Source: an uncultured Chloroflexota bacterium (GTDB lineage Bacteria > Chloroflexota > Chloroflexia > Chloroflexales > Chloroflexaceae). Taken from it: a stretch of 64,000 nt of DNA. How positions within the stretch are numbered: position 1 is the first letter of the stretch; each line of letters begins with the position of its first letter. The position numbers and the translations under genes are program-made. Below, one piece after another: positions 1 through 64,000 of this stretch. The DNA lies in the NCBI GenBank assembly GCA_937120965.1, contig CAKZKA010000038.1:1-64000 (forward strand), written 5' to 3'. The notes under the pieces were generated by a model. That model searched no databases. It saw only the letters and a list, made by a program, of their open reading frames with translations, and had not been told where the DNA came from.

Positions 1-29
1 ACGGTCATGCGCATGGCGCACAACGCCAG

Positions 30-160
30 AATGAAAATACTTGTTCTTGGGAGGGCGGAGCCCTCCCAAACCCTCCCCGCGGGCGGGTTGGTTCCTGGGA
101 GGGCTGCGCCCTCCCAAACCCTCCCCTCAGGGAGGGGAATCGCCGCTCCCCACCTCCACC
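30..160. repeat. Dispersed CCCTCCC-hairpin repeat
   Basis: Two hairpins of the form GGGAGGGC-N-GCCCTCCC, each followed by a CCCTCCC tract and a GCGGGCGGG block. The same module recurs in most large gaps of the window. It is preceded by the conserved stretch GCGCACAACGCCAGAATGAA. No coding capacity is apparent. Confidence 0.85.
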
Positions 161-164
161 CGCC

Positions 165-665
165 TCAGGCGCTCTCCTGCCGCTGTAGTTGCTCCACCCG
201 CTGCTGTTGAACGTAGAGCGGGGGCACCCCGTAGAAGGCCCGCTCCAGGTCGCTGACCGTGGGATCCACAGCGCCCAGCGACCAGCGTCCGTGCTGTTTG
301 AGGATCTGGGTGCCAAAGCGTTGCGGCTTGCCGGTCGCCACCAGCCAGCGATCCCACGCCATCGCCTCCAACGTCCACGCCCGCGCTTCGCCCAGCTCCG
401 CTGCGCGCCGGGCAAACATACGCGCCAGTTTGAAGTGCACCGCGGTTTCTCCGCAGAGCAGCACCCACGCGGCGTGGAAGTTGTCACTGGCGTCAATGAT
501 ACGGCCCTGCGCGTAGAGATCGATCACACGCTGGCACCGCCGACGCATCCCGTCCAGGTCAGACAGATCGGACTGGGCCTCGAGGCTCTCGCGGGCCAGG
601 CGCTCGAGTTCTTCGCCCGGGCTTTCGAGGTTCGGCTGTTCCAGCGCGTCATCACCGTCATTCAT
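165..665 (-). CDS. Hypothetical protein (DUF6624-like)
   Basis: A 166-aa soluble, acidic protein without signal peptide or membrane segment. A helical N-terminal half is followed by a conserved-looking patch (AWTLEAMAWDRWLVATGKPQ, about residues 94-113). The arrangement resembles proteins assigned to the DUF6624 group, which are predicted helical and of unknown function; this is from memory only. Its start overlaps the end of the upstream membrane-hydrolase gene by 8 bp, so the two are probably co-transcribed. No function can be given. Confidence 0.7.
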   Translation of the reverse strand: MNDGDDALEQPNLESPGEELERLARESLEAQSDLSDLDGMRRRCQRVIDLYAQGRIIDASDNFHAAWVLLCGETAVHFKLARMFARRAAELGEARAWTLEAMAWDRWLVATGKPQRFGTQILKQHGRWSLGAVDPTVSDLERAFYGVPPLYVQQQRVEQLQRQESA

Positions 666-1263
666 TGGCGACCTCCCGGTGAGCGGTTGTGCCTTGCTCG
701 TGGAGGTAGTGTACCACAGGGTTGGCCGTCTGTGCCGGATGCCGCTTGCTCACAGTCATGGCTCGGCGCCCGCAGGCCCGGCAGAGCGCCAGGTAACGCT
801 TTGTTCCAGCGTGGGCGCAGCGGTAGACGGCCAGGCGCGCGCCACGCCGCCCGCAGGCCTGGCAGGCCCCGCCAGCGCGCAGCCGGGCCTGGACGCGCCA
901 CGGCAGGTCCACGTGATCGAGCGCCAGGTGCAGGCTCAGGCCCAGGGCCAGCGGGCGCGCTTCCGGGCGCACACTGGCCCAGACCCAGGCTAGCGGCAGG
1001 GCCAGCCAGGGGTTATGCAGCCACGAGCGGAGTGACCCGTAGCGTGGGCGCGTATCGCCCGCAGTGTAGCGCCGGCCACGGTAGCGGTGGTAGCGCAGTG
1101 CTCCCACCACGCTCCAGTCGCCCGTGCGCAGCCCGTAGAGCACCAGGTGGTCGAGGTCAATCAAGGTGCCGGCTGCCACCAGGGCCGCCAGGCATTCCAG
1201 ACGGCGTGGGTACAGCGCCAGGCCCAGGGCCGACGACGTGAGCAAGTGGGTGCGTAGACGCAT
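658..1263 (-). CDS. YdjM-like membrane metal-dependent hydrolase with C-terminal zinc-ribbon
   Basis: 201 aa. The N-terminal HTHLLTSSALG, the DLDH motif (about residues 37-40) and the later HLALDH motif match the metal-ligand pattern of the YdjM/LexA-regulated membrane-bound hydrolase family. That family has several membrane helices and a poorly defined substrate. Hydrophobic segments flank the motifs. Unusually, the last third carries two CxxC pairs (QACGRRG and CRACGRR) with an extra Cys between them, suggesting an added zinc-ribbon. It overlaps the next gene by 8 bp. The family assignment is moderate and the activity untested. Confidence 0.65.
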   Translation of the reverse strand: MRLRTHLLTSSALGLALYPRRLECLAALVAAGTLIDLDHLVLYGLRTGDWSVVGALRYHRYRGRRYTAGDTRPRYGSLRSWLHNPWLALPLAWVWASVRPEARPLALGLSLHLALDHVDLPWRVQARLRAGGACQACGRRGARLAVYRCAHAGTKRYLALCRACGRRAMTVSKRHPAQTANPVVHYLHEQGTTAHREVANE

Positions 1264-1292
1264 GCCGGGGCCTCGCCTGTGCCTGGTGGGCG

Positions 1293-2054
1293 CTAATCTT
1301 CGTCGTCGTCCTCGTCCTCGAAATCTTCGTCGAGGTCGGAGGCCAGGAATGGGCCGTTCTGGTCGTAGCGCTCAAAGAGACCGACGTTAACACTTGTCAG
1401 CGTGGGCCGTCCGCCGCCAAGCAGGAGCTGTCGCGCGGTCGCTGCCTGCGCCACCGTCTGATCGACACGCCCCGACCGGTATGCGGCCATCACCAGCGGA
1501 TAACTGTCGCTGTCCCCCAGGTCGCTCAAGGCCATCACGGCGCCCGTGCTGATCGGCGCCGGCTGGTCGGCTTCCAGGCGGCGGCGCGCCTCGGCGATCA
1601 CCGTGTCGCGCAGTTCCGGCGCGCGGGTCGCCACGTGCGCGAGGCAGCTTATAGCAAAGGTGCGCGCCAGCGGCGGATGGGTTTCATCGTCGGCGTAGCT
1701 CAGCAGCACGGGCAGGGCCGGCGACCCGATCCGCCCGATAATTTCCAGCGCCTCCTGGTTATACAACTCTGATGGCACGTCGTCTCTGCTCAACACCGGC
1801 GCCGGCAGCCGTTCCAGCAGCGGCACGATGATCGACTCGTCAGGGAGTTCGCCGAGCAGACGCAGGGCATGCAGCGGGCCGAGCGTCTCCGGCAAGGGTT
1901 GATGCAGGTCGGCAATGCTGGTCGCCAGTTTGAGCAGTTCACTGCGCGCCTCTGCACCGAAGGCGAGGATCTGCTCCACGAGACGTTCGGACGGGCGCAG
2001 CCCTGCCCGACGCAACTGGCGCATCAGATCGGCGAGCGTTGGTTTTCCGGGCAT
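1293..2054 (-). CDS. HEAT-repeat protein with acidic tail
   Basis: 253 aa, all-helical in appearance. Successive helical pairs contain HEAT-like patterns (LHALRLLGELPDESIIVPLL; ALEIIGRIGSPALPVLLSYA; GAVMALSDLGDSDSYPLVMA). The last 15 residues are almost entirely Asp/Glu. HEAT/PBS-lyase-type repeats generally form protein-binding scaffolds, and the acidic tail could contact a basic partner or ribosome. No catalytic motif is visible. It lies 21 bp downstream of rnhB on the same strand, so co-transcription is likely. Confidence 0.7.
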   Translation of the reverse strand: MPGKPTLADLMRQLRRAGLRPSERLVEQILAFGAEARSELLKLATSIADLHQPLPETLGPLHALRLLGELPDESIIVPLLERLPAPVLSRDDVPSELYNQEALEIIGRIGSPALPVLLSYADDETHPPLARTFAISCLAHVATRAPELRDTVIAEARRRLEADQPAPISTGAVMALSDLGDSDSYPLVMAAYRSGRVDQTVAQAATARQLLLGGGRPTLTSVNVGLFERYDQNGPFLASDLDEDFEDEDDDED

Positions 2055-2075
2055 GGCACGGTTCCTCCTCAGCGA

Positions 2076-2720
2076 TCATAGCGCGGCTTCCGTGCCCGGT
2101 TCGACGACGTGGAGCAGGGGGGCAAAGCTGCGCCGGTGGAGCGGACAGGGGCCATAGCGGGCCAGAGCGCGCCGGTGGGCGTCCGTGCCATAGCCCTTGT
2201 GCGCCGCGAAACCGTAGACCGGATAGGCCCGGTCAGCGGTATCCATCAGCCGATCGCGCGTCACCTTGGCCACGATCGAGGCTGCGGCAATGACCAGGCT
2301 GCGGCTGTCGCCCCTGACCAGCGCCTCCTGGGGCAGCGCCACTTCGGGGAGACGCACGGCGTCGATCAGCAGAGCGTCGGGAAGCAAGGGCAGGTGCAGC
2401 AGCGCCGTGAGCATCGCCAGGCGGGTGGCCGGCACAATGCCAAAGGCGTCAATGACGTAGGCCGGCACAATCCCGACACCCACCCCCAGCGCCGCAGCGC
2501 GCACCTGCTCATAGCCCCTGACGCGCATGGCGGCCGTAAGTTGTTTCGAGTCATCAACGCCGGCGAGCAGTTCGGGCTGGAGCAACGCCGCATCGCGCAG
2601 CACCACCGCTGCCGCCACCACCGGCCCGGCCCAGCAACCGCGTCCGGCCTCATCAAGACCGGCGATGCGCGTGTATCCCTGCGCCTGCAGTGCGCGTTCG
2701 TGCTCAGTGGTGGGCGGCAT
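2076..2720 (-). CDS. rnhB: Ribonuclease HII
   Basis: 214 aa from the ATG at 2720; an in-frame upstream ATG at 2762 would add 14 residues without RNase H similarity. RNase HII cleaves RNA in RNA-DNA hybrids, including single ribonucleotides in DNA. Visible family motifs are LDEAGRG near the N-terminus (catalytic Asp-Glu), [10 protein letters not shown] carrying the next Asp, and [20 protein letters not shown] with the conserved Lys/Ser and terminal Asp. The usual Pro after GRG is Cys here (GRGCWAGPV). The start overlaps the methyltransferase end by 17 bp, indicating translational coupling. Confidence 0.93.
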
Positions 2721-3384
2721 GGCCAGCAGGGTGATCCACCGGCGCCCCGTCCCGCTCGCCAAGCAGGACCAGCGCCTGGCTCGGCCCGACCCGTGTCCAC
2801 TGCTGCGTCAGGCGCATCCCGTCGATCCGCAGCGGCACGACTGGCGGCTCGGCTCGTGGATCGCGATAGACCGGCGCGAGCAGAGCCAGGCGGTACACCA
2901 CATCGATCACGCGAGCGTAGATGCCGGGATCAATCTGGGCCAGCGGCACGACCACCAGGCGACCGCCGGGGGCGAGCACGCGGTGAATTTCCCGGTGCGT
3001 TACCGGATCGAGGATGTACTCCGACGGAAAGGTAGCGACCACGGTATCAAAAGACGCCGCGGGAAACGGCAGCGCCTGGGCATGCCCACGGGCCAGGCGC
3101 GGCGCGTGCCCGTGGCGGCGCAGGCGCCGGGCGGCGATGCGCGCCATCTGCGGAGAAGCGTCAACCCCCACGACATAGGGACGGGCAGCCAGAGCCAGTT
3201 GCAGGTGCCCGGTGCCAAAGCCCAGTTCCAGCACGCGCCCGCGCAGCTCGGGCAGCGCAGCCCGCACCCAGCCGAACCACAGCCCCCCCGACACCGCCCA
3301 GGCCACGGGATCGAACGTCCACGCGAACTCGCGGTAAAAATGATGAAAGACGCGCTCGATGAAGCGGCGGTAGAGGGCGCTCAT
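2704..3384 (-). CDS. Class I SAM-dependent methyltransferase
   Basis: 226 aa. The Rossmann-fold SAM site is clear: [16 protein letters not shown] (motif I), [10 protein letters not shown] (motif II acidic residue) and a later FDTVVATFP segment. The fold resembles UbiE/methyltransferase-11 small-molecule methyltransferases. The N-terminal [22 protein letters not shown] block precedes the SAM domain. Substrate cannot be told from sequence or from the neighbours (rnhB downstream, rplS upstream). An alternative is a lipid or quinone methyltransferase. Confidence 0.8.
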
Positions 3385-3493
3385 CGCAAATCACTTCGTA
3401 GCAGGGGCTGTGGGCAACCAGACTGCCGCGCCGGAGCGGCTCCCGGGAGGGCTGCGCCCTCCCGAACCCTCCAGCGCGGCAAGGGGCGAGACA

Positions 3494-3847
3494 CTAACTC
3501 CGCCGTTCTTTGATACGGGCAGCCTTACCCGACCGTCCACGCAGGTAGTAGAGCTTGGCCCGGCGCACCTTGCCGCGGCGAATGACCTTGATCGAGTCCA
3601 GGCGCGGGGCGTGCAGCAGGAACGTCCGTTCGACGCCGATACCGTGCGAGGCGATACGGCGCACCGTAAAATTCTCGTTGATCCCGCCGCTGCGGCGGCG
3701 GATCACCACCCCTTCAAACTCCTGCACGCGCTCGCGGTTCCCTTCCACCACCTTGACGCCCACGCGCACCGTGTCACCAACCCGAAAGTCGGGGATGTCT
3801 TGCCTCATCTGGCGCTGGGCCAGTTCCATCAAAATCTGATCCGACAT
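3494..3847 (-). CDS. rplS: Large ribosomal subunit protein bL19
   Basis: 117 aa from the ATG at 3847, chosen because GGTAAGGAGCG lies just upstream and because an in-frame extension to 3955 is not L19-like. bL19 sits at the 30S-50S interface. The typical core is present: [32 protein letters not shown], then [17 protein letters not shown] and [27 protein letters not shown]; length is as expected. The gene is not beside rimM/trmD here, which is a departure from the common arrangement. A repeat hairpin lies directly downstream (3440-3485). Confidence 0.97.
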
Positions 3848-3955
3848 CGCCGGACGCTCCTTACCTTCGTACAGGGCCGGCGCCAGGCGCCCGCACGCGC
3901 GCGGGACTGGCGGGCCACGCCGTGACACAAGAAATCTGGCAGGCGCGCATGCCAC

Positions 3956-4561
3956 CTGCCAGACCAGCTACCGCTCCAGATTATAGCACAGCCGATCATA
4001 GCCGGCAAGCGGCGTGTGTGCGTATTCACTTCTCCCGGGTGCGCGGGCATCGTGCCCGCATCCAGGCCATTGCGGGCGGGACGCCCGCGCACCCGGGGTG
4101 ACGCCTTACCTCAAATCTGAACACGTGCGGGCGTGTCTGCGGCGCCATGTTCAAAGGCGTGCTGATCACCGGGCCGGGCGCCTGCTCCCCTGGCTCATGT
4201 ATCCAAAACAGCAAGGGGTGAGATTGTGCAAGATTACCGTAGCCGGGACCGGGGACTGAGATTAAGATAGTATGAAAGGTTCCGCTGGAGTTTAACTCGC
4301 CTGATCCCACGCAGGAGATCTTCGCATCGTGGCGCTCACGGCACACGATGTGTCCGACTTTGCGACGGCGCACCGAGTCGACACGATCGGTACACCTCAC
4401 GTTCCCCCATCACAGCCGGCCAGCGCAGCCGCCTCCCCGGCGGCTGGTCGGCGTTTACGCGTTGTTCCAGTCATTCATTTTGCTGACACGTTGCGGCGCG
4501 GTGCTGCATTGCGCGCGTCCGTAGGACCACGTTCGCCTGCAGCGACAAGGAGACCAGTGTT
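3956..4561. other. Non-coding gap upstream of glnA
   Basis: About 600 bp between divergent rplS and glnA. The left part holds a long GC-hairpin repeat (listed separately). The rest has only short, unconvincing frames on both strands. It should contain the glnA promoter and any nitrogen-responsive operator, but I cannot point to a clear -10/-35 pair. The glnA ribosome binding site is AAGGAG at about 4547. Confidence 0.6.
4027..4131. repeat. Long GC-hairpin dispersed repeat, copy 1
   Basis: The segment contains CCGGGTGCGCGGGCATC and, inverted about 40 bp later, GACGCCCGCGCACCCGG, so it folds into a long hairpin with an internal GCCCGCA/TGCGGGC pairing. It is followed by GGTGACGCCTTACC and a GAACACG tail. 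A close copy occurs at 43687-43787, with compensating changes in the outer stem (GGGAGCGC/GCGCTCCC), and a partial inverted copy at 53799-53858. Confidence 0.85.
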
Positions 4562-5983
4562 ATGAGCATGACCCCGAAGGACGTCCTGAAACTCATCAAA
4601 GACAACGGCATTCAGATCGTTGACACGCGCTTTACCGACCTGTTCGGCGGATGGCAGCACTACTCGATCCCCGCGTCGCGCCTGACCGAGGATATGTTTG
4701 AGGACGGGCTGGGTTTCGACGGCTCGTCAATCAAGGGCTTCCAGGTGATCAATGAGAGCGACATGCTCATGGTCCCTGACCCCAACTCAGCATTCATCGA
4801 TCCGACGCTGAAGGTACCGACCCTGGTGTTGATCTGCGACATCATTGACCCGATTACGCGGCAGCCCTACTCGCGCGACCCGCGCACCGTCGCGCGCAAG
4901 GCCGAGGCGTACCTGAAGAGCAGCGGGATCGCCGACACGGCCTACTTCGGCCCCGAAGCCGAGTTCTTCCTCTTCAGCGACGTGCGCTTCAGCCAGGCCG
5001 CCGACCACGGTTTCTACTTCCTCGACAGCCCCGAGGCGGTCTGGAACACCGGCGCCGAGGTTGAGGGCGGCAATAAGGCCTATCGCATCCGCCACAAGGA
5101 AGGCTACTTCCCCGTGCCGCCGACCGACACCTTGCAGGACATCCGCTCGGAGATGATCCTGAAGATGATGGAGATCGGCATTGACATCGAGTTGCACCAC
5201 CACGAAGTAGCCACGGCCGGCCAGTGCGAGATCGACATGCGCTTCGACTCGCTGGTGAACATGGCCGATAAGCTGCAGAAGTACAAGTACATCGTGCGGA
5301 ACGTGGCCCGCGCCCACGGCCTGACCGCCACCTTCATGCCCAAGCCGATCTTCGGCGACAACGGCTCAGGGATGCACACCCACCAGAGCCTGTGGAAGGA
5401 CGGCGAGCCGTTGTTCTTCGACGAGGCGCGCTATGCGCTGCTCTCCGAAATGGCCGAGTACTACATCGGCGGCGTTCTGCACCACGCCCCGGCGCTCCTG
5501 GCAATCTGCGCGCCGACCACCAACAGCTACCGCCGCCTGGTGCCGGGCTTCGAGGCGCCAATCAATCTAGTCTACTCGGTGCGTAACCGGTCGGCGGCCA
5601 TCCGCATTCCGACTTACTCCTCATCGCCCAGGTCGCGCCGGATCGAGTTCCGCGCCCCCGACGCTATGTGCAACCCCTACCTGGCCTTCGCAGCGATGCT
5701 CATGGCCGGCCTTGACGGCATCCAGAACAAGATCACCCCGCCCAGGCCGCTCGACGTGGACATCTACGAACTCTCTCCCGAGGAGAAGGCCGACATTCGC
5801 GGCACGCCCGGCTCGCTCAGCGAGGCCCTCGATGCCCTCGAGGCCGATCATGCTTTCCTGCTGAAGGGGAACGTCTTTACTGAGGATGTGATCGCCAACT
5901 ATATCGAAGGGAAGCGCAAAGAAGCGGTCGCTATCGCGCTGCGCCCGCACCCCTACGAGTTCATGATGTACTACGACGCCTGA
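4562..5983 (+). CDS. glnA: Glutamine synthetase, type I
   Basis: 473 aa, full length for a dodecameric GSI, which makes glutamine from glutamate, ammonia and ATP in the cytosol. Signatures are [14 protein letters not shown] and [10 protein letters not shown] near the N-terminus, ETAEFF-type ligands ([10 protein letters not shown]), [15 protein letters not shown] for ATP/metal binding, and the [10 protein letters not shown] substrate loop. A Tyr in DIYELSPEE is aligned with the adenylylation-loop Tyr of GSI-beta enzymes, so covalent regulation is possible but not shown. AAGGAG precedes the ATG. It appears monocistronic, ending in a strong terminator. Confidence 0.98.
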
Positions 5984-6028
5984 TTCGGAAGGGTAGGGGA
6001 ACCCGGGTCGCTCCACGTCCCTGGAAGC

Positions 6029-6074
6029 GGGGAGGGGTTGGGAGGCATGCGCCTGCCCAACCCCTCCCCCTCTT
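6029..6074 (+). terminator. Rho-independent terminator of glnA
   Basis: A 14-bp stem (GGGGAGGGGTTGGG pairing with CCCAACCCCTCCCC) is extended by an inner AGGC/GCCT pairing around ATGC. The sequence CTCTTT follows. It starts 45 bp after the glnA stop codon. Confidence 0.8.
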
Positions 6075-6133
6075 TATGGCCTCCGCGCCGACATGCATGA
6101 TCGTCAGCACGGCTCCCGCTGCGCCTGCCAGGG

Positions 6134-6415
6134 CTACGGGCGGGTGCGCGGGGGGCGGGCGCGAGCGCCAGCGAGAACGAAGAGCGACAGCAACATGGTT
6201 GTCAAGCCAACATACAGGGCAGCCGTGTCGGTCGCCATCAGACCGGCGAGCACAAAGCTGCCAAAGCCCGGCGTCATCCACGCCACCCAGCTACAAATCA
6301 TCATGCCACGGCGCTCGTTGACACTCAGGCGAGGGGAGTCCTGCAGCAGGAGAATGGTGGCGGCCCATCCCATCAGCGCCAGAAAGAACCCCGGAACTTG
6401 CAAGAGGATTTCCAT
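6134..6415 (-). CDS. Small membrane protein
   Basis: 93 aa from the ATG at 6415, chosen for the GGAGG six bases upstream; a longer frame to 6487 lacks such a site. Three hydrophobic segments are visible: LLQVPGFFLALMGWAATILL, ICSWVAWMTPGFGSFVLAGL and TAALYVGLTTMLLSLFVLAG. The C-terminus is basic (ARARPPRTRP). It is not recognised. It is convergent with glnA and shares the gap beyond the glnA terminator. The good ribosome site and membrane pattern favour a real gene. Confidence 0.6.
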   Translation of the reverse strand: MEILLQVPGFFLALMGWAATILLLQDSPRLSVNERRGMMICSWVAWMTPGFGSFVLAGLMATDTAALYVGLTTMLLSLFVLAGARARPPRTRP

Positions 6416-6589
6416 TGCACGCCTCCACATGCTTCGTTGCAGTGTCGTTGGCCTTATCCTAGCAAAGCTCCTGTGCATTTTCAACAACTTGAAAGTTGCA
6501 ATTTATGTACTTTTTGCACAAATCGTGACGGATAATGGCGCGCCCTCGCCGGGACGGGGCGGCGCCCTGCCCTCCTGCCCCCGCCTTTC

Positions 6590-6796
6590 AGTGGGAGGGC
6601 TGCGCCCTCCCAAACCCTCCCACCAGGGAGGGGGTTGGGGAAACCCGGGTTCCCCATCTCCCAACCGCGGTTGGGAGCGGCTGGCGCCCCCACAGGCAGG
6701 GGGTTGGGGAAACCCGGGTTCCCCATCTCCCAACCGCGGTTGGGAGCGGCTGGCGCCCCCACAGGCAGGGGGTTGGGGAAACCCGGGTTCCCCGTA
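6590..6796. repeat. 70-bp tandem repeat (GGTTTCCCC family)
   Basis: Two near-identical 70-bp units (6634-6703 and 6704-6773) plus the start of a third. Each unit has a GGGGAAACCCGGGTTCCCC palindrome and a CCAACCGCGGTTGG hairpin, followed by GGAGCGGCTGGCGCCCCC. A CCCTCCC hairpin precedes the array. The same unit makes up the arrays at 15.1, 22, 36 and 49.5 kb. Confidence 0.9.
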
Positions 6797-6825
6797 TTTT
6801 CATGGTAGGACATGTGTGCTATACT
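6797..6825 (+). promoter_or_regulatory. Promoter for the radical SAM gene
   Basis: The -35 is TTTTCA (6797-6802), the spacer is 17 bp, and the -10 is TATACT (6820-6825) with a TG one base before it (extended -10). A start site near 6832 would give a leader of about 27 nt before the ATG at 6859. Confidence 0.6.
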
Positions 6826-6858
6826 ATCCACAGGCACACAGCAACGGGGGCCAGGCGC

Positions 6859-8010
6859 ATGGTGCAGGTTGAACCCGACATCCAGCAGAAGCTGGCTATT
6901 CTCGGCAGTGAGGCAGCCGACGAAGTGACGGACGTGCCTGCAACGCAGAGTATCCGGCAGGGTATCAGGCACGCCACCGGCTTTATCTACAACGCCCGGC
7001 AGGAAGGCGGCGGCACGACCCGCCTCTTCAAGGTGCTGCAGACGAACGCCTGCCGTTTTGCCTGCACCTACTGCTTCACGTCGTGCGCCATTCGCCGCCG
7101 GCGCACGACCTTCAAGCCCGATGAGCTAGCGACGACCTTTGTCGTCCTGCGACAGCAGCAACGGGTTGATGGTCTCTTCCTCTCTTCCGGGATCGTGCCT
7201 GACGCCGACACGACGATGGAGAAGATGCTCGCTACCGTCGAGCGACTGCGGTTGAAAGAGGGCTACAACGGCTACATCCACCTCAAGCTCATTCCGGGGG
7301 CCTCCTTCGAGTACATTGAGCGCGCCGTGGAACTGGCCGACCGGGTCAGCCTGAACCTGGAAGCGCCCAACCCCGAGCGCCTGGCCACGCTTGCGCCCGA
7401 TAAGGAGTTTACCGACAGCATGTGGGGCCGTATGCGCTGGGCCAGCCAGGTGATGCGGCGGGCGCGCCAGGAAGGCCGCCGCGCCGCCCGGAGCCTTACC
7501 ACCCAGTTTGTGGTGGGGGCTGCGGGCGAAAGCGACCGCGAACTGCTCGAGACTGTCCAGCGCGCTCATCACGAGCTTGGACTCTGGCGCGCCTATTTCT
7601 CAGCCTTCCACCCTATCGAGCACTCGCCACTGGCCGATCGGCCCGCCGAGGACCCGGTGCGCGCCCTGCGTCTGTACCAGGCCGACTTTATGCTGCGCGA
7701 TTATGGCTTCAGCTACGACGAACTGCCCTTCGATGCCCGGGGCCTGCTGCCGCGCGATACGACGCCCAAAGCGGCCTGGGCCGAGCGCAACCTGCACGAG
7801 CCAATCGAAATCAACCGCGCCCCGCGCCAGCTCCTCCTGCGCGTGCCCGGCATCGGCCCCGGGAGCGCCGACCGCATCATCGCTGCCCGGCGCGCGGCAA
7901 AGCTGCGCGATCTGAGCCAGCTCAAAGCCCTCGGTGTAACCACCGGCTGGGCTGCCCCCTATGTGCTGCTCGATGGGCGTCGCCCGGCCCTGCAACTCCG
8001 GCTGTGGTAG
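6859..8010 (+). CDS. Putative DNA modification/repair radical SAM protein
   Basis: 383 aa from the ATG at 6859, just after a good promoter; the frame runs further upstream only through repeat DNA. The radical SAM cluster is CRFACTYC (Cys65, 69, 72), followed by SSGIV and a VSLNLEAPN segment. A C-terminal helix-hairpin-helix (VPGIGPGSADRIIAARR, about residues 325-345) suggests DNA binding. This domain order matches the family described as a putative DNA modification/repair radical SAM protein, usually encoded beside a uracil-DNA-glycosylase-like protein. No such partner lies within this window. Reaction unknown. Confidence 0.88.
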   Translation: MVQVEPDIQQKLAILGSEAADEVTDVPATQSIRQGIRHATGFIYNARQEGGGTTRLFKVLQTNACRFACTYCFTSCAIRRRRTTFKPDELATTFVVLRQQQRVDGLFLSSGIVPDADTTMEKMLATVERLRLKEGYNGYIHLKLIPGASFEYIERAVELADRVSLNLEAPNPERLATLAPDKEFTDSMWGRMRWASQVMRRARQEGRRAARSLTTQFVVGAAGESDRELLETVQRAHHELGLWRAYFSAFHPIEHSPLADRPAEDPVRALRLYQADFMLRDYGFSYDELPFDARGLLPRDTTPKAAWAERNLHEPIEINRAPRQLLLRVPGIGPGSADRIIAARRAAKLRDLSQLKALGVTTGWAAPYVLLDGRRPALQLRLW

Positions 8011-8066
8011 CCGGTTCTGCGGCAGGCGTCCGGCCCACCCGGGACTCCACACTCCCCCGCGCCCCG

Positions 8067-8237
8067 TTCAGGGGCAGACAGAACATACAGGCGCCGACGG
8101 GCGTTATGGCGCTAGGATGCGCTGGTTGGTCCTCACCCCCGGCCCCTCTCCGGCTTCGCTGGGAGACCGGAGCCGCGCGCGTGGGCGTTCCAATGCGGTA
8201 CGAGCCACGCTGGCTCGGTGTTCTGCCCGCCCTTAAA
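8067..8237. mobile_element. MITE-like element A, copy 1 (171 bp)
   Basis: Begins TTCAGGGGCAGACAGAACAT and ends with its imperfect inverse (TTCTGCCCGCCCTTAAA). The interior is shared with copies at 8481-8681 and 10586-10786 but has lost a block around the GCTTCGACAGGCTCAGC segment. It contains no ORF. Confidence 0.75.
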
Positions 8238-8480
8238 CCGCGCCCCGAGAGGGTCCTTCAGGATCAGGAACAACTATCCTTTTAGCCATTCCATTTCCTG
8301 ACGTTCCATCGCACAATGACGTACACGTGAGCAGTTAGACCCGTCGGGCGCCTTGAAGGGGTCGCGTCCCCCAGGGTTTTCTTCTGGTGGGTCGCGTGGG
8401 TCTGTGCTCCAGGCCCGAGGGAGCGTGAGGAAACCGGGTTTCCTCCCCTGCCCGCCGGCAGTGGCAGGCCCCCCGCACCG

Positions 8481-8681
8481 TTCAGGGGCGGACAGAACGT
8501 ATGAGCGCCGACGGGCGTTATGGCGTTGGGATGCGCTGCCTGGCTCCCGCCCCCTCCCCCGCTCCAGCTTCGCTGGAGCGCCTGCGCTGAGCCTGTCGAA
8601 GCGGGGAGACCAGAGCCATGCGCGGGGGCGTTCCAATGCGGTACAAGCCACGTTAGCCCGGATGTTCTGTCCGCCCTTAAA
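8481..8681. mobile_element. MITE-like element A, copy 2 (201 bp)
   Basis: Terminal inverted repeats of about 20 bp: TTCAGGGGCGGACAGAACGT at the left, and at the right the inverse of TTTAAGGGCGGACAGAACAT. The interior carries CCAGCTTCGCTGG and CGCTTCGACAGGCTCAGCG-type hairpins. Same length as copy 3. It sits about 115 bp before the next gene. Confidence 0.8.
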
Positions 8682-8797
8682 CCCCGCGCCGGGAGGGTTC
8701 GGGAGAGCTGCGCCCTCGCAGAAAGAAACCCGATGTTCATCCTGTCAGTGCGCGGCGCAGCCGCATGGACATCTAACGGAGGGGCAGGTGAAAAGGC

Positions 8798-9466
8798 ATG
8801 GTTGAGTTTATACGGATCATGTGGGTGGGGATCAACGAGGCTATGCGCCTCAACCCGCGCGCCTTCGAGATCGTCGAGTCCCGTCCAGACACCGCCTGGG
8901 TGGTGCTCGCGGTGGCGATCCTCGGCGGAGCCTCTCTGTTACTGGGCCAGAGCGTTATCCTGTTCGTCAACCGGGTGCGTCCGGCGCGCTTCGTAGTGAG
9001 TTTGCTGCTGAACGGCGTTATCTTCGCGCTGAGCCTGATGGTCTGGGGGGCGGCGATCTGGCTGACGAGCCGGGTGCTCTACCCCAATGAAATCCCCCTG
9101 ACGAAGGCCCTGCGCCTCACAGGTATGGGCGCGGCGCCCTATGTCTTCGGCTTTCTGGTCCTCTTGCCCTACGCGGGGAATTTTATCGGCAAGGTTCTGG
9201 CAGTCTGGAGCTTCCTGGTGGTGCTGGCGGCAATGACCACTCTGGCCAACGGGAACTTCGGCCCGGCGCTGGTGTGCACCGTGGTGGGCTGGCTGGTCGT
9301 GATGGTGATGAGCGCGACGATCGGGCGACCGGTGATCTACGTGCGCAATGCGCTGTGGAGACGCCTTACCGGTGCGGACATGGATGCGAGTGTGCAGGAT
9401 ATTCTTGGCCAGTTCGCCGCTCCACCCGAGGATGCCGCCACCAAGAGCCGGAGAGGTGCGCCATGA
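8798..9466 (+). CDS. Yip1-like polytopic membrane protein
   Basis: 222 aa with about five membrane helices: TAWVVLAVAILGGASLLLGQ, VVSLLLNGVIFALSLMVWGA, ALRLTGMGAAPYVFGFLVLL, VLAVWSFLVVLAAMTTLA and ALVCTVVGWLVVMVMSA. The LTKALRLTGMGAAPYVFGFL segment resembles the Yip1/YIF1-type bacterial membrane domain. The role of these bacterial proteins is unknown. The stop overlaps the next ATG (ATGA), so the following hydrolase-like gene is translationally coupled. The start has only a weak GGGGCAGG site. An unusually repeat-rich 790-bp region precedes it. Confidence 0.7.
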   Translation: MVEFIRIMWVGINEAMRLNPRAFEIVESRPDTAWVVLAVAILGGASLLLGQSVILFVNRVRPARFVVSLLLNGVIFALSLMVWGAAIWLTSRVLYPNEIPLTKALRLTGMGAAPYVFGFLVLLPYAGNFIGKVLAVWSFLVVLAAMTTLANGNFGPALVCTVVGWLVVMVMSATIGRPVIYVRNALWRRLTGADMDASVQDILGQFAAPPEDAATKSRRGAP

Positions 9467-10548
9467 TTCTCTCCACATTGAGCCTGTTGCTCACCGGCCT
9501 GATCCTGCTGATCATCCTGGGGGCGCTGCTGGCGCCCTTCGAGAGCCTGGGATGGTGGGCGGGCTGGTTCGGCGAGAAGCCGGCGCTGCCCTCCCGCACT
9601 GCGACGCCGGAGGCCGGCCAGGCCCCGGAGGAACATCCGGCGACTTCGGCAGTGGTGTACCTGTCGGGGATCGGTGCGATTGACGCCGCCTCGATCCCGC
9701 AGGAAGAGATCGACTGGGGACTGATGGCGATCAAGCGCCTGCCGGGGGTGCTGGTGGTGCCGGATGTGTACCCCTACTCGGTAACCAATGCCGGCTTGAC
9801 CGCCGATCGTAGCTTTGCGCGATTCTATCGCTGGATCGAGCGGCGCCGCCTGGAGAACCCCTACGACCTGCTGCAATTTGTGGTCAATCTGCGCAACCTG
9901 TTCCAGGTGGCCGTCTCAGCCGACCGGCGCTACGGGCCGATCTACAACCTGGGGGTGGCCGCTGAGATTATACGGGCCCTGGAGCAGCGGGGCTATCGCG
10001 TGGGCAGCGGCAAGCCGGTAACGCTGGCCGGCTTCAGCGGGGGGGCGCAGATCTCGCTGGGAGCGGCCACCTACCTGGCCCCGGCGCTGAAGGCGCCGAT
10101 CCGCGTCATTTCGATTGGCGGGGTTATGGCCGATGATCCGGGGCTGAACGTTACCACCAAGCTCTACCATCTCTACGGCGAGGCCGACCCGGTGCAGAAG
10201 CTGGGACACTGGCTCTACGCTGGCCGCTGGAAGTGGTTCCCCCAGAGTGACTGGAACCGGGCCATGGCCGCCGGCAAGATCGAGATGATTGATATGGGGG
10301 CCATGGCCCACAATGGCTCGAAGAACTACTTCGGCTGGACGGCGTTCACCCCCGAGGGGAAGTCGCACGCGATTGCCACCATTGATACCATCGGCGATCT
10401 GCTGGCGAAAGACGGCCTGATTAACCCGGCGGCTCTGCAGGCCGCCCGCGCAGCCAATGATCCCGAGGCCAGGGCCTATGAAGCTGCGCGCGCGGCCGAG
10501 GCTGCCCGCGCCAGGGACAAGCAACGTGAGGCAAAGACGACCTGGTGA
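9463..10548 (+). CDS. Membrane-anchored alpha/beta-hydrolase-like protein
   Basis: 361 aa from the ATG at 9463, which overlaps the upstream stop by four bases. An N-terminal hydrophobic anchor (ILSTLSLLLTGLILLIILGA) is followed by an alpha/beta domain. GFSGG (in TLAGFSGGAQISLGA) is a good nucleophile elbow with a potential Ser. VVYLSGIGAID is likely the first strand and oxyanion region. A late Asp (YGEADPVQKL) and His (MAHNGSKNYF) could complete a triad. The C-terminus is a charged helix rich in Ala/Arg/Glu. Substrate unknown. The context suggests joint work with the membrane protein before it and the 596-aa unknown after it. Confidence 0.65.
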   Translation: MILSTLSLLLTGLILLIILGALLAPFESLGWWAGWFGEKPALPSRTATPEAGQAPEEHPATSAVVYLSGIGAIDAASIPQEEIDWGLMAIKRLPGVLVVPDVYPYSVTNAGLTADRSFARFYRWIERRRLENPYDLLQFVVNLRNLFQVAVSADRRYGPIYNLGVAAEIIRALEQRGYRVGSGKPVTLAGFSGGAQISLGAATYLAPALKAPIRVISIGGVMADDPGLNVTTKLYHLYGEADPVQKLGHWLYAGRWKWFPQSDWNRAMAAGKIEMIDMGAMAHNGSKNYFGWTAFTPEGKSHAIATIDTIGDLLAKDGLINPAALQAARAANDPEARAYEAARAAEAARARDKQREAKTTW

Positions 10549-10585
10549 GAGGGCAGCCCCCTCCCTGGCCTTCCCCTGCTGGGGG

Positions 10586-10786
10586 TTCAGGGGCGGTCAG
10601 AACGTATGGGCGCCGACGGGTGGTATGGCGTTGGGATGCGCTGGGTGGTCCTCACCCCCGGCCCCGCTCCAGCTTCGCTGGAGAGCCTGCGCTGAGCCCG
10701 TCGAAGCGGAGAGACCAGAGTCGTGCGCGGGGGCGCTCCAATGCGGTACAAGCCACGTTGCTCCGGATGTTCTGTCTGCCCTTAAA
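10586..10786. mobile_element. MITE-like element A, copy 3 (201 bp)
   Basis: Same termini and length as copy 2 (TTCAGGGGCGGTCAGAACGT at the left, TTCTGTCTGCCCTTAAA at the right). It lies between two genes that otherwise look like one operon. The remainder of this 300-bp gap is a GGTTTCCCC palindrome at about 10800-10825. Confidence 0.8.
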
Positions 10787-10848
10787 CCCGCCAGGCAGGG
10801 GGTATGGGGAACCCGGTTTCCCCATCTATATTGCACAAGGATTGAGCC

Positions 10849-12639
10849 ATGCGGCGCAAACATGAGCAGGTTCCTATCGAGAGCAACTACGCCCGCTACC
10901 GCGCGGCGGAGTTCAACCGCAGCGAAGATTACCCTATTGCCCAGAGCCTGGACCCGGCGCGCTTCCGCCCGCTGGGGACGTGGATGGGACGGCTGATCCT
11001 CCCCGCGATCCACGACCGGGCGCTGGTGCAGGGCGCCTGGCTGGAGGTGCGCCACGCGCCCGAGGCGCACCACGCCCTGCTAGGAACCCGGGTGCGCCTG
11101 CGTTGGATGTCAACCATCGATCTGAACGCCCGGCTCTGGGGCGCGTCGCGCACTGTCGTGCTCGATGAGGGCGCCTGGGAAGCGGTGGAGAAGGGCATTG
11201 TGGTTGGCGAACGCCTGCACGGCCTGACCAGCGTCAACCCGCTCGAGTCGCTGGCCGGCGCCCATCCCTACGACGACGTCCTGGTGCGGCTCGAGGGGGC
11301 GGTCGAAGTGGACATGGCGCCCCGCGATGGGGGCGCGCCGATTGTGGCCGTCAGCCGCATGCCGGTGGAGATCAGCGCGCCGTTCTATGCGCTGGCGCGC
11401 TTCCTCGGGCCGGGCGACGCGCCCGACACCTACCGCGTGGTCCACTACCAGGCTGCCGCCCACGACTTCAGCGGCCCTGAGGATGTGGTGTACATCCCCG
11501 AGGTGATCCCGGACATGAACGATACCTGCAACTTTACCGTCGCGGGCATCGAACACTCGCCCTGCAACGAGCAGGGCTGGTACCTCTACGGCGCCCAGGA
11601 TCAGCAGGGGCGCTTTGCGGTACGCGCGGTTGCCGCGCGGCAGGTGGTGCGCCTCAACCCGGGCAGCGTGGTGGTGGGAGCGGGGGAGGCCATGGACTTC
11701 CTACGCCCGCGGCAGTGGCGACGGGCCGCGGTAAAGGGGCAGGCCACGCAGACCCTGCTGGTGCCCGATGGGATGCATCCTGACGCGGCCCGCGCCGAGT
11801 GGCGCGAGGGCGATCAGGCCCTGCTTATTCATATCTTCGGCGGCATCGGCGGCAAGAAGACCGAACCAGTGGCCCGCACGCCGCTGTACTGGGGCCACGT
11901 CGCCTTCGGTGTCGCCACGGTGGTACGTGAGCCGCTGGCCGACGAACTGAGCTTCGATATTGTCTACCACCAGATCTACGCTCACAACGCCGATGGTCTG
12001 ATCGCGGGCGCGTTGCACTACAGCCGCTACAGCGGTGACCGGCAGTTCGGCTGGGCAGGTATCCGGCCCATCCAGGATCTGCTGGTGAAGATCGACGCCC
12101 TTAGCGGCGCGTTTACCATCTTTGGCGCCGAAGTCAGCGCCCTGGAGCAGATCCGCAAGTTCCTGGAGGTGATGGAGGCTCGCTATCGGATCGCCGATGG
12201 GCGCGGAGCAACCTTCGTCGGCGCGCTCAACAACTGCGCCCAGGACTCGGCCCAGGCGCTCTATGTGGCCGTGCGCGAAGTTGGACGGACGATCGCGGCG
12301 CGGGCCGATGTGCGCGCCGAAATGACCGATACGCCCGAAGAGGCCCGGCGCCTGGAGGCCCTCCAGACCCTTGGGGAAGAGATCCGGCGCGTGTTGCTGC
12401 CCTGGGGATCGGCGCGGAGCGATTGGGAGTACGAGGCCTCGGTGCTCGGCGGCGGAGGCAGTGGACTCCTCGGCTCGATTGGTGATGCCTTGAAAAGCTG
12501 GCGCACCATGCTGCCCCCGGTGATGGCCCGCGCCCTGGCCGAGGTCTTCATCGAGCAGGGCGCCACGATCTACGCGCTGCGAACGTACCAGGTCGGCGGC
12601 GATGACCCGGATGTCGAGCCGATTGTGCCCAATGTGTAA
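10849..12639 (+). CDS. 596-aa conserved protein, unknown function
   Basis: A soluble-looking protein with no signal peptide and no clear membrane segment. A basic N-terminus is followed by a first domain with YAxYR-like and LGTWMGRLILPA patches, a middle domain ending in DTCNFTVAGIEHSPCNEQGWYLYG, and a C-terminal domain with LLIHIFGGIGGKK, HVAFGVATVVREPL, YHQIYAHNADGLIAGALHYSRY and NNCAQDSAQALY. This C-terminal pattern recalls cyanobacterial proteins labelled as predicted Abi/CAAX proteases, but I see no intramembrane protease motif, so I do not assign that activity. Same strand as the two genes before it, separated by a mobile element. Confidence 0.65.
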   Translation: MRRKHEQVPIESNYARYRAAEFNRSEDYPIAQSLDPARFRPLGTWMGRLILPAIHDRALVQGAWLEVRHAPEAHHALLGTRVRLRWMSTIDLNARLWGASRTVVLDEGAWEAVEKGIVVGERLHGLTSVNPLESLAGAHPYDDVLVRLEGAVEVDMAPRDGGAPIVAVSRMPVEISAPFYALARFLGPGDAPDTYRVVHYQAAAHDFSGPEDVVYIPEVIPDMNDTCNFTVAGIEHSPCNEQGWYLYGAQDQQGRFAVRAVAARQVVRLNPGSVVVGAGEAMDFLRPRQWRRAAVKGQATQTLLVPDGMHPDAARAEWREGDQALLIHIFGGIGGKKTEPVARTPLYWGHVAFGVATVVREPLADELSFDIVYHQIYAHNADGLIAGALHYSRYSGDRQFGWAGIRPIQDLLVKIDALSGAFTIFGAEVSALEQIRKFLEVMEARYRIADGRGATFVGALNNCAQDSAQALYVAVREVGRTIAARADVRAEMTDTPEEARRLEALQTLGEEIRRVLLPWGSARSDWEYEASVLGGGGSGLLGSIGDALKSWRTMLPPVMARALAEVFIEQGATIYALRTYQVGGDDPDVEPIVPNV

Positions 12640-12752
12640 GTTTTGTCGTCATGGATGAGTGACTGGATGCAACCACAGAAGGGGTTCGCCGGGCGAGGAC
12701 GGTTGCGCTCACTCCGCCCCCCCTTCCACCAGGACACTCATGAGGAGCGATC

Positions 12753-13121
12753 ATGCAACTCCTGCTGCGCTGGTTGTTGACGGCGGTGGCTCTGGCGATT
12801 ACCGCCTGGATCGTGCCGGGCATCACCGTGGAAGGTGAGACGGGGATTTTCGCCGTGCTGGTGATGGCGGCCGTCTTCGGGTTCGTGAATGCCTTCATCC
12901 GCCCGCTGCTCAAACTCCTGTCGTGCCCGTTGATCATTCTCACCCTGGGTTTGTTTATCCTGATCGTCAACGCGATCAGTTTTTCGCTGTCCTCATGGAT
13001 CGCACAGAACGTCTTCGGGGCAAGGTTCATTGTTGATGGCTTCTGGCCGGCCTTCTGGGGGGCGATTGTCGTGTCAATCGTCTCGTTCGTGCTCTCGCTC
13101 TTATTACCCGACAAGGACTAG
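12753..13121 (+). CDS. Phage holin family 4 / YvlD-like membrane protein
   Basis: 122 aa with four hydrophobic segments (LLRWLLTAVALAITAWIVPG, FAVLVMAAVFGFVNAFI, LIILTLGLFILIVNAISFSL, FWGAIVVSIVSFVLSLLL). The FGFVNAFIRPLLKLLSCPL block is the hallmark of the family-4 holin/YvlD group. Despite the name, these are mostly chromosomal membrane proteins of unclear role. GAGGAG precedes the ATG. The TAG stop falls in the first bases of a MITE-like element, so the element may define the gene's 3' end. Confidence 0.88.
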   Translation: MQLLLRWLLTAVALAITAWIVPGITVEGETGIFAVLVMAAVFGFVNAFIRPLLKLLSCPLIILTLGLFILIVNAISFSLSSWIAQNVFGARFIVDGFWPAFWGAIVVSIVSFVLSLLLPDKD

Positions 13122-13226
13122 TGGTTTGTCAACCAGGTTATGATGGATAGTTTTTTGCGGGGAGGGCTTCGCCCTCCCACGCCCCCTCCCGCCACGTTCA
13201 TCACAATTATCGTGGCAGACCACTAG
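13118..13226. mobile_element. MITE-like element B, copy 1 (109 bp)
   Basis: Ends are CTAGTGGTTTGTC and GGCAGACCACTAG, imperfect inverted repeats. The interior holds a T-run and a GGGAGGGCTTCGCCCTCCC hairpin, then CCACGTTCATCACAATTATCG. A second copy is at 23405-23515, where the outermost bases differ but still pair with one another. Confidence 0.75.
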
Positions 13227-13350
13227 TATTACAGTTGCAGGTTGTGCTCGGCTATCCTCAGATGTGCCGAACAAGAACACAACACGCACGAAAGACCGCC
13301 GCAATCCGCCCCACTGTGCGTCCATGTTGTTACGTTCTTTTGCGGCATAG

Positions 13351-14112
13351 ATGCGGTTAAAACGCTCGCTGTCGCACCTGGCCTTTATGATGAAAGCCCT
13401 GCTCCAACTCGTCGAAGCCTACACCATCACCTCGCTCAACGACGCGGTACGCGAGCTGGAACGCCAGTTTCCCGAGGTGCTCTGGTCGGGCAATCGCCAC
13501 TCGAACCAGGTGGCCCTGACCTTCGATGATGGGCCGCACGAGCGAGACACCCCAGCATTGCTGGCCGTGCTGGCGAAGCACGGTGTGACGGGCACCTTTT
13601 CCTGGCTTGGCGAGCGGGTCGAGCAGATGCCGGAACTGGTTAGCGCCGCGGCTGCCGCCGGACACCAGTTAATGCTCCACGGCTACCGGCACCGCTCGTT
13701 CCTGGTGGAGCAACCCGAGACGCTCCACGCTATGCTTGACCGGACGCGGGAATTGCTGGCGCGCCACAGTGGGCGCGATCCATTGACCATTACCAGCGTG
13801 CGCCCGCCCTTCGGCCACCTGACCCGCGCGCTGGCACGTCGGCTGCTGGCCTGGGGCTATCAGCCGGTCATTTGCAGTATCATGCCGGTACACTGGCTGC
13901 TGCCGGCGGAGTTGAGCGTGCGGCAGGTGGTGCGCCAGACCGAGAGCGGGTCGCTCATCGTCCTGCACGAGACCCTTGGCGGGCCGCCGGTGGCCCACCT
14001 GACCGATCAGATCCTCACGCGGCTGGCCGGTCGCGGCTTCAGCTACGTTACCGTTGACGCATTACGCGCGGGGCGCGCCACGGCGGGTGGCGCGCCGAGC
14101 TACACCAGGTAA
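13351..14112 (+). CDS. Polysaccharide deacetylase family protein
   Basis: 253 aa, NodB-like carbohydrate esterase 4 fold. Motif 1 is TFDDGPH (catalytic base Asp and metal Asp). Motif 2 reads HGYRHRSF, a variant of the usual HSxxHP metal site. Motif 3 is RPPFG, and the last motif is VLHE rather than LHD. The enzymes remove N-acetyl groups from cell-wall or capsular polymers. The altered motif 2 may change metal binding. There is no clear signal peptide from the ATG at 13351, and a second ATG pair at 13387 is an alternative start. Substrate not predictable. Confidence 0.8.
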   Translation: MRLKRSLSHLAFMMKALLQLVEAYTITSLNDAVRELERQFPEVLWSGNRHSNQVALTFDDGPHERDTPALLAVLAKHGVTGTFSWLGERVEQMPELVSAAAAAGHQLMLHGYRHRSFLVEQPETLHAMLDRTRELLARHSGRDPLTITSVRPPFGHLTRALARRLLAWGYQPVICSIMPVHWLLPAELSVRQVVRQTESGSLIVLHETLGGPPVAHLTDQILTRLAGRGFSYVTVDALRAGRATAGGAPSYTR

Positions 14113-14125
14113 GGAGAGCATAGCT

Positions 14126-15094
14126 ATGTCCACCATGTTCGCTCCGCTTGAGGCGGTGATGACGCCGGAAATGTACGCGAGGGTTGGCGAGCGGTTTGGG
14201 ATTCCGGGCGAGATGGTGCAGAAGGGGGTAAACATTGCCCTGCCGCTGCTGACCCGAGGCCTGTCGATGGCCGCCGACACCCCCGAGGGCCAGGTGAAGA
14301 TTGCCGAGGCGGTGCAGCAGGCCGACGCGGGGGTGCTGGGCAATCTGACCGGTTTTCTGGGCGCGCTCAGCGGCGGCGATGCCGGAACAGACGTGTTGAC
14401 CCGGCTCTTTGGTGACGAGAGCCGCGTGGTTGTGGACGGAATCAAAAATGCCACCGGTTATGATATCACTCCGATTGTGGGCATGGTTGGCCCCCTCATC
14501 CTCGGCTTCCTCAACAGCACCGTGCAGAAAGAGGGCATGGACACCAACGCGCTGATCAAGAAGCTCAAGACCGAGGCGCGCAGTGTGGAGCGCCGCAAGG
14601 GGGATGAGGCTGCGCTGGTGAATGAGGTGCTCGGGCAGGTCACGTCGGTGCGCGAGATGAAGGGACGCTTTTCGGCCCAGGAGTGGGCGCAGGTGCGGAA
14701 CGGGCCAATGGCGGCCACGACGCTGGTGATCGCCGCCTCGCCCTCCAGCGCGCCCAAGACGGCCCAGGAGGTTGCCGCAGCCCTCAACTCGGTGCGCGAG
14801 TCGGTGAAAGATGCCGCCCCGACCAGCCTGCTCGCAGCGCTCTACCAGACCCGTGTGGATGACCTGACCGGCGAAGGTATCACCGACGCGCTGGAGGCGG
14901 CCAGGCAGGCGGCTGCGCTGGTAGAGAAGAACGTTCCCGAAGAGGCCCGGGCTTACAAGGAACTCCTGATCAATGCCGCCTACGCGGCCGCAGAGGCGGT
15001 CAAAGAGGGCGGCTTCCTGGGGATGGGCGGCAAGAAGGTTACCGCTGAGGAACAGGCGGCGATTGATGCGCTCGTCGCCGCCCTCGGCGTGTAG
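14126..15094 (+). CDS. DUF937 domain protein
   Basis: 322 aa from the ATG at 14126 with AAGGAGAG upstream; a longer frame would overlap the deacetylase end. The N-terminal half shows the helical DUF937 pattern (VNIALPLLTRGLSMAADTPEGQ, LGNLTGFLGAL, DVLTRLFGDE) and GPLILGFLNSTVQKEGMD. The C-terminal half is Ala-rich and helical (TAQEVAAALNSVRESVKDAA, ALEAARQAAALVEK). No catalytic motif. The family is of unknown function. It lies 13 bp after the deacetylase, so the two are probably co-transcribed. Confidence 0.8.
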   Translation: MSTMFAPLEAVMTPEMYARVGERFGIPGEMVQKGVNIALPLLTRGLSMAADTPEGQVKIAEAVQQADAGVLGNLTGFLGALSGGDAGTDVLTRLFGDESRVVVDGIKNATGYDITPIVGMVGPLILGFLNSTVQKEGMDTNALIKKLKTEARSVERRKGDEAALVNEVLGQVTSVREMKGRFSAQEWAQVRNGPMAATTLVIAASPSSAPKTAQEVAAALNSVRESVKDAAPTSLLAALYQTRVDDLTGEGITDALEAARQAAALVEKNVPEEARAYKELLINAAYAAAEAVKEGGFLGMGGKKVTAEEQAAIDALVAALGV

Positions 15095-15134
15095 GATCGA
15101 GCCGGCGCCACGTGGGGGGTGCAGGGGCGTTCCA

Positions 15135-15850
15135 ATGGCGTGGGGAAACCCGGGTTCCCCTTTTCCCAACCACTCTTGGGAGCGGCTGGCGCCCCAGCCG
15201 GCAGGGGGTCGGGGAAACCCGGCTTCCCCATTCTCCAACCGCTCCTGGGAGCGGCTGGCGCCCCAGCCGGCAGGGGGTCGGGGAAACCCGGTTTCCCCAT
15301 TCCCCAACCGCTCCTGGGAGCGGCTGGCGCCCCAGCCGGCAGGGGGTGGGGAAACCCGGGTTCCCCTTTTCCCAACTGCTCTTGGGAGCGGCTGGCGCCC
15401 CCGTGAACAGGAGCGGCGGGAACCCCGGCTTCCCCTCAGGGAGGGGGTGGGGAAACCCGGTTTCCCCTTTTCCCAACCGCTCTTGGGAGCGGCTGGCGCC
15501 CCAGCCGGCAGGGGGTGGGGAAACCCGGGTTCCCCTTTTCCCAACTGCTCTTGGGAGCGGCTGGCGCCCCCGTGAACAGGAGCGGCGGGAACCCCGGCTT
15601 CCCCTCAGGGAGGGGGTGGGGAAACCCGGTTTCCCCTTTTCCCAACTGCTCTTGGGAGCGGCTGGCGCCCCAGCCGGCAGGGGGTGGGGAAACCCGGTTT
15701 CCCCTTTTCCCAACCACTCTTGGGAGCGGCTGGCGCCCCCGTGAACAGGAGCGGCGGGAACCCCGGCTTCCCCTTTTCCCAACTGCTCTTGGGAGCGGCT
15801 GGCGCCCCCGTGAACAGGAGCGGCGGGACCCCCGGGTTCCCTATGTTCAC
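15135..15850. repeat. Tandem array of hairpin repeats with higher-order structure
   Basis: Eleven GGGGAAACCCGGTTTCCCC-type palindromes in 0.7 kb, most followed by CCGCTCTTGGGAGCGG and GGCTGGCGCCCCAGCC hairpins. Basic units are 68-71 bp. Units ending in AGCCGGCAGGGGGT alternate with units ending in GTGAACAGGAGCGGC plus a short GGGAACCCCGGCTTCCCCTC unit. This makes a second-order repeat of about 169 bp (15279-15447 and 15448-15616). All six frames are partly open across the array, but the translations are low-complexity and I call none of them a gene. Confidence 0.92.
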
Positions 15851-15887
15851 GCCAGGAAACATTGTGCGGCGCAGCCGCATCAGAGTT

Positions 15888-17114
15888 CTAATACAGCCAC
15901 TCCTCGATATGGTAGAGCGCCACGCGGGGTCGCCCACCGGTGGCCGCGCGCGCCCCGGTTTTCAGTTCCTCGAGCTGGGCCGTGAGTTCGGCGGCTGAGA
16001 GGGGCGCCAGGCCAAGGGTGCGCGCGCGGCGCGCATAGTCGCTGTCATCGGGCACAAGCAGCGGCGAGATGTACACCAGGTCGCCCGTGCCAAGTTCCAT
16101 GGCCGAGAGGGCCGCCAGCGACCGGGCCACGTGCCGACGCGCCAGATCGGCGCCGCCCGCCCCGGCGAGCAGAATGATGCCCACCTGCAAACCCACCGCC
16201 TTCAGTTGCGCCACCATTTCGACACCCTGCTGCGGCGAGCCGGGCTTGTTGAGCAAGCGGAACACCGCCTCATCGCCGCTCTCCAGGCCAATGTAGACGC
16301 GGCGCAGCCCGTAGTCGCGCAATTCGGCGTACTGCTCGGCGCTCTTCCGCGCGGCCCCGAAGATATCCAGAAAGGCGTACAGATCGGGGGAGGGACCTTC
16401 CGCACCGGCGGGGAACTCCTCGTGAATGACCGCGAACAGCTCGCGCAGACGCGGCTGTGGAACGATCAGCGCGTTGGCATCGCCGAGGAAGATCGAGCGC
16501 CGCAGACTGATCCCGCGCCCGAGGAAATCCTTGACCTGACGAATGTGCTCCCGCAGCGCCGCAGCGGTCTTAATCCGAAAGCGCCGGTCACGGTAAAAAC
16601 TACAGAAGCTGCAACGGTTCCAGCTACAGCCCTCGGTAACCTGGAGCACCAGAGCGCGGTACTGATCGGGCGGAACAATACTGACCGGACGGTAGATACG
16701 CAGAAAGCGTTCGCGATCGACCCGCACGCGGGCCTCGTCCCAGGCCAGAACCTGCGCCAGCCAGGCTTGCAGCTCGTCCGATATGGCGCCAGCAATGCCG
16801 GCGGCAATGCGGGCCACCTCGTCGCGCACGGTGGCATGCAACTGCACACTCTCGTCGGCAGAGAGCAACCGGCGGAACCTGGGCGCGCCCGGACGGGAGA
16901 CTTTCATCAGAACCTGCCCCGACAGCCCGAAGCGGTAGTTGCAGCCATTGAGGAAACAACTCACCGGGCGTCCCTCGCGGTCAAAGACGAAGGTGGCGCG
17001 CAGGTTATCGGAGAGTGTCAGCGACCACGGCTGCGCATTGACGAAGATGTTACCCGTCTGCGGAGTGTTGATCACCTGGGTTGCAGGTGCGACCGCCGTA
17101 CCCTGATTGTTCAT
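15888..17114 (-). CDS. Radical SAM protein, uncharacterised
   Basis: 408 aa. The Fe-S ligand motif is CSWNRCSFC (Cys163, 168, 171; spacing CxxxxCxxC), within LQVTEGCSWNRCSFCSFYRD. Downstream elements are FLGDANALIV, RVYIGLESGDEAVF and VGIILLAGAGGADLARRH, typical of Elp3/MiaB/HemN-like radical SAM barrels. About 140 residues precede the barrel and include an extra Cys pair (VSCFLNGCNY). No B12 or TRAM domain is seen. The reaction is unknown. It is divergent from the glycosidase gene and bordered downstream by the hairpin array. Confidence 0.82.
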   Translation of the reverse strand: MNNQGTAVAPATQVINTPQTGNIFVNAQPWSLTLSDNLRATFVFDREGRPVSCFLNGCNYRFGLSGQVLMKVSRPGAPRFRRLLSADESVQLHATVRDEVARIAAGIAGAISDELQAWLAQVLAWDEARVRVDRERFLRIYRPVSIVPPDQYRALVLQVTEGCSWNRCSFCSFYRDRRFRIKTAAALREHIRQVKDFLGRGISLRRSIFLGDANALIVPQPRLRELFAVIHEEFPAGAEGPSPDLYAFLDIFGAARKSAEQYAELRDYGLRRVYIGLESGDEAVFRLLNKPGSPQQGVEMVAQLKAVGLQVGIILLAGAGGADLARRHVARSLAALSAMELGTGDLVYISPLLVPDDSDYARRARTLGLAPLSAAELTAQLEELKTGARAATGGRPRVALYHIEEWLY

Positions 17115-17433
17115 CGGCGATCTTCCTTCCGTGGTTCGTCAGATTGAGCCGGGGGAAACCCCGTTCCCCCCATGTTCACGTCGGGCCTCTGTGCGGCTGC
17201 GCCGCACCCTGCCGCGATGCGCCGCGCGGAGGCGGCGATGCGCCTCTACACCCACGCCCACTCCGCAGGGAGGGGCGTGGTTCGGCAAGCTCACCACAGG
17301 TGGGGGAACCCGGTTTCCCCATATGTTCACGCGAGCCTTGCGTATTATGATAGCGCACCGGCGCAGTGAGGGCAGTAACGAACTCTTTACGCCGGGTAGG
17401 AAAGTGTCAGATGTTCAGCAAGGAATGACCAGT
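17115..17433. other. Divergent intergenic region with repeat and likely promoter
   Basis: Contains a GGTTTCCCC palindrome followed by ATATGTTCACG (about 17305-17332) and a TATGAT box at 17346-17351, a candidate -10 for the glycosidase gene. No small gene is supported here. Confidence 0.5.
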
Positions 17434-18837
17434 ATGCCCAGAATTGTCTTCATCGGCGCGGGGAGCACGGTCTTCGCGCGGAACCTGCTCGGCGACATCC
17501 TCAGCTTCCCCGAGCTGCGCGGGTCCACCATCAGTCTGTTCGACATTGACCCGGAGCGCCTGCGTGACTCAGAGCGTATGGCCCATCTGCTGGCGGCGAG
17601 TCTCGGCGCGCAACCGCGGATCGAGGCCACGACCAGCCGCGAGCGAGCCCTCGACGGCGCCGACTATGCAATCGCCATGTTCCAGGTCGGCGGCTACCGG
17701 CCCGCCACCGTCACCGACTTCGAGGTCCCCAAACGCTATGGCCTGCGCCAGACCATTGGCGACACGCTGGGCATCGGCGGGATCATGCGCGGGCTGCGCA
17801 CCATTCCGGTGCTGCTGGAGATGTGTCGCGAGATGGAGCGACTCTGTCCTGAGGTGACCTTGCTCCAGTACGTTAACCCGATGGCCATGAATTGCTGGGC
17901 GATCAGCCGGGCGAGTCGCATCCGGACGGTGGGCCTCTGCCACAGTGTGCAGCACACCGTCAGCGAGCTGGCCTACGACCTGGGTGTGCCGGCGGAGGAG
18001 ATTGACTACCTGTGTGCCGGGATCAACCACATGGCCTTCTATCTGCGCTTCTCGCACCGCGGCGTGGATCTCTACCCGCGCCTGCGCCAGGTGCTGGACG
18101 AGGGCCGCGTGCCGGCGTGGAACCGGGTGCGCTACGAGCTTTTCCGGCGCCTGGGCTACTTCGTGACCGAGTCGAGCGAACACATCAGCGAATACACGCC
18201 CTGGTTCATCAAGCGCGACCGGCCCGACCTGATCGAGCGCTTCAACATCCCCCTCGACGAGTATCCGGCCCGTTGCGAGCGACAGATTGCCGAATGGGAG
18301 GGAATGCGCCCGTTGCTCGAGCGCGGTGACGCGGAGGCGCTGGCCCGCTATGAGCGGGAGGTGCGCGAACGGCGCCTGGCCGAAATCGCCCCGCGCGATC
18401 CGAACCTGGCAGGCTACCTGCGGCAGCACTGGGAGCATCGCCAGGGCGCCAGCCGCTCTGGCGAGTACGGAGCGCTGATCATCCACGCCATGGAGACCGG
18501 TCAGCCGCAGGTGATCTACGGCAACGTCGCCAACCACGGGCTGATCGACAACCTCCCCCAGGGTTGCTGCGTAGAAGTGCCCTGTCTGGTGGACCGCAAC
18601 GGCATACAGCCAACCCGGGTGGGCGCCCTGCCGCCGCACCTCGCCGCGTTGATGCAGACCAGCATCAATGTGCAGGCATTGACCGTCGAAGCCAGCCTCA
18701 CCGGAAAACGTGACCACATCTACCACGCCGCCATGCTCGACCCCCACACCGCCGCCGAACTCGATCTCGACCAGATCTGGGCGCTGGTGGATGAGTTAAT
18801 CGCGGCCCATCGCGACTGGCTTCCGGTGTACGCCTGA
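17434..18837 (+). CDS. Family 4 glycosidase (alpha-galactosidase/alpha-glucosidase type)
   Basis: 467 aa from the ATG at 17434; AAGGA lies ten bases upstream, too close to the ATG at 17425. GH4 enzymes hydrolyse glycosides with NAD and a divalent metal. The N-terminal FIGAGSTVFARNLLGD is the NAD-binding loop. QYVNPMAMNCWAI contains the Asn-Pro substrate loop. LCHSVQHT and GINHMAFYL supply the metal-binding Cys and His. Length and order fit the MelA/AglA group. The late segment PHLAALMQTSINVQALTVEA is also typical. Substrate choice between galactosides and glucosides is not certain. Apparently monocistronic. Confidence 0.92.
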   Translation: MPRIVFIGAGSTVFARNLLGDILSFPELRGSTISLFDIDPERLRDSERMAHLLAASLGAQPRIEATTSRERALDGADYAIAMFQVGGYRPATVTDFEVPKRYGLRQTIGDTLGIGGIMRGLRTIPVLLEMCREMERLCPEVTLLQYVNPMAMNCWAISRASRIRTVGLCHSVQHTVSELAYDLGVPAEEIDYLCAGINHMAFYLRFSHRGVDLYPRLRQVLDEGRVPAWNRVRYELFRRLGYFVTESSEHISEYTPWFIKRDRPDLIERFNIPLDEYPARCERQIAEWEGMRPLLERGDAEALARYEREVRERRLAEIAPRDPNLAGYLRQHWEHRQGASRSGEYGALIIHAMETGQPQVIYGNVANHGLIDNLPQGCCVEVPCLVDRNGIQPTRVGALPPHLAALMQTSINVQALTVEASLTGKRDHIYHAAMLDPHTAAELDLDQIWALVDELIAAHRDWLPVYA

Positions 18838-18878
18838 GGCGCGCGTCGGGGAAACCGGGGTTCCCCAGCCCCCTGCCT

Positions 18879-18923
18879 TTTAAGGGCGGACAGAACATCC
18901 GAGCCAACGTGGCTTGGAGCGCA
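18879..18923. mobile_element. MITE-like element A, truncated end
   Basis: The sequence TTTAAGGGCGGACAGAACAT followed by CCGAGCCAACGTGGCTTG matches the inverted right end of element A (8481-8681). It then diverges, so only one terminus remains. Confidence 0.65.
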
Positions 18924-18929
18924 GTAGGA

Positions 18930-19230
18930 TTGCTGAGGTGAACATAGCCCGCGCGCGGGAGGGTTTGGGAGGGCTTCGCCCTCCCAAGAACAAATAATTA
19001 ATATTTTCATTCTGGCGTTGTGCGCCCCGCGCATGGGGCCTGAGGTGAACATAGCCCGCGCGCGGGAGGGTTTGGGGAACCTGCTGTATCCGAGCCGGCG
19101 GCGCACCTTACATAGCCCGCGCGCGGGAGGGTTTGGGAGGGCTGCGCCCTCCCAAGAACAAATAATTAATATTTTCATTCTGGCGTTGTGCGCCCCGCGC
19201 ATGGGGCCTGGCGCTCAGGGGTGGGCAGGT
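18930..19230. repeat. CCCTCCC-hairpin composite repeat, duplicated
   Basis: Two copies of a block running from GGTGAACATAGCCCGCGCGC through a GGGAGGGC hairpin, AACAAATAATTAATATTTTC, and GCGTTGTGCGCCCCGCGCAT. A third partial copy lies between them. The rest of the 660-bp gap up to 19440 holds GC-rich inverted blocks and no gene. Confidence 0.85.
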
Positions 19231-19445
19231 CCTCACCCCCCCATCCCCCCTCTCCACCTACGGTGGAGAGGGGGGCGGGAGCAGCCTGATCCCCCCGCTC
19301 CAGCTCGGCTAGAGCGGGGACAGGGGGGGGATGAGGACCGGCAGCCCATCAGAACCCCATCCGCCAAACATCCTCCACGTGAGAGCGCCCACGGGAGGTT
19401 TGCCGGGGCGCGGCCCCGCCAAACAACGGCGCAGGCACAATCGTG

Positions 19446-19481
19446 TGGTATAATGGCCCTATCACTGACCGACCGGTCGGT
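19446..19481 (+). promoter_or_regulatory. Extended -10 promoter with TetR-type operator
   Basis: TGGTATAAT (19446-19454) is a perfect -10 with an extended TG. The start site (about 19461) is followed by a perfect 14-bp palindrome, ACCGACCGGTCGGT (19468-19481). A repressor bound there would block transcription of the MFS gene. The TetR-family gene at 21321 is the obvious candidate repressor. No -35 is recognisable. Confidence 0.7.
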
Positions 19482-19499
19482 AACTACAGGAGGCAAACC

Positions 19500-20891
19500 A
19501 TGGAACCCTCGATTGGGCGACAGCGCAATCAGGTACTCGGCCTGCTCTTCGTCGGTGTATTGATGGCGGCGCTGGACATCGCCATCGTCGGGCCGGCACT
19601 ACCGGCGATCCAGGGCGACTTCCAGGTGACCGAGAAGGCGCTGGCGTGGGTCTTTTCGCTCTACGTGCTGGGCAACCTGGTCGGCACGCCGGTTATGGCA
19701 GCCCTGTCGGACCGGGCGGGACGTCGCTGGATCTACGCCCTGTGTGTGAGCGGCTTTGCGCTTGGCTCGCTGATCGTGGCGCTGGCGCCGACCTTCGCGA
19801 TTCTGCTGGTGGGCCGGCTGATCCAGGGGTTCAGCGCGGGTGGTATCTTTCCAGTGGCGAGCGCGGTGGTGGGCGACACCTTTCCGCCCGAACAACGCGG
19901 TTCGGCGCTGGGGTTGCTGGGCGCCGTCTTCGGCATTGCGTTTCTGATCGGGCCGATCCTGGGGGGCGTGCTGTTACTGCTGGGCTGGCCGTGGCTGTTC
20001 CTGATCAATCTGCCCATCGCGCTGCTGGTGATCATCTTCAGCCTGCGCCTGCTGCCCACGGCTGGCGCGCGCGCCGGGGAGCCTTTCGATCTGGCCGGCA
20101 CGCTGACCCTCGGCGCAGCGCTGGCTGCGCTGGCCTATGGCCTCACTGTGCTTGACCCGGCGCAGTTGAGCCAGGGGCAGATCGATCCCCTGGCCTTGCC
20201 GATGCTGGCAGCGGCGGCCCTGCTTCTGCCCGTATTTATCTGGATCGAACAACGCGCCGCTGCGCCTATCCTGCAACCGGCGCTCTTTCGCTCGCGCCCC
20301 GTTCGCCTCACGGCGGCGCTAGCCGTCGGCGCGGGCATCGCCGAAACCGCGGTGGTCTTTATCCCCGCACTGCTCACCGTAGCCTTTGGCATCAGCGCCT
20401 CCACGGCCAGTTTTATGCTCCTGGTGGTCGTGCTGGCCATGGCCGTCGGATCGCCCATTTCGGGGCGCATGCTCGACCGCTTCGGTTCGCGGCTGGTGAT
20501 CACCGGCGGCACCCTGTTGAGCGCGGCAGGGTTGCTGCTCCTGGGCCTGTTTCCGAGCCACCTGGCGCTGTTCTACCTCGCCTCGGTATTGCTGGGGCTG
20601 GGGCTGGCGGTGCTCCTGGGCGCCGCGCTGCGCTACGTCCTCCTGAACGAGACCGCGGCAAGCGAGCGGGCCGCGGCGCAGGGCCTGCTGACGGTGACGA
20701 TGGGCGTAGGGCAGCTACTGGGAGCGGTCCTGGTAGGACTGATCGCCGCGAGCGCCGCGCTGCCACTCGCCGGCTACGCGCGGGCCTTTCTGGCGATTGG
20801 CCTGCTGATGGCCGTCCTCACGCTGGCCGCGCTCGGCTTGCGCGACCGCGCCGCGGAGCGCGAGCGCGCGCTGGAGATGGCAACCGGGTAA
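19500..20891 (+). CDS. MFS drug-efflux-type transporter (EmrB/QacA-like)
   Basis: 463 aa from the ATG at 19500, with AGGAGG eight bases upstream. The length suggests a 12-14 helix exporter. The first helix contains LMAALDIAIVGPALPAI, a variant of the LDxTIVNVALP motif of the DHA2/EmrB group. The loop 2-3 motif A is ALSDRAGRRWIYAL. Motif C-like glycines occur in GLLGAVFGIAFLIGPILGG. It probably exports hydrophobic or toxic compounds using the proton gradient. A palindrome at the promoter and a TetR gene downstream suggest inducible control. Confidence 0.88.
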   Translation: MEPSIGRQRNQVLGLLFVGVLMAALDIAIVGPALPAIQGDFQVTEKALAWVFSLYVLGNLVGTPVMAALSDRAGRRWIYALCVSGFALGSLIVALAPTFAILLVGRLIQGFSAGGIFPVASAVVGDTFPPEQRGSALGLLGAVFGIAFLIGPILGGVLLLLGWPWLFLINLPIALLVIIFSLRLLPTAGARAGEPFDLAGTLTLGAALAALAYGLTVLDPAQLSQGQIDPLALPMLAAAALLLPVFIWIEQRAAAPILQPALFRSRPVRLTAALAVGAGIAETAVVFIPALLTVAFGISASTASFMLLVVVLAMAVGSPISGRMLDRFGSRLVITGGTLLSAAGLLLLGLFPSHLALFYLASVLLGLGLAVLLGAALRYVLLNETAASERAAAQGLLTVTMGVGQLLGAVLVGLIAASAALPLAGYARAFLAIGLLMAVLTLAALGLRDRAAERERALEMATG

Positions 20892-21300
20892 TACCATTTT
20901 GGATTTTAGATTTCGGATTGTGGATTGCCACGCTGGGCAGCACAACGCCTGAAATCGCTTCAGGCAATGCGGCATTATCAACGGTAATTGGTATAATACA
21001 TTACCTTTCAGGCCCCATGCGCGGGGCGCACAACGCCAGAATGCACGTATTATATATAATTGTTCCTGGGAGGGCGAAGCCCTCCCAGACCCTCCCACGC
21101 GCGGGCTATGTTCACCTCAGTTATCCATGCGGCTGCGCCGCACAACGCCGGAATGAAAATAATTATTCTTGGGAGGGCGTAGCCCTCCCAAACCCTCCCC
21201 GCGGGCGGGTTGTTTCCTGGGAGGGCGTAGGGGCGCGGCGGCGCCGCGCCCCTACGCCCAGACCCTCCCGCGCGCGGGCTATGTTCGCATCAGACTGCGG
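20892..21300. repeat. Composite repeats downstream of the MFS gene
   Basis: Begins with an inverted copy of the short repeat AATCTAAAATGGTATTA (also at 23520-23552 and 59745-59775). A TGGTATAAT box follows at about 20990, a candidate promoter for tetR. The rest is CCCTCCC-hairpin modules, ending in CGGGCTATGTTCGCATCAG. One hairpin has an enlarged loop built on GGGCGCGGCGGCGCCGCGCCC. Confidence 0.8.
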
Positions 21301-21320
21301 CGAGCGGCAAGGAGCCGGCT

Positions 21321-21902
21321 ATGAGTGGATCAACCGATACCGTCCGGGAAACCATCATCGCCGCGGCGGCGCGACTCATTGTGACCCAGGGCTACGACGG
21401 GGTGGCCATGCGCGAGATCGCCGAGGCAGCGGGGATCTCCAAGCCCGGCCTCTACTACCATTTCCGTGACAAGGAGGACCTGCTGGAGGCCGTGCTGACG
21501 CACTGGATCGCCGAGACCGAGGCGCTGGTGGCAGCGGCGCGCCAGGCCCCCGGCGCGCGCGCCCGCTTGACCATTCTGGTGCGCGGGCTATTCGCCCAGG
21601 CCCCGCTCCAGCGCGCGCTCATCCGCCTCGGCACGCAGGATCTCCCCCGCCTGGGTGACGCCACCCGCGAGCGTATCCGGGATTGCTACGCCAGTGGCTT
21701 TCTGGAGCCAATCGAGGCCATCTTCCGCGACGGGGTAGCGCAGGGTGAGCTGCGAGCGGTCAACCCCCATCTGACAACCTGGCTGCTACTGGGGATGCTC
21801 TACCCGTTCTTTCATACCGACCATCCCTGCGCCCGCCTGGCCGATGAGCATACCGCGACGCAGATCGTCGAGACGCTCCTCGATGGCATCGCAGCGCGCT
21901 GA
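21321..21902 (+). CDS. TetR/AcrR family transcriptional regulator
   Basis: 193 aa, AAGGAG before the ATG. The N-terminal helix-turn-helix is standard (TIIAAAARLIVTQGYDGVAMREIAEAAGISKPGLYYHFRDKEDLL, about residues 10-54). The C-terminal ligand domain is diverged and helical. Members bind palindromic operators as dimers and release them on binding an inducer. The perfect palindrome at the MFS promoter 1.8 kb upstream is the probable target (inference). Both genes point the same way but are separated by a repeat cluster. Confidence 0.92.
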   Translation: MSGSTDTVRETIIAAAARLIVTQGYDGVAMREIAEAAGISKPGLYYHFRDKEDLLEAVLTHWIAETEALVAAARQAPGARARLTILVRGLFAQAPLQRALIRLGTQDLPRLGDATRERIRDCYASGFLEPIEAIFRDGVAQGELRAVNPHLTTWLLLGMLYPFFHTDHPCARLADEHTATQIVETLLDGIAAR

Positions 21903-21904
21903 TG

Positions 21905-22410
21905 TGAAAATAGGGAACCCGGGGTTCCCCACGCCCCTGCCTGGGGGGAGGGTTTGGGAGGGCTGCGCCCTCCCAAGAAAAACCTATGTTCATCGTGTCG
22001 TTGTGCGGCGCAGCCGCATGGATGACTGAGGTGAAAATAGGGAACCCGGGGTTCCCCACGCCCCTGCCTGCTGGGGCGCCAGGCGCCCCCAACGGCGGTT
22101 GGGGTGTGGGGAAACCGGGTTTCCCCACACCCCCTCCCTGAGGGGAGGAGCCCGGTTCCCTCCCCCAGCGGGGGAGGGCCAGGGAGGGGGCGGCCCTCCC
22201 AAAGATACCCCATGTTCATCGCGGCGTTGTGCGCCATGCGCATAGGGCCTGAGGTGAACATATGGGGAAACCCGGTTTCCCCATCCCCCTGCCTGTGGGG
22301 GGTGCTAGCCGCTCCCAACAGCGGTTGGAGAATGGGGAAACCGGCTTTCCCCAACCCCCTCCCCAAAGGCAGGGAGATAGGGAAACCGGGTTTCCCCATA
22401 TGCTCACATC
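21905..22410. repeat. Mixed dispersed repeat cluster
   Basis: Five GGGAAACCNGG-type palindromes (about 21908, 22040, 22108, 22262 and 22335-22395) alternate with CCCTCCC hairpins and with the GCGCCATGCGCATAGGGCC block. No gene. The cluster ends directly at the ribosome binding site of the next gene, so the last hairpin must be part of its leader or lie over its promoter. Confidence 0.85.
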
Positions 22411-22421
22411 AGGAGGATATT

Positions 22422-23249
22422 ATGAGTGACTTTGACTGGCTGCGTCAGCGCCTGGAGAGCGCGTTTGGCCAGTTCCTCTCGCAGGCGCCCGAGCTGGCGC
22501 GGCTCTGGGGGCAATGGTTCGATGCCGTCGAGGGCGAGCCAGTGCCGCTGGCGGCGCTGGAGAAGCCACTGCGAGAGGTGCGGCTGGCCCTGGTAACGAC
22601 CGGCGGCGTGCATCTGCGCGCCCAAACACCGTTCGACATGCGCGACTCGCACGGCGACCCCAGTTACCGGGTGATCCCTGCCGATACGCCCGTGAGCGAG
22701 CTCATGATCACCCACGACTACTACGACCACTCCGACGCCGAGCGCGACCTGAATATCCTGTTTCCGCTGGAACTCGCGCGCGAACTGGCCGCCCGCGGCG
22801 CTATCGGCAGCCTTGGAACCTGTTACAGCTTCATGGGGCACATTGAGCCGCCCCACGTCGAGACGCTGATCCTCCAGACCGCGCCCGAGGTGGCGGCGAT
22901 GCTGCGGCAGGAGCAGGTTGACGCGGTGTTGCTCACCCCTGCCTGAGGTCTCTGTAATCAGTCCGTGGGACTGATCGCCCGTGTCATCGAGAGTGTCGGC
23001 ATCCCGACCGTGTGCGTCATCGGGTTGCGCGAGATTGCCGAGCGAGTGCGCCCGCCACGCGCCATTCATCTGAAGTGGCCCTTCGGCCATCCGCTGGGAG
23101 AGCCGGGGAACCGGGCACAGCAACTCTGCGTGATCTACATCGCGTTGCAGGCCCTCTACACCGTGCGCGAGTCGGGGACGATCATCGATCCAGGCTGGCG
23201 CTGGCGCCGCGAGGAGTATGAGGAACCGGATCGCTGGGATCTTCCTTGA
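22422..23249 (+). CDS. GrdB/PrdB-like selenoprotein B family protein with in-frame UGA
   Basis: 275 aa if the TGA at 22944-22946 is read as selenocysteine (residue 175). AGGAGG lies five bases before the ATG. The N-terminal 174 residues end in DAVLLTPA. The frame then continues without another stop as UGLC-NQSVGLIARVIESVGIPTV up to 23249. UGLC is a UxxC redox motif. The segments VRLALVTTGGVHLR, TPFDMRDSHGDPSYRVIP, TITHDYYDHSDAERDLN-like and PFGHPLGEPGN fit the glycine/sarcosine/betaine/D-proline reductase selenoprotein B family, where this position is Sec or Cys. Ordinary gene callers would truncate it. No partner reductase subunits are nearby, so the substrate is unknown. Confidence 0.82.
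22944..22975 (+). promoter_or_regulatory. UGA codon with SECIS-like stem-loop
   Basis: The stem ATCAGTC/GACTGAT (22957-22963 and 22969-22975) closes a CGTGG loop; a C-G closing pair can extend it to 8 bp with loop GTG. The stem starts 11 nt after the UGA and the loop lies about 18-22 nt after it, with G and GU in the loop. This position and loop content fit bacterial SECIS elements that bind SelB. There is no experimental support. Confidence 0.6.
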
Positions 23250-23404
23250 GGACGGCGCCGCGCCACGAAGTTCTCGCAGGAGGCGCAGGGAACCCGAGGC
23301 TGCCCCGCCCCCTCCACCCGCTTGCCAGGTAACCCAACAGCGGTTGAGGTGTGGAGAAACCAGGTTTCCCCACACCCCTGCTCAAGCGCGCCCGAACACC
23401 TTAT

Positions 23405-23515
23405 CCTGGTGGTTTGTCAACCAGGTTGGGATGGGTAGTTTTTTGCCGGGAGGGCTTCGCCCTCCCACGCCCCCTCCCGCCACGTTCATCACAATTATCG
23501 TGGCAGACCACCAGG
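23405..23515. mobile_element. MITE-like element B, copy 2 (111 bp)
   Basis: Ends CCTGGTGGTTTGTC and GGCAGACCACCAGG. The interior is nearly the same as copy 1 at 13118-13226. It sits in the convergent gap between the selenoprotein and korC. The adjacent 23517-23552 is one copy of the short AATCTACAATCTAAAATGG repeat. The gap has no gene. Confidence 0.75.
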
Positions 23516-23549
23516 ATCTGCAATCCCGAATCTACAATCTAAAATGGTA

Positions 23550-24077
23550 TTACCCGCTCGCCGCCTGCATCCCCGCCTCCAGCGCGCGGCGGTTCAACTC
23601 GCGAAAGCGCGCTGGCACACTCTCAAGGGTGGCGGCCAGCAGCGCCTCCGGCGAGACCACGCCGGTCAGCGCGGTCAGCGCGCCGAGCATCACAATGTTT
23701 GCCACCACAGTGTTGCCCAGCTCCTCGGCGATCTTCGTGGCCCGCACCGGCACGACCGGCCGGGCCTCGTCACGCTGGAAGACCAGGTCGGGATCGATGA
23801 TCAACGTCGCGCCTGGCTTGACCGCCCGGTGGTAGCGGCTGTAGGCCTCTTGAGACATCGCCACCAGCACGTCGGCAAGAGTAATGCCGGGGTAGCCGAT
23901 GGGATGATCGGCGATGATCACCTCGGCCCGGGCCGCCCCACCACGCGCCTCGGGACCGTAGGACTGCACCTGCAGGGCCGTCAGCCCATCGTGGACCGCT
24001 GCCGCCTTGCCCAGAATAACCGCCGCGGTAATCACGCCTTGCCCGCCAAAGCCGCAGATGCGAATCTCGTGCTTCAT
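23550..24077 (-). CDS. korC: 2-oxoacid:ferredoxin oxidoreductase, gamma subunit
   Basis: 175 aa. The family start RICGFGGQGVITAAVILGKAA, then QVQSYGPEARGGAARAEVIIAD and the EELGNTVVANIVMLGAL segment, identify the gamma subunit of 2-oxoacid:acceptor oxidoreductases. It forms the alpha-beta-gamma-delta complex that oxidises a 2-oxoacid with CoA, using TPP and ferredoxin, or runs in reverse for CO2 fixation. Its ATG overlaps the korB stop by four bases. It is the last gene of the 11-gene hdr-tfr-kor cluster. Confidence 0.93.
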   Translation of the reverse strand: MKHEIRICGFGGQGVITAAVILGKAAAVHDGLTALQVQSYGPEARGGAARAEVIIADHPIGYPGITLADVLVAMSQEAYSRYHRAVKPGATLIIDPDLVFQRDEARPVVPVRATKIAEELGNTVVANIVMLGALTALTGVVSPEALLAATLESVPARFRELNRRALEAGMQAASG

Positions 24078-24934
24078 AGTTTCACCCTTGCTACCAGCGC
24101 GGCCCAGCGGTCCTCAAACGTCTCGCGCTCGGTGTCCTGGAAGATGCCGATCTTCATCTTGCCCCGCAGCCGCTCACGCTCCTCCGGCGAACCGAACTGC
24201 TCGATCCACTCCCACTCATCGATCAGTACCGTCTGCTCACGGTACCAGCGCCAGATCTGCTCGAGCGCCTTCAGGCCATTGTATCGCCCGTAGGCCGTGG
24301 GACAGGGAGTAAGCATTTCGATCAGTGCGAAGCCACGTTTGCGGATGCCTTCGGCGATCGATTTAACCGGTTGCACCGGCGATACCACCGGCCAGCGGGC
24401 CACATAGGGCGCGCCCAGGGCCTTCGCCAGTTCGCACACGTCCATCGGGTGTTCGATGTTGCCGTAGGGCGTGGTGGTGGTGAAGCCCCCGTCAGGGGTG
24501 GTTGGGGCCGACTGGCCCCCGGTCATACCGTAGATGAAGTTGTTGACCAGGATCACGGTGATGTCCATGTTCCGGCGAATGGTGTGGAGCAGGTGATTGC
24601 CGCCAATGCCCGCTCCGTCGCCATCGCCGGTGAATACGATCACCGTCAGATCAGGATTGGCCGCCTTGACCCCCGAGGCGAAGGCCAGCGCCCGCCCGTG
24701 GGTCGTGTGCAGTCCATCGGCGTTAATGTAGCCTGGCAGGCGCGACGAGCAGCCAATCCCCGACACAAAGACCGTGCGGTCGAGGTCAAGCCCCACCTCG
24801 TCAATTGCCCAGAGGGTGTAGTTCAGCACATTGCCGATGCCGCACCCGTCGCAGAAGATGGTGGGGAACATCTCCTGCCGCAGATAGCTCGTCCGCAACT
24901 CGGCGGCAGTTTTGATCCTCAGGCCGGTTGCCAT
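24074..24934 (-). CDS. korB: 2-oxoacid:ferredoxin oxidoreductase, beta subunit
   Basis: 286 aa from the ATG at 24934 (16-bp overlap with korA). The TPP motif is GDGDGAGIGGNHLLHTIRRN followed by VILVNNFIYGMTGGQ. Fe-S cysteines are in FCDGCGIGN (two), GIGCSSRLPGY and TPCPTAYGR. The PCPTxYGR ending is like that of 2-oxoglutarate enzymes, which favours succinyl-CoA/2-oxoglutarate over pyruvate, although substrate cannot be settled by sequence alone. It is the catalytic TPP-bearing subunit of the Kor complex. Confidence 0.94.
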   Translation of the reverse strand: MATGLRIKTAAELRTSYLRQEMFPTIFCDGCGIGNVLNYTLWAIDEVGLDLDRTVFVSGIGCSSRLPGYINADGLHTTHGRALAFASGVKAANPDLTVIVFTGDGDGAGIGGNHLLHTIRRNMDITVILVNNFIYGMTGGQSAPTTPDGGFTTTTPYGNIEHPMDVCELAKALGAPYVARWPVVSPVQPVKSIAEGIRKRGFALIEMLTPCPTAYGRYNGLKALEQIWRWYREQTVLIDEWEWIEQFGSPEERERLRGKMKIGIFQDTERETFEDRWAALVARVKL

Positions 24935-26097
24935 TGCAGTGCCTCCAGCGCTTCCAGCAGTTCGGCAGGGGTGTGCAACTCGCCGCCGATCCGCGAGTGC
25001 AGGACCACGGGGCAGCGCCCGGCCACCGCCTCGCGGATAGGGTGAACGATCTGCCCCAGGTTCATTTCGGGAACGAGCATGGCCCGCACCCGTTCGGCCC
25101 AGCGGGCGACGACGTGCTCTGGGAAGGGCCAGATGCTGATCAGGCGCAGTAGCCCGGCCTTGATGCCTCGCCGGCGGGCCTCTTCCACCACGTCGCGGCA
25201 GGTGCGGGCGGTAATGCCGTAGGTCACGATGGCGATCTCGCAATCATCGGCGTAGAACTCTTCGTAGCGCGTGATCAGGTCAAGATGGTTGGTAATCTTG
25301 GCGGCCAGCCGGCGCACCAACTGGTCGTGAATGGTGGCGCTGGAGGCCCGCGGCAGGCCCTCCTCGTTGTGGGTCAGCCCGGTCACGAAGGTGCGAAAGC
25401 CTGACCCGAAAGGAGCAAAGGGCGGCACCAGGTCCGGGCCGGGGGCGAAGGGGCGGTAGCCGGCGCGGTCGGTGGCCCGTGGGCGCTCCCACAGCTCGAA
25501 CTCGTGGTCCTCAGGGATGACCAGGCGCTCGCGCATGTGCCCCAGCTCGCCATCAATGAACACGAGCACCGGGGTGCGTAAGCGCTCGGAAAGGTTGAAG
25601 GCCACGATGGTGAGTTCCAGGGACTCCTGCACCGAGGCCGGGCAGAGCATAATGATCTCGTGGTCGCCGTGCGTGCCCCAGCGCGCCTGCATCATGTCGC
25701 CATAGGCTCCCATGGTCGGCTGCCCCGTGGAGGGACCGGAACGCTGCACATTGACCACCACACAGGGCGTCTCGGTCATAATGGCGTAGCCCAGATTCTC
25801 CTGCATCAGCGAAAACCCCGGACCCGAGGTTGAGGTCATCACCTTCGCCCCGGTCCAGCTCGCGCCGATCAGCGCGCCCATGCTGGCGATCTCATCTTCC
25901 ATCTGGATGTAGCAGCCGCCGATGCGCGGCAGGATCTCGGCCATACGCTCGGCAACCTCGGTAGCCGGGGTGATCGGGTAGCCGGCGAAGAAGGTGCAAC
26001 CGGCCAGCACCGCCCCGTAGGCGCAGGCGTCGTCCCCCTGCACGAATTGCACCCTGGGGCCGAGCGCCCGCCGGATCAGCTCTCTATGCGTGGACAC
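24919..26097 (-). CDS. korA: 2-oxoacid:ferredoxin oxidoreductase, alpha subunit
   Basis: 392 aa. The substrate/CoA-binding subunit shows GYPITPATEVAERM, QMEDEIASMGALIGASWTGAKVMTSTSGPG and QRSGPSTGQPT, all typical. The gamma domain is absent here and is encoded separately by korC, as in four-subunit enzymes. The start overlaps the korD end by 14 bp and the end overlaps korB, giving a tightly coupled korD-A-B-C unit. The neighbouring tfr and hdr genes suggest that ferredoxin reduced by this enzyme is used locally. Confidence 0.94.
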   Translation of the reverse strand: MSTHRELIRRALGPRVQFVQGDDACAYGAVLAGCTFFAGYPITPATEVAERMAEILPRIGGCYIQMEDEIASMGALIGASWTGAKVMTSTSGPGFSLMQENLGYAIMTETPCVVVNVQRSGPSTGQPTMGAYGDMMQARWGTHGDHEIIMLCPASVQESLELTIVAFNLSERLRTPVLVFIDGELGHMRERLVIPEDHEFELWERPRATDRAGYRPFAPGPDLVPPFAPFGSGFRTFVTGLTHNEEGLPRASSATIHDQLVRRLAAKITNHLDLITRYEEFYADDCEIAIVTYGITARTCRDVVEEARRRGIKAGLLRLISIWPFPEHVVARWAERVRAMLVPEMNLGQIVHPIREAVAGRCPVVLHSRIGGELHTPAELLEALEALQWQPA

Positions 26098-26305
26098 GGC
26101 TCTCCTCCGTCACCGTGATGGCGAAATCCGGACACAGCAACTCGCACAACCGGCAACCGTTGCAGCGCTCGACGCGGACGAGCTCCGGGGGATGCACGCC
26201 CCGCGGCGAAAAGCGCGCGGCTACCTCCAGCGCCCGGGTAGGGCAGTAGATAACACACAGGGCGCATCCCTTGCACCAGCGTTCGTCGATCTGAATTGTG
26301 TGCAT
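26084..26305 (-). CDS. korD: 2-oxoacid:ferredoxin oxidoreductase, delta subunit (2x[4Fe-4S])
   Basis: 73 aa, an 8Fe ferredoxin-like subunit. Clusters are CKGCALCVIYCP and CNGCRLCELLCP, separated by about 27 residues. It relays electrons from the TPP/Fe-S centre of KorAB to soluble ferredoxin or to a bound partner. It overlaps korA and lies 69 bp downstream of tfrA. Confidence 0.93.
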   Translation of the reverse strand: MHTIQIDERWCKGCALCVIYCPTRALEVAARFSPRGVHPPELVRVERCNGCRLCELLCPDFAITVTEESRVHA

Positions 26306-26374
26306 ATGGCGTTACCATCTGGTCGGAGGCGCCGGGGGCGCGGGCCTCCGCGTCCAGCCATTCCACCATCACCA

Positions 26375-28024
26375 TTACACCGGCACGTCCAGGTAGCGCT
26401 CGAGAGCCTCTTTCCCGCGGTAATCGGGCAGGATGCGCGGGGCGGTGCGGGCGGTTTCGATGCCGGCCTCGCGCAGCATGCGCTCGTACTCGGCCACGTG
26501 GGCCAGGCTCAACCGCCCGGGGCGATGGGCGCGCGCGTAGTGCGCCGCGGCGATGCCTGCGCGGCGCCCAAACACATTGAAGTCGAGCAGCGAGTTGCCC
26601 ATCAGCCGGTTCTTGCCGTGGATGCCGCCCATGACCTCACCGGCTACGAACAGGCCCGGTACAGAGGTCGCGCCGTGCTCGTCGGCAGCCACGCCTCCGT
26701 TCTGGTAGTGCAGGGTAGGGAAGACCAGGATGGGATCGCGGGTCATGTCAATGCCAAAGCGCGTGTACATGCGGTACATCGCCGGCAGCGCGTTGCGGAT
26801 CGTTCCCGGCCCGTGGATCAGGTCAACCATCGGCGCATCGAGCCAGACTCCGCAGATGCCGTGGGGTGTGGGCACGCCCAGGCCACGCTCGCCGCACTCG
26901 CGGATGAAAGCCGCCGCCTCGACGTCACGCGGCTCGAGGGGAAAGACGAATTGTTCGCCCAGGCGGTTGAGCGGCTGAGCCCCCAGGCCGCGCACCTTTT
27001 CGGTGATCAGCAGTCCGGCCATCTGGGCGGGGAAGGCCGCCCCGGTGGGGTGGTACTGCACCGCGTCCAGGTCAACCAGTTCGGCGCCGACGCGGTAGGC
27101 CAGCACCAGCCCGTCGCCGGTGGCGCCGTAGTGGTTGGTCGTGGGGAAGCGCTGGATGTGCACCCGCCCCAGGCCGCCGGTGGTCAGGACGGTTGCCGCG
27201 GCTCGCACGATGTGGTAGCGCCGGGTCTCCAGGTTCAGCAGCACCGCCCCGGCCACCGCGCCGGTTTCGTCGCACACCAGTTCGATCGCCGGCGCGAACT
27301 CGACCACACGGATGCCCAGGTTGCGCGCCTCGTCGCGCAGCACGCGCATGATCTCCAGGCCGGTATAATCGCGGGCGGAGTGCATCCGGTTGCGCGAGGT
27401 GCCCCCGCCCGGGTTTTCCACAAAACGGCCCTGGCTATCTTTGTCGTACATCACGCCCAGGCGCTCGTGCCACTGGATGATCAACGGCGCGTCGCTCACC
27501 AGCGCCCGCACCAGGTCGGGCCGGTTGGTGAAGTGGCCCCCGCCCATCACATCCAGAAAGTGCTGCACCGGCGAGTCTTCGGGCCGGTCGGCAGCCTGAA
27601 TGCCGCCCTGGGCCATGGTTGAGTTCGAGTCGCCATGGCGCAGTTTGGTGGCGATCAGCACCCGCGCCGGGTCCAACCCGCTCTGTACGGCCCAGATCGC
27701 CGCGACTGTGCCCGCCCCGCCGCCACCGATCACCAGCAGGTCCACATCGGCGTCAATCTTGCTCAGGTCCAGATTGGGGCGCACCAACGGCCGGGCCTCG
27801 AACAGATCGGCGAGTTCGTGATTGAGCAGCAAGCCCTTGCTCGGCCCGAAACTCAAGGGGCGCTTGGCGTCAGCCTGGTAGTCGGGGTGATGCCCGAGGA
27901 GCAGCGCCCGGCGCTCCTCCAGGCTCATGGCCGGGAAGGTCTGGCCCAGACGCGCAGGGCGGGTGCGCTCAACCATGGCGATGCTCTCGCGCATCGACGC
28001 CGGATAGCCGTCAATTAGCTCCAT
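26375..28024 (-). CDS. tfrA: Fumarate reductase/succinate dehydrogenase-type flavoprotein (TfrA-like)
   Basis: 549 aa from the ATG at 28024; the longer frame upstream is repeat sequence. FAD site LLVIGGGGAGTVAAI (residues 97-111). Active-site pattern of the fumarate reductase family is intact: QYHPTG (323-328), EPRDV (364-368, catalytic Arg), HYQNGG (439-444) and NRLMGNSLL (472-480). An approximately 90-residue N-terminal extension precedes the FAD domain. Paired with the 2Fe-2S/2x4Fe-4S protein downstream of HdrB, it resembles methanogen thiol:fumarate reductase TfrAB and the soluble fumarate reductase of Hydrogenobacter rather than quinone-linked Sdh. No membrane anchor subunit is present. 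Confidence 0.88.
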   Translation of the reverse strand: MELIDGYPASMRESIAMVERTRPARLGQTFPAMSLEERRALLLGHHPDYQADAKRPLSFGPSKGLLLNHELADLFEARPLVRPNLDLSKIDADVDLLVIGGGGAGTVAAIWAVQSGLDPARVLIATKLRHGDSNSTMAQGGIQAADRPEDSPVQHFLDVMGGGHFTNRPDLVRALVSDAPLIIQWHERLGVMYDKDSQGRFVENPGGGTSRNRMHSARDYTGLEIMRVLRDEARNLGIRVVEFAPAIELVCDETGAVAGAVLLNLETRRYHIVRAAATVLTTGGLGRVHIQRFPTTNHYGATGDGLVLAYRVGAELVDLDAVQYHPTGAAFPAQMAGLLITEKVRGLGAQPLNRLGEQFVFPLEPRDVEAAAFIRECGERGLGVPTPHGICGVWLDAPMVDLIHGPGTIRNALPAMYRMYTRFGIDMTRDPILVFPTLHYQNGGVAADEHGATSVPGLFVAGEVMGGIHGKNRLMGNSLLDFNVFGRRAGIAAAHYARAHRPGRLSLAHVAEYERMLREAGIETARTAPRILPDYRGKEALERYLDVPV

Positions 28025-28034
28025 GCTGTTGCTC

Positions 28035-28145
28035 CTGAGGTGAACAGAGGGGAAAGCCGGTTTCCCCACACCCCTGCTGACCGGGGTGGCGCGCCCTCGC
28101 ACCGCCTGGAGGGCGGGGAAACCGGGTTTCCCCATACCCTTCCCT
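28035..28145. repeat. GGTTTCCCC palindromes inside the operon
   Basis: Two palindromes (GGGGAAAGCCGGTTTCCCC at about 28049 and GGGGAAACCGGGTTTCCCC at about 28116) occupy the tfrB-tfrA gap. They would lie within the polycistronic mRNA and could act as processing, stabilising or partial termination hairpins. Confidence 0.8.
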
Positions 28146-28157
28146 GATGGGATGCAC

Positions 28158-28931
28158 CTACACGCCCTCCAGTTCGTCCTGGTAATCCACCGGGTCCATC
28201 GGCGAGTTGTAGCGCCGGGTGGCGCTGTAGTCGCCGTTCTGGTCGGCCACTGCCTCGAAGCTACGCTGCTCGTAGCGCGCGCGCAACTCGGCGAGGGGCA
28301 GTTCCATCAACTCGCGCAACTCCGCGTCGTAGCGCCCGGATTCAATCGCGCTGACTCGCAAAGCCAGGTTCTCCGAGGACGGCACCAGGTACTTGCCGTA
28401 GATCCGCCGCGCCAGCAGGCCCACCGCGTAGTGCTTGATGTCGGCAGGACAGCGGCTCGAGCAGATCCCGCAGGCGATGCAGTCGAACGACAGCATCGCA
28501 ACCCGCTCGATATCACCCCGCAGCGCGGCCTGGATGTAGTCCATCACCGGCAGGCCCTGCGGACAGGCGCGGGTGCAGGTGTTGCAGGCCACGCAGCCGG
28601 CAATTTCGGGAAAGAACCGCAGCAGCGTGGTTGGCTGCGGCGTGATGCTGTGGAGATCGTAGGGTTTGGTGGGCACCGGCACAAACGGCATCTGCACCAG
28701 GCACATGCCGTCTTCGACCAGGGTCTGGCAGGCCAGCGCGGTGAAGATGCGATGGCTGCCCTCGCGCCGGTAGAGGGTGGGGCAGGCCCCGCAAAAGCCG
28801 CCGCGGCAGCCGACGCCGCGCACCAGTTTGTAGCCGGCGTACTCTATCGCCGCCAGGATGGTCAGACCGCTCGGCACGCGGTACTCTTTGCCCATCAGTT
28901 CCATTGTGACCAGCGTGGCAGGTTCGCTCAT
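28158..28931 (-). CDS. tfrB: Iron-sulfur subunit (TfrB/SdhB-like)
   Basis: 257 aa. The N-terminal 2Fe-2S domain has Cys42, 47, 50 and 68 (GCRGGFCGAC and LACQ). The C-terminal ferredoxin-like domain has CVACNTCTRACP (113-123) and CIACGICSSRCP (151-161), both regular [4Fe-4S] motifs, where canonical SdhB has a [3Fe-4S]. This suits wiring to HdrBC rather than to a quinone. The last 80 residues are unique. It probably passes electrons between HdrC/HdrB and the TfrA flavin. It follows hdrB by 147 bp and precedes tfrA by 133 bp. Confidence 0.9.
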   Translation of the reverse strand: MSEPATLVTMELMGKEYRVPSGLTILAAIEYAGYKLVRGVGCRGGFCGACPTLYRREGSHRIFTALACQTLVEDGMCLVQMPFVPVPTKPYDLHSITPQPTTLLRFFPEIAGCVACNTCTRACPQGLPVMDYIQAALRGDIERVAMLSFDCIACGICSSRCPADIKHYAVGLLARRIYGKYLVPSSENLALRVSAIESGRYDAELRELMELPLAELRARYEQRSFEAVADQNGDYSATRRYNSPMDPVDYQDELEGV

Positions 28932-29078
28932 GCCGATCCTCCTCTCGCGTGCGCGAGGTCATGTTGCCAGGGTTTCGGTGGTCGTAGCCGAATTGGATCG
29001 AACGAGCCGTATCCGCAACAGCCAGAGCGCACCAGAACCCTATGCGGCCATCCGCAATCCCCAATGTGCAAGTGTCGT

Positions 29079-29939
29079 TCAGCAAAGCGCCTGTGAGGTC
29101 ACCGCTCTCCCCACGACCTCCACCTGCTGATCATCCAGCCCCAGCGCTGCCGGGTCGAGGTCAAACGCCAGACCGATCACCTGGGAGTAATACAGCACCG
29201 GCAGCGGCGCAGCGGTGCGCGGCTGGAGGGTTGCGAAGTTGAAGTGGCACAGGGGGCACGAAAGCACAATCGCCCCGGCCCCGGCGCTACGGGCCTGCTC
29301 CACCGTTGCGCTCACCCGCTCCATAACCAGCCCGGCACGGTCCACCGCCAGGTACGCGCCGCAGCACTGGGTCTGGAGCGATCCCTCGACCACCGTTGCG
29401 CCCAGGGCTTCCATCAGGTCGCGCAGCATGGTCGGCGTCTCGGGGTCATCGAGCGCGATCCCGGCGGGGCGCAGCAGCTTACAGCCGTAGTAGGGGTACA
29501 CCGCCAGGTCGCGCAGGGGGCGCCGCACGCGCCCGCGGATCGCCGCCAGCCCTACCCGGTCGCGCAGGAGCTGTAGCAGGTGCAGCACCTCACCCGCGCC
29601 GTCGTAGCTCAGATCGCCGCCGCTGGTCGCGTTCAGGGCGTCCATCTGCTCCGGCTGCGTGCGCGCCAGATGGTTGGCCCGGGCCAGCGTGTTGAAGCAC
29701 ATATCGCAGAGCGTCACCACCTCGCGCTCACCTTGCTGCTGCAAACGCGCCAGCACGCGCAACGGCGCCATGTGGCGGATCAGGTTTTCGCCGGTGAGCG
29801 TATGCACCACGCCGCAGCAGTTCCACTCGGCCATCTCGCGCAGTTCGATACCCAGCTCCCTGAGTATCGCCAGCGTCGCTTGCTCGTGCTCACGCGCCGA
29901 GACTTTGATGGTGCATCCGGAGTAATACGCCAGTTGCAT
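29079..29939 (-). CDS. hdrB: Heterodisulfide reductase subunit B homologue
   Basis: 286 aa with two complete CCG domains: Cys9, Cys41-Cys42, Cys78, Cys81 and Cys153, Cys192-Cys193, Cys228, Cys231. In methanogens these bind the two noncubane [4Fe-4S] clusters that reduce CoM-S-S-CoB. All ligands are kept, so a disulfide or an electron-relay role is possible; the natural disulfide is unknown in bacteria. It follows hdrC after a 502-bp repeat-filled gap, and tfrB comes next. Confidence 0.92.
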   Translation of the reverse strand: MQLAYYSGCTIKVSAREHEQATLAILRELGIELREMAEWNCCGVVHTLTGENLIRHMAPLRVLARLQQQGEREVVTLCDMCFNTLARANHLARTQPEQMDALNATSGGDLSYDGAGEVLHLLQLLRDRVGLAAIRGRVRRPLRDLAVYPYYGCKLLRPAGIALDDPETPTMLRDLMEALGATVVEGSLQTQCCGAYLAVDRAGLVMERVSATVEQARSAGAGAIVLSCPLCHFNFATLQPRTAAPLPVLYYSQVIGLAFDLDPAALGLDDQQVEVVGRAVTSQALC

Positions 29940-29959
29940 GCCAGGGCTTCTTTCCGTTA

Positions 29960-30440
29960 GATTCCCATGCGGCTGCGCCGCACAACGACAGGATGAAAAT
30001 GAGTTTTTCTTGGGAGGGTTGCGCCCTCCCCAACCCTCCCGCGCGCGGGCTATGTCTGGGATACCTGTACCAGGTACCGGAGGCGCACCCCAAACCCTCC
30101 CGCGGGCGGGCTATGTTCACCTCAGAGTTAGACACGCCGCGCGCATTCGTTTATTCGTTTCCCATTCGTTGGCCCATTTCCCCCCGCGTCCCAGGAAGCC
30201 TATCCCGGAGCAGGTGAAACCCTTTGAAGGGCTGCGCCCTCCCAAACCCTCCCGCATGTGGGCTATGTTCACGTTAGGCATCCTTGCGGCTGCGCCGCAC
30301 AACGACAAGATGAAAATGAGTTTTTCTTGGGAGGGCTGCGCCCTCCCCAACCCTCCCCGCTGGCGGGTTGTTTCCCGGGAGGGCTGCGCCCTCCCCAACC
30401 CTCCCCGCCAGGGGGTTGTTTTTCCCGGAAGGGCTGCCCC
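29960..30440. repeat. Composite repeats between hdrC and hdrB
   Basis: Holds four CCCTCCC hairpins, a copy of the ~105-bp module with GCATTCGTTTATTCG (30131-30233), and the conserved blocks GCGGCTGCGCCGCACAACG (twice) and CGGGCTATGTTCACCTCAG. There is no gene. The gap interrupts an otherwise tight gene cluster, so either a long repeat-rich mRNA is made or a second promoter lies here; I see no clear one. Confidence 0.88.
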
Positions 30441-30441
30441 C

Positions 30442-30846
30442 TCAACCGGTCTGCCGGCGCAGGCTGGCAACCAGCGCAATCGGCGGCAGGTCCTCCAGCG
30501 CCGCAGCAGGGATCTGCGCCACCGGCAGTTGATCGCCGCGCGTGCGCAGGGCGATCAACCGCAGGGCCTCCATCACCCGTGGCACGTCCAACCCTCGAGG
30601 GCAACGTTGCGCGCACAGGTCGCAGCCCACGCACACCCACAGCGCTTCACGCTCCAGCACCCCCGGCACATCGAACAACAGGTGGCGGATCAGCCGGTCC
30701 GGGAGCACGTCCATAGCCTCCGCGAAGGGACACCCCGCCGCGCAGGTGCCGCACTGGTAGCATTGCGCCAGGCGCTGCCCGCTGAGCGCCTCCACCCGCC
30801 GCAGCAAAGCCCCCGACTGCCCGTTTGCGCCGATGGCTATGGTCAT
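30442..30846 (-). CDS. hdrC: Heterodisulfide reductase subunit C homologue (2x[4Fe-4S])
   Basis: 134 aa from the ATG at 30846, which overlaps the previous stop by four bases. Cluster ligands are CYQCGTCAAGCP (Cys29, 32, 35, 39) and CVGCDLCAQRCP (Cys72, 75, 78, 82). In Hdr complexes this subunit carries electrons from HdrA to HdrB. A long C-terminal helix (VPRVMEALRLIALRTRG) is normal for the family. The C-terminus runs close to the repeat block. Confidence 0.92.
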   Translation of the reverse strand: MTIAIGANGQSGALLRRVEALSGQRLAQCYQCGTCAAGCPFAEAMDVLPDRLIRHLLFDVPGVLEREALWVCVGCDLCAQRCPRGLDVPRVMEALRLIALRTRGDQLPVAQIPAAALEDLPPIALVASLRRQTG

Positions 30847-31772
30847 GACACCTCTCCTGCCACCTCTGAGGGCGCGGGGAAGGGCAGCGCAGCCACCCTG
30901 CTCGTCCCTTCGAGGCGATCCAGTTCCAGTTTGCGGCAGATCAGGCTCAGTGGAATATCTTCCGGGCAGACCCGCTCGCACTCATCGCAGCCGGTGCAGC
31001 GCTCGGCCAGGTGGAACGCGCGCATCAAGTGGTAGGCGAACACGCTGGCCGGCTCCCGGGCCAGCCGGCGCGGATCGTCGCGCTCCAGCGTCAGCGCGCA
31101 TTCTTTGCAGAAGCACAGCGGGCAAACCGTCTGACATGCGTAGCAGAGGGTGCAACGGCTGAAGTGCTGGCGCCAGAAGGCCAGACGCTCAGCGGGAGCG
31201 AGGGCCTCCAGTGCCCGCACCGCCGCGAAGCGGTCACCGGCAGGTGGCGCCGGAGGCGCCTCGCCCAGCGTTTCGTCATACAGATCCGGAGGCGCAGCCG
31301 GGCAGCCAGCGCACTTCGCCAGCAGCAGGGCGGCGCGTGGGTGACGCAGCGTTTCGTTGCCAGCGCCGATCAACACCTCCGCCCCGTCCTCCACCAGGCT
31401 GGTGACCCGCCCTGCCGCCACCGCGACTACCCTGTCGGGGTCAACCATCCCCTGGCACGGAACGCCGATCAGGTACAGCCGTTCCCGGTCGAGCTGGTGC
31501 AGACGCAGCAACTCCACCACGGTGCACGCGTCGCAAGCCTTCAGCGCCACGCCGGCCCGTTGCCCGGCGTACTTGCGAAGGGTTCCGACCAGGTTCGGGC
31601 CGCACACCGGGTTCCAGACCAGCCTGTCTGCCTCCGCGGGCGTGCGGGCTGCAAACGGCGCTACCCGCAGCAGCGTCGCGCCTTGCCGGTAGCCCACAAA
31701 CACATCGATCCACCCCTCGGCCAGCAGGGCGCTGGCCCGCGTCCGGATCTGCTGCTCGATCAGGCTTGCCAT
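30843..31772 (-). CDS. FrhB/FdhB-like protein with two C-terminal [4Fe-4S] clusters
   Basis: 309 aa. The N-terminal part has WNPVCGPNLVGTLRKYAG, ALKACDACTVVELL and IGVPCQG, recalling the FrhB/FdhB family of flavin- and F420-binding subunits. The C-terminal part has CTLCYACQTVCP (Cys207-217) and CTGCDECERVCP (Cys259-269), with an extra LCFCKEC between. Coupling is tight: it overlaps mvhD by 13 bp and hdrC by 4 bp. It may be where a hydride carrier (NAD(P)H or F420) enters or leaves the Hdr complex (inference). The assignment to FrhB is moderate because the sequence is diverged. Confidence 0.75.
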   Translation of the reverse strand: MASLIEQQIRTRASALLAEGWIDVFVGYRQGATLLRVAPFAARTPAEADRLVWNPVCGPNLVGTLRKYAGQRAGVALKACDACTVVELLRLHQLDRERLYLIGVPCQGMVDPDRVVAVAAGRVTSLVEDGAEVLIGAGNETLRHPRAALLLAKCAGCPAAPPDLYDETLGEAPPAPPAGDRFAAVRALEALAPAERLAFWRQHFSRCTLCYACQTVCPLCFCKECALTLERDDPRRLAREPASVFAYHLMRAFHLAERCTGCDECERVCPEDIPLSLICRKLELDRLEGTSRVAALPFPAPSEVAGEVS

Positions 31773-32188
31773 GCGTGTGCCTTCATCCTCAGGGGACCGA
31801 GGGCGCGGATCTCCTCGGTCATCTCGGTGACCACGGCGGCAAAGCGCGCCCCCTCCGAGGCCGAGACCCAGGCCAGTTTGAAGCGGCGACGGTCAATGCC
31901 GAAAAAGTCCAGTATGCTCCCGAAGCGTTCGAAGCGCTGCTCGGCGAAGACATTTCCGGTGGCGTAATGGCAATCGCCGGGGTGACAGCCGGCCACCAGC
32001 ACTCCATCGGCGCCTTGCTCAAAGGCCCGCACGACGAAGAGCGGATCCACCCGCCCGCTACACATCACCCGCACGATGCGGATGTTGGGCGGATACTGCA
32101 GGCGGCTCACTCCAGCCGTGTCGGCGCCTCCGTAGGCGCACCAGCTACACAGCAGCCCCAGCAGGCGCGGCTCAAATGGCTCACTCAT
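31760..32188 (-). CDS. mvhD: MvhD/FlpD-like hydrogenase iron-sulfur subunit
   Basis: 142 aa. The MvhD pattern is complete: LCSWCAYGGAD (Cys14, 17), VMCSGRVDP (Cys43) and GCHPGDCHYATGN (Cys68, 73). It binds a [2Fe-2S] cluster and connects an electron input module to the HdrA flavin in bifurcating complexes. It overlaps hdrA by 8 bp and the FrhB-like gene by 13 bp. No NiFe hydrogenase is nearby, so input must come from another donor. Confidence 0.93.
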   Translation of the reverse strand: MSEPFEPRLLGLLCSWCAYGGADTAGVSRLQYPPNIRIVRVMCSGRVDPLFVVRAFEQGADGVLVAGCHPGDCHYATGNVFAEQRFERFGSILDFFGIDRRRFKLAWVSASEGARFAAVVTEMTEEIRALGPLRMKAHAWQA

Positions 32189-35100
32189 AGGCAGGCTCCT
32201 CCCAGGCTGCCCCGATCATCGCCAGCACCTGTGCGTCGGTGAAGCCCCGCTGTTGCAGCGCCCCCGATGGGCAGGCCGCCACACACGTGCCGCACCCCTT
32301 GCACTGCACTTCCTCCACCCATGCGACCTTGCGCTCACCGTCGAGGTGGAGCGCGCCGTAAGGACAGTGAGGCACACAGAGGCCACAGCCAGCACAGGCT
32401 TCCGCCGCCACCTCGGCGACGATTGGCTCAACGCTCACCTGGCCGCGCAGCAGCGGGATCGCCGCCCGCGACGCTGCCCCCGCCGCCTGGGCAATTGTGT
32501 CGGGCACGCTGCGCGGATAGTGATCAGCGCCGCACAGATAGATTCCATCGGTATTGAAATCCAGGGGTCGGATCTTGGCATGGGCCTCGCGGTAGAAGCC
32601 CCGGTCGTCGGTCGTGACTTTGAGCGCCTGCTTCAGCCGCAGCGTGTCGGCATCGCCGCGCAGCGCCGCCGTCAGCACCACCAGGTCGGCCTCGATCGCC
32701 AGTTCCTCGTTCAGCAACACATCGTGGACCAGCACCACCACCTGCTGGCTACGCGCGATTACCCGGGGCGGCCGGTCAGGGGTGTAGCGCACCCGTTGCG
32801 GGGCAACCGTGTCGAGCATATCGGTGAAAGCTTCTTCCTGACCCTTGCCGTACACCCGCATGTCCTGGTAAAGCATCACGATCCGCGCCTCTGGAGCCAG
32901 CCGGTGCAGCATCCGCGCATTCTTGACCGAAATACCACAGCCGATCCGGCAACAGGCAGGATTCTCCGCATCCATTGAACCGGCGCAGTTGATCATCACC
33001 ACCGAGCGCGGGGCGCCCAGCGTTCCCTCGCGTAAACGGCGCTCCAGCTCCAGTTGCGTGATCACCCGCGGATCGGCGCCATAGCCAAAGCGTCCGCGCA
33101 GGTCCGCCTCCTGGAAGCCGGTGGCGACGATGATCGCGCCAACCTGCACCTCGTTGAGCATGCCGCCCGGCCCTTCGTCGAGGGTCACGCGGAAGTCGCC
33201 AATGTGGCCGCTCACCTCGCGCACCTCGGCGCCGAGGAACAGCCTGATCTGCGAGCGTCGCTGCACCTCGCGCACCAGGTGATCGCGCACCGCGCTGGCG
33301 GGCACATCGCCGGGGGCCAGGGTTGCCAGTGTGTTGAGCTTGCCGCCCAGGGTCGCCTCGCGCTCGACCAGCAAGGTGTCAATGCCCAGATCGGCCAGGG
33401 TTATCGCGGCGGTCATCCCCGCCACGCCGCCGCCGATCACCAGACAGCGCCGCGTCACCTCGATCGTCCGCAACGGCAACTCCTGCGACTGCCCGGCCCG
33501 CGCCACCGCCATACGCACCAGGTCCACCGCCTTTGCCGTCGCCGACGCGGGATCGGTAGAATGCACCCACGAACACTGGTTACGGATGTTGGCCATCTCG
33601 AACAGGCCGGGGTTCAGGCCAGCTTCGGCGCAGGTCTGCTGAAACACCGGCCCGTGGGTGATGGGCGAGCAGGCCGCCACCACCAGCCGGTTCAACCCAT
33701 GGCCGGCGATTGCGGCGCGGATGCGGCGCTGCACGTCCTCAGAGCAGGCGAAGGTGCAGGCGTCGACGAAGGCCACCCCGGGCAAGTCACGGGCGGCTGC
33801 GGTGATCGCCGGCACATCAACGAACCCGCTAATGTTCTTGCCACATCCGCACACCACCACGCCCACCCGCGCCGTCTCAGCGTCCGCCGCGGGGCGCGCA
33901 TCCTGAACACCGGATTCGCCCGCTTGCGCCCGGGGCGTCACGTTGGCGCCCACGGGCGGGCCAGACCCGTTGAGGGCCGGATGCGAACCTGTCTCGGCAG
34001 GCCGAACCGTGGCAGAAGAAGGCGCCACCGCGGGCTGCGCCTGCCGCAATCCGCCAACCCCCATCCGCGCCAGCGGCCCGACCGCGGCCAGGCCAGCAGC
34101 ACCGCTGGCTTGAGCCACACAGTCGGAGATGTCGTTGGGGCCCTGTGCCCCGCCGGCCAGGAAGATGCCATCGCGGGTCGAGCGCAACGGGTCGAGCAGC
34201 GGGTCACGAGACACGAAGAAGCCGTATGAGTCAACCGCTATCCCCAGTACGCGGGCCAGGCGCTGGTTCTCCGGGGCGGGTACAATCGCCGTAGAAAGCA
34301 CCAGCAGATCGAAGCGCTCGCGCCGTACCCTGCCACTGAGGGTATCCTCGTAGGTCACCACCAGGCTCCGGTCGCGGTCCTCTTCCACCGCAGCGGGCCG
34401 GCCACGCACATAGCGCACCCCGTGCCCGGCGGCCCGGCGGTAGAACTGCTGAAAGTCCTTGCCATAGGCCCGCAGATCCATGTAGAAGATCGTCGCCTCG
34501 GTGCCAGGAGCGTGCTCCAGGGTGATCAACGCCTCCTTGGTGGCATACATGCAGCAGATCTTCGAGCAGTAGGGGTACCCGCCCTGCACACTGCGCGAGC
34601 CAACGCACTGGATCCAGGCCACCCGCTCGGGATGGCGGCCATCGGAGGGCCGGGCCACCGTGCCCCCCGTCGGCCCCGAGGCCGAGAGCAGCCGCTCGTA
34701 CTGGATCGCCGTCACAACATTGGGGTACCGGCCGTAGCCGTACTCCTTGCGCAACCCGGTCGGCTCGAGCGTCTCGAAGCCGGTAGCGACCACGATGCTG
34801 CTCACCGTCACGCTCACGGGCTGCGAGCGACGCAGAAAGGCAATTGCCCCGGCGGCGCAGGCCCGGTCGCAGGCCCCGCAGCCGACGCAACGGCTATAAT
34901 CAATCGTGTAGATGGCAGGAACCGCCTGGGGGAACTGCAGGTAGATCGCCTTGCGGCGCGAAAGCCGCCCGTTGAACACATCGTCCACTTCAACCGGGCA
35001 AGCCTGGGCGCAGTCCCCGCAGCCGGTACACTTCTCAGGGTCTACGTAAGTCGCCTGGCGCCAGATCAGCACCTCGAAGGCGCCCGCCGAACCGCTGACC

Positions 35101-35351
35101 CGCTCAACCCGAGCCGAGGTCAGCAGGGTGATGTTCGGGTGCCGCGCCAGCTCGACCATTTTCGGCGCGGCGATGCAGATCGCGCAGTCGTTGGTGGGGA
35201 AGGTCTTGTCAAGTTTGACCATCGTGCCGCCGATGCTGGCCTGCCGTTCGACCACGAGCACCTTGAAGCCCTGATCCGCGAGATCCAGCGCAGCGTGCAA
35301 GCCACTGATCCCGGCGCCAATCACCAGCACATCGTAGGCGTGTCTTTCCAT
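32181..35351 (-). CDS. hdrA: Double HdrA-type electron-bifurcating flavoprotein (fusion)
   Basis: 1056 aa from the ATG at 35351, about twice a usual HdrA. Half 1 (residues 1-430): FAD loop IGAGISG (11-17), TFPTNDCAICIAAPK, ferredoxin clusters at Cys108-118 and Cys155-165, and CVGSRSVQGGYPYCSKICC (249-267); it is QmoA-like, lacking the N-terminal CxCGxNI region. A Pro/Ala/Ser linker (about 430-495) follows. Half 2: CGCGKNISG (501-509), ACSPITHGPVF, FEMANIRNQCSWVHS, second FAD loop IGGGVAG (639-645), NCAGSMDAENPACCRIGC (788-805) and terminal clusters at Cys986-996 and Cys1017-1027. It is the first gene of the cluster. Confidence 0.9.
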   Translation of the reverse strand: MERHAYDVLVIGAGISGLHAALDLADQGFKVLVVERQASIGGTMVKLDKTFPTNDCAICIAAPKMVELARHPNITLLTSARVERVSGSAGAFEVLIWRQATYVDPEKCTGCGDCAQACPVEVDDVFNGRLSRRKAIYLQFPQAVPAIYTIDYSRCVGCGACDRACAAGAIAFLRRSQPVSVTVSSIVVATGFETLEPTGLRKEYGYGRYPNVVTAIQYERLLSASGPTGGTVARPSDGRHPERVAWIQCVGSRSVQGGYPYCSKICCMYATKEALITLEHAPGTEATIFYMDLRAYGKDFQQFYRRAAGHGVRYVRGRPAAVEEDRDRSLVVTYEDTLSGRVRRERFDLLVLSTAIVPAPENQRLARVLGIAVDSYGFFVSRDPLLDPLRSTRDGIFLAGGAQGPNDISDCVAQASGAAGLAAVGPLARMGVGGLRQAQPAVAPSSATVRPAETGSHPALNGSGPPVGANVTPRAQAGESGVQDARPAADAETARVGVVVCGCGKNISGFVDVPAITAAARDLPGVAFVDACTFACSEDVQRRIRAAIAGHGLNRLVVAACSPITHGPVFQQTCAEAGLNPGLFEMANIRNQCSWVHSTDPASATAKAVDLVRMAVARAGQSQELPLRTIEVTRRCLVIGGGVAGMTAAITLADLGIDTLLVEREATLGGKLNTLATLAPGDVPASAVRDHLVREVQRRSQIRLFLGAEVREVSGHIGDFRVTLDEGPGGMLNEVQVGAIIVATGFQEADLRGRFGYGADPRVITQLELERRLREGTLGAPRSVVMINCAGSMDAENPACCRIGCGISVKNARMLHRLAPEARIVMLYQDMRVYGKGQEEAFTDMLDTVAPQRVRYTPDRPPRVIARSQQVVVLVHDVLLNEELAIEADLVVLTAALRGDADTLRLKQALKVTTDDRGFYREAHAKIRPLDFNTDGIYLCGADHYPRSVPDTIAQAAGAASRAAIPLLRGQVSVEPIVAEVAAEACAGCGLCVPHCPYGALHLDGERKVAWVEEVQCKGCGTCVAACPSGALQQRGFTDAQVLAMIGAAWEEPAYE

Positions 35352-35473
35352 AGCCCTTTCGTCCCACCATTTCTGTAGATGCGACGCCGCTACCCCGGGT
35401 GCATCGAGGACCAGGCGCAGGCGCTGTGGCACGATGCTCAGGCCACACCACCCGAATCCGATCCAACGATATA

Positions 35474-35570
35474 AAAAAGCAGCGGCACACGTTCTGACAC
35501 CGTGCGCCCCTGCAGCGTTGCAAGCCGTGCAACTACGATCCATTTTTCGGTCTTGATAGTCGCTACTGTA
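35474..35570 (-). promoter_or_regulatory. Leader of the hdr-tfr-kor cluster
   Basis: TGG-TACAGT (complement of 35565-35570) is an extended -10 candidate. Downstream in the leader are the inverted repeat GTTGCA-CGGCT-TGCAAC (35518-35534) and a 7-bp stem GGCGCAC/GTGTGCC (35485-35509) followed, five bases later, by six T (35479-35474). The latter could be an attenuator. The leader would be about 210 nt. Confidence 0.4.
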
Positions 35571-35654
35571 CCATGCTTCGTTACGTTCGCGCGTAAAGAG
35601 AACGCCACTTTGGTATAGAAATGGCTTCTCGCGCCTGGCGGCCCCGCTCTGGAT

Positions 35655-36240
35655 ATGAATGGGGAAACCGGGTTTCCCCGCGCCCCTGCCCATCGGGGCG
35701 CCAGGCGCCTCCTACCGGTTCAAAGGGTATCACGAGACTGTCGCGTTCACGGCGTGCGCGGATCATGGCGCCCGTACTCGCGCCGCTGCCGGGTTGGCGC
35801 ACATCCCTGGAACAGTCAGGTTCGGCGCGCCAGATTGACCAGCTTCCCCCTGATGCATACAATACCCAGAGAGAGCGCAGCTCTCCCACACCCTCCCCAC
35901 AGGCAGGGGCATGGGGAAACCTGGTTTCCCCATATGTTTGCGCCAGGCCCCATGCGCGGAGCGCACAACGCCGCGATGAACATGGGGGTATCTCTGGGAG
36001 GGCCGCCCCCTCCCTGGCCCTCCCCCGCTGGGGGAGGGAACCGGGCTCCTCCCCACAGGGAGGGGGTTGGGGAAACCCGGTTTCCCCATGTCCCCACCGC
36101 TGTTGGGAGCGGCTGGCGCCCCCACAGGCAGGGGCATGGGGAAACCCGGTTTCCCCATGTCCCCACCGCTGTTGGGAGCGGCTGGCGCTCCACAGGCAGG
36201 AGTATGGGGAAACCCGGTTTCCCCATATGTTCACGTCAGT
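35655..36240. repeat. GGTTTCCCC repeat cluster upstream of trpD
   Basis: Palindromes at about 35662, 35910, 36070, 36140 and 36205, with GGAGCGGCTGGCGC units between the last three (68-70 bp period). A CCCTCCC-type block with GGGGGAGGGAACCGGGC (36025-36045) lies between. The remaining part, 35700-35880, shows no gene. Confidence 0.85.
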
Positions 36241-36267
36241 AGCCCCATTCACAAAACAGAGGAGCCA

Positions 36268-37287
36268 GTGAACATCCGCGACGCAATCATCACCGTGGCT
36301 GGGGGACGCGACCTGAGCCAGGCCGAGGCAGGCGCCGTCATGGAGCAAATCATGAGCGGCGAGGCCACACCGGCCCAGATCGCCGCGTTCCTCACCGCCC
36401 TGCACCTGAAGGGCGAGACCGATGCCGAGATCGCCGGTATGGCCGGGGTAATGCGCCTGAAGGCCACGCCGGTCCATTTCGATGAGCCGCTGGCTGACAC
36501 CTGCGGCACCGGCGGCGACGGCTCGCGCACCTTCAACATCAGCACCGCCGCCGCCTTCGTCGCTGCCGGCGCCGGGCTGATCGTCGCCAAGCACGGCAAT
36601 CGGGCTATGTCCAGTCTCTGTGGCAGCGCCGATGTGCTGGAAGGTCTCGGGGTGAAGATTGAACTTGACCCCGACGGCGTGGCCCGCTGCTTGCGCGAGG
36701 CGGGGATCGCCTTTATGTTCGCGCCGCGGTTCCATCCGGCGATGCGCTTCGCCGGCCCGGTACGACGCGAGATCGGCATCCGCACCGTCTTCAACCTCCT
36801 CGGTCCGCTCACCAACCCGGCCCGCGCGCGCTACCAGGTCCTCGGCGTCGCCTCGGAGTCCCTCGCCGAGAAGCTCGCCCGCGCCCTCAGCCGCCTCGAG
36901 GTCAGCCGCGCGCTGGTCGTCCACGGCGACGGCGGGATGGACGAGTTGAGCCTGAGCGGTCCCAATCTGGTCTACGAGGTCCGTGGCGGTCAACCGCCCC
37001 GGCGCTTCACCGTCAGCGCCGCTGAGCTTGGCCTCACACCTGCCGGCCCTGAGGCGCTGCGCGGTGGTGACGTGGCGACGAATGTGGCGATTGTGCGCGC
37101 CGTGCTCAGCGGGGCCGACACCGGCCCCCGCCGCGACGCGGTGCTCCTCAATGCCGCCGCGGCCCTGGTCGCCGGGGAGCGCGCCGCCGATCTGCGCGAG
37201 GGCCTGGCCCTGGCGCAGGCCAGCATTGCCGAGGGCCGCGCCCTGGAGCGCCTGGAACGTCTGATCGCCGTCTCAAACGCGATCTGA
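36268..37287 (+). CDS. trpD: Anthranilate phosphoribosyltransferase
   Basis: 339 aa from a GTG start at 36268 with GAGGAG upstream; the frame before it is repeat sequence. It transfers phosphoribose to anthranilate in tryptophan synthesis. PRPP and anthranilate site motifs are clear: DTCGTGGDGSRTFNISTAAA, AKHGNRAMSSLCGSADVLE, RFHPAMRF, and VFNLLGPLTNPA, with VHGDGGMDELSL near the C-terminus. Length is normal. It is followed 102 bp later by trpC, so both are probably one transcript. Other trp genes are not in the window. Confidence 0.97.
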   Translation: MNIRDAIITVAGGRDLSQAEAGAVMEQIMSGEATPAQIAAFLTALHLKGETDAEIAGMAGVMRLKATPVHFDEPLADTCGTGGDGSRTFNISTAAAFVAAGAGLIVAKHGNRAMSSLCGSADVLEGLGVKIELDPDGVARCLREAGIAFMFAPRFHPAMRFAGPVRREIGIRTVFNLLGPLTNPARARYQVLGVASESLAEKLARALSRLEVSRALVVHGDGGMDELSLSGPNLVYEVRGGQPPRRFTVSAAELGLTPAGPEALRGGDVATNVAIVRAVLSGADTGPRRDAVLLNAAAALVAGERAADLREGLALAQASIAEGRALERLERLIAVSNAI

Positions 37288-37389
37288 GGCGCACACAGCC
37301 CCGAAGGCGCGAACGTCATACAGTCAGCGCGGGTGTGGGGCGGCTGCAACCGCTCCCACCCGCCCGTCACGGGAGAGCAGAGAAGCGCA

Positions 37390-38193
<804 letters not shown>

Positions 38194-38486
38194 CGCGTCG
38201 GTTTCCCGCAACTCTGGTACGCCTCCAGGCGTACAATACGTGCAGGTATGCGCTGATTGCCTGGTACTGGCGAGTGCAGTATTGCCGGCAGTCTTTCCTC
38301 TGCCCGCTCCGGTCCAGGCCATGGCTCGTCATCCATGCCTGCATCGTTATCGATCCCCAACCCAACTCGCGCGCGACGCCGTTCACAACACGGGGCTTCC
38401 GGGGAGCGCAGCGCCCGCCCAGCCCCTCCCGATCCTCGAGATCCGTATGCCTTCGTGGTGCATTCTCATCTCTGGGGAGGAGAAGC
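38194..38486. other. trpC to zinc-ribbon gap
   Basis: About 290 bp. It contains the hairpin GTACGCC-TCCA-GGCGTAC (38218-38235), overlapping a TACAAT box at 38232-38237 that could serve the next gene with a long leader. No repeat family member and no convincing gene. Confidence 0.4.
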
Positions 38487-38951
38487 ATGCTCTGTCCAAA
38501 CTGTAATGCCGTGGTTACCCAGGGGCAGCGTTTCTGCGACAACTGCGGCCTGAGGCTGAGCGCCGACGTGGCGCCGGCTTCAGCCCCGACGTTGCAAGCG
38601 CCGATCAGCCAGCAATCGCCCCTGCCGCCGTCCGAGCAGTCTCAGCCAACCACCTATCAGGCCCAGCCGGGCATATACGCCCCTGCTGTCGTGCCGAACA
38701 GCAACATGGCGATCATCAGTCTGGTCGCCGGTATTCTGGCCTGGGCCTTATTGCCGGTGATCGGCGCGATAGTGGCCGTGGTGTGTGGCCACATTGCGCG
38801 CAAGGAGATTCGCGAGTCGGGCGGGCGGCTCTCTGGCCAGGGCCTGGCCCTGGCCGGTCTGATCCTGGGCTATACGCAACTTGCGCTGGCAGCCCTGTCC
38901 GCCTGCCTCCTGCTGATATTATTTGGTCTGGTCGCCGCCGGGACGGCATGA
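38487..38951 (+). CDS. Zinc-ribbon DUF4190-type membrane protein
   Basis: 154 aa with GGGGAGGAG upstream of the ATG. The N-terminal zinc-ribbon is CPNCNAVVTQGQRFCDNCG (residues 3-21). A Pro/Gln/Ser-rich linker follows. Two membrane segments with GHIARKEIRESGGRLSGQGLALAGLILGY between them are the DUF4190 signature. Such proteins are common in Gram-positives and Chloroflexota and have no known function. Monocistronic. Confidence 0.88.
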   Translation: MLCPNCNAVVTQGQRFCDNCGLRLSADVAPASAPTLQAPISQQSPLPPSEQSQPTTYQAQPGIYAPAVVPNSNMAIISLVAGILAWALLPVIGAIVAVVCGHIARKEIRESGGRLSGQGLALAGLILGYTQLALAALSACLLLILFGLVAAGTA

Positions 38952-38966
38952 TCGGAAACCTGCGGT

Positions 38967-39125
38967 TCACCATTGGAACACCCGCGCGCGGCTCTGGTCT
39001 CCCCGCTTCGACAGGCTCAGCGCAGGCTCTCCAGCTTCGCTGGAGAGGGAAGGGGGTAAGGACCAAACAGCGCATCCCAACGCCATAACGCCCGTCGGCG
39101 CTCATACGTTCTGTCCGCCCCTGAA
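38967..39125. mobile_element. MITE-like element A, reversed and left-truncated
   Basis: Inverted relative to the copy at 8481-8681. It ends with ACGTTCTGTCCGCCCCTGAA, the complement of the left terminus, while the opposite terminus is missing after CATTGGAAC. The inner hairpins CCGCTTCGACAGGCTCAGCG and TCCAGCTTCGCTGGAG are intact. Confidence 0.75.
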
Positions 39126-39129
39126 CCTG

Positions 39130-39633
39130 AGGGAAACCGCTGGTGGGAGCGGCTGGCGCCCCTACAGGCGGGGGCCTGGGGAAACCTGGTTTCCCCATAT
39201 GTTCACGCCAGGCCCCATTCGCAGGGCGCACAACGCCAGAATGAAAATAGTATTGTTCTTGGGAGGGCTTCGCCCTCCCAAACCCTCCCGCGGGCGGGCT
39301 CTGTTCACCTCAGGGTCAGACACGCCGTTCGCATTCGTTTATTCGTTTCCCATTCGTTGGCCCATTTCCCCTCGGCGTCCCAGGAAGCCTATCCCAGAGC
39401 AGGTGAAACCCGTTGAAGGGCTACGCCCTCCCACACCTTCCCCGCTGGCGGGTTGTTTCCCGGGAGGGCTTCGCCCTCCCAAACCCTCCCGCGGGCGGGC
39501 TATTTTGACCTCAGAGTCAGCCACGCCGCGCGCATTCGTTTATTCGTTTCCCCCATTCGTTGGCCCATTTCCCCTCGGCGTCCCAGGAAGCCTATCGCAG
39601 AGCAGGTGAAACCCGTTGAAGGGCTAAGCCCTC
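39130..39633. repeat. Composite repeats left of the insertion sequence
   Basis: One GGTTTCCCC palindrome (about 39179), two CCCTCCC hairpins and two copies of the ~105-bp GCATTCGTTTATTCG module (39319-39422 and 39519-39626). The second copy leads into GAAGGGCTAAGCCCTC, where it is cut by the insertion sequence. Confidence 0.88.
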
Positions 39634-41084
39634 TGTCGTGTCCGGCGGGGGCGGCCCCCTTACGAAAACAGGTAGATTGTCCGCCAACCCATCCCCCCCT
39701 AAGGAAGTGTCAGATGGACACCACAAATCCAGTCACCGGCAAACTCGGGAATGGCCTGCCGTAGCACCTCCGTACCATCGGCCAAGCGCCCGACGCAGAC
39801 CCGTTCCGTCGGGTCATACTGCACCTGAACCACCTGACCGGCGTAGGCCGTACCGACCCGATAGTTGCGGTCAGCCAGCGAGATCTTGCCGGCACTGTCC
39901 ACCGTGCGTTGCCAGCGCCATCCCGCCAGATAGGCGTCGACCCGGGTCAGGTCGAACAGGGTCGCTTCCTGCGTCGGGTCATACGGGCGGCGTGGGGTGC
40001 GCAGCTGGGGGAACGCGACACTGGGCGGGAGACCGCCACAGCGGGGGTTGCGCGTGGGCAGGGCGTCAATCCGGTCCGTGAAGGCCGCGTCGGCGGCCGC
40101 CTGCAGCGCCGCGACATCGGCATAGGATTGCGCCACGACCACGTGGGCCTTCCAGGTTTGATGATTCCGCTCCACAATCGCATTGTCGGTCGGACGGTAC
40201 ACCCGATTGATGTGCGGCTGCACGCCGAGGCCGATCAGCCACAGCAACAGAACGCCAGGCCATTCGCGCCGCGTGCTGCCAATGAACCGGCTGTCGTTAT
40301 CCATCTGCAGGACATCGGGCAGGCCCCAGTGGGTAAAGACCGCGCGCAGATCGGCCTGGATTGGATGACGCGCGCGGTCAAGCCCTGCTGGTTCCCACGA
40401 GCGCGCACCGTATGGATGATCCCTGCCAGGGGCGCGCCGCTGGCAGTATCGCAGACCATGAGCGGGGCCACGCGCCCGATGCCCAGGACTGGCTCGTCAC
40501 CCTTAACATCGATCTGCCAGCCCTGATGGGGCTGGGTCGCCACCGGTCGCGCGGGGTCGGGTGGGCGCCGTGTGGGGCGGCGACGCGGGCGATACAGGCG
40601 CGCGCGAAAGCCGGCCAGGTAGGCTGCCAGGGCGCTGCGCTGCGGAATGGGGATGCCCTGCAGGCTCGGACGACGGGTCAGTTCCAAGCGCAGCTTATCG
40701 ACGCCCCACCCGGGATGCTGGCGCTTCAGTCGGAGCAGGACGTACTTGACCCGCGGATGGGCCTGGCCCAACGGACCCGTACCGGGTGGGCCGGTGCGCG
40801 GCGGCTGAATGGCCGTCCAGCCGTGCTTTCGGTGCCGGCGCCAGTAGGTGCGCACGGTGTACGCGCTCAGCTGCAGCGATGTGGCAATCTGTGCCAGGGT
40901 CTCACCGGCCTCGTGACGTTTCACCATTGCAACGCGCATCGCATGACTCGTTGGTTGGCCCATCAGCATGGCCCTCCTTCCGAGGATCATGCTGATGGGA
41001 AATCGGCCGCCGGACAAGGGGGCATGGGTTGACGGACGTTCTACACGGTAACGCAAAGGGGCCGCCCCCGCCGGACACGACACC
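39634..41084 (-). mobile_element. Insertion sequence with rve-type (IS481-like) transposase, 1451 bp
   Basis: Terminal inverted repeats are 25 bp and perfect, beginning TGTCGTGTCCGGCGGGGGCG at both ends (39634-39658 and 41060-41084). They are flanked by the 5-bp duplication CCCTC (39629-39633 and 41085-41089). The interrupted host sequence is a dispersed repeat that is continuous once the element is removed. Complete ends plus an intact target duplication indicate a recent insertion. The family is judged from the transposase: N-terminal HTH, integrase core. Confidence 0.92.
39699..40963 (-). pseudogene. DDE transposase, frameshifted
   Basis: The first part, from the ATG at 40963 (GGAGG eight bases upstream), has a helix-turn-helix (KRHEAGETLAQIATSLQLSAYTVRTYWRRH) and the first Asp (WQIDVKGDEP). 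The reading then shifts at 40357-40366, where TGGAT is tandemly duplicated, and continues in another frame with LPDVLQMDNDSRF (second Asp) and NAIVERNHQTWK (Glu). Removing one TGGAT restores a single frame of about 420 aa. No slippery heptamer is present, so a mutation is more likely than programmed shifting. Confidence 0.85.
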
Positions 41085-41280
41085 CTCCCAAACCCTCCCC
41101 CGGGCGGGCTATTTTCACCTCAGGGTCAGACACGCCGCTCGCATTCGTTTATTCGTTTCCCATTCGTTGGCCCATTTCCCCTCGGCGTCCCAGGAAGCCT
41201 ATCGCAGAGCAGGTGAAACCCGTTGAAGGGCTGCGCCCTCCCAAACCCTCCCGCGGGCGGGCTATTTTCACCTCAGCCCC
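41085..41280. repeat. Composite repeats right of the insertion sequence
   Basis: Continues the split repeat: CCCTCCCAAACCCTCCC, then CGGGCTATTTTCACCTCAG, a ~105-bp module (41128-41232), and a second CCCTCCC hairpin. Confidence 0.85.
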
Positions 41281-41283
41281 ATG

Positions 41284-41940
41284 CTACCGCGGCGCGCCGA
41301 ACACCTGGGTCCAGTAGTGGTAATACGTATATTGCCCGCCGGGCAGCGGCGCGTCGTCGGCCTGGTAGACGTAGCCGATCCCGACGTGGACATACCGGCA
41401 GTTCAGGATGTTCTGGCGATGACCATCGCTACGCATCCATCCCGCCATTACCGCTTCCGGCGTGGCGTAGCCAGCAGCAACGTTTTCGGCAAGGGCCGAC
41501 CAGGTGTAACCCGCGGCGTCGGCTCGCTGCGCCAGGGTCGATCCGTTACTGCCGGTATGGCCAAAGAAGTTGTTCATCGCCATATCTTCGCTGTGCTGCT
41601 GCGCCGCGCGCATCAGCCGCGAGTCGAGGCGCAGCGGCTGGCAGCCAGCGCGAGCGCGTTCGGCATTCAGCAACGCCAGCACCTGGTCAGAAATGCTTTC
41701 ATTGACTGAAGACTGAGAACTGCCGGCTACCCTGATGACAGGGACGTACACCCGCAGCGCGGCAGCAACGTCCGCCTGGGTGGCAAGCTGCGCCTCTGGG
41801 GGCAGTTCGACGTGCGTGGACGACTCGGTGTAAGCGTAGGCTTCCGTCTGAGCGAATATGCCGGGGGTCAGGAGGGTACTTACCAGGAGGGCAAGAACGA
41901 CCGCGGCAGCGATGAGGGTACGAGCGGTGGTGTGCTGCAT
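41284..41940 (-). CDS. Secreted CAP-domain (SCP/PR-1-like) protein
   Basis: 218 aa with a signal peptide (TARTLIAAAVVLALLVSTLLTPGIFAQ, likely cut after AQ). The CAP domain runs from about residue 85: VLALLNAERARAGCQPL, RLMRAAQQHSEDMAMNNFFGHTGSNGSTLAQRADAAGY, ALAENVAAGYATPEAVMAGWMRSDGHRQNILN and HYWTQVFG. The His and Glu residues of the CAP cavity are present (QHSEDM, HTG, AENV, GHRQNIL). Bacterial members are secreted and of mostly unknown role. A candidate -10, TATGCT with TG one base before it, lies at 41989-41994 on the same strand. Confidence 0.9.
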   Translation of the reverse strand: MQHTTARTLIAAAVVLALLVSTLLTPGIFAQTEAYAYTESSTHVELPPEAQLATQADVAAALRVYVPVIRVAGSSQSSVNESISDQVLALLNAERARAGCQPLRLDSRLMRAAQQHSEDMAMNNFFGHTGSNGSTLAQRADAAGYTWSALAENVAAGYATPEAVMAGWMRSDGHRQNILNCRYVHVGIGYVYQADDAPLPGGQYTYYHYWTQVFGAPR

Positions 41941-42327
41941 AGGTTTTGGTGAAAAGCGGGTTAAGAATGCTCCTCTAACGCTGTGAGCATACCACGCTGA
42001 TCGCGCCAGCTCCTATGCCCCAATGGTACTGTTCTATCCTGCTCCCTCGCGTATGCAGTTACAGGGCTTCGTTTTATTTGTTTCGGTCGTGGGCGACCGC
42101 GTCCAGATGCGCCACACCCAATCTACGATCGCCAATCTGCAATCAGCAATCGCGCCAGGGTGAACAAAGCCCGTGCGCCGGGAGGGTTGGGAGGGCTGCG
42201 CCCTCCCAGAAAGATCGCTCTTCATTGTGGCGTTGTGCGGCCTGGGGAATGGCGCCCGACTGATGCTGGAGAGCGTAGCGCCCGGGCGGGCAGGGGCGTG
42301 GGGAACTCCGGGTTCCCCACGTTAAGG
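41941..42327. other. Intergenic region with repeat remnants
   Basis: Holds the CAP gene promoter, a diverged copy of the short AATCTGCAATC repeat (about 42118-42150), and one CCCTCCC hairpin (42180-42210). Near the hpf stop is GGGGAACTCCGGGTTCCCC (about 42300-42318), a palindrome that could end hpf transcription. Confidence 0.6.
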
Positions 42328-42921
42328 TCAGGCGGTTTCGGGAACGATCACCCCGTACGCCCCATCGCGGCGGCGGTAGAGCACACAGATGCGCATGGTT
42401 TCGGCGTCCTGGAAGACAAAGAAGTTGTGGCCCAGCAGTTCCATCTGCTCAATGGCATCCTCGGTGAACATCGGGCGGAGCTTGAACTGCTTGGTGCGGA
42501 TCACTGCCGGCGCAGGCGGCTCCTCGGCTGCAACGACCTCCGGCTCGGCCACGGCCACCACCGGCTCGGCCTCGACAACCGGTTCAACTACCGGCTCAAC
42601 TGGCCGACGGGGTCGCCCCCGCCGCCAGTACTTCTCCTTGTAGCGCGTGATCTGCCGCTGAAGCACTTCCTGCACCGCATCAACTGCGGCGTACAGGTCA
42701 GGCGCCTGCTCCTCGGCGCGGAGGTAGACCCCGTGCTCGCCCACCAGGGTAACCTGTACCCGGTGCATTTCTCCGGCGTTTCGCTGCATTTCTGTGTGGA
42801 CCTCGACGGTAGCGCTGGTGATCCCGTCCATGTAGCGCGCGAGCTTGCTCAGTTTCTCGTCAATGTGCTGGCGTTGGCGCTCGGTGATCTTACCATTGCG
42901 GGTCTTAACAGTCAGTTCCAT
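42328..42921 (-). CDS. hpf: Ribosome hibernation promoting factor, long form
   Basis: 197 aa, GGAGG nine bases before the ATG. The N-terminal HPF/RaiA domain (VKTRNGKITERQRQHIDEKLSKLARYM...VEVHTEMQ) binds the 30S decoding region. A Pro/Val/Glu linker (VEPVVEPVVEAEPVVAVAEP) joins it to the C-terminal dimerisation domain (VIRTKQFKLRPMFTEDAIEQMELLGHNFFVFQDAET...VLYRRRDGAYGVI). The long form dimerises ribosomes into 100S particles in stationary phase. A strong promoter and a structured leader lie upstream. Confidence 0.95.
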   Translation of the reverse strand: MELTVKTRNGKITERQRQHIDEKLSKLARYMDGITSATVEVHTEMQRNAGEMHRVQVTLVGEHGVYLRAEEQAPDLYAAVDAVQEVLQRQITRYKEKYWRRGRPRRPVEPVVEPVVEAEPVVAVAEPEVVAAEEPPAPAVIRTKQFKLRPMFTEDAIEQMELLGHNFFVFQDAETMRICVLYRRRDGAYGVIVPETA

Positions 42922-42948
42922 CGTGGTCCTCCATCGGTTCGGTACGGG

Positions 42949-43219
42949 GGCGCGGCTGCGCCCGTGTCGTCAGAACACCAAAGCCCTCGGGCACACCGGG
43001 GCCGAGGGCTTCGACAACTGTCACCAGATCGTGCGGATTGAAGTGTTGGCGCGGTGTAGCTCCATCGCTTGCCACTTCCTGCCGCATCGCAACACGGCTC
43101 CGTGTTGCGTCAGGCCACCTGTGCCGACAGACCGATAAAGCCTGGCATCACTGGCCTGTCGGCGTGGGAACAAAATACTTCTTCTCTGAAATTGTACTAC
43201 GCCGCAGACGGCGATTCAA
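42949..43219 (-). promoter_or_regulatory. hpf promoter and structured 5' leader
   Basis: Promoter on the minus strand: -35 TTGAAT (43214-43219), 17-bp spacer, -10 TACAAT (43191-43196). The roughly 260-nt leader holds four stem-loops: GCCGACAG/CTGTCGGC (43123-43163), CGCAACACG/CGTGTTGCG (43088-43109), AAGCCCTCGG/CCGAGGGCTT (42981-43011) and GGGCGC/GCGCCC (about 42949-42964). No ORF of note is in it. It could control hpf by attenuation or mRNA stability. Confidence 0.6.
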
Positions 43220-43299
43220 GGGTGAAACGGTAATGCTCTCTTAACACAGCGAGGCCGACGGTTTGTCCGTCTCCCGGGTCTCTGCGACTGAGACATGGT

Positions 43300-43450
43300 T
43301 TGAGAAAGGCTATGCGGGGGGGAAACCGGGCTTCCTCACGCTCCTCCCTGAGGGGAGGGTTTGGGAGGGCGCAGCCCTCGCACGTCAACCACAGGGAGGG
43401 TTTGGGAGGGCGCAGCCCTCCCAGGAACAACTATTTCTGGCGTTGTGCGG
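43300..43450. repeat. CCCTCCC-hairpin repeat, two copies
   Basis: One GGAAACCGGGCTTCC palindrome and two GGGAGGGCGCAGCCCTC hairpins, then GTTGTGCGGCGCAGCCGCAC, the conserved tail of the module. Confidence 0.8.
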
Positions 43451-43475
43451 CGCAGCCGCACGGACGACTAAGATC

Positions 43476-43573
43476 TGTGGCAGTGCCCACCTCCGGCACG
43501 CGGCAAGGGGGATTCTGGGATGCCAGGTACATTGTCGTTGCGCGCCGGCCCCGACGCGGTGCTCACTGCCACA
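43476..43573. repeat. Segment bounded by 10-bp perfect inverted repeats
   Basis: TGTGGCAGTG (43476-43485) and CACTGCCACA (43564-43573) bound a 78-bp interior with no ORF. It could be another small mobile element or a long-loop hairpin. Only one copy is seen in the window. The following 110 bp show nothing. Confidence 0.4.
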
Positions 43574-43686
43574 AATCATCCCCCATCGCGAGAGCAACGG
43601 TACCATGCGCTTATGAAAAGGCTCTGACAAAGGCGTTGTCTGAGATGAGGGAAGCGTTATTCTTTGTGCGTACATGTTCACACTTC

Positions 43687-43787
43687 TCCTGGGAGCGCGG
43701 GCATCTTGCCCGCATCCAGACCCTTGCGGGCGGGACGCCCGCGCTCCCGGGGTGACGCCTTACCCCACATGTGAACACGCACCTTTG
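43687..43787. repeat. Long GC-hairpin dispersed repeat, copy 2
   Basis: Same architecture as 4027-4131: GGGAGCGCGGGCATC and inverted GACGCCCGCGCTCCC, then GGTGACGCCTTACC. The glycosyltransferase stop codon lies inside it, so its last residues (ACSHVG) are repeat-derived. Confidence 0.85.
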
Positions 43788-45058
43788 TGCAAACACTGGC
43801 CCAGGAGATCGAAGTAGAACTGGCGCGCGCGTGTGTAGGCGGCGTCCCAGGTGTACGTGCGGAGCACTTTGGCCTGACCCGCGGCGCCCAGTGCCCGTGC
43901 CGTGGCCCGGTCATGGATCAACCGGGCGATGGCCTCGGCAAGGGCTGCAGTGTCGCCAAAGGGTACCAGCAGCCCGTTGATGCCATCGTCAATCACTGCG
44001 GGCACACCACCCGCGCGCGCGCCGATCACCGGCACCTGGTAGCACCACGCCTCCAGATAGGCGATCCCGAAGCTGTCAGTGCGCGAGGGCTGCGCGTAGA
44101 CATCGGCAGCCGCCAGGGCATCGCGCCGCACCGCGTCGCTCACGTAGCCCAGCACGCGCGTGCGGGCGCGCTCGTCGGCAGGCAGGCCGCGGTAGTGGTC
44201 CTCGAAGTGGCTCAACAGCGGGCCGCACTGAACCCAGGTGATCTCCTGGCCGGTGGCCCATAGCCGGCGCAACGCCTCCAGCACGTGCAGCGTGCCCTTG
44301 TCGAAGGCCGCCGCGCCCAGGCTCAACACCATCGGCCCCTTAATCGCGTGGGCCGCCCGGAACCGCGCTCCGTCGCCCCCGGCCACTTCCGCCGGATCGA
44401 CCCCCGCCCCAACCACGCGCACCCGCTCCGCCGCGACGCCCTGCCGCACCAGGAAGTCGCGTTCCAGGCCAGTCATGGTCGCCACGCCATCACTCGCGCG
44501 CAGCAGGTCCAACTGGTGGGGCATGCTGTAGTAGCGCACGATCTGCCGGTTGTTCGGCTCGCCAAGGTGGACGAAAGGCGTGCAGAGGTGGGGAACGCCG
44601 CGCTGCCGCGCCCAGCGCGCCACCGGCAGGATCGCGAAGTCCAGGGTGATGTTGGTGGTGTGGACGAGGGCCACGTCGGCAAGTTCGGGGGCGCTGGCCA
44701 GGTAGCGTTCCAGGTCTGGCAGGCGTGGGGTCAGGGTGGCCATGCGCCGCAGCAGGGGAACCGTGGGCCGGCCAAGTCTCCCGATCTCCACCATCAGCCG
44801 GCGCAGGATGGGGTAGAGCAGCGCCGGGCCGGGCAGGCGGCGCACCGGGAAGCGCAGCACGCGCACTCCGCCGTACTCGGCTTCACGTTCGGCCAGCGTG
44901 GCTTTGCCGGGGGCCCAGAAGTGCTCCAGATCGAGCGCGTCGGTGCTCAATACCGTCACGCGGTGGCCTTCCTTTGCCAGCCGCTCGCCGATCTCGATGA
45001 AGTAGCGCGAGGCCCCCGAGGCGCGGGTGTAGAGTTGATTGATGTGGAGAAAGTGCAT
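43760..45058 (-). CDS. Glycosyltransferase family 4 (GT-B)
   Basis: 432 aa from the ATG at 45058, where family similarity starts (MHFLHINQLYTRASGASRYF); an upstream ATG at 45109 is possible. The C-terminal donor site is well formed: VVGAGVDPAEV, VLSLGAAAFDKG, VLGYVSDAVRRDALAAADVYAQPSRTDSFGIAYLEAW with the E-x7-E type pattern, and GGVPAVIDDGINGLLVPFGD. It transfers a nucleotide sugar to an unknown acceptor, perhaps a lipid or capsule. The extreme C-terminus is formed by repeat DNA. It lies 60 bp after the YyaL-like gene. Confidence 0.88.
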   Translation of the reverse strand: MHFLHINQLYTRASGASRYFIEIGERLAKEGHRVTVLSTDALDLEHFWAPGKATLAEREAEYGGVRVLRFPVRRLPGPALLYPILRRLMVEIGRLGRPTVPLLRRMATLTPRLPDLERYLASAPELADVALVHTTNITLDFAILPVARWARQRGVPHLCTPFVHLGEPNNRQIVRYYSMPHQLDLLRASDGVATMTGLERDFLVRQGVAAERVRVVGAGVDPAEVAGGDGARFRAAHAIKGPMVLSLGAAAFDKGTLHVLEALRRLWATGQEITWVQCGPLLSHFEDHYRGLPADERARTRVLGYVSDAVRRDALAAADVYAQPSRTDSFGIAYLEAWCYQVPVIGARAGGVPAVIDDGINGLLVPFGDTAALAEAIARLIHDRATARALGAAGQAKVLRTYTWDAAYTRARQFYFDLLGQCLHKGACSHVG

Positions 45059-45118
45059 TGGCTGTGGCGCAAGGAGGCAGGCAGCGCCGGTCAGGGGGCG
45101 CGGTGGCATGGCCGGCCA

Positions 45119-47239
<2,121 letters not shown>

Positions 47240-47254
47240 TTCTTTTCCACCTCA

Positions 47255-47450
47255 GACGGTCATGCGCATGGCGCACAACGCCGGAATGAAAATAATTATT
47301 CCTGGGAGGGCGTAGCCCTCCCACACCCTCCCCGCGGGCGGGTTGTTTCCTGGGAGGGCGTAGCCCTCCCACACCCTCCCGCTGGCGGGTTGTTTCCTGG
47401 GAGGGCGTAGCCCTCCCACACCCTCCCGGTGGGGAGGGCTTGCCGCCCGT
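47255..47450. repeat. CCCTCCC-hairpin repeat, three copies in tandem
   Basis: Three GGGAGGGCGTAGCCCTCCC hairpins at about 60-bp spacing, preceded by GCGCATGGCGCACAACGCCGG. The remaining gap to the tRNA, 47450-47550, holds an imperfect CGAGAGCCGTTGCGAGGCAACGGCTCG-like inverted block, a possible tRNA terminator on the minus strand. Confidence 0.85.
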
Positions 47451-47553
47451 CTGCACGCGCTCCTGGAGAATGGCCGGGGGAACCGGCTGGCTCCGGTCCT
47501 CTGCAACACGAGAGCCGTTGCGAGGCAACGGCTCGACAGGTACATCACTGGAA

Positions 47554-47629
47554 TGGAGCGGGCGACGAGACTCGAACTCGCGACCTCAACCTTGGGAGGG
47601 TAGCGCTCTACCAACTGAGCTACGCCCGC
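47554..47629 (-). tRNA. tRNA-Gly (anticodon CCC)
   Basis: 76 nt including an encoded CCA (complement of 47554-47556). Acceptor GCGGGCG pairs with CGCCCGC. D-arm GCTC...GAGC. Anticodon loop CTCCCAA gives CCC for glycine GGG codons. T-arm GCGAG-TTCGAGT-CTCGT. One T-T mismatch occurs in the anticodon stem (positions 28-42). Discriminator base U. Confidence 0.95.
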
Positions 47630-47670
47630 GCTGCGGCCATGAGTATAGCACGCAGCAGAAGGGCTGTCAA

Positions 47671-48354
47671 CTACGGCACGAGCCGGTACCCAACGCCCCA
47701 TTCGGTAGTCAGGATCTTGGGGTTGCGGGGATCCTCTTCGATCTTGCGCCGCAGGTGCCAGATATAGACCTTGAGGTAATCGTTGTTATCTCTGGTGTAC
47801 TCCTGGCCCCACACCGCCCGCAGCAAGGTATCGTGCTCAACGACCTTGCCCACCTTCTCGGCGAGAACGATCAGCAACTTATACTCAATGGGCGTCAGAT
47901 CCACCAGTTCGCCGCGCACCCACACCTCGCGCTTCTGCTGGTCAATGCTCACCTGCCCTTCGCCGGCGCTGAGGGGCCGATTAGCAGGTGGCACGCGGCG
48001 CAGCAGGGCGCGGATCCGCGCCGAGAGTTCTTCCATATTGAAGGGCTTGGCCAGGTAATCGTCGGCGCCCCGATCCAGCCCGGTGATCACATCTTCGCTC
48101 TGGGTCTTGGCCGTGAGCATAAGGATAGGCACCTGCGAGAACTCGCGCACCTTGACGCAGGCCTCCAGCCCATCCATCTCAGGCATCATCACGTCGAGAA
48201 TGACCATATCGGGCCGCTGTTCGCGCACACTCTGCACACACTCGACGCCATTGGCTGCCTGGATGACGGCGTAGCCCTCATACTCCAGATTAATACGAAT
48301 CAGCTCGCGGAGACCGTCATCATCATCAACTACCAGAATGGTGCGCTGATCCAT
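47671..48354 (-). CDS. OmpR/PhoB-family response regulator
   Basis: 227 aa from the ATG at 48354. The receiver domain has the DDDD acidic pocket (ILVVDDDDG), the phosphorylated Asp in MVILDVMMPEMDG, the Thr in MLTAK and the Lys in DDYLAKPF. The C-terminal winged helix ends in DNNDYLKVYIWHLRRKIEEDPRNPKILTTEWGVGYRL. No histidine kinase is adjacent, so it is an orphan here. Its start lies 16 bp after the stop of the J-domain thioredoxin gene, so it may be transcribed with the cytochrome maturation genes. Confidence 0.94.
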   Translation of the reverse strand: MDQRTILVVDDDDGLRELIRINLEYEGYAVIQAANGVECVQSVREQRPDMVILDVMMPEMDGLEACVKVREFSQVPILMLTAKTQSEDVITGLDRGADDYLAKPFNMEELSARIRALLRRVPPANRPLSAGEGQVSIDQQKREVWVRGELVDLTPIEYKLLIVLAEKVGKVVEHDTLLRAVWGQEYTRDNNDYLKVYIWHLRRKIEEDPRNPKILTTEWGVGYRLVP

Positions 48355-48370
48355 TTCCCTCGCCTCGTGC

Positions 48371-49207
48371 TCATGTCGGCGAACGGCCTGCCGTTTCGCC
48401 GCGCATCCGGATGAGTGTAGCCTGCACATCGGCGAGGGTCAGCTCACCGATATGCACATAGCGAATGGTACCCTCCGGGTCAATAAAGAAACTGGTGGGC
48501 AATGGAAACACCCGGTAATCGTTGGTAATCGAACCCTCCAGATCCAGCGCGATAGGGTACGTTACACCGAACTGGTTCAAAAAGGCTTGAATCTGGGCCT
48601 CGCTGCGGCCCTGGAGCTTCTCGTCATCGGTCAGATTGATGCCGATGACGGCAAGCCCGTCACGACTCAGTTGCTCATGGGCGGCTTGCAGCGCGGGCAG
48701 TTCGCGCTTGCACGGCTCGCACCAGGTGCCCCAGAAGTTCAGCAGCACCACCTGCCCGCGATAGTCTTCCAGGCGCACCGTGCCGCCATCGAGGGTCGGC
48801 GCCACGAACAGCGGCGCCGGTCGGTTCATCTCGCTCATCGCCTGGCCCTGTGGCGCGACGTTCTGACCGGTCAGCACCCAGAACAGGGCGATCAGCGCCA
48901 CAGCAACCAGCGCGCCGGCAATGGCGAACCTGCGCTCGCGGGGCGTGAGCCCGCGCTGCGGCGCCTTTCCGGGCGCCTTTGCGGCCTTCAGGCTGCTGTC
49001 GTACTGACGGCGCCGCTCCGGATCGGCCAGGACGCGGTAGGCGCGCTCAAGCTCCGCGCTGCGCTCGGCTGCCACCCGTTGCAGCTCCGGGTCAAGTTCG
49101 GCCACTCGCTCCGGGGCGTAGCGCGCCCGCTGTTGAGCGTAGGCTCGTTCAATCGCTTCCTGGCTCGCGTCGGGTTCAACGCCCAGGAGCGCGTAGAGCG
49201 TGGACAT
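48371..49207 (-). CDS. J-like domain fused to ResA/TlpA-type thioredoxin
   Basis: 278 aa. Residues 1-70 are J-domain-like (MSTLYALLGVEPDASQEAIERAYAQQ...ERAYRVLADPERRRQYD) but HPD is replaced by YAP, so classical DnaK stimulation is unlikely. One membrane helix (about 94-113, AIAGALVAVALIALFWVLTG) follows. The extracytoplasmic domain has WCEPC (162-166) and the cis-Pro loop LPTSFFIDPEG (236-246), typical of ResA/CcmG thiol-disulfide proteins that reduce apocytochrome c cysteines. Context in the ccm locus supports that role. The J-to-thioredoxin fusion is unusual. Confidence 0.88.
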   Translation of the reverse strand: MSTLYALLGVEPDASQEAIERAYAQQRARYAPERVAELDPELQRVAAERSAELERAYRVLADPERRRQYDSSLKAAKAPGKAPQRGLTPRERRFAIAGALVAVALIALFWVLTGQNVAPQGQAMSEMNRPAPLFVAPTLDGGTVRLEDYRGQVVLLNFWGTWCEPCKRELPALQAAHEQLSRDGLAVIGINLTDDEKLQGRSEAQIQAFLNQFGVTYPIALDLEGSITNDYRVFPLPTSFFIDPEGTIRYVHIGELTLADVQATLIRMRGETAGRSPT

Positions 49208-49231
49208 GGCTGCGTTCTCTCAATCGTTCGT

Positions 49232-49275
49232 ATTGTAGCACAGGTTTTAACTTTTTGAGTTAATAATGGTTAAAA
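49232..49275 (-). promoter_or_regulatory. Promoter with AT-rich inverted repeats
   Basis: Minus strand: TGC-TACAAT is an extended -10 (complement of 49232-49240). Upstream lies a very AT-rich island for this genome, with TTAACT/AGTTAA and TTTTAAC/GTTAAAA inverted repeats (49244-49279). These could be an operator or UP-like element. The stretch CTGTGCTACAATA is shared exactly with the ccmA promoter. Confidence 0.55.
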
Positions 49276-49279
49276 GTTA

Positions 49280-49561
49280 AGGCGCGGTTCACGCCAACCC
49301 AATCGCCCGAAGGGGCGCGGCGACCCGGAGGGCGCGCCACTGCTACGCCCCTCCTCTCGTGCAGGGGCGTGCGTGGGCAAGCCCGGTGTCCCTACCATCC
49401 CTGGCCTCAGCGGGGACGTGGCCGGGCTTCGCCTTCCCAAATCTTCCCTTCCGGCAGGGGTATGGGCAAAGCTGGGTTCCCCATTTCCCAACCGCGGTTG
49501 GGGGCGGCTGGCGCCCCATAGGCAGGGGGATGGGGAAACCCGGTTTCCCCGTATGTTCACC
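49280..49561. repeat. Repeat-containing gap between the two J-domain genes
   Basis: Contains a decayed CCCTCCC-type block and one good GGTTTCCCC unit (CCCAACCGCGGTTGGGGGCGGCTGGCGCCCC and GGGGAAACCCGGTTTCCCC, 49485-49548), followed by GTATGTTCACCTCAG up to the J-TPR stop codon. Confidence 0.75.
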
Positions 49562-50656
49562 TCAGCGCGAATACTCAGCCACCAACTGGCGCGCCTGTAG
49601 AACCAGCCCCGGTTCCGCGCCGGGCAGCACGATCAACTGCTGCCAGTGCTCCAGGGCCTGGGCGACCTGCGGCGGGTCGCTGAAAGCCAGGCAGAGGCCC
49701 TTGCTCAGCAGGGCGCGCCCTGCCTCGGGGTCGGCGCGCAGGGCGCGTTCGGCTTCGGCCAGCCCTTCGCGCACATAGCTCTGATCATTGGTATCTTTGC
49801 CATAGAAGCACAGACTTGCCGCCAGGTCCGCCCGGGCAACCGGGTCGCCGGGCGCCAGTTCGGTCGCTTTTCGGTAGGCGTCCGCCGCTTCGAGCCAGCG
49901 CGGCAGCCGTTCGATGTAGATGCTCTGCAGGTTCTGATCGCCGCTCGCTAACCGTTCGCGCACCACTACCACGCTGTCGTACAGGGCGTTGCCCAGTTCG
50001 ATCCAGGCATTGGGGTTCTCCGGAACGCGCTGAGCCACCTGCCGCGCCGCCACGATCTGGCCTTCAAACTGGTTGATGATCGCCGCCATATCGGGTGTGG
50101 GCGCCGCGGCGCTCACCGGCTCGCCTGTAGCCGGTTGCTGCGGCCCGCCCACCGGAGCGGCGGTTGGGGGCAAGCCGTAGACCGTCGTCACCAGGGTGAC
50201 CAGCACGATTGCAAAGACCGCCACGGCGACGATCAGCGTCGGGGCCAACCAGACCGGGAGCGCGCTCTGGCGGGTCCGTCGGCCGCTCCTGGGAGACGGG
50301 CTGCCCACGCGCAGCGTCGGCTGGGCGTTGAAGCCCGGTGGCCGCTCCTGTCCACGCGCAGGGGGCAGAGGGCGGTAGTCGAGCTCGTCTTCGCTCGCTA
50401 GCGCGCGCTCCTCGGCCAGCGCCGCCTGGCGGGCAGCCAGCTCCTGGTCGTAGCGCTGCCGCCGTTCCGGATCGCTCAGGACGAGGTAGGCGCGCTCGAT
50501 CTCGTCACGGCGGCGCCGGGCCAGTTCCTGGAGTTCCTCGGCGCTGCCTTCGAGGCGGGCCGGATCGTACCGCTCGCGCAGGCGCGCGTAGGCCGCCTGG
50601 ATCGTTTCTTCATCGGCGCGGGGATGTACCTGCAGGGTCTCGTAGTAGTCTTGCAT
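49562..50656 (-). CDS. J-like domain protein with membrane helix and TPR domain
   Basis: 364 aa from the ATG at 50656 (MQDYYETLQVHPRADEETI), with an alternative start at 50668. Residues 1-72 are J-like with HPD changed to YDP. A disordered segment (about 95-130) and one membrane helix (about 132-160, WLAPTLIVAVAVFAIVLVTLVT) follow. The outer domain (195-360) has TPR pairs (NPNAWIELGNALYDS, WLEAADAYRKATELAPGDPVARADLA, GLAEAERALRADPEAG). This resembles the TPR part of CcmI/NrfG, which binds apocytochromes. It lies directly downstream of ccmF. Confidence 0.85.
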   Translation of the reverse strand: MQDYYETLQVHPRADEETIQAAYARLRERYDPARLEGSAEELQELARRRRDEIERAYLVLSDPERRQRYDQELAARQAALAEERALASEDELDYRPLPPARGQERPPGFNAQPTLRVGSPSPRSGRRTRQSALPVWLAPTLIVAVAVFAIVLVTLVTTVYGLPPTAAPVGGPQQPATGEPVSAAAPTPDMAAIINQFEGQIVAARQVAQRVPENPNAWIELGNALYDSVVVVRERLASGDQNLQSIYIERLPRWLEAADAYRKATELAPGDPVARADLAASLCFYGKDTNDQSYVREGLAEAERALRADPEAGRALLSKGLCLAFSDPPQVAQALEHWQQLIVLPGAEPGLVLQARQLVAEYSR

Positions 50657-50668
50657 GGCCCGGATCAC

Positions 50669-50971
50669 TCAGTCGGGTTATGAGGCGGGGGAAGGGCGGG
50701 GCGTGAATACCATGTTCGATTTTGGACGAGCCGCGAGCAGCCGACCAGGCAACGGTGAGCTTGCACCACTGCGCTACCCACCGGCAGCGAGTGCGATTGC
50801 AGATTGCAGATGTGCGATTGCGCATCGGGCGTGACGCATCCGGGCGCGGTCGCCGTTGCGCTCATGGCCGAACAGGTTACCTGGAAGCACACCAGGGCGG
50901 GAGGAAGAGGCTGGGAGGGCAATGCCCTCCCAGGAAGCGCGTCTGGCGCTCGCCACGGCGCAGATGGCCCT
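50669..50971. other. Gap between ccmF and the J-TPR gene
   Basis: About 300 bp with a diverged AATCTGCAATC-type short repeat (50797-50830, GATTGCAGATTGCAGATGTG) and one short CCCTCCC-like hairpin (GGGAGGGCAATGCCCTCCC, about 50912-50932). No gene. Confidence 0.6.
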
Positions 50972-53377
50972 TCAGCGTCCCGCGCCGCGCGAGCTTGCGC
51001 GCAGCCCGAACGCCGGCAGGCCCCTGGGCAGACGCGCGCGCAGGCCCGCCAGCGTGGCCCGGCTCTCCAGGTAGCGGCGAACCAGGGCGATGAACCCGCC
51101 CAGAATACCCACGGTGACGCCAACCCAGACCAGCACCACCAGCGGTTTGACACTCACCGCAATCACGCCCCTGGCCGGCACGACCGGCAAATCGTCGAGG
51201 CCAGGGCCGCTGCCCTGCAACAGCACGCGCCGCGTGTTGGGATCGAGCGACACCAGGGTAAGCTGCCGTCCCTCGGCGCCGGGCAGCGCTACCGACACGT
51301 ACTCAAGCTGTTGCTGGCCGCTGTTCGGGTCGGTCACCACCCGCACATACGGCTCTACCTCGCTCTCCACACCTTCATAGAGCACCTTGACCCGCGCGCC
51401 TACCCGCAGGTCGCCGCTTCCTGACATCATGGCCTCGCGGTCAATATTGAAGCCGAGGAAGGTAAGCGTGTACGGCCCCATCGTTGCCGAGTCATTCTGG
51501 CTCAGGACGGGACGGGCCTCATCTCGCTCGGGGTCGTAGCCGGCAGGAGAAATGTAGAGGTCGTGCCAGAAGAAGCTATGAATGGATGGCGTGGTCATCG
51601 TTGCGCCCATGCGCTGGTTCTCGTAGAGGTAGGGCCGCGCGCTGAACGAAGTCCGGCCATCGCTCACCGTGAAGTCGAGCACGCCGTGCTGCTGTTCATC
51701 GAGTTTGTAGCCATTGAAGATAAACTCATAGCCGAAGAGCTTCGCGCTCTCGCCGGGAGCCAGGGTCAGGCGCGTCTCGGGGGTAGCATAGGCGCTGGAG
51801 GCGACCACGCCGATGAGCATGACGGCAAAGCCGACGTGGGCCAGATAGCCGCCGATGCGCAACCAGCCGCCTTTGAGCGTGCGGGCGATCATCACCAGAT
51901 TGGTGCCCACGGCAAAGGTCCCGCCGGCTACGTAGAAGAGCGCCAGCGGATCGCGCACACTGATAAGCATCGCCGCGATGGTGGCCGCCACCGCCGCCAC
52001 GGCAGGCCAGCGCAGCGCCCGCAGCAGATGGCGCATATTCGTGTCGCGCCAGCCCAGCAGCGGCCCGATGGTCATCAGGACCACAATCACCACCCCCAGG
52101 GGCGGGGTCGTCTGCTGATAGAAGCTGGGGGCCAGGCTAAAGCGCCCATCTTCGAAGGGCCGGGCCTGGGGGTTCATCAGCGTCCCATCATCAAGCTCAA
52201 ACACCGAACCCATCCAGCCCTGGAGGGTGTGACCGACGCCCGGAATGGCCGAGATCACCGGCATCGAGGTGCCGATGCCCACCAGGAGCGCAATCACCGC
52301 CAGCGACAGCATCGCCAGCACGAAGAAACTATCGCGGGAGAAGAACTTATCGCTCAACGGGCGCGAGGGGATGTCGCGCCAGCGCCAGACCAGCACCCCG
52401 ATCGCCCCGAAGGTGAGCAGCAGCAGGAAGGCCACCAGGCCCTCGAAGATCCCCTCGGCCACAAAGGAATGCACCGAAAAGTTCGCGTAGACCCCGCTGC
52501 GCGTGAGGAAGGTAGCATAGAAGACCAGCGGGTAGAGCGCCAGCGCCAGAAGCAGATTGGTTTTCCGCAGAGCGCCCTGCGAGCGCTGCAACACCATACC
52601 GTGCATCAATGCCGTCAGGATGAGCCAGGGCACCAGCGAGGAGTTCTCCACCGGGTCCCAACCCCAGTAGCCGCCCCAGCCCAGGGTTTCGTAGGCCCAG
52701 TAGCCGCCGAGTAACAGCGCCAGCCCCAGGAAGGCCCAGGCAGCGATGGTCCACGGCAGCGCGCGGGTCACCCAGGTATCGTAGTCGCGGCGGATCAGCC
52801 CGCTGACGCCAAAGGCGAAGGGCACGGTACTCAGGGCATAACCAACGAAGAGCACCGGCGGATGGATGATCATCCAGAAGTTGTGCAGCAGCGGGTTCAG
52901 GCCGCGTCCGTCGGTGGGGGCCAGGGGCAGGTTGGTGGAGGGGTCGAGCAGCGGCTTAAACGGATTGAGCGCCAGGACGAAGACCAGGAGCACCGCCTGC
53001 ACAAACATGACCACGGCGAGCACATAGGGCTCGAAGTGGCGGGTGCGACGCACCAGCACAGTTGCGGCGATACTGCCCCACAGCACCCAGATCAAGAAGC
53101 TGCCGGGTTGCCCGGCCCAACTCGCCGCGATGCTGAAGAAGAAGTCCAGATCGCGGGAACTGTAGTTATTGACGTACTCGATATCGAAGCGTCGAGCCAG
53201 GAAGAGACTGATCAGCAGCGTCCAGGTCATCAGCACGGCCCCGAGGGTGGCATAGACGCCAAAGCGCCCGTAGTACAGGGCGGACCGATTGCCGCGGGGC
53301 ACCACGGCGTAACTGCCGACGGCCAGCAGCGCCATCGCAATCGCGGTGACGATCAGAAACGTGCCAAGGAGGTACAT
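50972..53377 (-). CDS. ccmF: Cytochrome c heme lyase CcmF
   Basis: 801 aa from the ATG at 53377 (CCAAGGAGGT upstream). Polytopic membrane protein that attaches heme from CcmE to apocytochrome c. The WWD domain is GGYWAYETLGWGGYWGWDP (residues 224-242). The flanking His regions LLHNFWMIIHPPVLFVGY and ALMHGMVLQ, and WAGQPGSFLIW near the N-terminus, are typical. Around 15 membrane segments are visible plus a large extracytoplasmic C-terminal domain. It is longer than proteobacterial CcmF (about 650 aa), mostly in that C-terminal domain. Confidence 0.95.
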   Translation of the reverse strand: MYLLGTFLIVTAIAMALLAVGSYAVVPRGNRSALYYGRFGVYATLGAVLMTWTLLISLFLARRFDIEYVNNYSSRDLDFFFSIAASWAGQPGSFLIWVLWGSIAATVLVRRTRHFEPYVLAVVMFVQAVLLVFVLALNPFKPLLDPSTNLPLAPTDGRGLNPLLHNFWMIIHPPVLFVGYALSTVPFAFGVSGLIRRDYDTWVTRALPWTIAAWAFLGLALLLGGYWAYETLGWGGYWGWDPVENSSLVPWLILTALMHGMVLQRSQGALRKTNLLLALALYPLVFYATFLTRSGVYANFSVHSFVAEGIFEGLVAFLLLLTFGAIGVLVWRWRDIPSRPLSDKFFSRDSFFVLAMLSLAVIALLVGIGTSMPVISAIPGVGHTLQGWMGSVFELDDGTLMNPQARPFEDGRFSLAPSFYQQTTPPLGVVIVVLMTIGPLLGWRDTNMRHLLRALRWPAVAAVAATIAAMLISVRDPLALFYVAGGTFAVGTNLVMIARTLKGGWLRIGGYLAHVGFAVMLIGVVASSAYATPETRLTLAPGESAKLFGYEFIFNGYKLDEQQHGVLDFTVSDGRTSFSARPYLYENQRMGATMTTPSIHSFFWHDLYISPAGYDPERDEARPVLSQNDSATMGPYTLTFLGFNIDREAMMSGSGDLRVGARVKVLYEGVESEVEPYVRVVTDPNSGQQQLEYVSVALPGAEGRQLTLVSLDPNTRRVLLQGSGPGLDDLPVVPARGVIAVSVKPLVVLVWVGVTVGILGGFIALVRRYLESRATLAGLRARLPRGLPAFGLRASSRGAGR

Positions 53378-53429
53378 GAGGCGCTTTCTAGTAACGGAAC
53401 TCCGTTCAATGCTTCCCGATCCAGGCTCC

Positions 53430-53853
53430 ACCAGGGCAGCCGGCTATGCGGCTGCGCCGCACAACGCCAGAATGAAAATAGTTGTTCCTGGGAGGGCTAC
53501 GCCCTCCCAGACCCTCCCGCGGGTGGGCTATGTTCACCTCAGAGGCAGGCACACCTTGCGCATTCGTTTATTCGTTTCCCATTCGTTGGCCCATTTCCCC
53601 TTTGCGTCCCGGGAAGCCCTTTCCAGAGCCGGTGAAACCCGTTGAAGGGCTGCACCCTCCCCAACCCCAACCCTCCCCGCTGGTGGGTTGTTTCCTGGGA
53701 GGGCTGCGCCCTCCCCAACCCTCCCGCGGGCGGGCTAGGTTCACGTCGGGCCGGGGGGGGGTGGGGCAACCGGGTTTTCCCGAGCGTCGGGTACCTGTTC
53801 ACACCTGGAGTAAGGCGCCACCCCGGGTGCGCGGGCGTCCTGCCCGCAATACC
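53430..53853. repeat. Composite repeats between ccmE and ccmF
   Basis: CCCTCCC hairpins, a ~105-bp GCATTCGTTTATTCG module (about 53548-53651) and, at 53799-53858, a partial inverted copy of the long GC-hairpin repeat that touches the end of ccmE. It interrupts the ccm gene run. Confidence 0.85.
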
Positions 53854-54267
53854 TTAGCGGTTCATCTGCTCCTGGTACTTCGACGGGCACTTCACCAGCA
53901 GATCGTCAGCCATAAAGGCGCCCTCGGTCGAATCGTAGCGGCCGATGGCAACAATGCTGATCGCCTGTTCGAAGTTGGCCGGGCGGGGGTCATCAGAGAT
54001 GACCTTGATCATCTTCCCCCGCTCATCCTGGAGCAGAAACGTAAAGCGGCCCGCCGCGTCATACTCGCCGGTGCTGCCGAGAAAACCGGCCAGTTGCACG
54101 CTCCGTGTCGCGGCGATCGCCTCGTCCACACTCTGCGTATACGAGCGGAAGCCGCTCTGGAAGCCGAAGATCCCGTACACAACGGCGATCAGGATAATAC
54201 CGAGGCCCACAATGTGCAGGGGCCTGATCGGCATCCCGCGCCGCGAGACTGAAGTTGCGGTCGCCAT
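53854..54267 (-). CDS. ccmE: Heme chaperone CcmE, CxxxY type
   Basis: 137 aa from the ATG at 54267 (GGAAAG seven bases upstream; in-frame starts at 54273 and 54282 also exist). One N-terminal membrane helix (PLHIVGLGIILIAVVYGIFGF) and an OB-fold outer domain. The usual heme-binding HxxxY is replaced by CPSKY (Cys127, Tyr131), the CxxxY variant known from Desulfovibrio and some archaea. Heme is then held by a Cys instead of a His. The variant systems described lack CcmH, and no CcmH is seen here either. Confidence 0.88.
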   Translation of the reverse strand: MATATSVSRRGMPIRPLHIVGLGIILIAVVYGIFGFQSGFRSYTQSVDEAIAATRSVQLAGFLGSTGEYDAAGRFTFLLQDERGKMIKVISDDPRPANFEQAISIVAIGRYDSTEGAFMADDLLVKCPSKYQEQMNR

Positions 54268-54308
54268 AGGCATACTTTCCACACCGGCAGAGCGCCGCGC
54301 TCCGCATG

Positions 54309-54551
54309 TTACTCCCGACTCGACCGTTCGACCGGCTCGCCCTCCGCCTGGCTCACCCGCGTGACACTGGCGCGGGGCGGCGCGTCACCCTCGCCCCGGG
54401 GCCACTGCTCGCGCTCGCGTTGTAATTCGCGCTTCAGGGCCCGCGCCTGCGTGTCGATCCGCCAGAGGTACACGAAGATGCCGATCCACACCGACAGGGC
54501 CACGGCCATGGCCACATAGATCGCCGTGCCCGCTTCAAGTAGACTATTCAT
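54309..54551 (-). CDS. ccmD: Small membrane protein CcmD-like
   Basis: 80 aa from the ATG at 54551, overlapping the ccmC stop by four bases. A single membrane helix (AIYVAMAVALSVWIGIFVYLW) is followed by a charged cytoplasmic tail (RIDTQARALKRELQRERE). Size, topology and position between ccmC and ccmE fit CcmD, which helps release holo-CcmE from CcmC. Sequence alone would not be enough for the call. The tail is longer than usual. Confidence 0.75.
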   Translation of the reverse strand: MNSLLEAGTAIYVAMAVALSVWIGIFVYLWRIDTQARALKRELQREREQWPRGEGDAPPRASVTRVSQAEGEPVERSSRE

Positions 54552-55519
54552 AACCGAGACCCCTCGCGCTGGGCCAGGGCCCACTGCACATCGAGCAACG
54601 TCGCGCGCAGTGTGAGCAGCCAGAAGAACAACGCCGTAAAGCCGCCAATGGCCGCCAGGAAGGTAAACAGTGTTCGCCGGTTCTCCAGCAGGCCGGTACC
54701 CGGCGCCTCGATGTTCAACAGCGCTGTATTGGCCCGTAGATCAACTGCCTCCAGGCCAAGCTGATAGCGAAGACCGGGGAACTCCGGGCGAGCGACCATT
54801 TCTCCGGCGGCCAGATCGAAGCTCGGGCGCAGGACGGTCTCACTGGTCAGGCCGGGTTCGCTTACCTTCACTGCGGCAGTCACCACATCACCCTGGCGCT
54901 CCAGCGCCAGCAGTTGCACCTTGCGATCCCCCAGCAGCCCGATCGTGCCCACCTCGAGGGTGATCCCATCACATTTGCTGCCCTGGATAAAGGCGCAGTT
55001 GGGGTGCAGGGTGCTATCGGCGATCCGGGGGGCCACAAAGACCAGAAACGGAACCGTCACAAAGGCGAAGAGCGAGTACACCGCGCTGAGCTGACGGCGG
55101 CGCGCCGGGTCGTCAATCGCCGAGCGCAGGGCAAAGAGCGCCGCGTAGATCAGCAGCAGCACGAAGATCGACGTCTGCCGCGGGTCCCAGTTCCAGTAAA
55201 TCCCCCAGACCACCTGGGAGAAGATCATGCCCGTCACGGTGGCCAGCGCCGTGAACAAAAAGCCGCTCTCCGCCGCCGCCAGGGCGTAGTGGTCATGCGC
55301 GGGACGGCGCTTCCACAGGTACAGCCCGCTGAACAGCGCCGACACCGCGAAGGCCAGGACGCTCACCCACGCCGTGGGCACGTGCATGATTATGATCCGT
55401 CCGGCGTTGCCGAGGCCTTCGTACTGCGGAATCACCAGGAACATCGCCACAGCGATGCCGGCGATCCAGACGCCGATCAGCAGTTTGCCGATCTGGCCCA
55501 GACGCTCTGTCACCGCCAT
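54548..55519 (-). CDS. ccmC: Heme handling protein CcmC
   Basis: 323 aa from the ATG at 55519 (GGAAAGG upstream; an earlier ATG at 55552 has no such site). Six membrane helices with the WWD motif WGIYWNWDP (residues 105-113) and external His residues in MHVPTAW (46) and STLHPN (172). It loads heme onto CcmE. Between the second His and the last helix is an extra hydrophilic domain of about 110 residues (174-285), absent from standard CcmC of about 240 aa. Confidence 0.9.
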   Translation of the reverse strand: MAVTERLGQIGKLLIGVWIAGIAVAMFLVIPQYEGLGNAGRIIIMHVPTAWVSVLAFAVSALFSGLYLWKRRPAHDHYALAAAESGFLFTALATVTGMIFSQVVWGIYWNWDPRQTSIFVLLLIYAALFALRSAIDDPARRRQLSAVYSLFAFVTVPFLVFVAPRIADSTLHPNCAFIQGSKCDGITLEVGTIGLLGDRKVQLLALERQGDVVTAAVKVSEPGLTSETVLRPSFDLAAGEMVARPEFPGLRYQLGLEAVDLRANTALLNIEAPGTGLLENRRTLFTFLAAIGGFTALFFWLLTLRATLLDVQWALAQREGSRL

Positions 55520-55546
55520 CACCTTTCCAGGCCCCCCGTGGAGGCG

Positions 55547-55655
55547 CGCCATGATATGCGTATCATACTACAGCATGTGCTTTTAGAGAATGAGAGGATG
55601 GTAAGCATCACGATGCTTCTAGCCGATGAGGTATAATTGCTCGCTCATTGTATCA
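55547..55655 (-). promoter_or_regulatory. Candidate ccmC promoter and operator palindromes
   Basis: Minus strand: TGA-TACAAT at 55647-55655 is an extended -10. Downstream are two palindromes, AAGCATC-AC-GATGCTT (55603-55618) and ATGATA-TGCG-TATCAT (55551-55566). The second abuts a TATGAT box. They look like transcription-factor sites, but the spacing does not fit an FNR or CRP consensus. Confidence 0.45.
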
Positions 55656-55739
55656 CGAAGTCTTCCAGGCCGATGGGAGATTCATCACATGCTCCGAGAT
55701 CGGCCGGCTATGGACGTGGGCTCAGAGCAAACCAGGTTT

Positions 55740-56020
55740 CCCCTCTTTGCGCCTCAGCCGTCCATGCGGCTACGCCGCGCAACACCAGCATGAACAGGGC
55801 TGCGCCCTCCCAAACTCTCCTCTCAGGCAGGGGCGTGGGGAAACCCGGTTTCCCCATATGTTCACTTCAGTCCTCCATGCGGCTGCGCCGCACAACGCCG
55901 GAATATTATTGTTCTTGGGAGGGCTTCGCCCTCCCAAACCCTCCCCGCTGGCGAGTTGTTTCCTGGGAGGACTGCGCCCTCTCAAACCCTCCCGTACATG
56001 GCCTATGTTCACCTCAGGCG
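55740..56020. repeat. Composite repeats between ccmB and ccmC
   Basis: Starts with GCGGCTACGCCGCGCAAC and a GGTTTCCCC palindrome (about 55838-55856). Then come GCGGCTGCGCCGCACAACG and two CCCTCCC hairpins, ending GGCCTATGTTCACCTCAG just before the ccmB stop. Confidence 0.85.
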
Positions 56021-56026
56021 CCCGTG

Positions 56027-56782
56027 CTACGCCTCCCACACAAAGCGAAAGAGCATCAACGACGCCACGAACGTCGCCACACTGTACGCCACAAGGAACT
56101 GCAAGGCGCCGAGAGCCGGGCCGAGGCCGGCGTTCTCCAGGCTCAGCGCGGTGCCCTGGATGGCGATGATCAGCGGCGGTACCAGCAAGGGGAAGGCCAG
56201 GACGGCAAAGAGGGCGCTCTTGAAGCTGGCCCTGGCGATGATCGCGGCCAGAATGGTCGTCGCGGCGGCCAGGCAGAGGCTGCCCGCTCCGATCAGCGCC
56301 ACGAAGGCCAGCGGGCTGCCCACCTGCACACGCACCAGCACGATGAACAGCAAGCTGGTAATCGCCCCCAGCACTGCCAGCAGGGCCAGATTGAGCAGGA
56401 ACTTGCCCAGGTAGACGGCCGCAGGCGGCGCGGCCAGACGCAGGGCGGCCATCGTGCGGGCCTCTTCTTCCTGCACAAAGCCGCGCGACAGGCCGGTGAT
56501 CGCGGCGAAGAGAAAGGCCGCCCATAGCAGCGAGGACTGTATCAGCAGGGCCTCTTCGGTGCGACGCAACCCGATAAAGGTGGTGCCGACGCTGACCATA
56601 AGCGCCGTGCAGGCGGCAAACAGCACCATCGCGTTGAGGGCATAGCGGGTGCGCAACTCGATGCGTAGATCCTTGACAAACACCGCCCAGGCCGCAGCGA
56701 GCAGCGCCGGCATGGCTGCGTCGGTCCGCACCGGCCTCTCAACTGCGGGCGCCTCCGGGCCCGTATCCTTTGCCCTGTCCAT
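56027..56782 (-). CDS. ccmB: Heme exporter subunit CcmB
   Basis: 251 aa from the ATG at 56782 (GGAG six bases upstream); a GTG at 56806 would add eight residues. Six membrane helices. Family features are WAVFVKDLRIELRTRYALNAMVLFA near the N-terminus, LLWAAFLFAAITGLSRGFVQEEE, and FPLLVPPLIIAIQGT. With CcmA it forms the ATPase unit that drives release of holo-CcmE. The gene begins 26 bp after the ccmA stop. Confidence 0.93.
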   Translation of the reverse strand: MDRAKDTGPEAPAVERPVRTDAAMPALLAAAWAVFVKDLRIELRTRYALNAMVLFAACTALMVSVGTTFIGLRRTEEALLIQSSLLWAAFLFAAITGLSRGFVQEEEARTMAALRLAAPPAAVYLGKFLLNLALLAVLGAITSLLFIVLVRVQVGSPLAFVALIGAGSLCLAAATTILAAIIARASFKSALFAVLAFPLLVPPLIIAIQGTALSLENAGLGPALGALQFLVAYSVATFVASLMLFRFVWEA

Positions 56783-56808
56783 GTCTGCTCCAGCCTGACG
56801 AGCCACCT

Positions 56809-57429
56809 TCAGCCGCCCAGACGCAGCACCAGATCAGCGTAGCGTAATTCGCGCGGGTCGTTGGTAGCAATAACCACCATCCCCGCGCGACGCTGCGCGG
56901 CGATCAGCGTATCAACCAGACCGGCGCCGCGTTCATCGAGAGTGACCGTCGGCTCATCGAGCAGCAGCACGGGGGGGCGATGGAGCAACGCATAAGCGTA
57001 ACGGAGACGCTGGGCCATGCCCGAGGAATAGGTTGCCAGCCGATCATTGCCGCGCCCGCCCAGCCCGACCTGTTCGAGTAACAGGTCGAGCGCCTGGTCG
57101 TCGCAACGCAGCCCCCGCACCGCCGCGAAGAAGCGCAGGTTCTCGCGCGCGGTCAGATCGCGGTACAGCATCAGATCCGGGGCAACCCAGCCGATCAGGG
57201 GGAGGGCGTCACGCGGCGTACAGGCCCCTCCTGGCGCTTCGTAAACGATCACGCCCGCGTCGGGGCGTTGTAGACCCGCCAGCAGCCGCAAGAAGGTGCT
57301 CTTGCCGCTCCCGTTGGGGCCGCTCACCACCAGCGCTTCGCCCCCTCGCACTTCCAGCGAAACGTCGTGGAACACCAGCCGCGCGCCATAACGCGCGGCG
57401 ACGCCTTCAACTGTTAGCCGTAGCTTCAC
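56809..57429 (-). CDS. ccmA: Heme exporter ATPase CcmA
   Basis: 206 aa from the GTG at 57429; the longer frame upstream is not ABC-like. Walker A GPNGSGKST (37-45), signature YSSGMAQRL (134-142), Walker B VLLLDEP (154-160). Two usual ABC residues are changed: no clear Q-loop Gln (IGWVAPDLML), and the switch His is Asn (ATND). The TG-extended -10 TACAAT ends six bases before the GTG, so the mRNA may be leaderless. First gene of the ccm locus. Confidence 0.92.
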   Translation of the reverse strand: MKLRLTVEGVAARYGARLVFHDVSLEVRGGEALVVSGPNGSGKSTFLRLLAGLQRPDAGVIVYEAPGGACTPRDALPLIGWVAPDLMLYRDLTARENLRFFAAVRGLRCDDQALDLLLEQVGLGGRGNDRLATYSSGMAQRLRYAYALLHRPPVLLLDEPTVTLDERGAGLVDTLIAAQRRAGMVVIATNDPRELRYADLVLRLGG

Positions 57430-57444
57430 GACCCTATTGTAGCA
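57429..57444 (-). promoter_or_regulatory. Extended -10 promoter for leaderless ccmA
   Basis: Complement reads TGC-TACAAT (57436-57444), then six bases and the GTG start codon at 57429. The start site would coincide with the GTG. There is no Shine-Dalgarno sequence in between and no -35 hexamer. Confidence 0.6.
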
Positions 57445-57589
57445 CAGACGGGGTGGGGAGCCGGTCCTGAAGCGGGATGGGGCCAGGACCGTTGCAACGT
57501 CGGTGGGGCAAGCCCCCAGCTCCACCGCCGGAGGCGGGCGTTGCATTGGCTCCGGGATGGTCCACAAAGGCCCGAGGATCACGCGGGCA

Positions 57590-57945
57590 GCACGGTGTTG
57601 GGAGGGCTACGCCCTCTCAACCCTTCCCCGCAGGGAGGGGCGTGGGGATCCTGCCGCCGGATTTCCTGCCGGGTATTCCAACCCTCTCCGCAGGCAGGGG
57701 TGCGGTTCGACAGGCTCACCGCAGGTGGGGAAACCCGGTTTCCCCATATGTTCACCTCAGCCGTCCATGCGGCTGCGCCGCACAACGACGAGATGAACAT
57801 GGGTTGTTCTTGGGAGGGCGTAGAGACGCGGCGGCGCCGCGTCTCTACGCCCAAACCCTCCCGCGGGCGGGTTGTTTCCTGGGAGGGCTTGCCGCTCCCA
57901 CAGGCAGGGGTATGGGGAAACCCGCTTTCCCCATACGTTCACATC
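57590..57945. repeat. Composite repeats upstream of the hydrolase 3' end
   Basis: CCCTCCC hairpins with one enlarged loop built on GACGCGGCGGCGCCGCGTC (about 57825-57845), two GGTTTCCCC-type palindromes (57737 and 57914), and GCGGCTGCGCCGCACAACG. The remainder back to 57445 has no gene. Confidence 0.85.
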
Positions 57946-58783
57946 AGTGCCCCGGTAGCGACCGCACCTCGCGGGCGATACGGGGCGTAGCCTGTGGCGG
58001 AGCGACCGGGTCCGACTCCAGGAAATGCAGAAGCGCCTCATTGAAGGTGGGAGCTTCGTCGAGGAAGGGGAAGTGGCGACTGCGGGGCATCGTGAAGATG
58101 CTGGCCATGGGCACATTGGCGAACAGTTCGGTCTGATTGGGATTGACAATATCGTCTCGCCCGCCGTGGATGACCAGCGCGGGCACCCTCAGACGCGGGA
58201 GCTCAGGGCGCAAATCAGTGCGCCACATCGAACTGACGGCGTAGCGCAGGGTATCGGCGCTTGATTTGACGCTGTCGTCAATCACCTCATGCACCGCCGG
58301 ATCGTTGGTCTGCCCGAGAAAGAAGCGGAAGAGGAACCGCCGCAGGAAGGGGGTATGGGCAAACACATCGGCAAGGAAGGGCCGGTCAGTCAGTTTGAGC
58401 AGCCACGACAACGAATCGCCATCAATCGGCGCACCGACCGTCACCACGCGCCGGATGCGCTCGGGGTGGTTGATCGCTGTCTTCAGAGCCACCATGCCGC
58501 CCATCGAATGCCCGACCAGCATCACCTGGTCAATGCCAAGAGCATCGAGAAAGCGAATAACCTGTTCGGAGTAGGCCTGGATGCTCTCCCGAGTGCGCTT
58601 GCGGCGCGAGTCGCCAAAACCCCAGAAATCGAAGGAATAGGTGCGAAAGCGTTCGGCAACCACTTCCATCGTTGGGAACCAGTAGCGCCAGCTACCGAGC
58701 CAGCCGTGGAGAAAGAGCACCGGTCTACCCCGACCGAAGACCTCGTAGTGAACCATCTGGTTGTCAATAACAACAATGCTCAT
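57944..58783 (-). CDS. Alpha/beta hydrolase
   Basis: 279 aa, cytosolic. Oxyanion loop FLHGWLGSWRYW, nucleophile elbow GHSMGG (Ser about residue 93), acid Asp in IHGGRDDIVNP and His in RSRHFPFLDEA form a full triad. A cap region lies between about residues 125 and 200. The group is broad (esterases, C-C hydrolases, haloperoxidase-like), so substrate is open. The C-terminal 20 residues are Pro/Ala-rich and run into repeat-flanked DNA. Monocistronic, with TATGAT as a possible -10 at about 58865. Confidence 0.9.
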   Translation of the reverse strand: MSIVVIDNQMVHYEVFGRGRPVLFLHGWLGSWRYWFPTMEVVAERFRTYSFDFWGFGDSRRKRTRESIQAYSEQVIRFLDALGIDQVMLVGHSMGGMVALKTAINHPERIRRVVTVGAPIDGDSLSWLLKLTDRPFLADVFAHTPFLRRFLFRFFLGQTNDPAVHEVIDDSVKSSADTLRYAVSSMWRTDLRPELPRLRVPALVIHGGRDDIVNPNQTELFANVPMASIFTMPRSRHFPFLDEAPTFNEALLHFLESDPVAPPQATPRIAREVRSLPGH

Positions 58784-58909
58784 TGGCGTTGTACCCGCAG
58801 TGAAGGCGAACCGAGGACGCGCCGTCCGGCGTTCTTCATATCAGGATGTGTTTCTTGCATGTATCATAACGCAGCGACCGGACCGAATTTGCTTATGAGA
58901 GGTTCTTGC

Positions 58910-58995
58910 GGCTGCGCCGCACCCTGACAAGATGAAAACAGGCGTATGTTTGGGAGGGCTGCGCCCTCCCACACCCTCCCGCTGGGGGAGGGAAC
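58910..58995. repeat. CCCTCCC-hairpin repeat
   Basis: GCGGCTGCGCCGCACCCTGAC, then a GGGAGGGCTGCGCCCTCCC hairpin and CCCTCCCGCTGGGGGAGGG. It fills most of the 226-bp gap. Confidence 0.8.
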
Positions 58996-59009
58996 ATGCT
59001 TCCGCGCCA

Positions 59010-59654
59010 TTAATCGGCGCTGCCACCCGCCCGGATGCGCAGACCAGAGTTGCCCCCCTCGCGCCCGCCGAGGGAGCGCTGCAGCCGCCAGCGCAGCGTC
59101 GCAATGTCGTTGGAAATGGCTCGCAGGTGCTCCAGTTCCTGCTCGAGATTCTCGAGCAACTCCCGTACCTGGGGGCCGCTCGAGGGGCCGGCGCGCTCGA
59201 CCGAAAGCTGGCCGACGCGTTCCTGGATCGCCGCCAGCAGGCTCATCAGGTGCGCCCAGGCTTCGTTATCCTGCGCCTGCACGTGCCGCTGCGCCCGCGC
59301 GCGGGTGTCGAGCCAGTGCTGGATCTGGGCTTGCATCGCGCTGATGCGTTCCTCGATCTGACGCAGTGCTTCCGGATCAGGCGCGGGTGTCTGCCCTGCG
59401 CGGCCCTCCTCCTGAGTCGCGTTGATCACCTGTTCCAGTTGCTCCTGGAAGTAGGCGATCGAGGCGCTCAGTTGTGACTGGCGCATCGCAACGGCTTCCT
59501 GCTCGTTGAGCATATCGAGCAGCATATCGCGAAGCCTTGCTGCTTCGGTAGCATTGCGCACTGCCTGCTGGTGCAACAGGTGCGGAACGAACCAGAGCAA
59601 CAGGGCAAGGAGGGTAATAATCGCAATGCCCAGTGCGACGAAGAGTGCAGCCAT
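59010..59654 (-). CDS. Membrane-anchored coiled-coil protein
   Basis: 214 aa. An N-terminal membrane helix (ALFVALGIAIITLLALLLWFV) is followed by about 170 residues of heptad-rich helix (LRDMLLDMLNEQEAVAMRQSQLSASIAYFQEQLEQVI and LEQELEHLRAISNDIATLRWRLQRSL). It ends in a short Gly-rich tail. The topology recalls DivIC/EzrA-like or chemotaxis-coil proteins, but no family motif supports this. Function unknown. A flanking promoter is not evident. Confidence 0.7.
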   Translation of the reverse strand: MAALFVALGIAIITLLALLLWFVPHLLHQQAVRNATEAARLRDMLLDMLNEQEAVAMRQSQLSASIAYFQEQLEQVINATQEEGRAGQTPAPDPEALRQIEERISAMQAQIQHWLDTRARAQRHVQAQDNEAWAHLMSLLAAIQERVGQLSVERAGPSSGPQVRELLENLEQELEHLRAISNDIATLRWRLQRSLGGREGGNSGLRIRAGGSAD

Positions 59655-60113
59655 ACCGCTTGTCTCCCCCTCACGAATATCTCTACATGCTTATACCAGT
59701 TTCAAGCGTTGCGTCAAAGCCCACCCGGACGCCTTGCGCGGCAATCTGCAATCCGAAATCTACAATCTGAAATGGTACGACACGCTGCGCTTGCGGCGCT
59801 ACTTGCGGTAGAGCTTTTCAGCGAGAGCAGGCCCTCCCTCTGATCCTCCGCGCCTCAGCTTCGCGTTGGAAACGTTCCGATCAGGATTTCGCGCCGCTAT
59901 GCCGCACGCCACAGGTGTGCAACAGGGATGATTTTGGGAGGGTTGTACCCTCCCAACCTTCCCATTCGCGGGTTATGTTCGCCTGAGAACTTGTTTGAAA
60001 CGCCCCCACAAAACCCGGGGCCAACGATCAGGGGAAACCGGGTTTCCCCTGATTTTCACTTTAATTATACGCGAGGCGCCTTGACATTCCAGCGGCAGGG
60101 GATGACAGCCGGA
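59655..60113. other. Intergenic region with short repeat
   Basis: Contains the short repeat AATCTACAATCTGAAATGGTA (about 59742-59776, also at 20892 and 23517), a degenerate CCCTCCC hairpin near 59935-59960, and GGGGAAACCGGGTTTCCCC (60033-60051) just before the prmC 3' end. No gene. Confidence 0.65.
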
Positions 60114-61016
60114 TTACACCCCGATCGGTCGTTCGGCAGCCTGACGCCCTGCGCGCCGCGCCACCACCACGCGGTCGCGCCCGGCCAGGTCCTGATGCAC
60201 CTGCACCTCGGCGTCTGGCAGGGCGGCCCGCACCAGCTCGGCCACCGTATGACCCTGCCACGCCCCGATTTCCAGCAGCAGGGCGCCGTGGGGACGCAGG
60301 GCAGCAGGAACGGTAGCCAGCAGGCGTCGGTAGACCGCGGTGCCGTTCGGCCCGCCGTCGAGGGCCAGACGCGGCTCGTAGGCGCGCACGTCCGGGGCAA
60401 TCTCTGCGTACACGGTGTAGGGGGGGTTACTGACGATCAGGTCTACCGGCTCGGGGAGGGGCGCGAGCAGGTCGCCGTGGAGCAGACGCACGCGCCCCTG
60501 GAGACCGTGCCGCGCGATGTTGCGCCCGGCCACTGCCAGGGCCTCGGCTGAGAGGTCCACGGCGTAGACCAGCGCTTCGGGCAGGTGCGTGGCCAGGGCA
60601 ACGGCGATGGCGCCGCTGCCGGTGCCGATGTCAGCAAGAGTGAGCGCCGGCCAATCGGTCACCTGCCCTCTGGCGAGCAACAGGCGCCGGGCCTCGGCCA
60701 GGGCCAGTTCAACCAGAAGCTCGGTTTCGGGGCGGGGCACCAGGGTGGCGGGGGTCACCTCCAGGTCCAGGCCGTAGAACTCGCGGCGCCCGATCAAGTA
60801 GGCCACCGGTTCGCCCTGGCTGCGGCGCGCCACCAGTGCGGCAAAGGTAGCCGCCTGCTCGGACGAGGGATGATACTGCCGCTCGGCGAGCACCCGCGCC
60901 CGCGGCCAGTTGAGGGCGTGGGCCAGCAGCAACTCGGCGTCGAGCCGGGGGGTCTGGCTGGTTGCCTGGAGGCGGGCCGTGGCCTCACGGAGCAGTTCGG
61001 CGATGGAGGCCGTCAT
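60114..61016 (-). CDS. prmC: Peptide chain release factor N5-glutamine methyltransferase
   Basis: 300 aa from the ATG at 61016. It methylates the GGQ glutamine of release factors. The N-terminal helical domain (LREATARLQATSQTPRLDAELLLAHAL) is followed by the linker YLIGRREFYGLDLEVTPATLVPRPETELL. The SAM site is LADIGTGSGAIAVALA, and the catalytic motif is VSNPPYTVYAE. Length is normal. prfA is not next to it in the window. A GGTTTCCCC palindrome lies about 60 bp after the stop. Confidence 0.95.
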   Translation of the reverse strand: MTASIAELLREATARLQATSQTPRLDAELLLAHALNWPRARVLAERQYHPSSEQAATFAALVARRSQGEPVAYLIGRREFYGLDLEVTPATLVPRPETELLVELALAEARRLLLARGQVTDWPALTLADIGTGSGAIAVALATHLPEALVYAVDLSAEALAVAGRNIARHGLQGRVRLLHGDLLAPLPEPVDLIVSNPPYTVYAEIAPDVRAYEPRLALDGGPNGTAVYRRLLATVPAALRPHGALLLEIGAWQGHTVAELVRAALPDAEVQVHQDLAGRDRVVVARRAGRQAAERPIGV

Positions 61017-61147
61017 TGCCTGCGGTGGGTATGCGCCACAAAGGCGCGAGATCACGAAGATGGGAGGGTTGCGCCCTCCCGGGAAGGCCCATATGTGTCC
61101 TGGTGGGGCGCGGCGCCACCGCCGGGCGGCCCACCAGGGGCGCTTAT

Positions 61148-62644
61148 TCAGTCAATCCGCCGTTCAGTAAAATCGCTGCCATCGAAGGAGAGCAGGCGTT
61201 TCTTTTCGTCAATCACCGTCTCGAGATGGACGGGACGGGTCCAGATCTTGTACAGGTTACGCATCGTGTCGCGGGCGTAGTCCATTTTGAGATCGACGCC
61301 TTCGTGGCGATGGCGCAAATACAACTCGCCGCGGTTGTTGTAATTGCCATCCTCAACGAAGATGAACGGCTGGCCGAAGTTGGTGAGGCGGAAGAGCAAC
61401 TTCTCCTTGATCTCCTTGAACTCCCGCGAGGCGATCTCGTACACGTCGGTATCGCGATTATAGCGATAGGTGAAGAGCTTGTTCTCCAGCACGAACTCGG
61501 GCGTCAGAAACTCGTCAATGAACGTGACATCGTTGTAGAGCCGGCGAACCTCGAAGATCTTCTGCCGCCCCAGGCCGAGCTGTCGGTCCCAGGTGCGTTT
61601 GGCGGCAATGTCGTCGCACTCGTCGTACTCTTTGCCAAACTTGCCCTTGTTCCAGCGGTCCTCGATATCGCGGAGCAACTCCAGGCCGAGTTTGTAGGGA
61701 TTGAGGCGCCCGCCGCCGGTCGCCACCACCCCCGAGTGCAGGTCGGCGAAGGAGATGATCTCGGCTGCCGAGGCGACCTTCTGGGTCATAATCGTCGAGT
61801 GCCAGTAAGAGGCCCAGCCCTCGTTGAGGATCTTGGTCATCCCCTGCGGGGCAAAGTAGTAGGCCTCGTCGCGCACAATTTCGAGGACCGTGTGCTGCCA
61901 GCGCTCCAGGGGCGCGTAATTCATCAAGAACAGCAGCACGTCCTTCTGGGGATTTTCGGGGAAGCGGCGTTGCCGGGCACGCTCAGCTTCCAGTTTCTGG
62001 CGCTGGGCCTCGAGGTACTCGGGCGGGTTGATAAACTCGCGCATATACTCGCGCTCAACCTTCAACCCTTCAACCACCTCCGGCTCTTCATCGCCCACAA
62101 GCGGTTTGAGACTCTGGGCCTCGGGCCGGCGAATGTAGGGCGAGTGGTAGTCGATCAGGTTCTCCAGCGAGAGGCAGGTGTCAATAAAATCTTCGACGGT
62201 GTCATACCCGATCCGGTCAATGATCCGCTGGATGCGGGTGGCGTGGTTGGCCATGGTGTCGAGCATCTTGCGGTTGGTGTGGGCAAACCACATGTTGTGC
62301 TTGAAGAAGTCCACGTGCCCGGTGACGTGGGCCATGACCATCTTCTGGGTCACGTCTTCGTTGCCTTCGAGCAGGTAAGCGTAGGAGGGATTGGTGTTGA
62401 TGACCATCTCGTAGATGGTGCTCCCGGCCCAGACGTGCCCCTTGAGCAGTTGGTCAAACTCCATCCCGAAGCGCCAGTGCGGGTAGCGCGTCGGGAAGCC
62501 GCCGAAGGCGGCGGTCTCGTAGAGGGTGCGGTAATCCAGCACCTCGTAGATAATGGGGAAGAAGTCGAGGCCGTAGTCGCGAGCGATCCGCTCGATCTCC
62601 TCGCGGGCGGCTTCAAGTTGGGGCGGAAGGCGTGTGCTTTTCAT
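61148..62644 (-). CDS. SpoVR family protein
   Basis: 498 aa, TAGGAGAGA before the ATG. Whole-length SpoVR-like features: [83 protein letters not shown], and [16 protein letters not shown]. The HGHxDF-like and HN patterns suggest metal binding. The family is often linked to the PrkA/YeaG kinase and YeaH, which are absent here. The host shows no sporulation genes in this window. Role unknown; probably stress related. Confidence 0.94.
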
Positions 62645-62652
62645 AGTCTCTC

Positions 62653-64000
62653 CTACCAGGAAACGCGGAGGGCGGCGCGAAAGATGACACTGTGGGCGAA
62701 GAGTGCCAGCAAGGCCAGGGCCGCCAGGCTGCCGCGCCGGTCGTATTGTTCCATGATACCATCAGCGAGAACCGCTGCAATCAGGATGTGGCTGAAGAGC
62801 CACACGCGCTCGATCTCGCGGTAGAACAGGCCGGAGAAGAGCATCCCCAGCAGCAGGGCCACGAGGCCGAGAGCGAGCGCATCGGCGGGCCGGTCCACGC
62901 CGGCCCGGGTGCGCGCGATCCCGGCCTGTCCATCGCGGCCAAGCCGGTAGAGCAGCCATGGCCCGAGGAACCAGGCATAGGCGATGCTGTTGACGGCCAG
63001 AAAGTAGAGGTAGCTCGACAGGCCGAGGGGGGGCACGCGGGCCGCAACGTCGAGGCGGTTATTGGCCACGCCGCTGAAGAATGCCGCCAGGCTGTCGTAG
63101 CCGGTGGCGAGCCACAGCGCGCCCAGCAGCAGCAGCACGACACCGGCCAGCACCCCGCCTAGCGCGGCCCAGCGCAGCGCGTCTTCAGGTCGCCGCGGGC
63201 CAAGGACGAGGCGACGCGCGACCAGCGCCAGGACGACCAGCGCCAGCATGAGCGTGGTGAAGCTGAACAGCAGGCCCAGGGCGATCCAGACCCCTGCGAT
63301 GAGGGCGGCGCGGAGCTGGGGCGCCAGCGACGCCGCGGGCTGCTCGAGGATCACCAGGGCGCGGTAGAGGCCATAGATCGCCCAGGCCAGCACCGTGGCA
63401 TAGAGCGCGTCCATCGAGGTGACGCTGTAGATCATAAACGCCGGCAGCAGCGCGTAGATCGCCGCCGCCAGGATCGCCGCCCGCTGGCCAGCCAGCGCCG
63501 CCGTCAGCCGGTAGGTCGGCCAGACCCCCAGGGCCGCCAAGGCGACCACCACCCAGGTCGCCGGCTCAGGTCCCGGCCCGAAGAGACGCTCGACACCCCA
63601 GAGGAAGAGCGTGCTGCCGGGCGGGTGGGTCCGGTTATGCAGCACCAGATCGGGCATACTGGCCACGTAGCCCCGCAAAAAGCCGAGCGGATCGGCGCCG
63701 ACGCGGGGCACGTCGTGGATGTAGCTACCGGTCTGTTCGGCGAAGTGCTGGAACAGTGACGGGTAGCCGCGCAGACCGGCTTTGAGGGTGACGGGCAGCA
63801 GGGCGGCAGCCAGGGCCGTCACGGTGATAACCAGCCAGGCTGCGGGTGGTTGTGGGGCGCGCAGCCAGGCGAGGATCAGCGCGGCGAAGGCGCCGAAAAG
63901 GACCACCGCGGGCAGCACGCCCCAGCCGAAGGCGCTACCGGCGCGGGCCATCAATGGGAAGGGCCACAGATAGCCCTCGCGGTGGGCCAGGACGTACCAG
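62653..64000 (-). CDS. Polytopic membrane protein, GT-C/PMT-like (5' end beyond window)
   Basis: At least 449 codons; the frame stays open to the window edge ([16 protein letters not shown] precedes the first possible starts), so the gene is partial. About ten hydrophobic segments. [19 protein letters not shown] and a [19 protein letters not shown] helix resemble lipid-linked sugar transferases of the PMT/ArnT (GT39-like) group, in which an acidic pair in the first loop is catalytic; that loop would be off the window. It ends 8 bp before SpoVR, so the two may be co-transcribed. Confidence 0.75.

Follow-up and report, generated by a model that had tools for sequence, protein, structure and literature searches.

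The window analysed here (the whole stretch of 64,000 nucleotides) carries on its forward strand a gene of the GrdB/PrdB superfamily for a predicted selenoprotein of 275 residues, and from sequence comparison we infer with very high confidence that selenocysteine (Sec) is inserted at its in-frame UGA (22944). The decoding would be carried out by SelB and tRNA-Sec, guided by a SECIS hairpin that lies within the coding sequence and has its loop G at +22. The following features define the gene.

22422 to 23249, plus strand: coding sequence of the 275-residue PrdB/GrdB-like selenoprotein (translation, homologues, and purifying selection 5' and 3' of the TGA)
22411 to 22416, plus strand: AGGAGG ribosome-binding site, 5 nt 5' of the ATG (sequence)
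22944 to 22946, plus strand: in-frame TGA, predicted Sec175 (TGA in 30/30 at the order level; TGA or TGC/TGT in 112/112 phylum-wide)
22953 to 22955, plus strand: Cys178, the second position of the UGLC (UxxC) motif (alignments; Sec at this position in the UPIU subfamily)
23247 to 23249, plus strand: TGA terminator of the selenoprotein gene, codon 276

The predicted selenocysteine codon and its conservation

The ATG-initiated frame contains a single internal TGA, at codon 175, and translation through it gives LLTPA-U-GLCNQSVGLIAR around this codon. Standard ORF calling breaks the selenoprotein gene into two pieces, with a first product stopping at 22946 and a separate 94-aa ORF with a GTG start (22965 to 23249). 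This outcome had been predicted by the first-pass annotation and was reproduced here.

A protein search against 82 genomes of the order gave a match in 37, with homologues of the same family at 62-94% identity, and 30 loci were fetched. TGA is present at the same codon in all 30, including those of the single-contig genomes G007 and G009, and the protein similarity reaches the C terminus. Of 400 phylum genomes searched with a profile, 100 had matches. Together, the order, the phylum and three proteobacterial loci provided 112 homologues spanning the site, where the codon is TGA in 91, TGC/TGT in 21 and a codon for any other residue in none. The first-pass annotation had claimed that the TGA interrupts a continuing coding frame and places UGLC at the redox Sec or Cys position of the family, and both claims are borne out by the 275-codon frame, by the conservation of the 30 order homologues on both sides and by the 112 aligned codons. 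Homologues ending at the TGA, or having Trp or another residue there, had been named as evidence against Sec; the homologues extend past the site and align Sec or Cys exclusively.

In comparisons with three members of the genus, pN/pS was 0.14-0.27 for the part 5' of the TGA and 0.07-0.12 for the part 3' of the hairpin, and four more distant relatives gave 0.26-0.37 downstream. From codon 186 on, values of 0.07-0.37 were thus obtained against seven of eight relatives; the remaining one, of Herpetosiphon type, gave 0.49 downstream, with synonymous sites near saturation. By these ratios, the sequence 3' of the TGA is evidently under purifying selection. Because TGA is kept in 30/30 order loci, pN/pS is low on both sides and all 112 homologues have TGA or Cys, a chance TGA is excluded.

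It is therefore very improbable that the TGA is a true stop between two separate genes, the mark of a pseudogene or a sequencing error. The second half does have a GTG start at 22965, but this GTG is the loop of the SECIS hairpin described below, the same TGA recurs throughout the order loci, single-contig genomes included, purifying selection persists 3' of it, and the Cys homologues have an uninterrupted frame across the site. Still more improbable is a reading of the TGA as tryptophan or through non-specific read-through, since the aligned residues are Cys or TGA and never Trp, and both a SECIS and the Sec machinery are present. Genome-wide reassignment of TGA is likewise disfavoured, because the selenoprotein gene itself terminates with TGA.

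One genus (g159) holds both the Sec and the Cys forms in near-identical contexts, UPLCHRTV in L144 and L145 and CPLCHRTV in L123, which suggests a recent exchange between Sec and Cys within a single genus. TAA or TAG stops in three phylum matches were considered as non-UGA Sec codons and rejected because of their position 138-141 codons 5' of the site, close to where the match begins.

A predicted SECIS hairpin in the coding sequence

The predicted SECIS element lies just 3' of the Cys178 codon.

22957 to 22975, plus strand: SECIS apical hairpin, AUCAGUCC-GUG-GGACUGAU (folding, synonymous invariance of codons 180-185, and covariation)
22965 to 22967, plus strand: hairpin loop GUG, at +22 to +24 from the U of the UGA

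In the 30 order loci, codons 180-185 (CAG TCC GTG GGA CTG ATC) are nearly invariant synonymously. TCC is found in 30/30, though it makes up 7% of the Ser codons in these genes, and GGA in 28/30, though it makes up 7% of the Gly codons; CTG is kept in 30/30. Across 88 distinct Sec-type sequences, the core pairs, six in number, are formed in 88% of cells, and 61 of the sequences have all six; across 19 Cys-type sequences the figure is 52%, and none has all six. These cells are counts of sequences and not of independent events. The pairs covary (columns 18/28 are GC in 54, CG in 15 and TA in 12), and the pairing signal is lost when the hairpin register is shifted. The case is a comparative one, as the stability of the window hairpin alone is not unusual against shuffled sequences (z -0.03 and -0.90).

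A conserved G in the apical loop is described for bacterial SECIS elements in a figure legend (PMC2398784, Fig. 7 legend), and the window hairpin has a G in its apical loop just downstream of the UGA. By position, loop and covariation, this hairpin qualifies as a bacterial SECIS, predicted within the coding sequence. In five other loci (L156 and L160-L163, of the UPDCC[RSA]NVPVLAR class), there is no hairpin in the usual register and apparently one a few bases further downstream.

Selenocysteine machinery of the genome

The first-pass annotation had recommended a search for selA, selB, selD and tRNA-Sec and had regarded a lack of selB or tRNA-Sec as decisive against Sec. All four were found, with tRNA-Sec scoring 70.4 bits (anticodon TCA), selB 347.9 bits, selD (L019) 369.8 bits, and selA 404 bits plus a second overlapping piece at the end of another contig. 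Since the two selA pieces (L017 and L018) lie at the ends of two contigs and share 25 residues, they are most likely one gene cut by the assembly and not a broken gene.

The selD gene has an in-frame TGA of its own, in the context CAG-U-ASK, and this Sec-type selD would be a second selenoprotein of the organism. In this single sequence, its TGA is not accompanied by the hairpin of the window gene. Presence of tRNA-Sec was tried as a discriminator between Sec-form and Cys-form genomes and was rejected, since most Cys-form genomes have tRNA-Sec too; a few draft Sec-form genomes had no tRNA-Sec at the threshold used.

Family placement and structure

The Pfam model PF07355 (GRDB) matches at 32.7 bits against a gathering score of 22, and the best named model is TIGR04483 PrdB (E 8e-49, 166.1 bits, residues 43-256), whose curated cut-off of 300 bits is not reached. 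The GrdB, GrdF and GrdH models (TIGR01917/01918; selenoprotein B of glycine, sarcosine and betaine reductase) give 47.6-56.6 bits against NCBIfam cut-offs of 602-800. These models are of about 430 aa, and a full-length match is not attained by the 275-aa protein, which matches their C-terminal half, Sec region included, and lacks the N-terminal half. The cut-offs of the UGSC family are not reached (NF041046, 12.4 versus 125 bits; PF24696, 12 versus 25 bits). In a diverse alignment of 51 members, every sequence matches the same five models and no others. By these profile scores, the protein is a member of the GrdB/PrdB superfamily and not any named enzyme. The label 'GrdB/PrdB-like' in the first-pass annotation thus holds at the superfamily level, and a named D-proline or glycine reductase is not warranted. 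PrdB shares with the window protein homology over the matched region, the Sec position, the UxxC motif and a similar length; the window protein differs in its score, in having no detectable PF09338 partner and in its motif, UGLCNQSVGL.

In the AlphaFold model, all 275 residues form a single domain of high confidence (pLDDT 95.1, pTM 0.93), with Sec175 and Cys178 between the strand at 168-172 and the helix at 178-191. Neither the sequence search nor the fold search gave a significant relative among solved structures.

The pyruvoyl partner and possible function

D-proline and glycine reductases employ a pyruvoyl subunit of the GrdE/PrdA type. GrdE is homologous to PrdA (PMC9751293). PF09338, the profile for this partner, has no match in 41 genomes of the order (the source genome and 40 relatives), a result to be read with the reservation that a PrdA-type protein that has diverged may escape this profile. 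The window protein thus also differs from GrdB, GrdF and GrdH in that no GrdE family member was detected in its genome. As a positive control, the same search found PF09338 in 9 of the 400 genomes of the phylum. In seven of the nine (G099, G140, G257, G290, G310, G325 and G379), a match adjoins a longer-class match of the PrdB/GrdB family, and the six such genes read (all but that of G257) have UGT[CG] at the site. In one of these genomes (L173, G140:C216), three GrdB-like selenoprotein genes form a cluster, with a PF09338 gene beside each.

We consider it unlikely that the window gene encodes a genuine subunit of D-proline reductase (or of glycine, betaine or sarcosine reductase) with a pyruvoyl partner located elsewhere or strongly diverged. 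The top named model is PrdB and the UxxC motif stands at the same position, both of which would fit such a subunit, but the scores fall below the PrdB and the GrdB/F/H cut-offs, PF09338 is absent from the source genome and the 40 relatives searched, and where it occurs in the phylum it adjoins the longer UGT[CG]-class selenoprotein instead. PF04723 (GrdA) likewise had 0 matches in the genome, in a search without a working positive control.

Because the pyruvoyl partner is not detectable, we favour a stand-alone role, and from motif and family the protein is probably a Sec-dependent oxidoreductase distinct from D-proline and glycine reductases. In the mechanism that we would guess from the motif, the selenolate of Sec175 would attack an electrophilic substrate, Cys178 would then resolve the intermediate as a selenenyl-sulfide, and a cellular thiol reductant would reduce the latter. 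A broader proposal, which we put forward tentatively, is that those PrdB-like proteins of Chloroflexota that lack the partner, the majority with Sec, may form an undescribed class of stand-alone selenoenzymes that, in phototrophic and aerobic bacteria, act on neither proline nor glycine but on another substrate; the UPIU subfamily would be included.

Relatives with two predicted selenocysteine codons

The UPIU subfamily, in which two TGA codons are nine bases apart, was found in seven genomes (loci L185-L191 in G052, G053, G348, G455, G478, G481 and G482) from six genera and four families of the class; a reversed control pattern gave 0. The proteins show pairwise identities of 75-88%, and proteobacterial relatives (L086-L088) have Cys at both positions (CPIC).

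The hairpin loop of these genes begins at +30 from the first UGA and at +21 from the second. Measured from the second UGA, GU then falls at +22/+23, which matches the spacing of the window gene, and in L189 the stem is preserved via paired changes. This spacing puts the single predicted UPIU hairpin in register with the second UGA. These relatives provide a natural test of one SECIS serving two near-adjacent UGA codons. They resemble the UxxU selenoproteins (Prx-like, metal-binding/putative mercuric reductase, and FmdB; PMC13188914) in having two Sec per redox motif, while those proteins belong to other families. The same 2026 review gives PrdB and GrdB with one Sec, as UxxC only (PMC13188914).

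Relation to earlier surveys

Catalogues have listed PrdB-like selenoproteins from 2005 onwards, and the kind is already known. According to the text available from the two marine surveys, 42 PrdB-like UxxC selenoproteins in the Sargasso Sea (PMC1088965) and 235 in GOS (PMC2398784) were treated as proline reductase. These are UxxC proteins of the PrdB family and, by their description, probably the same broad group as the window protein. They differ in being called proline reductase, and Chloroflexales, the missing partner and UPIU are not described in the available text of either survey. In the corresponding text of a survey from 2006, Chloroflexi are credited with three selenoprotein families, which are left unnamed (PMC1794560), and the C. 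aurantiacus genome paper (PMC3150298) has no word beginning with 'selen'. In the open-access literature searched, no description was found of the Chloroflexales occurrence, its SECIS or the missing partner. A group of proteins that selenoprotein surveys call 'D-proline reductase PrdB' occurs across a bacterial order with no detectable pyruvoyl partner. With a cultivable host, its selenium dependence and substrate would be directly testable.

Gene neighbourhood

The gene upstream of the selenoprotein in the window is as follows.

21321 to 21902, plus strand: TetR-family regulator (gene clusters c18/c19 in L053, L054 and the window)

Within the genus, the genes for an MFS transporter, the TetR regulator and the selenoprotein keep this order, and Pfam TetR_N and MFS_1 were matched on the L053 and L054 orthologues. 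The neighbours are DUF547, ATP-grasp and periplasmic binding protein genes in Chloroflexus-type genomes and histidine kinase and adenylate kinase genes in Herpetosiphon-type genomes. A conserved neighbourhood was considered as a functional clue and was rejected, since the neighbours vary by genus and there is no shared partner.

In one locus (L066), two different Sec-containing PrdB-like genes, of the UGLC and UPLC classes, share a strand and are about 1.4 kb apart, with a PNP_UDP_1 gene between them. In the window itself, the regions 21900 to 22410 and 23280 to 23480 are intergenic and densely filled with palindromic REP-like repeats (GGGGAAACCGGGTTTCCCC and relatives).
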